IMG/VR virus record: IMGVR_UViG_3300009788_001138
Location: 1 to 20,074 of that record
Origin: a virus
Length of the DNA stretch: 20,074 bases
Direction: 5' to 3' (one strand)
The notes under the pieces are model-generated. The model was not told the DNA's origin. It made no database searches and worked only from the letters and a program-made list of their open reading frames with translations. Below, one piece after another: positions 1-20,074 of the stretch (positions within the stretch are counted from its first letter, which is position 1; each line of letters begins with the position of its first letter). The translations under genes and the position numbers were made by a program.

Positions 1-106
1 CCTTCTGTGTCTTGAAGCTAAAGATTGCTGTTAGATGCACAGTCCTATTCTCAAAGTCCATATCACCGTCCTCAAATATTCTGTAGTCTGTATGCCAGTC
101 TGCCAT
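1..106 (-). CDS. Partial unknown protein, N-terminal 35 residues
   Basis: An open frame starts at an ATG (106-104) and runs off the left edge with no stop, giving 35 residues that begin MADWHTDYRIFEDGD. The ATG lies two bases past the TGA of the upstream gene (110-108), as expected in this coupled operon. The fragment is acidic at first and then has a short beta-like stretch (TVHLTAIFSF). I do not recognise a family, and too little is present to assign a role. It is called real because it continues the operon without a gap and no other frame here is better. Confidence 0.6.
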   Translation of the reverse strand, partial: MADWHTDYRIFEDGDMDFENRTVHLTAIFSFKTQK

Positions 107-107
107 G

Positions 108-317
108 TCACCCATCTTCATCTCCGAAGATGTTATCATAGTGCCTAAAGAATATACCCATAGTAATCTTGAACTGTTTTAAAGCACCGGCCATGTAAAG
201 ATAACCTCTAAGCAAGGCTACCGTATCCTCTATTAGTTGCTTAGGTGGTAGGCCCACACCCTGTATGCTTTCGGTAGAGGCGGCGGATAGATGCTCCCAT
301 TCAGCTATCGTCTCCAT
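108..317 (-). CDS. Small unknown protein
   Basis: A 69-residue soluble protein, probably helical, with no recognisable motif or cysteine pair. It overlaps the 3' end of the upstream DUF3987 helicase gene. I chose the ATG at 317 (17-base overlap). A GTG at 347 would add ten residues (MSIHPTSQKL) at the cost of a 47-base overlap. Neither start has a convincing Shine-Dalgarno site, so translation probably depends on coupling to the helicase gene. Its function is unknown. Position next to the helicase suggests an accessory replication role, but that is inference only. Confidence 0.6.
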   Translation of the reverse strand: METIAEWEHLSAASTESIQGVGLPPKQLIEDTVALLRGYLYMAGALKQFKITMGIFFRHYDNIFGDEDG

Positions 318-1593
318 TAGTTTCTGGCTCGTCGGATGTATGCTCACCTATCTTTTCCTCTTCTGTTAGCATGTCGTAGTTTATTAATCCATTATCCCAG
401 ACAACCTCATACTTCTGTTTTATTAAGAAGCCTGGTGCTATACCATGACGCATCTGTTGTATCTTATCCGCCTTGATTAGTGAGGATAAAATTTGAGTTA
501 AATCTTTTTGGTCTTGTAAATCCTGATACACTTGCTGCCAGATATCATGAGCACCAATGGGTCGCCCCTTCTTAGTTGCATCCTTAATGATATCCATCAC
601 AGTGTTAGTAACCTCTGCATTCTTAGCTAGTCCAAACTCTCCGAATGCTTGAGGCATCTGTAATTCTGTTACGTGTAGAATAGTATTAGCTTTAATAATA
701 TCATCCGTAGTAAGTTTTAATTTATTTCTACTAGCTGCTATAATAACACATAACTTTAATAGGTTGGTATGTCTACGAGTCTGGTAATAGTTAAACCTAC
801 GGTCGGGTATGCCAGGACACTTATGATAGATACTAGCTAATAGCTTACGCGCTGTACTATCTATAGTAATGGTTCCTTCTAGGTCATGTATCTTCCTGAC
901 ATAGCTTAGAACCTGTAGCTTTATATCTCCGGCGGGCGACTCTGGGAAAGGTATCTTAATTCCAGTAGGCTCAGCGTGTATAAACAGGATGCGAGAAAAG
1001 AACCCACCGTTAATAGCCTCAACACCAAAGCCTTTTGTAAGACCACTGGGAGTATTTCCCCCCAGGATGTTAACCGTAGGCTTAAAGATAGAAGCATTGG
1101 CAGAATTCTTTGCACGAGTTTTATACTCATTAGGGCTATCCCACATCTTAGTGAGTGCAGTTTGGAACTCTTCATTTCTTACTCCCATGAAGTCATTAAA
1201 TTCATCAGCGACAATATATAACTCCGTTGGTATATTAATCTCTAACTCCTCTAGGTCACTGTCGCCTAGATATGCCTCCATATTCCTGTCTTGTTCGGAT
1301 TGCATATCTAGCCAAAGTGCTTCTTTACTTGTGCGGTCAGCAGAGAAGTGGTCGTATCCTATTTGATTAATAAGTTTCTGTCCCATCTTAATAGCTGTAC
1401 TCTTCCTTGTTCCTGGCGCTCCCATCAGCATAACATATACTGTAGGATAGATATCGAAATGTCCAAAGGGTAAGTATACCCTCCGCCCCAGCAGCGCGGC
1501 TATACAACTAATCGCAGTCCAGCGATGGAATATCCTAGGACACTCAGTCTTTCCGACGTAACGGAAGTAGAGGTCAAAGAAATCCTCCTGCAC
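301..1593 (-). CDS. DUF3987-type replicative helicase ATPase
   Basis: A P-loop ATPase of 430 residues, probably the phage replicative helicase, or the helicase half of a primase-helicase. Numbered from the GTG at 1593, Walker A (GAPGTRKST) is at 58-66, Walker B (YIVADEF) ends in D130-E131, a sensor-like GGNTPSG starts near 178, and a candidate arginine finger (FFSRILFIH) has R201. The opening FFDLYFRYVG and HRWTAI resemble the start of DUF3987 proteins, which are widespread in phages beside family A polymerases. The C-terminal part (about 330-400) looks like a winged helix. No primase active site is visible. GTG at 1593 overlaps the preceding TAG by one base (TAGTG). A GTG at 1653 is possible but would lie deep inside the neighbour. 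Confidence 0.85.
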   Translation of the reverse strand: MQEDFFDLYFRYVGKTECPRIFHRWTAISCIAALLGRRVYLPFGHFDIYPTVYVMLMGAPGTRKSTAIKMGQKLINQIGYDHFSADRTSKEALWLDMQSEQDRNMEAYLGDSDLEELEINIPTELYIVADEFNDFMGVRNEEFQTALTKMWDSPNEYKTRAKNSANASIFKPTVNILGGNTPSGLTKGFGVEAINGGFFSRILFIHAEPTGIKIPFPESPAGDIKLQVLSYVRKIHDLEGTITIDSTARKLLASIYHKCPGIPDRRFNYYQTRRHTNLLKLCVIIAASRNKLKLTTDDIIKANTILHVTELQMPQAFGEFGLAKNAEVTNTVMDIIKDATKKGRPIGAHDIWQQVYQDLQDQKDLTQILSSLIKADKIQQMRHGIAPGFLIKQKYEVVWDNGLINYDMLTEEEKIGEHTSDEPETNGDDS

Positions 1594-2000
1594 TAGAGAG
1601 GTACGCCAGCAACATCCACAATATCCAGGGGAAAGATGGTAAGCTGTTGCCACTCTGCCATAAGGCGAACGAAAGCAGCATTAGATTCCAGCACCGCAGG
1701 GATACCACTTAGCTGACCATATCTTGTGCCAACTAGAATACATCCATGTGTATCTATGTGTGTATTACCCTTATGAAATAGAATATGTGTGCGCCCCACT
1801 ACGTCTATTACTTCCCAGGTAGGACCAAACTTAGGAGAATTAACTGGCATCGCTTCATAGCTACCCGCAGGTATGCAGGATACTGACGGTTGATTATCCT
1901 TCCAGGGATTTTCTAGCGTAACACACATAGGATAGTTATTGGCATCTAGGAGAACACCAAACGTACCGTTGATTGAATAGCTAACTCTGCTTATTTTCAT
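1593..2000 (-). CDS. DUF5675 family protein
   Basis: A 135-residue protein matching the DUF5675 pattern: a TLENPW motif near 28-33, then CIPAGSY near 42-48, and a histidine/cysteine core FHKGNTHIDTHGCILVG at about 75-91 (H76, H81, H85, C87). The HGC arrangement recalls the L,D-transpeptidase catalytic loop, so a cell-wall role has been a reasonable guess for the family, but it is unproven. I start at the ATG at 2000 because it overlaps the TGA of the membrane micro-protein upstream (ATGA) and has AGTAGG just before it. The frame stays open to 2099, but that extension only shadows the upstream gene. The protein sits between helicase and polymerase genes, an odd place for a lysis function. Confidence 0.8.
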   Translation of the reverse strand: MKISRVSYSINGTFGVLLDANNYPMCVTLENPWKDNQPSVSCIPAGSYEAMPVNSPKFGPTWEVIDVVGRTHILFHKGNTHIDTHGCILVGTRYGQLSGIPAVLESNAAFVRLMAEWQQLTIFPLDIVDVAGVPL

Positions 2001-2176
2001 CCTACTATTCTCGGTTGTATCCCAATCATGAGATATAAAAAGAAAGCTAGGCCACATCCTATGGCTAAAAAACAATATATACCATAGCCTAGCTTCCATG
2101 ATTCTGGTTTACCAGCCATATAGAATATGAATATGATGATACCCCAGAAGATAAAGAAATTAACTGTGTTAGTCAT
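1997..2176 (-). CDS. Two-transmembrane micro-protein
   Basis: A 59-residue frame read directly from the minus strand, ATG 2176 to TGA 1997. It has two hydrophobic segments: about 7-21 (FFIFWGIIIFIFYMA) and about 31-52 (YGIYCFLAIGCGLAFFLYLM). They are separated by a short polar hinge (GKPESWK). The ATG overlaps the end of the upstream gene by 8 bases, and its TGA overlaps the DUF5675 ATG, exactly as elsewhere in the operon. Size and two helices fit a small holin or pinholin-like inner-membrane protein, and its DUF5675 partner could be wall-active. However, many phage micro-proteins share this shape, so the function is unassigned. Confidence 0.65.
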   Translation of the reverse strand: MTNTVNFFIFWGIIIFIFYMAGKPESWKLGYGIYCFLAIGCGLAFFLYLMIGIQPRIVG

Positions 2177-2330
2177 TCTTTTCTAGTTCCTCTTGTACAT
2201 CAGCCGCCTTATTCATAACCTCCGCAGCCTGTCTCATAGCTATACTGGCTGCAACATGCGGCTCTATTGTCTTATAAATCTCTGGTAACAGAGCCATAAC
2301 TTTCATTGCGATTCGTATCTCAAGCAGCAT
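2169..2330 (-). CDS. Small helical unknown protein
   Basis: A 53-residue, probably all-helical protein (MLLEIRIAMKVMALLPEIY at the start, acidic EELEKND at the end). The ATG at 2330 has GGAGG about nine bases upstream and overlaps the end of the DNA polymerase gene by 11 bases. An open extension to 2402 lies wholly within the polymerase gene and is rejected. No family is recognised. It could be a small accessory of the polymerase or of the membrane protein next to it. Confidence 0.6.
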   Translation of the reverse strand: MLLEIRIAMKVMALLPEIYKTIEPHVAASIAMRQAAEVMNKAADVQEELEKND

Positions 2331-4572
2331 CTTTCCATTCCTCCATCGGATTCCAATGAGTACCATGACTAGCCTCCATCGGTATCCGTACTGACCTACC
2401 ATTGATAGACTCTATTGTAGTCATAATCTCCTGGGTCGCTACCATGTACTCATCGAATACATCCTGCCTGGCCTGGAAGATTATACTATCGTGTATCTGT
2501 GCCATTAATATGTAAGCTCCTTTACTCTGTATCTGCATCTGGAGTAAGGGGAATAGCTTACGATTAATACCAGCTACACTAGTATGCTGCGGCTGATGGG
2601 CGACGGCATCCCGCAGACGCTTGTGGTCTTTTCTAACGTCGCCAAAGAATATCCTTGTCCAGTTATCTGGAGTCACTATCATATTATTCTTTATCAATTC
2701 TATCTTAGTACCTTCCCACCACTTCTCTACCATTGGATAGGCTTTGTGATACAGTCCTAATAGATAGGCTGCAAAGTCTTTCAGTGGCACCTTCTCCATA
2801 CCAAGCATAGCCTGTGCTGCGCGTAGTTCTGCAAAGCCTATCTCTTGGATAAAGGCATCAATGAAAGTCTCCGCCCCCATCATATAGTTTGTTCCGTGAA
2901 TAATCTTCTTAACAATCTGACGTAGACTACCCTTCTCATGTAGTGTAGGGTCATTAGGATCTAACTCTACGCCAAAGAATCGTTTAGCAGAATAGATATA
3001 GAAGTCATCTCCTGACTCTAAGGCTCTAATAAGTTCGAGGTCTTCCGACATATAAGCCGTATACCTAGCCTCTGATTGTTTCTTATCAACTTCCCCAAGC
3101 CTATACCCAGGGTCAGCCCGCAAGCACTTACGCATATAGATAGGAATATTCTGAATCTGTGTACCGTAATTTGCATCATCCCCCTTCTTCCCCGTGGCAT
3201 TAGGTATATATAGTGGGAGCTGATTAGAGCTGTGCCTGCCGGTAGTCGTACCGTCGATATTCTGAGCAAACTTGAGTCTACCATGATACTGGTGTGCATT
3301 ATAATATGTCCCTACAGCCTTTCGCTTCTGTCTAAATTTGAGTATATTATCCACGAATCGCTCAATGAGGGGATGTTGCAAGGCGACTTTTTTAAGTGTG
3401 GTCTCATCCGTTCCCGCCTTGCTACCTGATTTACCTCTGCGTCCAGGCTTCTTCGCGCCCAGGATATCATAAAGGAGTCGCTGGACCTGCTGCCACGAGC
3501 CAGGATTAAAAGCAGGCTCGTCTGCCATTGTAAGCAGCGCAGCTTTAGTAGATTCAACATCAGCATCAGCCTCTGCCTTAAGGTCATGATGTATCTCCTG
3601 GTCTATATTAAAGCCAAAGAACTTAACATTGATTGCAGTATAGACCTCCGGGAATTTTTTAGAATAATTTACAAAGACCCAGGCTGGTGCATGTTGTATA
3701 ATCTGTATCAGACATCTAGCCGTGTACCAACAGTCCTTAGCACAGTACTTCCATCTGTTATACTTGTCTCCTTGTCCTTCCTCCTTCCAATAGTACGTGT
3801 CGTATAATAGCATAGAGCTGACAAAAGCAAGAGATTTATTAAGCTCGCTATACCAACAGTACCATAGATACTCAGTGTCGAGGATATAGTTGTTGCAGGC
3901 AATGCCATAGCGTAAAAGATAGTAGTTATCATAAGCACCGTTATGAAAGCACTTAGGCATATCTGTGCTTTCAAGATATTCACGAAGGAACTGTATGACC
4001 CGCGCATATTCTGTGTCATCGTCGTAATCCTCTGATTCAAAGGGTACGATATAGTTGTGGAACTTCCCATCAAAGAAGGTAAAGCCTATACAGTCTATTG
4101 TATTCTGTTTCGTAGTCTCAATGTCAATAACAAGGAACAGACTCGTTGTTCTATGTAAGCTAAACGTATTCCTAAGTTCATCAAACGATTCCAATGCTCT
4201 CCATTGCAGCTTCTGCGCCGGTAGTGAGATACATTTGAGCTTCTGTAAGTCGTGGCGTAACAGCCAGGTTCCGTGGGCCACACTGTGTATATGGTGTAAA
4301 GGAGCAATGCAAAGGACTGGTACTGAAAAGCGTAGGATACTGCCACGCCAGTCACTGGGATTACCCGTACCTGGAACCAGTTGTCTAAGTGTCTCCGGAT
4401 TGTTACAGAGTATTGCATCCGCTTTAACCTCTGGCCTCTTAGCTAAAGCTAGTAACTCAGTCTGGTCCATAGCTTTAGATGTAAGCACTATGTTATGGTC
4501 GCCCCTGACTACACCAGCCAGTGACGCTTTGAATTTCCTATCATCTGTAGTACAATTAAGTAGCAATTTCAT
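2320..4572 (-). CDS. polA: Family A DNA polymerase with 3'-5' exonuclease
   Basis: A replicative polymerase of 750 residues. The proofreading domain shows Exo I (IDIETT, D150 and E152), Exo II (CFHNGAYD, N211 and D215) and Exo III (YCAKD, Y276 and D280). The polymerase domain shows a TTTGRHSS motif near 442-449, QIQNIP at 472-477, motif A (VDKKQSEAR, D496, E501, R503), motif B (R551, K555, H559, Y563 in RQIVKKIIHGTNYMMG) and motif C (QIHDSIIF, H694-D695-S696). No 5' nuclease domain is present. Residues 1-140 form an extra N-terminal region with no recognised fold. Unusual residues are H559, where E. coli Pol I has F762, and serine in place of the usual glutamate in motif C. The ATG at 4572 overlaps the upstream gene by 17 bases. 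Confidence 0.95.
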   Translation of the reverse strand: MKLLLNCTTDDRKFKASLAGVVRGDHNIVLTSKAMDQTELLALAKRPEVKADAILCNNPETLRQLVPGTGNPSDWRGSILRFSVPVLCIAPLHHIHSVAHGTWLLRHDLQKLKCISLPAQKLQWRALESFDELRNTFSLHRTTSLFLVIDIETTKQNTIDCIGFTFFDGKFHNYIVPFESEDYDDDTEYARVIQFLREYLESTDMPKCFHNGAYDNYYLLRYGIACNNYILDTEYLWYCWYSELNKSLAFVSSMLLYDTYYWKEEGQGDKYNRWKYCAKDCWYTARCLIQIIQHAPAWVFVNYSKKFPEVYTAINVKFFGFNIDQEIHHDLKAEADADVESTKAALLTMADEPAFNPGSWQQVQRLLYDILGAKKPGRRGKSGSKAGTDETTLKKVALQHPLIERFVDNILKFRQKRKAVGTYYNAHQYHGRLKFAQNIDGTTTGRHSSNQLPLYIPNATGKKGDDANYGTQIQNIPIYMRKCLRADPGYRLGEVDKKQSEARYTAYMSEDLELIRALESGDDFYIYSAKRFFGVELDPNDPTLHEKGSLRQIVKKIIHGTNYMMGAETFIDAFIQEIGFAELRAAQAMLGMEKVPLKDFAAYLLGLYHKAYPMVEKWWEGTKIELIKNNMIVTPDNWTRIFFGDVRKDHKRLRDAVAHQPQHTSVAGINRKLFPLLQMQIQSKGAYILMAQIHDSIIFQARQDVFDEYMVATQEIMTTIESINGRSVRIPMEASHGTHWNPMEEWKDAA

Positions 4573-4813
4573 CTGGTGTTATTACCTTAGTCTTAATCAG
4601 ATTACTTTCCCACGCTACCTCTACTAGAGGATAGACCTTGTTCTTTGTGTAGCTGCCATACAGGATTACTGTGGAGCCTACAGGTATACGGTCTACATCA
4701 TGCTGTTGGAACAAAGGAATAAACCAGGCAGGCTGCTTCCCCGACGCTTCAGCAAAGAATAAGAACTCGTCTACTGTGCCAAATATAATATGTCTGCCTG
4801 GTAGTTCCATCAT
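4556..4813 (-). CDS. Small unknown protein, possibly a beta-barrel
   Basis: An 85-residue protein whose predicted strands (HIIFGT, STVILYGSYTK, YPLVEVAWE) give it a beta-rich, OB- or SH3-like look, but no family is recognised. The start is the ATG at 4813, which overlaps the preceding TGA (ATGA). A GTG two codons upstream and a second ATG one codon downstream are alternatives. It lies directly upstream of, and overlaps, the polymerase gene, so it may be a polymerase accessory. That is inference from position only. Confidence 0.65.
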   Translation of the reverse strand: MMELPGRHIIFGTVDEFLFFAEASGKQPAWFIPLFQQHDVDRIPVGSTVILYGSYTKNKVYPLVEVAWESNLIKTKVITPDEIAT

Positions 4814-5214
4814 TCCCACGTATTAGAAAAGTTACTGCCTGAGCGTAGGCGCTCCCAGATATCAGTCTTATCCTTGTCGGGCATATCCTCTTCGCCCATC
4901 AGTTTAAAGCCTGCATCTATGAAAGCTGACTGTACTTCAGGAGATAAGATAATCATAGGATTGATAATTATGTTCTGGCTACAGTCTGACTCAGAGTATA
5001 TATTCTCTGCCTCCTGTGGGGCGTTGTCATATAGCCATCGCATTAGCCATGTAAAGGCTTCATATCTTTCCTTACTAAGTACAGTATCTACGCTACGTTT
5101 AAACCACCAAGGTAAGATAACCTCGTGGTCGGGAGTATTATTCTGTTGCCTTTCTATTGCTGCTTTAATACTAAGGTCCAGTATAATACTACTGCTTCTT
5201 GCCTTGTCTTTCAT
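4810..5214 (-). CDS. Unknown protein
   Basis: A 134-residue soluble protein with a tryptophan-rich middle (LPWWFKRSVD, FTWLMRWLYD) and an acidic C-terminal third. The ATG at 5214 is favoured because GGAGG sits five bases upstream. The TTG at 5226 that would extend the frame is part of that same Shine-Dalgarno stretch. This is the first gene after the only sizeable gap in the early operon, so its expression could be set by the inverted repeats at 5236-5261. No family or catalytic motif is recognised. Confidence 0.7.
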   Translation of the reverse strand: MKDKARSSSIILDLSIKAAIERQQNNTPDHEVILPWWFKRSVDTVLSKERYEAFTWLMRWLYDNAPQEAENIYSESDCSQNIIINPMIILSPEVQSAFIDAGFKLMGEEDMPDKDKTDIWERLRSGSNFSNTWE

Positions 5215-5235
5215 ACTTGCCTCCAATTTGTACCC

Positions 5236-5261
5236 GGCTAGCCTAATGTGCTAAGCTAGCC
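5236..5261 (-). repeat. Inverted repeat GGCTAGC/GCTAGCC in the operon gap
   Basis: The perfect 7-bp arms GGCTAGC (5236-5242) and GCTAGCC (5255-5261) are separated by 12 bases, 22 bases before the ATG at 5214. On the minus-strand transcript this forms a hairpin just upstream of the ribosome site of the 134-aa gene. There is no T-run after it, so it is not a classic terminator. It could act as an operator, an RNA-processing site or a translational control element. Confidence 0.5.
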
Positions 5262-5321
5262 TCTTTCCCAACCCACCCGAGATTTCCCTAGCAATCAGGC
5301 AACAGCAGTAACCTGGCCAGG

Positions 5322-5341
5322 AGTGGTAATCTCTGACCACT
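5322..5341 (-). repeat. Hairpin just after the SSB-like gene
   Basis: Arms AGTGGT (5322-5327) and ACCACT (5336-5341) with an 8-base loop start five bases after the stop codon of the SSB-like gene. A 10-bp palindrome CCTGGCCAGG (5312-5321) abuts it. No U-tract follows. Such 3' hairpins can protect or process the upstream mRNA, which would suit an abundant DNA-binding protein. That role is inference. Confidence 0.45.
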
Positions 5342-5345
5342 TCTA

Positions 5346-5840
5346 CTAGCTGTCAACAACCTCCATCTTCTGGAAGCGAACATTCTCATACTCGTTACCA
5401 GTATCCTTATCCTTGGAAATAGTCTTGCGCTGAGTTGCTAGGATTTCCTTACCACCTTCCTCACCAAACTCTTTAGGCAGGAACTCTAGCATCTCTGGCA
5501 CCTTGACACCAGTTAGGTCGTCGCCAAGTAGCTTCTTCATTCTTGTCTTAAAGAACTCCAGTCCCTGCTTAGTAACCTGGAAGTTCTCTGAGAACAGAGT
5601 CCTATCCGGTACTAAGTCATCTTCCTGGTTGTTCAGTTCAAGAGTTTCCCTCACCTGATAGGTAATGCGGATAGACTTCTTGATTTCATTATCCTTTTCA
5701 CGGGACTGAATAGATGATTCCGTAATACCTAGTCTATACTTACCACTAGGCGGAGTCATATATTCTGGTGCTTCATCAACACCATCCAGTGTCAGGTCGT
5801 CTAGGCTATCCATATCTAACAGGGTTTCTTCGTCAGCCAT
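5346..5840 (-). CDS. DUF669/SSB-like single-strand DNA-binding candidate
   Basis: A 164-residue protein with a very acidic N-terminal tail (residues 1-25, rich in D and E), then a beta-rich body: PSGKYRLGITESS near 31-43, SIRITYQVRETLEL near 56-69, and LFSENFQVTKQGLEFFKTRMKKLLG near 82-106. This pattern (GxY strand, long basic-acidic strands, LFENF, a terminal helix with lysines) resembles DUF669 and related phage OB-fold proteins, which usually sit beside Sak4-type recombinases. Here it lies ten bases after the Sak4-like gene. The ATG at 5840 has GAGGA about nine bases upstream. Single-strand binding is inferred from fold resemblance and context. The acidic tail is N-terminal rather than C-terminal, unlike classical SSB. 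Confidence 0.6.
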   Translation of the reverse strand: MADEETLLDMDSLDDLTLDGVDEAPEYMTPPSGKYRLGITESSIQSREKDNEIKKSIRITYQVRETLELNNQEDDLVPDRTLFSENFQVTKQGLEFFKTRMKKLLGDDLTGVKVPEMLEFLPKEFGEEGGKEILATQRKTISKDKDTGNEYENVRFQKMEVVDS

Positions 5841-5850
5841 TAGTATATCC

Positions 5851-6750
5851 TCATGAGTTAGCTTTTGCTTTCGCTTCTGCTTGTATTAGCTTCAGCACAT
5901 CAGGCAGAGTAGCTTCTAGGTCTGAACTAATGTCCACGCCAGTCCTAGTCCCTGCCTGTATTCCGCTCTTCTTAGTTGGACTACTAAGATGAGCGAATTT
6001 GTTAAGCTCTATATATCTATAGATAATAGAGCCGAAATACTTTCCTACGTTCATGCTATAGTTTCTACTAAGACAGATAGGATAGAAGTCACTCTTAGTC
6101 TTAGTAGGATTACCAGATTTATCCGTAGCTAGGACAATCTCTTTCTCTAGCACATGAGTACAAGCTATTACGTAGGCTGGACAAGCCTGTACTGTAGTAA
6201 AGAAGTTATTAAGCTGGTTAGTCGCTGCCATATACCAGAGTCTATTGTCTTTAGCATCTGGCTTATCTAGCTTAGCCTGATTCAAAGCGGAGACTCCTAT
6301 CTGTCCTATTGTATCTAGGACAAAGGCAGTCTCTTCATTCCACATATCAGGCTTGATTACTATGTCAGTCTCTGTCTCTTTCTTTTCTTTTCCAATAAAT
6401 GCTCCCGTCGTGCCATCAAGTCTGATAGTTCTGCTTCTGTATCTGAACACAGCTTCAGCAGTATTGATTGCCCTAGGCTCGTCAGGAAGATCGAGGATTC
6501 TGACCAAGGTAATCTTAGCAAGCTCCGTATCAGTAAAGTAAGGAGTGCCATCCTGATTCTTCGCATAGATTATAGTCTCCCATCCATTCTCGAAGTCAAA
6601 GAAAAAGACTCTCTTAATCTGTGGGGCCTTGGCTATTGTTGCCGCCCATCTAGTCTTACCAGTTCTAGGTGGTCCCCAGATTAAGGTAGTCCTACCTGCT
6701 TGGCTGACACGTTCAGCCTGTATCTCCTTTCTTAGCTCAGCTAGATTCAT
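5851..6750 (-). CDS. Sak4-like RecA-fold ATPase (AAA_24)
   Basis: A RecA-core ATPase of 299 residues, of the kind that supports single-strand annealing or recombination in phages. Walker A is GPPRTGKT at 26-33 and Walker B is TAFVLDTIG with D146. The strand FFFDFENGWET at 49-59 carries the acidic residue that follows the first strand in this family. Residues 190-235 contain a typical core hydrophobic strand (YVIACTHV) followed by the region that would bind DNA. The ATG at 6750 overlaps the upstream zinc protein by 14 bases. Neighbours are an SSB-like protein downstream and a Cas4-like nuclease two genes upstream, a classic Sak4 recombination set. Confidence 0.85.
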   Translation of the reverse strand: MNLAELRKEIQAERVSQAGRTTLIWGPPRTGKTRWAATIAKAPQIKRVFFFDFENGWETIIYAKNQDGTPYFTDTELAKITLVRILDLPDEPRAINTAEAVFRYRSRTIRLDGTTGAFIGKEKKETETDIVIKPDMWNEETAFVLDTIGQIGVSALNQAKLDKPDAKDNRLWYMAATNQLNNFFTTVQACPAYVIACTHVLEKEIVLATDKSGNPTKTKSDFYPICLSRNYSMNVGKYFGSIIYRYIELNKFAHLSSPTKKSGIQAGTRTGVDISSDLEATLPDVLKLIQAEAKAKANS

Positions 6751-6958
6751 TAGGCTTATCTCCTAGCTCTGTGAGTAGGCAACAGTTATCCTCTAGGAAC
6801 TCCCACATACATTCCATGCAGATACACTTACCTTTCCAGGCTATACCTACACCTCGTTGGACGCCATGTTTCTTACAGTCCCATAGCTTAGGAGGGGGCG
6901 GCTGCATTACAGGTCTCTTAGGTCTCATAGTCTGTCCCCTGTTACCTTTCCTACTCAT
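6737..6958 (-). CDS. Small zinc-binding protein
   Basis: A 73-residue protein with a basic, proline-rich N-terminus (residues 1-25, PPPP at 20-23) and a metal-binding pattern WDCKKHG and KCICMEC (C28, H31, C45, C47, C50), followed by a cysteine pair at 59-60. This suggests one zinc site. The ATG at 6958 overlaps the nuclease TGA (ATGA), and its 3' end overlaps the Sak4-like gene. DNA or protein binding is likely, but no family is recognised. Confidence 0.7.
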   Translation of the reverse strand: MSRKGNRGQTMRPKRPVMQPPPPKLWDCKKHGVQRGVGIAWKGKCICMECMWEFLEDNCCLLTELGDKPNESS

Positions 6959-7938
6959 TGTGTAGCCGCCTCTAGCACTTCAGCTAATGTGTATGTAAAC
7001 TCCCACTCTGTGTCTGCATTATAAGGCATACCAAACTCTAAGGCTAAGTCATCCTGTTCCTGATTCCAAGAGGACATATTGCATGTCTCAAAATACTGAC
7101 AGACTCTATTATATGCTAAGCATTCCTGCCAACGCTGCGGCCAAAAGTTATTCTCGTAACAGAAGATTGCTTTATTAAGGTCCATCATAAGAGTCATGCC
7201 CCAATTTAGACGGTCTAGTCTAGTCTTTTGGTACGGGAGCATCTTAGACTCAGGCCATATCTCTCCGCGATGTAGATGAGACACGGCATAGACTGTTTCA
7301 AAGTTATTAGGTTGGTCTTTCAAGACTGCATCCAGCATAGTACTGTAGCCTAATGCCTGTGGACTATACTTATACAAAGGAGCTAGCTCATCACGGTTCA
7401 TTCCTGTAGTCTTTATCTCTAATACACCTGCCTGTTCTTTCTTTCTATTCCAGATACAGACATCAGCAAAGCCACAGAAGTAATCACCGTAATCATTTAA
7501 TATTATCTTAAAGCCTAGCTCAATAGCTGGACGTTCATCAATGTATAGGAGTTCATAGTCTGTCTTATCCCACTTAACAGCCAGGGATTCAACTGCCATG
7601 AAAGCCCGTTCCAGAAATTTTCTATTCTGTTTTGTATCAGCATCCTCTACCAGCGGTGTGTATTCTAACAGAGTTATAAACAGGGCGTGGTCTAAATCTC
7701 CTGACTTGATGTAGTCTTGGAAGCCTGCGCCAACAGCTTTACCAAAGGGTAAGTCTGCATACATACCTATCCTGTCTTCATCGGATGTAGGCATACAGCA
7801 GGCAAGCTGATACTTCTTCTCACATCTGTTTAAGATATCATTAGAAGAATGTGACATGCGGAACCTAGGCCGTGGCCCAGATTCTACTGCCTCTAGTTCT
7901 ACGTTAGCTGGCGCTTTAAGCAGTTGCTTTAGACTCAT
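6955..7938 (-). CDS. Cas4-like PD-(D/E)XK exonuclease, probably Fe-S
   Basis: A nuclease of 327 residues in the PDDEXK_1/Cas4-AddB group. The catalytic core is FCGFADVCIW (D159) and VLEIKTTG (E174, K176), followed by SPQALGYSTML with Q194 and Y198, the usual motif IV. Cysteines C39 (NRCEKKY) plus C273, C280 and C286 match the one-plus-three spacing of the 4Fe-4S cluster of Cas4 and AddB nucleases. No helicase domain is fused. In phages such nucleases resect double-strand ends to supply single strands for Sak4-type recombination, and that module is two genes away. The ATG at 7938 overlaps the upstream TAA (TAATG). Confidence 0.85.
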   Translation of the reverse strand: MSLKQLLKAPANVELEAVESGPRPRFRMSHSSNDILNRCEKKYQLACCMPTSDEDRIGMYADLPFGKAVGAGFQDYIKSGDLDHALFITLLEYTPLVEDADTKQNRKFLERAFMAVESLAVKWDKTDYELLYIDERPAIELGFKIILNDYGDYFCGFADVCIWNRKKEQAGVLEIKTTGMNRDELAPLYKYSPQALGYSTMLDAVLKDQPNNFETVYAVSHLHRGEIWPESKMLPYQKTRLDRLNWGMTLMMDLNKAIFCYENNFWPQRWQECLAYNRVCQYFETCNMSSWNQEQDDLALEFGMPYNADTEWEFTYTLAEVLEAATQ

Positions 7939-8291
7939 TAAAAATCCTCTGGAGGCTTGTTGATAAGCTCTGCTAGTTTAACTCTACTAATGTTACTACC
8001 AGCCTTCTTCTTATTCTGCTTCAGAGTATCCTTGACTAGTATTACATTAGATAGCTTCTTAATGCCTGCAACTAGTGTGCCTACATCCGCATCCAATAGC
8101 TCATGTACTATCTGAGGATAGTTACGTAGAGACTCCTTTAACTCTATCAGTATCTTCCTGACAGCTTCATGAGGAACCTCATCATCTAATGCAGACTGGA
8201 GAGCAGACAGACCTTCCTTGAAAGAGTCTGGGTCATACTCTCCAGCCCCTGCTTTAGCACTATCAAACAGCACTAAGTCTTCTATAGACAT
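7938..8291 (-). CDS. Helical unknown protein
   Basis: A 117-residue, probably helical protein with an acidic first half and a basic tail (KDTLKQNKKKAGSNISRVK). The start is the ATG at 8291, which has AGGAG five bases upstream. The frame is open to 8459, but that extension shadows the signal-peptide gene and is rejected. A coiled-coil-like stretch runs from about 25 to 60. It directly precedes, and is coupled (TAATG) to, the Cas4-like nuclease, so it may be a partner of it. No family is recognised. Confidence 0.7.
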   Translation of the reverse strand: MSIEDLVLFDSAKAGAGEYDPDSFKEGLSALQSALDDEVPHEAVRKILIELKESLRNYPQIVHELLDADVGTLVAGIKKLSNVILVKDTLKQNKKKAGSNISRVKLAELINKPPEDF

Positions 8292-8292
8292 G

Positions 8293-8511
8293 CTATCTCC
8301 TAATGATAGTAATAGTGGTTGATGGTGCTGGTGGGAGAACGACGCGGCCAGGCTGTACTGCTGGTCGCCCATTGACACAGCCATAAGGACTACCACATCT
8401 GTTAATCCCAACGCCACCATGAAAGCCTCCGACACCAATGCCACAAGGAGGATGGGCATAGACTGTAGCGGAGAATAAGAATAAACTAAATATCAAACTC
8501 ATTCGTATCAT
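8293..8511 (-). CDS. Small exported glycine-rich cysteine protein
   Basis: A 72-residue protein with a textbook signal peptide: MIRMSLIFSLFLFSATVYA, with a likely signal-peptidase I site after A19 (V-Y-A). The mature part of about 53 residues is glycine- and proline-rich with three cysteines (C23, C39, C45). It contains no further membrane segment. The ATG at 8511 overlaps the previous gene, and an ATG at 8502 is an alternative that keeps the signal peptide. Its stop codon overlaps the AGGAG that serves the next gene, so it belongs to the operon. Exported early phage proteins are sometimes superinfection-exclusion factors or host-envelope effectors, but no family is recognised. Confidence 0.65.
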   Translation of the reverse strand: MIRMSLIFSLFLFSATVYAHPPCGIGVGGFHGGVGINRCGSPYGCVNGRPAVQPGRVVLPPAPSTTITIIRR

Positions 8512-8803
8512 TAACCTGTACCTTATGAACTGTTACGCCTTCCGTGCGGATTAAACGTAGTCTTATCCTAACTACGCCATCTTCTTTCTCTTCTTCAGTC
8601 TGAGGTAAGCAGACAGACTTGTATTGTATAGTCTTATCCGCAAACTCTCCTAACTTCTCCATTTCCCTATGCTTCTGCTTAGCCATACCCTGACGAACAT
8701 AGTCTGACTTCACTATATCTACGGTAATAGTGATATCCTCTTCTGCGGATAGTAGACGCCACAGTTCCCTCAAGGTTAGTTCTTTAGTCGTATCTAAAGT
8801 CAT
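8486..8803 (-). CDS. Unknown protein
   Basis: A 105-residue protein. Residues 3-25 (LDTTKELTLRELWRLLSAE) look helical. The second half alternates strands and charged turns (DGVVRIRLRLIRTEGVTVHKVQV), suggesting a small alpha/beta domain. There is one cysteine and no metal motif. The ATG at 8803 overlaps the upstream TGA (ATGA), and its end overlaps the signal-peptide gene by 26 bases. No family is recognised. Confidence 0.65.
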   Translation of the reverse strand: MTLDTTKELTLRELWRLLSAEEDITITVDIVKSDYVRQGMAKQKHREMEKLGEFADKTIQYKSVCLPQTEEEKEDGVVRIRLRLIRTEGVTVHKVQVNDTNEFDI

Positions 8804-9270
8804 AGCTTCTCTAATAGACTCCGCTTAGCAGGCTCGGGCTTAGGATTCCACTGTGCTGTCTGCCTCCAGGCTATGTGACAGCAGAATAGATAGCTTACTA
8901 ACGTATCGAAGTAGTCATTGTCTGTAGCTGCCTCTAACACAAAGCCTATTCTCATGAGGGGAGAAAGCCTACTGTCATAGTCAGCCGGGAAATTTTCTAT
9001 ACAATTTGGACAGCCTTCTCTTATCTGCCCGCCTGGGATATGTCCCCAGATAGTATCACAATGGAAACAGTAGTCAGGTAGAAGCTCAGGTTGAGCATTG
9101 TTAACTATCCGCTTCCATTCTATACTATCCTTTAATAGCATACCTCCATCATTATGTGGTACTACATCCTTTAACCTAGGCAAGCCCTGGGCTAGCCACT
9201 CTAAGACTAGAGTAGGCCAGCCTTCTAGGGCTGCCTCGAAGAATGCTCCGTGCGCACCAGTATATTGCAT
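8800..9270 (-). CDS. Zinc-ribbon protein of unknown function
   Basis: A 156-residue protein with a CFHC/CPNC zinc ribbon (C68, C71, C87, C90 counting from the ATG at 9270), flanked by helical regions. The loop between the knuckles (DTIWGHIPGGQIREG) is 15 residues. A pair of cysteines (CCHIAW, near 130) may add to structure. The C-terminus KRSLLEKL resembles the SLxxxL peptide found in the SF1 helicase tail. The ATG at 9270 overlaps the upstream TGA (TGATG), and a GTG one codon earlier is equally possible. Binding of DNA or of a replication partner is plausible but unproven. Confidence 0.65.
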   Translation of the reverse strand: MQYTGAHGAFFEAALEGWPTLVLEWLAQGLPRLKDVVPHNDGGMLLKDSIEWKRIVNNAQPELLPDYCFHCDTIWGHIPGGQIREGCPNCIENFPADYDSRLSPLMRIGFVLEAATDNDYFDTLVSYLFCCHIAWRQTAQWNPKPEPAKRSLLEKL

Positions 9271-9488
9271 CACTGAGTCTGTACCTTCTTAAGCTGTTCT
9301 GCTTGCTGTATTCTCTGTCGTTCTTTAGCAGTTACACACTTAGCCAGATATCGTATCTTACTCTGGTCTGGCTTCCAGTTTATATTGTTCTCTGCTGCCG
9401 CCCGCTCTCTGCAAACATCCTCTAGTCCGATGTTACAGACTGCCGGTGGAGCAGCTCCTGCCATAGCTATGTAAACTACGCACCACAT
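9270..9488 (-). CDS. Small protein with hydrophobic N-terminus
   Basis: A 72-residue protein starting at the ATG at 9488, which has AGGAGG five bases upstream. The frame is open to 9566, but that part shadows the DUF1353 gene. The first 18 residues (MWCVVYIAMAGAAPPAVC) are hydrophobic and could be a weak signal or membrane segment, although they lack the usual positive charge. The rest is helical and charged, ending KERQRIQQAEQLKKVQ. Cysteines are at 3, 18, 26 and 51; C3-C18-C26 could form disulfides if exported. No family is recognised. Confidence 0.6.
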   Translation of the reverse strand: MWCVVYIAMAGAAPPAVCNIGLEDVCRERAAAENNINWKPDQSKIRYLAKCVTAKERQRIQQAEQLKKVQTQ

Positions 9489-9489
9489 A

Positions 9490-9894
9490 CTATCCTCCTG
9501 CTGCTCGTCTACCGAATGTCTTGACGCCCCAATATACCCACTTAGCTCGTAAGCTGGACATACCATCTTCTTTACAATGCAAGGCTAACATCTGGTCTGC
9601 ATCATTCCTATACTTACGAAAGTATGCGTACTCTCTCATAAGCTGATACCAACCATCGTGGAATAAACTACCACGCATAAAGTTATCAGTATCAATAGTA
9701 GGACCAGACGGACCATCCCAGCAGTAGCCTTTCTTTACTTGTATAGTACGCTGTCCTAGTTCTAAGCATACATACCCACTCTCAGTACATAGCCTAGCTC
9801 CTTGTGGTAGCTCCGCAAATAAATTCCCTGGTAACTCACAGCTTACATGCTGCAAGGTCTGATACTTATAGTTAGTTAGATTACGATATAGCAC
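9490..9894 (-). CDS. DUF1353 family protein
   Basis: A 134-residue protein carrying the DUF1353 signature at about 53-87: KKGYCWDGPSGPT, then DTDNFMRGSLFHDGWYQLMR. The family is widespread in phages and prophages and its biochemical role is not established. The start is a GTG at 9894 with GGGGGT about six bases upstream; no in-frame ATG precedes the conserved core. It overlaps the upstream gene by 14 bases, and its stop lies inside the AGGAGG of the next gene. Ends with a basic, glycine-rich tail. Confidence 0.8.
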   Translation of the reverse strand: MLYRNLTNYKYQTLQHVSCELPGNLFAELPQGARLCTESGYVCLELGQRTIQVKKGYCWDGPSGPTIDTDNFMRGSLFHDGWYQLMREYAYFRKYRNDADQMLALHCKEDGMSSLRAKWVYWGVKTFGRRAAGG

Positions 9895-10099
9895 TTAGTA
9901 CCCCCACTGTTACAGGCTGATAGTTGAATACTATCTGGTCTAACCTGTCTCCTGCTGATATTCTCTGCTGTATATAAGCTCGTTGTCTTTCCCATACAGC
10001 AGACTCCTGAGCCTTAACGAGAAAATACCCAGCGTTGGTATATATTATCCAATGCCGAGTAGGTTCTTCTCTTATAGGATATTCAGGTTGCTGGCTCAT
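9881..10099 (-). CDS. Small unknown protein
   Basis: A 72-residue soluble protein with a beta hairpin-like first half (HWIIYTNAGYFLVKAQ) and a helical middle (VWERQRAYIQQRISAG). The ATG at 10099 has AAAGGAG four bases upstream and overlaps the NrdR-like gene by 17 bases. No family or catalytic residue is recognised. Confidence 0.65.
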   Translation of the reverse strand: MSQQPEYPIREEPTRHWIIYTNAGYFLVKAQESAVWERQRAYIQQRISAGDRLDQIVFNYQPVTVGVLSAIS

Positions 10100-10286
10100 G
10101 TAGCTCCTTTATATCTTCTGTATCGTACTTCTTGCCCTCTACTAATACTTCTACAGTAGAATACCGTTCGCCACAGTTTAGGCATTCCCGTCGCCGCCGG
10201 AAACCATTACCATTCTTTTGCTTACGGCCATTAGTTACCTTAGTCTCAGTATACTTAAGGCAGCTAGGACAACGAAAGTAACTCAT
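10083..10286 (-). CDS. NrdR-type zinc ribbon without the ATP-cone
   Basis: A 67-residue protein that matches only the N-terminal zinc ribbon of NrdR: RCPSC at 5-9, RRRRECLNCGERYSTVE at 30-46 (C6, C9, C35, C38), including the four-arginine run that in NrdR contacts DNA. The ATP-cone of NrdR (about 100 residues) is absent, so nucleotide sensing is lost. It could be a stand-alone DNA-binding repressor or competitor of host NrdR at ribonucleotide reductase promoters, or simply a general phage transcription factor of the zinc-ribbon type. ATG at 10286 overlaps the upstream TGA. Confidence 0.75.
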   Translation of the reverse strand: MSYFRCPSCLKYTETKVTNGRKQKNGNGFRRRRECLNCGERYSTVEVLVEGKKYDTEDIKELHEPAT

Positions 10287-10474
10287 TGTTTTGTCTCGTG
10301 TTCTATAGCTGCTGATACTGCTGCTCTTAGTGCCGCAGTAAATGACCTTACTAGGATAAGCCTAGCTGTATCAGTCATGTGTACCCCATACTTATGCTGC
10401 CAAGCCATGACTAATGCTTGTATCTCAGGGTCTAAGGAGCTAAACATCTCCTTATCCCTCTCTTCAGTGGTCAT
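10283..10474 (-). CDS. Small helical protein, paralogue of the next gene upstream
   Basis: A 63-residue all-helical protein. Its middle (LVMAWQHKYGV, then TAALRAAVSAAIEHE) aligns with the middle of the 121-residue protein encoded immediately upstream (LLRLWKEKYDL, TAALVSAYQ, ISEHVE): the same W, KY, TAAL and EH positions with a short insert in the longer copy. Junctions are TAATG upstream and ATGA downstream. Function unknown. It may be the tail-less partner of a two-protein complex. Confidence 0.65.
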   Translation of the reverse strand: MTTEERDKEMFSSLDPEIQALVMAWQHKYGVHMTDTARLILVRSFTAALRAAVSAAIEHETKQ

Positions 10475-10839
10475 TATAAATCATCCGTACTAGGTAGCTT
10501 CTGAGTCAGGCTTAAACTCTTCTTTTTCTTGGCTACCTTTTTCTTAGCTTTCTTCTTAGCCTTTTTCTTAGCTACCTTCTTCTTAGTCTGCTTCTTCTCA
10601 AGCTGCTTAGTCATAAGTGTAGCCTCTACATGCTCACTTATTGCATCAAGGACTAGACTTAACCCTCTTTGATAGGCAGATACTAAAGCAGCAGTTATCT
10701 TTAGCGTTAGTATCTCATAGTCCTTATCATCAAACAGATACAGTGGAAGGTCATACTTCTCTTTCCAGAGTCGTAGGAGAACCTTACCATCTAAACCTGC
10801 ATCCTTGGGTATAGGTATTTTATCAACTTCAGGATTCAT
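10474..10839 (-). CDS. Helical protein with histone H1-like lysine-rich tail
   Basis: A 121-residue protein. Residues 15-75 form a helical domain shared with the neighbouring 63-residue protein. Residues 80-107 are almost only lysine and alanine (KKKVAKKKAKKK-type repeats), like histone H1 or bacterial HU-type tails, and would bind nucleic acid without sequence preference. The end (SLSLTQKLPSTDDL) returns to neutral, with an SLxxxL peptide. The ATG at 10839 has AGGAG six bases upstream. Slippage on A-rich codons could vary the tail length. Confidence 0.7.
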   Translation of the reverse strand: MNPEVDKIPIPKDAGLDGKVLLRLWKEKYDLPLYLFDDKDYEILTLKITAALVSAYQRGLSLVLDAISEHVEATLMTKQLEKKQTKKKVAKKKAKKKAKKKVAKKKKSLSLTQKLPSTDDL

Positions 10840-10848
10840 CTTATGCTC

Positions 10849-11070
10849 CTAACTATCTAATATGCCTACACGTGATAGTCGTATCATATGTTGATTGTAC
10901 TTTACTGTTTCTCCTGTTGTAATAAGCTCGATAAATCTATCAGCCATATCAGGATTCTGATAAAAGGATATACTAAGAGTATCATTTATAGCTTTATTCT
11001 GCTCAGAGTCTAGTACAGCCCATTCCATCTCGCTCTCTGGCATCAGCTCGTACTCAAAGTCAAACCTCAT
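10849..11070 (-). CDS. Small unknown protein
   Basis: A 73-residue acidic protein (MRFDFEYELMPESEMEWAVL at the start). No motif is recognised. The ATG at 11070 overlaps the TGA of the SF1 helicase gene (ATGA), so it is translated directly after it and could be an accessory. Its stop lies next to the AGGAG for the following gene. Confidence 0.65.
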   Translation of the reverse strand: MRFDFEYELMPESEMEWAVLDSEQNKAINDTLSISFYQNPDMADRFIELITTGETVKYNQHMIRLSRVGILDS

Positions 11071-13388
11071 ACTGATACCTCTACATCTTCATCAAGATAG
11101 CCTGAGTTAAAGTATTCTACCTTCTCCTTCAGACTATTACCCTTTATCCGAGGACTAGTAATAGCTTTACGGATAAGCTCCGGTCTAGCTATTATAACAA
11201 GCTCTTCTCTTGCTCTTGTCATAGCCGTATACAGTAGCTCTCGGCTAAGCATGGTAGCATGATTCTTATGGAACAGGAGAAAGACTCTACGCCACTCACT
11301 ACCCTGTGCCTTATGGACGCTAAGAGCATAGCCAAGCTGGAATATTTGACCGTTAAGTTCTCCAGCAGAGCTTACAGTTATCTCCTGTCCAGTCTCTAAC
11401 TCTACTGATACAATATGACTAGCTAACTGCTTACGCTCTTCATCCTCGTCTATATCAGATAGAACATCCAGTTCCATGTTGCTAAGGTCTAAGTCCTCAC
11501 CATTCATTACAGCAGCAGCACTATCCGCTGCCTTTCCGATATAGAATCCAAAGCGAGATAAGTTAACAGAAGGAGACATAGGCTTCTTACCCATGTAGGA
11601 CATATTACTGCGTATATGTACTATCTTACCTTCCATCTTATTAACTAAGACATTATCTCCGACTGCTAGATAATGCTTCTCATATCCGGCTATTATCTCA
11701 AAGACTTCTGCATTACGCTCTTCTCCTAGAATCTGTGCTATCCTGTAATTGATTATCTTAGTCCCCATAGCATTCTTATTGAATGGAATAAGGACTATAT
11801 CCTCATCAGGATTATATGTCCAAGCCTCTTCTTCTAGCTTATCTATTTCTCTTTCACTCTTAGGCTTAGAAAGCAAAGCCTTACGCTCTTCTAGGGTTAG
11901 CGTATCGTAATCTACTAGAGCCTTCCGCCACTTGATTACCCTTCTCCTGTTCTCAATAGCATTGCCAAAGAAGGTTCCCATTGCACGGCTCATAGTCTCT
12001 TCTGGCTGTGCAGTCTTACTGTTACCAGTCATCCACTTGACTTCAGGCTTAGTCTCCTTAATAGGATTACCGTGAAGTACAGCATGAGCATTAGCTATGA
12101 TAGGATTGTCTAATGCCTGTCTGTATACGATATCTAGATGGACGATTGGTAGCTTAGTAAGAGCGTAGGACATAATGCTCTTGCCAAATACAGGAGGGAG
12201 TTGATTGATATCTCCGACGTAGATTATCTGTACGCCAGGATTAAGTGCTGCCCGTAACTCTTCCCACAAGTCTAAGCCTAGCATAGAGGCTTCTTCTATA
12301 ATAAGGTGAGTTACGCTAAGCGGGTTCCATTGTCCCCGCTGAGGCTTAAACATTTGAACCTCTCGCTCCTGCTTTTCTGACCATAGCATAACTGGAGAGT
12401 ATTCTAATAGGTTATGTACAGTCTGTAATGAGCCTTCCATCTCAGCATGAAGCTCAAAGTTATGGCTGATGATACGGGCTACGTTACCTATAGCCTTACG
12501 AGTATAAGCACAGACGCAAGCAGACGGACCAATTATTCTCCTTCCACTCCTGTCATTACGTCTATAGTCTATATCGTTAACTTTTTCTTGGTGATGATGT
12601 AGGAGAGACATAAGTACAGCTTCAATAGTAGTAGATTTACCTGTACCTGCTTCTCCTGTTAGAACAAAGGATTTACCATCAATAGCCATCTGGACAGCAC
12701 TAGTCTGTTTCGCATTTAGTTCTATTGGCCGCCCGTATCTGTCTAATAGCTTAATGGTATCGGATTCAGCACTTAGGATAGACGGCTCGAAAGCCTCATC
12801 TATTACTACATCAGACTGCTTAGCCCTACGCATCTTATCTTTAAGAGACAGACTAGAGCCAGCGATAATTGGTCTGGGTATATCTTCTGCATTCCTCATA
12901 TAAGAACCCCCTGCACCAAGCTCCTGATTAGGAGTGTCAGACAGTGGTACAGAGGCAGGAGTAGTACTGGTGACAGGATACGCCTTCTTAGCCACAAGTG
13001 GTTTAACCTGTTCAGCTTTCTCCTTAACCGTTCGCCTTAGCTTATCAGCTAGACTAGGCTTCTTGTTAGGCGGAGCGACTGCAACTGTAGATACTGGCTC
13101 GCTGTCTAGAACAGGTTGCACAGGCGTTGCAGCCACTCCTTTAGGTTTAGCTAGCATGTCTTTCAAGCTAGGCTTATTGTTAGGCTGTGGGTCACACTTA
13201 GGACAGGTTCCTTCTCCTATCCTTCTATGCTTGCCCATTCCTGCCCCGCAATAGGAGCAGAACTCTTTAGGTGGAACCACCGGAGCAGGAGAATCAGGCT
13301 CCCTATACACAACCGGGCTAGGCTGAGACTCCGGCGGTTCCGAAACTGGTTTATTCTGATACTTAGGTAGGCTATCAAGGAGGCTCAT
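11067..13388 (-). CDS. SF1 helicase of the RecD/Pif1/Dda type with repetitive N-terminal tail
   Basis: A 773-residue helicase. The core (about 210-735) shows Walker A GEAGTGKST at 245-253, motif II IIEEASML with E365-E366, motif III GDINQLPPV at 392-400, motif V YALSVHKAQGSEW at 687-699 and motif VI YTAMTRARE at 720-728. The N-terminal 200 residues are low-complexity and proline-rich, with a CSYC/CPKC zinc ribbon (C44, C47, C62, C65) and three copies of a K-P-S-L-x-D-x-L type peptide (72-83, 109-119, 179-190). It probably unwinds DNA 5'-3' during recombination or replication restart. Coupled by ATGA on both sides. Confidence 0.9.
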   Translation of the reverse strand: MSLLDSLPKYQNKPVSEPPESQPSPVVYREPDSPAPVVPPKEFCSYCGAGMGKHRRIGEGTCPKCDPQPNNKPSLKDMLAKPKGVAATPVQPVLDSEPVSTVAVAPPNKKPSLADKLRRTVKEKAEQVKPLVAKKAYPVTSTTPASVPLSDTPNQELGAGGSYMRNAEDIPRPIIAGSSLSLKDKMRRAKQSDVVIDEAFEPSILSAESDTIKLLDRYGRPIELNAKQTSAVQMAIDGKSFVLTGEAGTGKSTTIEAVLMSLLHHHQEKVNDIDYRRNDRSGRRIIGPSACVCAYTRKAIGNVARIISHNFELHAEMEGSLQTVHNLLEYSPVMLWSEKQEREVQMFKPQRGQWNPLSVTHLIIEEASMLGLDLWEELRAALNPGVQIIYVGDINQLPPVFGKSIMSYALTKLPIVHLDIVYRQALDNPIIANAHAVLHGNPIKETKPEVKWMTGNSKTAQPEETMSRAMGTFFGNAIENRRRVIKWRKALVDYDTLTLEERKALLSKPKSEREIDKLEEEAWTYNPDEDIVLIPFNKNAMGTKIINYRIAQILGEERNAEVFEIIAGYEKHYLAVGDNVLVNKMEGKIVHIRSNMSYMGKKPMSPSVNLSRFGFYIGKAADSAAAVMNGEDLDLSNMELDVLSDIDEDEERKQLASHIVSVELETGQEITVSSAGELNGQIFQLGYALSVHKAQGSEWRRVFLLFHKNHATMLSRELLYTAMTRAREELVIIARPELIRKAITSPRIKGNSLKEKVEYFNSGYLDEDVEVSV

Positions 13389-13582
13389 GTCTGACCTCCC
13401 TGAATTATCTTAGCGTAACCCCATTTAATCTCTGCATACTCTAAGCCTGTAAAGATGGGAGTATCCTCTGCCATCTCATCCTCGCAGTCAAAGCATAGCC
13501 ACTGACCGTCTGCGAATACTTCTGCCTCTTCATCCTGGCAGAGTTCACAGCTTCCTAGTTTATGATAACCTGAACCTTTCAT
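13385..13582 (-). CDS. Small zinc-ribbon protein
   Basis: A 65-residue protein with SCELC at 11-15 and WLCFDC at 28-33 (C12, C15, C30, C33), a one-site zinc ribbon, followed by an acidic stretch and a tryptophan-containing tail (EYAEIKWGYAKI). Coupled by ATGA to the genes on both sides, between the 356-residue protein and the SF1 helicase. Likely a protein- or DNA-binding adaptor; exact role unknown. Confidence 0.7.
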   Translation of the reverse strand: MKGSGYHKLGSCELCQDEEAEVFADGQWLCFDCEDEMAEDTPIFTGLEYAEIKWGYAKIIQGGQT

Positions 13583-14649
13583 TTAGCTACACCTTTCTGC
13601 CTTGGGCTAGTACGTGGCTTGAGCATATTCATCAAGCTAGGCTTTTTCTCGTGGCTTTTTTCTACCACTTCGCCCAGGAATGTGTTTTGGAGTGTATACT
13701 TAGCTACGTTAGCCATTGTTCCAATCTCTCCTGTAACAAAGGCATAGCCTATACGCTCCATGACCGTAGACCAATCTTGTTTAAGCTGCGGGGAGTTGCT
13801 AAGCTCTACTAGTCGATTGCCTAGCTTCTCATGGGTATCTGGACCGTAGTCAGCCCAATGAGATATAGCCATCTCTATATTGAGATACTGCTGCTTGGAT
13901 ATAACTTTAGCAGTCTTTAAGCTCTTACAACCCTCTAGGCATTTATCTATGCCCCAGTCTATATGCTGACCACTAAGAGGCTTATCTGCCCGCCTAACTC
14001 TAGCGCGAGCGGCTATCTCCTGGTCATAGACTGTTACTGATGCCTGAGTCCTTCCTCGCAGTCTAGGCAGCTTACTAGAATCATCTTCTATGATAGAGCC
14101 TAAGTAAGTGCCAAGAGAATCTGACCAACGCTTAGTCTTATAGCTCTTGTCAGTCTGGTAATCATCATAGACTGTGGACAGGTTTATCTTATCTGCTGAT
14201 TTCCTAGTCCAGTTAGTCAGCCTGCGTGCCCACCATAGGAGCTGAGCGCGGCGTCTATGAGCACAGAGAGCTAGGTTAAGCTCGTGCATTTGCCTACCTG
14301 ACAGTCGGCTAAAGCTAAGCCCTAAGTCTGCCAGTTGAGCAAAGATTACACCGACAATAAAAGACTTAGCTAGTATCTGCTCCTGCTTGGGTATGTCAAA
14401 GTCTGACTCAATACCCAGGCTGATGTCTTGCCAGTCTTTATTGTATAGCTTCTCTGGTTCTAGCTTCTTATTAGCCTCATGCTTTAGGATAGCCCGCATG
14501 GTATCACAGTCTAAGAATGCAGGATGTACCTTATTGACTTCTGCTACGTATTGAAGTCCTATACTATCCTGTAAGTAGAATTTAACGCCAGAAATAGAAC
14601 AGTATATCTGTTGTATCCTGGCCTTGCCTTTATCCTGATTGGTAATCAT
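13579..14649 (-). CDS. First gene of the early operon; unknown protein
   Basis: A 356-residue soluble protein that begins with CSISGVKFYL near 17-26 and HPAFLDCDTM near 42-51, a pattern I have seen in uncharacterised phage proteins beside RecD-like helicases, then a long helical, arginine-rich body (LCAHRRRAQLLWWARRL near 126-142). No nuclease, polymerase or ATPase motif is visible. The last 24 residues include KKPSLMNMLKPR (335-346), the same peptide type as in the helicase tail. The ATG at 14649 has AGGAG nine bases upstream, and lies about 40 bases after the likely start of the leftward transcript. An early regulator, a primase-like factor or a recombination mediator are all possible. Confidence 0.7.
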   Translation of the reverse strand: MITNQDKGKARIQQIYCSISGVKFYLQDSIGLQYVAEVNKVHPAFLDCDTMRAILKHEANKKLEPEKLYNKDWQDISLGIESDFDIPKQEQILAKSFIVGVIFAQLADLGLSFSRLSGRQMHELNLALCAHRRRAQLLWWARRLTNWTRKSADKINLSTVYDDYQTDKSYKTKRWSDSLGTYLGSIIEDDSSKLPRLRGRTQASVTVYDQEIAARARVRRADKPLSGQHIDWGIDKCLEGCKSLKTAKVISKQQYLNIEMAISHWADYGPDTHEKLGNRLVELSNSPQLKQDWSTVMERIGYAFVTGEIGTMANVAKYTLQNTFLGEVVEKSHEKKPSLMNMLKPRTSPRQKGVAK

Positions 14650-14697
14650 AGCCTGATACTCCTATAACAACCTATATAAGCCCGGTTAGTAGGAAGT

Positions 14698-14727
14698 ATT
14701 TTACCATGATATCCGGCAATCGGTCAA
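14698..14727 (-). promoter_or_regulatory. Leftward early promoter, sigma70-like
   Basis: Read on the minus strand: -35 TTGACC (14727-14722), an 18-base spacer and -10 TAAAAT (14703-14698). Each box differs from consensus at one position. It lies about 50 bases before the ATG of the first early gene and points into the whole minus-strand operon. No other promoter as good is seen in this arm. Confidence 0.6.
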
Positions 14728-14774
14728 GGGATAAAACTCCTTTAAAATCAACGACTTACGACACTTTTTATCCC
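14728..14774. repeat. 9-bp inverted repeat beside the leftward promoter
   Basis: GGGATAAAA (14728-14736) and TTTTATCCC (14766-14774) are perfect inverted copies 29 bases apart. The first arm touches the -35 box of the leftward promoter, a natural place for an operator or activator site. The stretch between is A+T-rich. Confidence 0.5.
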
Positions 14775-14776
14775 GA

Positions 14777-15134
14777 AATCCTGTTATCCTGTTAAATCTG
14801 GTAGCCTGTCCCTCCTGAGTTGCATGGTCTAGGATACAGGATACCATTGACGTATGATTCTGCACCCCTTTCAAAAAATAGAACTGAAGAATATCCTAGT
14901 AGTCTACAAGTAGGCGGGGGTAGTCTAACAAGTATACCCTAAGCATAGGAGGCACAGCCTACTCAAATCCGTGAGATTGTAGCATTTCCGTGACTAAATC
15001 TATCCTGCTGCCATAGCGCATCCGTTACTTTATTACTCCTGCGCGGGCCAAATAATCTATTACTTCGTGGGAACCTGGTGCTGATGTGCCAGCCAAATAG
15101 GAACTAACAGGATACTACTGACAGGCTCAGGATA
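14777..15134. repeat. Cluster of CAGGATA/TATCCTG heptamers (possible iterons or operators)
   Basis: Exact copies of CAGGATA or its complement lie at 14785-14791, 14837-14843, 15001-15007, 15108-15114 and 15128-15134. One-mismatch copies lie at 14777-14783, 14830-14836 and 14892-14898. Two pairs are tandem (spaced 8 and 7 bases). The longer form ACAGGATAC occurs twice (14836-14844 and 15107-15115). One more copy is at 16810-16816, upstream of the small terminase. The motif also occurs in coding sequence, but far less densely. The cluster spans the gap between divergent promoters, where origin iterons or repressor sites are expected. Confidence 0.5.
14900..14934. repeat. Direct repeat pair TAGTCTA(A)CAAGTA
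   Basis: TAGTCTACAAGTA (14900-14912) and TAGTCTAACAAGTA (14921-14934) differ by one inserted A and start 21 bases apart, about two helical turns, with a G-rich spacer (GGCGGGGG). The spacing suits a pair of protein sites on the same DNA face. Confidence 0.5.
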
Positions 15135-15170
15135 TTGCCAGAAGTGAGAACCTGTACACAAAATGAGTAC

Positions 15171-15200
15171 TTGACGCGAGACCCGATTCTATGCTTTAAT
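15171..15200 (+). promoter_or_regulatory. Rightward promoter, sigma70-like
   Basis: -35 TTGACG (15171-15176) and -10 TTTAAT (15195-15200) with an 18-base spacer, about 70 bases before the ATG at 15269. The overlapping TATGCT gives an alternative -10 but with a spacer that is too short. It should drive the 213-residue gene. Confidence 0.55.
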
Positions 15201-15268
15201 GTTCGCACGGTTCAGGAATTGTCCCGAATCAGTCTAACCCTAACGATTCAAACAGGAGAATCTAACCA

Positions 15269-15910
15269 ATGGGTAAAGAAGATACTTTCACTAATAAGCT
15301 GGTACTGATGATTCGTACCACCATCAATAAGAAGCGTATTGATGTCGGTACAGTCGATGTGCCTTATCCTACTCTCTTCGATATCAGCGAGCGGCTGAGC
15401 CTCCCCGATAAGTTCCAGGAGGATGAAGAGGGAAACAAGAGCCCAGTTTACGACGACGAGGAATTGCAATGGGCTCAGGATGCTATGCTTGATGCAGTCA
15501 AGCGAGAAGCGAGGAACGTGACTAAAGTAGTAGAGGATAAGGAATCCGACACTGGTTACGCTCTAGACTTCACTCGGCCTATCCCTGAGAACTTCGCTCA
15601 GTTATGCGAGGAACATAAGAGACAGGGCGGGGAGTATCTGAAAATCAGGCACGAAGCTATAGCAGACTTTGGCAAGTGGCTTACCAGTCTAGACAAGAGC
15701 CAAGCGGCGATGGACATGGCTAAAAAGCTATTCTCCGACCCAGCCGCTCTTGATGTTAGCCCGGTAAAGACTCGTAACACGTTCCACGAGAATTACCTGA
15801 CACCCTATATAGAAGGGTTAGAGGCTGACACTAGAGAGCGTTACACTCAGGTACTAGAGAAAGTTATCACTAGCGCCGAGAGTGAGGAAGCAGCAGCAGA
15901 CGACTTCTAA
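15269..15910 (+). CDS. Unknown protein with SSB-like acidic C-terminus
   Basis: A 213-residue protein, the first plus-strand gene, with AGGAG ten bases before its ATG. It starts with a beta-like strand region (LVLMIRTTINKKRIDVGTVD), then is mostly helical and highly charged. The C-terminus is SAESEEAAADDF: acidic with a terminal phenylalanine, like the tails of T7 gp2.5 and bacterial SSB that bind replication partners. No OB-fold can be confirmed by eye. The gene has its own promoter and is followed by a strong hairpin, so it is probably a separately controlled, abundant product. It could be a DNA-binding protein or an early host-takeover protein. Confidence 0.7.
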   Translation: MGKEDTFTNKLVLMIRTTINKKRIDVGTVDVPYPTLFDISERLSLPDKFQEDEEGNKSPVYDDEELQWAQDAMLDAVKREARNVTKVVEDKESDTGYALDFTRPIPENFAQLCEEHKRQGGEYLKIRHEAIADFGKWLTSLDKSQAAMDMAKKLFSDPAALDVSPVKTRNTFHENYLTPYIEGLEADTRERYTQVLEKVITSAESEEAAADDF

Positions 15911-15941
15911 GCTAGAGCCTAGCCTAAGAGTCGTAACCTAT

Positions 15942-15980
15942 AATCCCCGCCTAGCTATTGAATTAGACTAGGCGGGGATT
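15942..15980 (+). terminator. Strong 13-bp stem-loop after the 213-residue gene
   Basis: AATCCCCGCCTAG (15942-15954) pairs perfectly with CTAGGCGGGGATT (15968-15980), loop 13 bases. It starts 32 bases after the stop codon. The sequence after it (CTCTAATTG) is only weakly T-rich, so it may be an imperfect intrinsic terminator or a 3' stabilising hairpin. Confidence 0.55.
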
Positions 15981-16067
15981 CTCTAATTGTGACAGGCATC
16001 ACAGATAAGCTAGAGCCTATCAACTACACTCTAATTACGAATCAGGCACACACAGAGGAAACAGCAG

Positions 16068-16328
16068 ATGGACACTTCAGGAATTACACACACATTTATA
16101 GGACTTGCAGAGATAATCAGCAGTTACGACGCAGCCCGACGCAAGTTCTACAGCCATAAGAGCCTCTATCAGATATGCCGGGGACATGCTAGACACGGCG
16201 GAGCCTGGCCTTGCCTCACTAGGAAGCATAGGCTAAAGATGGAGAAGGCTGCGAAGGAAGCGAGACAATGGCAGACCCTACGCGACAACCTGGAGAGGAT
16301 GAGAGCCAAAGCATTAGACGACGCGTAG
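16068..16328 (+). CDS. Small basic unknown protein
   Basis: An 86-residue, strongly basic, helical protein. Its ATG has GAGGA about eight bases upstream. The middle (ICRGHARHGGAWPCLTRKH, about 36-54) carries two cysteines and three histidines, a possible but unproven metal site, and the end is a long charged helix (KAAKEARQWQTLRDNLERM). It stands alone between two hairpins, outside the early operon and the packaging genes. No family is recognised. Confidence 0.6.
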   Translation: MDTSGITHTFIGLAEIISSYDAARRKFYSHKSLYQICRGHARHGGAWPCLTRKHRLKMEKAAKEARQWQTLRDNLERMRAKALDDA

Positions 16329-16339
16329 ACTAGAGACCG

Positions 16340-16370
16340 TAGGCTAGCCAAGGATGGCAGCCTATCTTCT
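16340..16370 (+). terminator. Terminator-like hairpin after the 86-residue gene
   Basis: TAGGCT-A-GCCA (16340-16350), loop AGGA, TGGC-AGCCTA (16355-16364): a 10-bp stem with one bulged A, followed by TCTTCT. It starts 12 bases past the stop codon at 16328. The pyrimidine tail is moderate, so intrinsic termination is likely but not certain. Confidence 0.5.
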
Positions 16371-16460
16371 TCGGGACAGCCTACTAGTACTTAATATCCT
16401 AAAAATCGCGCTCACTACGTTCGCGTAAGTTCAAGGAGTTCGCTGCGCTCAGGAAGAATT

Positions 16461-16507
16461 GTCTTATTAAGATAAGAGCCTTAGACTCTACGAGTCACGG
16501 CTAAGAC
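16461..16507 (+). ncRNA. Folded RNA-like element, identity unknown
   Basis: GTCTTA (16461-16466) can pair with TAAGAC (16502-16507). Inside, GACTC-TAC-GAGTC (16484-16496) forms a tight hairpin, extended by AGCC/GGCT (16477-16480/16499-16502) in an alternative fold; CTTAT/ATAAG (16463-16476) forms another. The layout is compact but lacks the T-arm and CCA end of a tRNA. It is a candidate small structured RNA or mRNA leader only. Confidence 0.25.
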
Positions 16508-16562
16508 AGTAAGACTAAGGAGTTGCTACGCAACATTGTCTCATTGTCCACACTCTAGCTAA

Positions 16563-16598
16563 GCTACAACAGCCTACTATAGCTTACAGTATTGTAGC
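16563..16598 (+). repeat. Inverted repeat GCTACAA/TTGTAGC
   Basis: Perfect 7-bp arms at 16563-16569 and 16592-16598, with an inner TACT/AGTA pair and a loop. No T-run follows. It may fold in an RNA or act as a protein site. Confidence 0.4.
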
Positions 16599-16725
16599 CA
16601 TAGCTAGCCATAATAAGAAAGCTAAGAACAAATGAGCTACGCTATTAGTCTATATTGTCAACACTATAGAGCAGTGGCGGTCATCTTAATACTGTAGGCT
16701 AAGTCTCCCCGTACACAACTAGCCT

Positions 16726-16749
16726 AGGCCCACCCCCGAAGGCCTTTTT
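16726..16749 (+). terminator. Intrinsic terminator candidate with T-run
   Basis: AGGCC (16726-16730), a 10-base C-rich loop, GGCCT (16741-16745), then four more T residues to 16749. The stem is short (5 bp) but GC-rich and followed by a real U-tract, the best of the plus-strand hairpins on that score. It would isolate the packaging genes from upstream transcription. Confidence 0.5.
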
Positions 16750-16902
16750 AGCTTACCGCCTGCCGTCCCTATCAATAGCCAGCAGGGAATAAATATTACA
16801 ATTTTATACCAGGATACCATACTGCACTCCGTGTTCCGACTATTCCACAATCCCCAGCTAAATCTGTGTTAGAATATCGGTAAGTCACAGACAGGTGCGC
16901 CA

Positions 16903-17454
16903 ATGCCCGTTAATAAAGCCGCTGTAGCTGAGCTAATAGCCTATGGCATTCCTGATAGCCAAATCGGGGATGCTATGGGAGTAACAGGCCAGTACATAGC
17001 TAATCTAAAGCGTGAGGACGAGGAAGTCCAAGAATTAGTCCAAGAGAAGGCTACAGACATAGCTGTGCGGCAGCATAATAATAAAGTAACAGAAGAAGTC
17101 ATAGAAGAGTCTATGCTTCAGAAAATAAAAGAACAAGTTGATTTGTCAGACTCTCTTATAGAAACGGTCAAGAGTCTTCAGCTTCTAAAGGATATACAGG
17201 GTAAAGATCGTGCAAACAGCCACGGCGCCCAAGCAGAATTACCTGCAACGCTTAACCTATATCTTGGAGAAACTTCTGAGGTTGAGATACGGCGTACAGG
17301 TACAAATGAGATTATAAGTATAGCGGGCCGGGATATGGCGCCCATGCCTGCTACACGTGTATTAGAAGCAGTGAGGAAGAGGAATGGCCAGTACAAAGAA
17401 GATGAAGCTGCCGACGCATCCTTTCACGAGCACCCTAGTACCGATACCCTCTGA
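16903..17454 (+). CDS. terS: Terminase small subunit (probable)
   Basis: A 183-residue protein directly upstream of the large terminase. Residues 4-40 fit a helix-turn-helix (AAVAELIAYGIPDSQIGDAM, then GVTGQYIANLKRED), as in small terminases that recognise the packaging site. The centre (about 45-95) is charged and probably coiled-coil or oligomerisation helices, and the C-terminal half is low in structure. The call rests on the HTH, the size and the order terS-terL-portal. The start ATG has AGGTG about five bases upstream. Confidence 0.7.
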   Translation: MPVNKAAVAELIAYGIPDSQIGDAMGVTGQYIANLKREDEEVQELVQEKATDIAVRQHNNKVTEEVIEESMLQKIKEQVDLSDSLIETVKSLQLLKDIQGKDRANSHGAQAELPATLNLYLGETSEVEIRRTGTNEIISIAGRDMAPMPATRVLEAVRKRNGQYKEDEAADASFHEHPSTDTL

Positions 17455-17572
17455 CCAGTCTGTTGTCACACTCAAGGATGGCGGTCAGCGATTTCCTATG
17501 GGCCGCCGCCAGGAGGAAAGACAGCGTAGTAATATCGCTCGTGAGCTAAAGAAACTAGGTCTGTCCGGCTAA
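17384..17572 (+). CDS. Small basic protein between the terminase genes
   Basis: A 62-residue basic protein, overlapping the end of terS by 71 bases and coupled to terL by TAATG. The C-terminal half (RRQEERQRSNIARELKKLGL) is a basic helix. The ATG at 17384 sits behind a purine-rich AGGAAGAGGA; an ATG at 17402 would shorten the overlap. Position suggests a packaging accessory, and the tight coupling supports it being real. No family is recognised. Confidence 0.6.
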   Translation: MASTKKMKLPTHPFTSTLVPIPSDQSVVTLKDGGQRFPMGRRQEERQRSNIARELKKLGLSG

Positions 17573-19095
17573 TGGAGCTTACTCCTGAACAGGCAGTAGA
17601 AGGCTGTAAGACAGACCCTAACTTCTTCAGCCGCTTTGCTATGCCAGAAGTACATGAATATGACATCCCAGAATTCTACACTGAGGTCTGGTTCTTCCTA
17701 CTTCAAAGGATTATCAGTGTCCGAGATACTCTTCACTCGGTGTTTAGATTCGCGCTGGGTCTCCCCAGAGGACACGCAAAGACTACTTTCTCAAAACTCC
17801 TTATTGCCTACGGTATCCTTTTTGGTCTATTTGACTTCGTCCTTATCGTCGGATCCTCGGAAGATAGAGCCCAGGACATCTTAGATGATATTGATGGTAT
17901 ACTAGGATCAGACAATGTCAGGAAAGTCTTTGGGGATTGGAATAGTCCTAGAGCTGTTGAGAGAGACACCAGAGAAGTTAAGATTAGAAACTTCCTGGGA
18001 CGAGAGGTTATTCTTGCGGCAGTTGGAGCAGGCACTGCATTACGTGGAATTAACATCCGTAATAGAAGACCCGGATTTATTCTACTGGATGATGTCCAGA
18101 CTAAAGAGAATGACGAAAGTCCTGCCGAGCGTGACAGACTACTACGATGGATACTCGCCACTCTACTTAAATCCCGAGACCCTAAGCATTGCTTTATTTT
18201 CTACATTGGGAATATGTACAGCGAACAATGTATACTTAAGCAGTTGCAGAATAACAAGATGTGGACAACCCTTATCACAGGTGCCATACTTGCCGATGGT
18301 TCAGCCTTATGGCCCCAGCTACATCCACTAGATAATCTACTAGAAGAGTATGAACATGATAGCTCACTAGGTAAAGCAGATATCTGGTTTGCGGAGATAA
18401 TGAATGACCCGCAGTCTGTTACCCAAAGCCTATTCCCTGACGGCAGCATACCAGATAGTCCGTATGCTGAGGATGCGGAACTTGAGGTACAGGCTAGCTT
18501 CATTACTGTGGACCCTGCTGGTTTCAGGAGTGATAGTGATGATAACGTGGTTGTTGCGCATAAGCTAGTTGATGATATTCCGATTATAACAGAGATACGA
18601 GCTGGCAAGTGGGACCCGGAGACTACTATATTAGAGGCTATTGATTGCGCGATAGATAACCGCAGCACCTATATTGGGATAGAATCAGTAGCTTATCAAC
18701 AGACGCTTAAGTTCTGGATGGAACTCTATCTTGATAGTTATGGCTTAGATAATAACATACTGGTTATTGAGATTAAGCCTGGTATCGCCTCCAAGCATTC
18801 CAGGATAAGAGCCTGGGTATCTAACGTATTAAATAATAATTATAATGTATTACGTTCTGTTGACCGCGCTCTTATCCTATGGCAAGGTATCCGTTATAGG
18901 GCTGGTAAGAAAAACAATCAGGACGATATCCTTGACGGCTGTGCATTCGGTGATTACATGCTGAATAAGCATAGAGATGAATTAGAATATAGCTTTGGTA
19001 TAGTTCCTGGCATAAGCGCAGATGATAAGGCCAGGGTTATAGGACATAATACACCTATGGATGGTGCGCCTCATTATACTCCAGGAGCAATCTAA
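17572..19095 (+). CDS. terL: Terminase large subunit
   Basis: A 507-residue DNA-packaging motor with ATPase and nuclease domains. Walker A is LPRGHAKTT (64-72), Walker B FILLDD (D173, D174), and a coupling-like motif IFYIGNMY follows at 209-216. The conserved GAGTALRGI at 153-160 resembles podovirus and T7-type terminases. The RNase H-like nuclease shows FITVDPAG (D314), YIGIES (E371) and DDILDGCAFGD (about 451-461, D452/D455). Length is normal for the family and all key residues are present. Start ATG at 17572 overlaps the upstream TAA by one base. Confidence 0.93.
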   Translation: MELTPEQAVEGCKTDPNFFSRFAMPEVHEYDIPEFYTEVWFFLLQRIISVRDTLHSVFRFALGLPRGHAKTTFSKLLIAYGILFGLFDFVLIVGSSEDRAQDILDDIDGILGSDNVRKVFGDWNSPRAVERDTREVKIRNFLGREVILAAVGAGTALRGINIRNRRPGFILLDDVQTKENDESPAERDRLLRWILATLLKSRDPKHCFIFYIGNMYSEQCILKQLQNNKMWTTLITGAILADGSALWPQLHPLDNLLEEYEHDSSLGKADIWFAEIMNDPQSVTQSLFPDGSIPDSPYAEDAELEVQASFITVDPAGFRSDSDDNVVVAHKLVDDIPIITEIRAGKWDPETTILEAIDCAIDNRSTYIGIESVAYQQTLKFWMELYLDSYGLDNNILVIEIKPGIASKHSRIRAWVSNVLNNNYNVLRSVDRALILWQGIRYRAGKKNNQDDILDGCAFGDYMLNKHRDELEYSFGIVPGISADDKARVIGHNTPMDGAPHYTPGAI

Positions 19096-20074
19096 ATGGC
19101 TAGGGAACCTAAGAAGCGGGTAGAAATCAGGATACCGGGTGTTAACCAGCCTATCCCTATCGCTAGGAGAACCCATGACTCTTTAGTCCAAATGGTTAAA
19201 GAGTTTCAACGCATACATCAGCGTAATGACCTGTGGAGGGATAAGATACGTGTTATTGACAGAGCGTATGCCTGTTACACAGGTACAGATGAACAAGCAA
19301 AGCAGGATGAGAAAGCTTCCCAGATTATCGACGACTCAGGAGTACACTTCACTACTCCAGTTGTGCTTAGCCAGGTTGATTCTATTGTCGCTTTTCTCAG
19401 TGAGTTGTATCTTAGTGGCTATCCTATTTTCCCTGTCGTATCCCCTCCTGATAATCCGCAATTCGGTGAGCAACTGGAAGCTGTAATAGACGACCATTCT
19501 ATTAGAGGACGTTGGCCTAGGCATCTTAATATGATGTTCCGTGATGGTGCAAAATACAACGTATGCGGAGTAGAACTAGAGTGGGCTCCTATTGGTTCCT
19601 TATCCGTAAATAAGAACAATAACGAAGTTGGCTCTCCAGTACAGCCTACACTAGATGTAGAACAGATTAACCGCATGTTCAATATGGATATGTATAATCT
19701 ATTCTGGGACCAGCTAGTAGATATTCCAGACGTAGCAGAATTTGGTGACTATGTAGGCTATAATGACCTCTGGACTCGTGGCCGCATTAAGCAGTACATA
19801 AGTAATCTAACTAAGGCTGGCGAGATTACAATGAACGTCCGTCAGGCTTTAGAGTCAGCCCAGGGCGCTGCTAATGATGAGGTGCCACGCCAGAATTACT
19901 TTGAGCGCCCCCATATATCTAATTTCGATATCATAGAAGATATCAACATGAGCACTAACTGGTTAGCCTGGGCTACAATGGCTGACGAGAGTGACCGGGA
20001 TAGGATAGACTATAGCAATAAATACCTATTCACTAAAACCTATGCTCGTGTAGTTCCTAGTGACCATGATTTAG
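19096..20074 (+). CDS. Portal protein (probable), truncated by the window
   Basis: An ATG directly after the terL stop opens a frame of 326 codons that reaches the window end without a stop. It has AGGAG eight bases upstream, inside the end of terL. The product begins with a basic stretch (MAREPKKRVEIRIPG), then a helical region with FTTPVVLSQVDSIVAFLSEL near 96-115, a tryptophan-rich segment (NLFWDQLVDIPDVAEFGDY near 210-228) that recalls the conserved FWDP region of podovirus portals and head-tail connectors. The gene order terS-terL-next gene supports a portal. Only the N-terminal part is visible. Confidence 0.7.
   Translation, partial: MAREPKKRVEIRIPGVNQPIPIARRTHDSLVQMVKEFQRIHQRNDLWRDKIRVIDRAYACYTGTDEQAKQDEKASQIIDDSGVHFTTPVVLSQVDSIVAFLSELYLSGYPIFPVVSPPDNPQFGEQLEAVIDDHSIRGRWPRHLNMMFRDGAKYNVCGVELEWAPIGSLSVNKNNNEVGSPVQPTLDVEQINRMFNMDMYNLFWDQLVDIPDVAEFGDYVGYNDLWTRGRIKQYISNLTKAGEITMNVRQALESAQGAANDEVPRQNYFERPHISNFDIIEDINMSTNWLAWATMADESDRDRIDYSNKYLFTKTYARVVPSDHDL

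Follow-up and report, generated by a model that had tools for sequence, protein, structure and literature searches.

A short basic helical motif shared by the flexible tails of unrelated replication and recombination proteins in a phage group

A short peptide recurs in four non-homologous protein families across about 160 related phage contigs: in the N-terminal tail of an SF1 helicase, at the C-terminal end of a Sak4 recombinase, at the C-terminal end of a 356-residue protein and in the N-terminal tail of a small protein that we call fam0. It lies at equivalent places in orthologs, is kept throughout this diverse group and is confined to the genome's replication half. Since unrelated proteins throughout the phage group share this basic helical peptide at their flexible ends, it very probably serves as a common plug for one partner, and its recurrence is best read as docking on a common candidate partner.

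Results

The window, by which we mean the whole stretch of 20,074 nucleotides that was analysed, is a 20 kb phage fragment whose kin are Pseudomonas phage 119X/PaP2 (Fredfastierviridae), Polaromonas phage Tiera and EBPR podovirus 3; all features given here with coordinates lie on its minus strand. The consensus of the peptide is P-L-[ST]-[LF]-x-E-[KR]-[LM]-A-x-K-K across the approximately 160 related contigs, and SFAEKLALKK when derived from 48 sites of relatives. In these 48 sites the capping residues are almost invariant (S/T in 47/48 and E/D in 44/48), the hydrophobic positions are fixed, and K/R stands three residues past the F/L in 44/48. The best explanation is that the peptide folds into a basic amphipathic helix with an N-cap, [ST]-[LF]-x-[ED]-[KR]-[LMI]-x-x-K-K, and it has the properties of a short linear motif, since it sits in flexible tails of non-homologous carriers and is conserved above its flanks. 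Motif peptides of the group include KPLTFAEKMALKK and KPLSLAERLALKK, with KPSLKDML and SLKDKM as their counterparts in the window.

The window helicase (11067–13388, 773 residues) is of the SF1 Dda/RecD2-like type, with matches to Pfam AAA_19/UvrD_C_2 and to the PHROG 325 Dda-like helicase (E 7.5e-68), and is 39–43% identical to the Tiera and 119X helicases in the core only. It begins with a disordered tail of about 200 residues, in which a sequence-only reading of the window had picked out three copies of the peptide, KPSLKDML at residue 72, KPSLADKL at 110 and LSLKDKM at 180. All three are there and score at least 9 bits in a model of 12 positions built from the 48 sites of relatives only, leaving out the window and its nearest relative (L005/L166): KPSLKDMLAKPK (13140–13175, residues 72–83) scores 11.2 bits, KPSLADKLRRTV (13026–13061, residues 110–121) 9.1 bits and LSLKDKMRRAKQ (12816–12851, residues 180–191) 15.0 bits, the best in the window. 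The same reading had noted a weaker form, MSLLDSLPK, at the helicase start (MSLLDSLPKYQN, 13353–13388), which is present but itself below threshold; the L166 ortholog keeps the form, beginning MNLTDKLKAKS (17.9 bits), and this lends it limited support. Helicase N-terminal tails of the group hold up to five copies. Pattern-based searches with the helicase or the 356-residue protein alone found no relatives, and alignments were needed.

With the relatives-only model, the proteins of the window contain five sites of at least 9 bits, against 0.24 expected per shuffled proteome and with 0/300 shuffles reaching this. Four of the five are genuine, namely the three helicase-tail copies (residues 74, 112 and 181) and the C-terminal end of a zinc-ribbon protein; the site at helicase residue 498 is spurious, being inside the folded part of the enzyme. 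A hand model made from five genomes gave, at 12 bits, 51 tail sites in held-out relatives compared to 5.0 in shuffled sequences, and 0 tail sites in control phages with distant polymerases. In leave-one-family-out tests at the same threshold, where a model trained on the other families must recover the one left out, 17 Sak4 proteins were recovered compared to 0.15 shuffled, 20 helicases compared to 0.3, 12 fam0 proteins compared to 0.2 and 9 members of the 356-residue family compared to 0.0. All 12 sites in three reference genomes fall in the replication half, in 9 proteins (p 2.6e-5 by residues), and the structural half of these genomes has 0. Searches with the exact consensus against 2.9 million viral contigs matched 6 and 3 contigs, every one belonging to this phage group and matching in an expected gene. 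The four families, the equivalent places in orthologs and the restriction to the replication half strongly support the earlier proposal that a short motif recurs in the disordered ends of proteins for replication and recombination, and the outcome named in advance as refuting it, loss of the motif from homologues that keep the flanks, did not arise.

The 356-residue protein (13579–14649) is encoded just upstream of the helicase, in a syntenic position, and belongs to a function-unknown family with an N-terminal CxxSG signature. It has no Pfam or PHROG match, and a profile links it to a 63-member family (E 9e-7). A structure model of this family (pLDDT 90) gave, in a fold search, a best PDB hit of Z 4.4 over 71 residues and no clear PDB relative, together with one viral relative (E 1.5e-7) and no functional assignment. 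PDB sequence searches with the family profile, and with that of the SSB-like protein discussed below, returned nothing convincing. The protein had been described as ending in the motif. The motif is indeed near the C-terminal end (KKPSLMNMLKPR at residues 335–346; as a 12-position site KPSLMNMLKPRT, 13609–13644, residues 336–347), but 10 residues (TSPRQKGVAK) come after it. This site has MNM in place of xEK and scores below 5 bits in the relatives-only model; its support comes instead from an ortholog, 43% identical overall, which has ELSLVERLKAKVKE at the matching place behind a conserved flank (TFLGEVVEK...ELSLVERLKAK).

The weaker forms proposed elsewhere in the window fared unevenly. The zinc-ribbon protein (8800–9273) carries RSLLEKL at its extreme C-terminal end (8803–8823, 12.4 bits), and its L005 ortholog ends AINLIDKLKAQS (INLIDKLKAQ). 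A Cas4/PD-(D/E)XK-like nuclease (6955–7938), whose L005 ortholog matches PDDEXK_1 with E 7.8e-4, starts with MSLKQLLKAP (7909–7938), with MHLRDKLGL in the ortholog. Both forms are kept in the nearest relative but were seen only in that pair, and both gain limited support. The SLTQKL of a lysine-rich orphan (10474–10839) has no support as a motif; it is below threshold in a protein with no relative, and PSTDDL comes after it, giving the protein an acidic end (STDDL). The window member of fam0 (7938–8459), whose true start is probably further in, has an acidic C-terminal end (...PPEDF), and its relatives bear one or two motif copies in the N-terminal tail. In a few relatives, a giant protein whose gene lies on the other strand scored near its C-terminal end (GKETFVEKLKP); this site is judged to be chance because no motif is conserved there in the protein's family.

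The ATPase at 5851–6750 has a RecA/RAD51 core of the Sak4 type and matches the Sak4-like PHROG 124 (E 3.2e-7); a model of the Sak4 of a relative (L009) has Sak4 8rc5 as its best match (Z 16.4, rmsd 4.2, 200 aligned). The C-terminal motif is present in many related Sak4s, and in the window Sak4 it is lost or unrecognisable. Directly after sak4, in the window and in relatives, lies the gene for an SSB-like (DUF669-like) protein (5346–5840), a candidate docking partner. The DUF669 profile matches 2/35 members of this family (best E 7.8e-4) and does not match the window member. An acidic N-terminal helix, LDLDxLLDxxLDxV, is conserved in nearly all aligned members (TLLDMDSLDDLTLDGV in the window, at about 5775–5825), and 0/82 members contain the motif. 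An acidic C-terminal tail of the HK620 type is absent from the family, whose C-terminal ends are of the kind RPLHDEPKA, RVVAPR or QKMEVVDS.

Discussion

On balance we favour a model in which a short docking helix gathers Sak4, the helicase, the 356-residue protein and accessory proteins on one phage partner, likeliest the SSB-like protein. Carried on the flexible tails of Sak4, a repair or replication helicase, the 356-residue protein and small accessory proteins, the peptide would bring its carriers to a partner encoded by the phage, at sites where DNA is replicated or recombined. The SSB-like protein, as a putative coat of ssDNA, would suit this role in that its acidic N-terminal helix is complementary in charge and it is never a motif carrier, and the several helicase copies might provide multivalent attachment to the SSB-coated strand. 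T4 Dda binds gp32. Counting against this model are the window Sak4, in which no motif is recognisable, the many Sak4s of the group that are tailless, and an AlphaFold prediction, described next, in which the motif did not dock.

The same docking motif could serve a different hub in replisome assembly, for example PolA, the DUF3987 primase-helicase or a host replication protein, which we think unlikely though a serious alternative. Both PolA and the primase-helicase occur just as universally across the group, with tails that are essentially never motif-bearing, and AlphaFold did not predict docking on the SSB: in a chain in which natural stop-codon read-through joins a motif-bearing Sak4 to the SSB, the motif formed a helix (pLDDT about 50) that docked neither on SSB nor on Sak4, a weak negative only. 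However, no conserved complementary peptide that compares with the acidic helix of the SSB was noticed in PolA or the primase-helicase. Sak4 itself might be the hub, its C-terminal peptide docking on the adjoining Sak4 subunit while the remaining carriers mimic it, much as BRCA2 BRC repeats mimic the polymerisation motif of RAD51. That Sak4 is RAD51/RecA-like and motif-bearing at its C-terminal end, and that the helicase and the small protein carry multiple copies, would fit this, but the motif stayed undocked on Sak4 in cis, K/R usually stands where an FxxA pattern has alanine, and many Sak4s are without the motif while their helicases keep it; we consider this quite improbable.

Slightly more credible, though still improbable, is that the peptide, as a generic basic amphipathic helix, contacts DNA or membrane and not a protein. 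By sequence it is net positive and amphipathic, on lysine-rich tails, yet the fixed caps and hydrophobic positions exceed what charge alone needs and composition-preserving shuffles fail to yield the motif. The three KPSL copies have a 26-nt DNA similarity in common (65% and 81%), so part of their likeness may stem from local duplication. As an account of the whole motif, however, chance or a recent functionless duplication of tail DNA is very hard to credit, given its occurrence in non-homologous genes of many diverged genomes with different codons (the third helicase copy is itself encoded by other codons) and variable flanks, and it is essentially refuted by the held-out tests.

Docking on an SSB-like hub would resemble the SSB C-tail interactome (bacterial DDDIPF, HK620 NDYPPF, T7 gp2.5), in which a terminal peptide gathers enzymes, including Sak4, at ssDNA. 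There, one acidic SSB peptide meets many enzyme pockets, whereas here many enzymes carry a basic helix and the receptor is a candidate only, with an acidic N-terminal helix instead of an acidic C-tail. The motif is not a bacterial SSB C-tail, being basic and often internal and not acidic with a free C-terminal hydrophobic residue. The DUF669 SSB of HK620 uses a terminal peptide to recruit Sak4, and the Sak C-terminal domain of 80alpha works jointly with the acidic tail of the SSB (PMC5928155, PMC11846896). As in the known Sak4–SSB recombination modules (PMC5928155), sak4 here lies next to a DUF669-like ssb; the peptide common to Sak4, the helicase and others goes beyond them. RPA-interacting helices and sliding-clamp motifs (PIP box, QLxLF) likewise use one motif for many clients of one hub, sometimes in several copies, but their consensus is unrelated to the phage peptide, no clamp was recognised within the stretches read, and the beta-clamp motif QLxLF was rejected as there is no conserved Q position in the 48 sites. 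BRC repeats and the RAD51 FxxA motif are similar in placing several copies on one protein and in involving a recombinase; they differ in the FxxA pattern, and here the recombinase itself bears the peptide at its C-terminal end. We did not find such a motif described in the open-access literature.

The motif offers a concrete and testable scheme of how the DNA machinery is wired in phages that have received little study, and it predicts machine membership for unknown proteins such as the 356-residue protein and fam0. If the hub is the SSB-like protein, the recruitment logic would be inverted compared to bacteria, T4 and T7. A more elaborate possibility, which we hold only tentatively, is a two-ended docking code in which the basic helix and an acidic ...[DE][FLI]-COOH tail are mixed on replication and recombination proteins, giving multivalent assembly and an inverted SSB interactome. 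The fam0 small protein has both ends, the basic motif and an acidic tail, and Tiera_039 begins with the basic motif and ends in DDDIPF, exactly the tail of bacterial SSB.

A short peptide shared by replication proteins

From 14649 to 301, the 20,074-base virus fragment carries a minus-strand replication and recombination gene block encoding a 356-residue protein (13579-14649), a small CxxC protein, an SF1 helicase (11067-13388), several small proteins, a Cas4/PD-(D/E)XK-like nuclease, a Sak4-like recombinase (5851-6750), an SSB-like protein (5346-5840), a family A DNA polymerase and a DUF3987/primase-type protein. Its gene order resembles that of Polaromonas phage Tiera, Pseudomonas phage 119X (Fredfastierviridae) and EBPR podovirus 3. 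PolA and helicase alignment searches brought together about 160 related IMG/VR contigs, the nearest being L005/L166 (65% PolA identity).

The peptide strings named in the sequence-only reading were all found in the window's proteins, apart from small corrections, and by reading three reference genomes we saw like peptides in helicase tails, Sak4 C-ends, orthologs of the 356-residue protein and small proteins. Five tests were designed to guard against circularity. A model of 21 hand-picked sites from five genomes, scored on held-out loci that include a few close 119X kin (L047, L089), gave 51 tail matches at or above the 12-bit threshold compared to 5.0 with each tail shuffled, and none in controls, phages that share no more than remote polymerase similarity. 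A relatives-only model found five sites in the window (0.24 expected), a number reached in 0 of 300 shuffles; one of the five must be spurious because it lies inside the folded helicase.

The key result came from scanning each family with a model trained on the remaining families, since the four families are non-homologous. The motif was present in 17 of 101 Sak4 C-ends (0.15 when shuffled), 20 of 100 helicase tails (0.3), 12 of 25 N-tails of fam0, the family of window 7938-8459 (0.2), and 9 of 84 C-ends of the 356-residue family (0.0). A model trained without the three reference genomes placed 12 sites in 9 of their proteins, all in the replication half (p 2.6e-5 when counted by residues, 0.003 by proteins); the structural half had none. 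Among 2.9 million viral contigs, exact consensus DNA patterns matched 6 and 3, and each match came from this group of phages and fell within a fam0 or Sak4 gene; the motif is confined to this group. We judge the peptide to be a genuine motif of docking type, with docking itself probable. Short-motif recruitment is already known in kind; the peptide sequence and its arrangement are new, and no description of the motif was found in the literature that could be searched.

Anatomy and distribution of the motif

Across 48 sites, positions -2 and -1 are P and L/M, position 0 is S/T in 47, +1 is F/L/I, +3 is E/D in 44, +4 is K/R in 44, +5 is L/M/I/V in all 48, +6 is mainly A, and +8 and +9 are mainly K/R. 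S/T-x-x-E is the classical helix capping box, so the motif probably forms a short amphipathic helix, anchored by two hydrophobic residues and basic along its rim; AlphaFold predicts an eight-residue helix in a Sak4-SSB chain from contig L009. Sak4 carries one copy at its extreme C-end, the helicase one to five in its N-tail, fam0 often two, and the 356-residue family one at its C-end.

In the window, the best-fitting site is the third helicase-tail copy, at residue 180 (SLKDKMRRAK), followed by the zinc-ribbon C-end (SLLEKL) and the copies at residues 72 and 110. The site in the 356-residue protein has diverged but finds support in an ortholog, and neither the window nor the L005 Sak4 has a clear motif. 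Among the weaker forms proposed earlier, those at the starts of the helicase and Cas4 and at the end of the zinc-ribbon protein recur in L005/L166, the latter two solely in the pair of the window and L005, but the lysine-rich SLTQKL found no support. Most Cas4-like proteins of the group start straight at the catalytic domain. At the DNA level the three KPSL sites are alike over 26 nt, and their extra KP similarity may therefore partly reflect local duplication. Separately, the annotated start of 7938-8459 is probably too early, as the conserved part of its L005 relative begins near MPGIEDLILFD.

In a more distant clade, helicase starts (e.g. MATITKERLAELMADLRAKKAA) and Sak4 ends (e.g. SILERLKAK) look like drifted motif forms, mostly under our strict thresholds. 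Nearly all helicases of this clade (L091-L162) have a conserved starting helix like MSTxxRLAELLAxxRAKKA, which is probably the drifted motif. The distant-clade 356-residue proteins have a C-terminal helix, SKLDYIKAKLRYR, aligned to the motif position and packed in the predicted fold (pLDDT above 90).

The 356-residue family sits just upstream of the helicase and has an invariant C and an HP near its N-end. One member has a confident, largely helical predicted fold (mean pLDDT 90); the PDB chains it was compared with yielded no clear match (best Z 4.4). Its place in the motif set suggests, by association, a replication or recombination factor.

A candidate docking partner

The motif is absent or nearly so from the SSB-like (0/82), Cas4-like (1/114), PolA (3/116) and DUF3987 (4/62, interior) families. 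We ranked the SSB-like protein first as partner because its strongly conserved acidic N-terminal helix (TxLDLDxLLDxxLDxVxxxPDF, alignment A6) is opposite in charge to the motif. Docking of a helicase on an SSB is established for T4 Dda and gp32. The SSB-like gene directly follows sak4, and two members weakly match Pfam DUF669. In HK620, the DUF669 protein has been shown to act as an SSB, with a C-terminal peptide that recruits Sak4 (PMC5928155), whereas the family here lacks that tail and its conserved acidic element is N-terminal rather than a C-tail.

In L009, Sak4 (ending PSLAERLAATRAAKT) and SSB lie in one frame with a single TAA between them, and we therefore folded the natural read-through chain as a docking test. 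Both domains exceeded pLDDT 90 in most blocks; the motif helix, modelled in the absence of SSB oligomers, stayed near 50. Of the proposal of a repeated motif for one common partner, the part on a short peptide shared across non-homologous families holds; this fold showed no docked partner. The fold lowers the SSB-docking idea without removing it, as SSB oligomers could matter, and we regard docking on the SSB-like protein as a tentative possibility.

Acidic C-termini

Many small proteins finish with acidic residues and a free F, L or I (EDF, SDF, DDF, DDL), resembling bacterial SSB tails: those at window 7938-8459, 8486-8803, 10474-10839 and 15269-15910, and Tiera_038, 040, 053 and 055 in L002 (phage Tiera). 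Such ends occur in 45 of 126 fam0 proteins (3.8 expected) and in 11 of 31 from the family of 8486-8803 (0.6 expected). Furthermore, Tiera_039 (L002:9156-9593) and its L017 relative (L017:4136-4555) end in DMDDDIPF and DYDDDIPF, containing the exact bacterial SSB tail DDDIPF, and Tiera_039 bears the basic motif at its opposite end. Judged by its tail, this protein likely mimics SSB, recruiting host SSB-binding proteins. Because acidic C-ends are enriched and Tiera_039 has both ends, a two-ended docking code of basic helix and acidic tail can be imagined, although we consider it unlikely. Several C-ends in the terminase large subunit family (window 17572-19095) are also SSB-tail-like (SPF, TPF or NDF).

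Follow-up and report, generated by a model that had tools for sequence, protein, structure and literature searches.

In temperate phages such as lambda and Mu, the divergent early control regions (OL/OR of lambda, the early operator of Mu) combine clustered operators with IHF. Short repeats are also known from replication origins. The repeats of iteron origins are direct, about 17-22 bp long and set at regular helical intervals, and the origin of the satellite phage P4 carries type I octamer repeats. LUZ24-like phages have the nick consensus TACTRTGMC.

Here we describe a phage locus that resembles several of these systems in part. The stretch of DNA analysed, hereafter the window, is a complete IMG/VR virus record of 20,074 bases. 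Its proteins form a tailed-phage set: Pfam and PHROGs scans recognised the terminase large subunit and the portal on the right side, and the left side, which is read leftward, encodes a Dda/RecD-like helicase, a family A DNA polymerase, a DUF3987/primase-like protein and a Sak4-like protein. On the minus strand at 10474-10839 there is also a gene for a 121-aa product with a lysine-rich KKK/AKK tail, encoded over a tandem repeat at 10522-10598.

As in lambda and Mu, two putative divergent promoters, clustered short sites and an IHF-like site are found together in a non-coding spacer, but a PHROGs scan of 20 products recognised neither a repressor nor an integrase, and the boxes are 7 bp long and irregular, most of them lying at a good distance upstream of the promoters. 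The likeness to the P4 origin lies in short repeats in both orientations, irregularly spaced in non-coding DNA; the word is a different one, no P4-type initiator was identified, and an origin role here would be an analogy. A literature search for the term 'type I repeats' gave no match among the papers listed. Like plasmid and phage iterons, the repeats are clustered in non-coding DNA near replication genes, but iterons are longer, direct and regularly spaced, whereas the repeats described here are neither regular nor unidirectional. The LUZ24-like nick consensus was rejected, its single match in the window being at chance level.

The nearest cultured phages, Polaromonas phage Tiera (OQ067478), EBPR podovirus 3 and Pseudomonas PaP2/119X (PaP2 being one of the Fredfastierviridae), are distant, with 40-46% identity in TerL and 33-35% in PolA. 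In Tiera the arms diverge in the same way, from a 780-bp spacer with a homologue of the 213-aa protein described below on the rightward side, but this spacer is without the cluster (one AGGATA) and carries instead a tandem pair of about 72 bp (L042, approximately 7929-8072). The available text of the Tiera paper (PMC9959647) has no occurrence of 'intergenic' or 'promoter'. Of 3594 papers in which the letters of the heptamer occur, the 15 listed were unrelated by title, and searches for described divergent or IHF-containing phage control regions and for this phage group gave nothing on the spacer among the matches listed.

The spacer between the divergent arms

The two arms of the window diverge from a 619-bp non-coding spacer (14650-15268). 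The first leftward gene (13579-14649, minus strand) encodes a 356-aa protein of a family for which no known relatives were found, and the first rightward gene (15269-15910, plus strand) encodes a 213-aa protein without an assigned family. No ORF of at least 60 aa is confined to the spacer, and the sole one entering it (15248-15469, minus strand, 73 aa) runs antisense to the gene for the 213-aa protein. In seven of seven records the divergence point is occupied by a spacer, 618-810 bp in length; those of G005 and G006 contain a short ORF (89 and 103 aa, respectively).

Two close IMG/VR relatives have the same region, record G001 (47.4 kb; L022) and record G002 (29.7 kb; L003). L002 and L020 are identical to L003 over the 430 bp compared and therefore were not counted as a third relative. 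At its two ends G001 has copies of a stretch of about 339 bp, which differ by one mismatch or more. The spacer equivalents measure 618 bp in G001 and 648 bp in G002, and identity among the three spacers is 52-55%.

Each arm is faced by a predicted sigma-70-like promoter. The leftward one (14698-14727, minus strand) reads TTGACC-18-TAAAAT, with TG before the -10, and its counterparts in the alignment are TTGACA-17-TATTAT in G001 and TTGACT-18-TATTCT in G002. The rightward one (15171-15200, plus strand), read from the sequence and then checked, is TTGACG-18-TTTAAT with TGC before the -10, aligned with TTGACA-17-TAAACT in G001 and TTGACG-17-TACTTT in G002. Moreover, a TTGAC-type promoter was found upstream of the 213-aa homologue in seven of nine distant loci by raw count. 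Judged from sequence only, the divergent promoters that the original prediction had placed around the cluster are borne out, with a conserved TTGAC-type promoter on each side. A third, weak promoter for the rightward direction is possible at 14868-14897, where a TTGAAA-like and a TATCCT-like element, 16-18 bp apart, are conserved.

An IHF-like site, AATCAACGACTTA (14746-14758, plus strand), is the sole exact match in the window to the consensus WATCAANNNNTTR, as quoted in the available text of PMC10380432. One match against a shuffle mean of 0.84 is not significant alone, and since about one full match per 20 kb arises by chance, only its conserved position counts. The core TCAANGACTTR is found at spacer position 99 in all three genomes, G001 and G002 being one base short of the full consensus. 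We predict an IHF site here, given that the window meets the consensus exactly and that the core TCAANNNNTTR is kept in place in both relatives. An inverted repeat around it (GGGATAAAA / TTTTATCCC, 14728-14774) is not conserved as such in the relatives.

The most conserved block of the spacer, TTTT-nn-TCCCGAAATCCT (14765-14789, plus strand), has 19 of 25 columns invariant in the three genomes. It was found nowhere else in the genome contigs searched, and in viral contigs only in the G001 and G002 relatives. Two further well-conserved stretches have 16 of 25 columns invariant: 14733-14757, which includes the IHF-like site, and 14705-14729, at the leftward promoter. The heptamers are not the best-conserved parts of the spacer in this alignment of the window, G001 and G002. 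No Rfam match to an RNA element was obtained within the window.

The heptamer cluster and its chance level

Exact CAGGATA occurs five times in the spacer, at 14785-14791 (minus strand), 14837-14843 (plus), 15001-15007 (minus), 15108-15114 (plus) and, 20 bp past the fourth copy, 15128-15134 (plus). The original prediction of five exact copies in both orientations within about 360 bases of non-coding DNA agrees with these positions, and so does that of two copies with a longer form of the heptamer, ACAGGATAC, at 14837 and 15108. Near copies, which it had put at three, include those at 14777 (ACAGGATT), 14830-14836 (TAGGATA, plus strand, abutting the second exact copy) and 14892-14898 (TAGGATA, minus strand, in a TATCCYAG context conserved in the alignment with relatives), but a one-mismatch rule counts eight near copies in the spacer, not three. 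The first exact copy is part of an 8-bp tandem (ATCCTGTT twice; 14778-14794, 2.1 copies), and the spacer has no other tandem array.

Three additional exact copies, all on the minus strand, are found within the 5' end of the 356-aa gene (14565-14571, 14614-14620 and 14631-14637), so that the full cluster amounts to eight copies in 570 bp. At the first of these places the relatives are without AGGATA. Successive sites are irregularly spaced (49, 17, 154, 45, 7, 55, 109, 107 and 20 bp) and lie in both orientations. The next most clustered 7-mer of the window reaches five per 580 bp.

Over the whole window, 16 exact copies were counted against a mean of 4.11 and a largest value of 10 in 100 dinucleotide shuffles, and the excess that had been predicted over a shuffled background survives composition-matched controls. 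The density is 8.1 per kb in the spacer versus 0.57 per kb in the rest of the window, a 14-fold difference, of which the ten-fold first estimated by eye was a fair reading. An order-3 model of the window gives 0.41 copies for the 619-bp spacer, where five are observed.

Because the word was picked after viewing the sequence, controls that allow for any other word matter here. Among spacer-only order-3 simulations, five or more copies of CAGGATA appeared in 0 of 2000, and five or more of some 7-mer in 0.85%. When the whole 20 kb was simulated 150 times, 20 of the simulations had some 7-mer with at least five copies in 360 bp, and one had some 7-mer with at least eight in 580 bp. Five copies in 360 bp are therefore only moderately unusual and eight in 570 bp are rare. 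The heptamer cluster is real, and the part first bounded is less striking than the whole.

The word in related genomes and in the rest of the DNA

In both close relatives, where conservation had been expected, the spacer is enriched in a degenerate word, YAGGMTA, but neither the exact heptamer nor most site positions are conserved. CAGGATA counts in the spacers of the window, G001 and G002 are 5, 0 and 2, those of AGGATA 7, 6 and 5, and those of YAGGMTA 8, 11 and 9. The degenerate form was defined after viewing the spacers of the window and G001, so that G002 and the second non-coding stretches described below are the more independent tests; all were positive, with P of 0.002 or less. YAGGMTA reaches 13-18 per kb in the three spacers against 1.7-2.3 elsewhere, and none of 1000 trinucleotide-preserving shuffles of each spacer attained the observed count. 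In three of three genomes the densest 600 bp for YAGGMTA fall on the spacer, with 12, 11 and 9 sites versus 5, 8 and 8 for the runners-up; in the window this peak includes the 5' end of the 356-aa gene. With 18 copies against 3.81 expected, AGGATA tops a ranking of 2072 hexamers by enrichment over the three spacers together, and it comes fourth in the two relatives alone (11 against 2.21).

Four of eight sites of the window lie within three columns of a site in each relative (P 0.008, the aligner favouring such agreement), and G001 and G002 show no agreement with each other (1 of 11). One minus-strand YAGGMTA site, CAGGCTA at 14802-14808 of the window, is common to the three genomes at spacer positions 153, 153 and 155; most other sites are not shared.

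Farther away, the spacers of G003, G004, G005 and G006 contain 3.05, 1.36, 0 and 1.23 AGGATA per kb, compared with 1.26, 1.04, 1.34 and 1.47 elsewhere in these records, and AGGMTA is in mild excess in that of G003 (four copies). At nine distant loci, several of which are the G003-G006 records, the 800 bp preceding the gene for the 213-aa homologue contained CAGGATA in none of nine and YAGGMTA zero to two times. Among the genomes compared, the heptamer cluster is lineage-specific, and the wider group shares the predicted promoter layout in which it is set.

Such a distribution could also arise without any binding site, from a lineage-wide preference for AGNNTA-like words that is freer in non-coding DNA, one word having been amplified by drift or small duplications. 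Compared with synonymous codon shuffles, AGGATA and YAGGMTA are in excess in the genes of the window (43 versus 19.1 and 35 versus 13.5), of G001 (73 versus 40.2 and 64 versus 31.4) and of G002 (34 versus 18.6 and 39 versus 18.2), and AGGATA belongs to a preferred word set with AAGCTA, AGCCTA, AGATTA and others, AAGCTA and AGCCTA among them likewise exceeding such shuffles genome-wide. The roughly twofold excess of AGGATA inside genes means that a preference for certain words throughout the genome makes up part of the signal. Additionally, AGNNTA as a class is 1.4-2.6-fold denser in spacers, and the 8-bp tandem at 14778-14794 resembles a small duplication. A second non-coding stretch of 574 bp before the small terminase gene (16329-16902) is likewise enriched, although more weakly, with five YAGGMTA sites, including the CAGGATA at 16810 that had been reported to precede this gene; over this stretch and its equivalents in G002 and G001 together, AGCCTA is enriched 6-fold and AGGATA 2.5-fold. 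Given the excess in genes and in the second stretch, the word is not confined to the divergent control region.

Word preference accounts less well for the choice of word in the spacer. Among 20 genome-preferred hexamers AGGATA has the highest ratio of spacer to rest, 5.0, the median of the other 19 being 1.44, and several are depleted, such as AAGCTA, AGGTTA and GTCCTA. The enrichment also survives the trinucleotide-preserving shuffles and recurs in three spacers as diverged as these. On balance, we regard an origin of the cluster by word preference and drift as rather unlikely.

Other compositional traits were noted in these genomes. AG/CT is over-represented 1.3-1.5-fold, and CG and A-tracts are depleted, in the window and all six relatives; TA steps (1.16-1.21) and CTAG (1.7-1.9-fold) are over-represented in the three close genomes, and the window lacks many 6-base palindromes. 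It also has almost no GATC (five sites, at 2958, 6489, 17206, 17852 and 17906). The scarcity of GATC in G001 is limited to the early arm, which takes up the first 16 kb (0-3 sites in each of the first eight 2-kb bins, then 2-20 to the last bin), and G002 has no GATC in its final 3.7 kb, around the spacer. This pattern points to avoidance of restriction or methylation, mostly in the early arm.

The spacer might alternatively be a replication origin, with the boxes as initiator-binding sites in an irregular two-way arrangement like that of the P4 type I repeats. The large spacer at the divergence point in all seven records is in line with this, as are the polymerase, helicase and primase-like genes on the leftward arm, the IHF-like site and the cumulative GC skew of G001, which is lowest at the spacer. 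The skew does change sign there, as an origin would have it, but its sign tracks gene direction, which also switches at this point, and GC skew therefore does not discriminate; moreover, the skew of G001 peaks at 16.6 kb of 47 kb rather than opposite its minimum. The GC content of the spacer equals that of the genome (0.436 versus 0.440), and its AT-richest 60 bp, at 67% AT, reach only the 97th percentile, 680 positions elsewhere in the window being equally AT-rich. The origin iterons first proposed are not supported in the strict sense, the repeats being 7 bp long, in irregular spacing and both orientations, with no regular direct repeats, no DnaA box and no exceptional AT-rich stretch. Taken together, we consider an origin role improbable, to about the same degree as word preference. 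A DnaA-dependent origin was rejected, there being no DnaA box (TTWTNCACA) in the spacers of the window and six relatives, nor any within one mismatch at 13312-16083 of the window.

A putative control region and its candidate binder

The reading that we favour, tentatively and at somewhat short of an even chance, is that of a lineage-specific cluster of putative binding sites controlling the divergent promoters of a podovirus-like phage. One sigma-70-type promoter would fire leftward into the 356-aa gene and then the replication genes, and the other rightward into the 213-aa gene and then the packaging genes. The degenerate YAGGMTA boxes between them, of which CAGGATA is the commonest form here, would be sites for a sequence-specific, probably phage-encoded protein, and the IHF-like site just upstream of the leftward -35 would provide a bend. 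The cluster, the promoter-like sequences with their conservation and the degenerate word in three genomes can be read directly from the DNA, and from them we infer protein binding to the boxes, the identity of the binder, IHF binding and a regulatory effect.

If transcription is assumed to begin 7 bases past each -10, the leftward start has its closest spacer box at about -97 and the rightward start at about -76 and -96, and the spacer boxes as a whole lie 75-440 bp upstream of the inferred starts. Such distances are too great for direct occlusion of the polymerase, and activation, looping or nucleoprotein assembly would fit better. The repressor/activator array on both arms that had been suggested from the sequence is thus plausible in its placement, but no binder was found to go with it: Pfam and PHROGs scans gave no family match for the neighbouring 356-, 213-, 86- and 183-aa products.

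Members of the 356-aa family turned up only in the three cluster-bearing genomes (the homologues in the two close relatives are 64% and 42% identical), which makes the 356-aa product the first candidate binder. This co-occurrence is confounded by kinship, which alone would yield the same result. The protein has no Pfam, PHROG, PDB or phage-record match, and its structure model is poor (pLDDT 52), with a best VIA-align Z of 6.1, to helical bundles, that is not informative. By profile, the first leftward genes of G003, G005 and G006 show no relation to it (hhalign probability 0.2%). The 213-aa protein is present across the wider group; its model (pLDDT 85) gave no Foldseek match at E of 0.001 or less and a best VIA-align Z of 5.2. 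The C-terminal half of this protein resembled lambda integrase (5j0n; Z 3.7 over 74 residues, rmsd 4.1), but too weakly for the match to be used.

A bolder version, to which we give little credence, is that the 356-aa product is a new DNA-binding protein that reads YAGGMTA and, with host IHF, would act as both initiator and arm switch, the boxes elsewhere in the genome aiding its loading.

As it stands, the cluster is a sound feature of an ordinary kind. If the proposed control region is real, it would show where control is exerted in an uncultured podovirus lineage, and YAGGMTA would be a testable word for finding its regulator or initiator.
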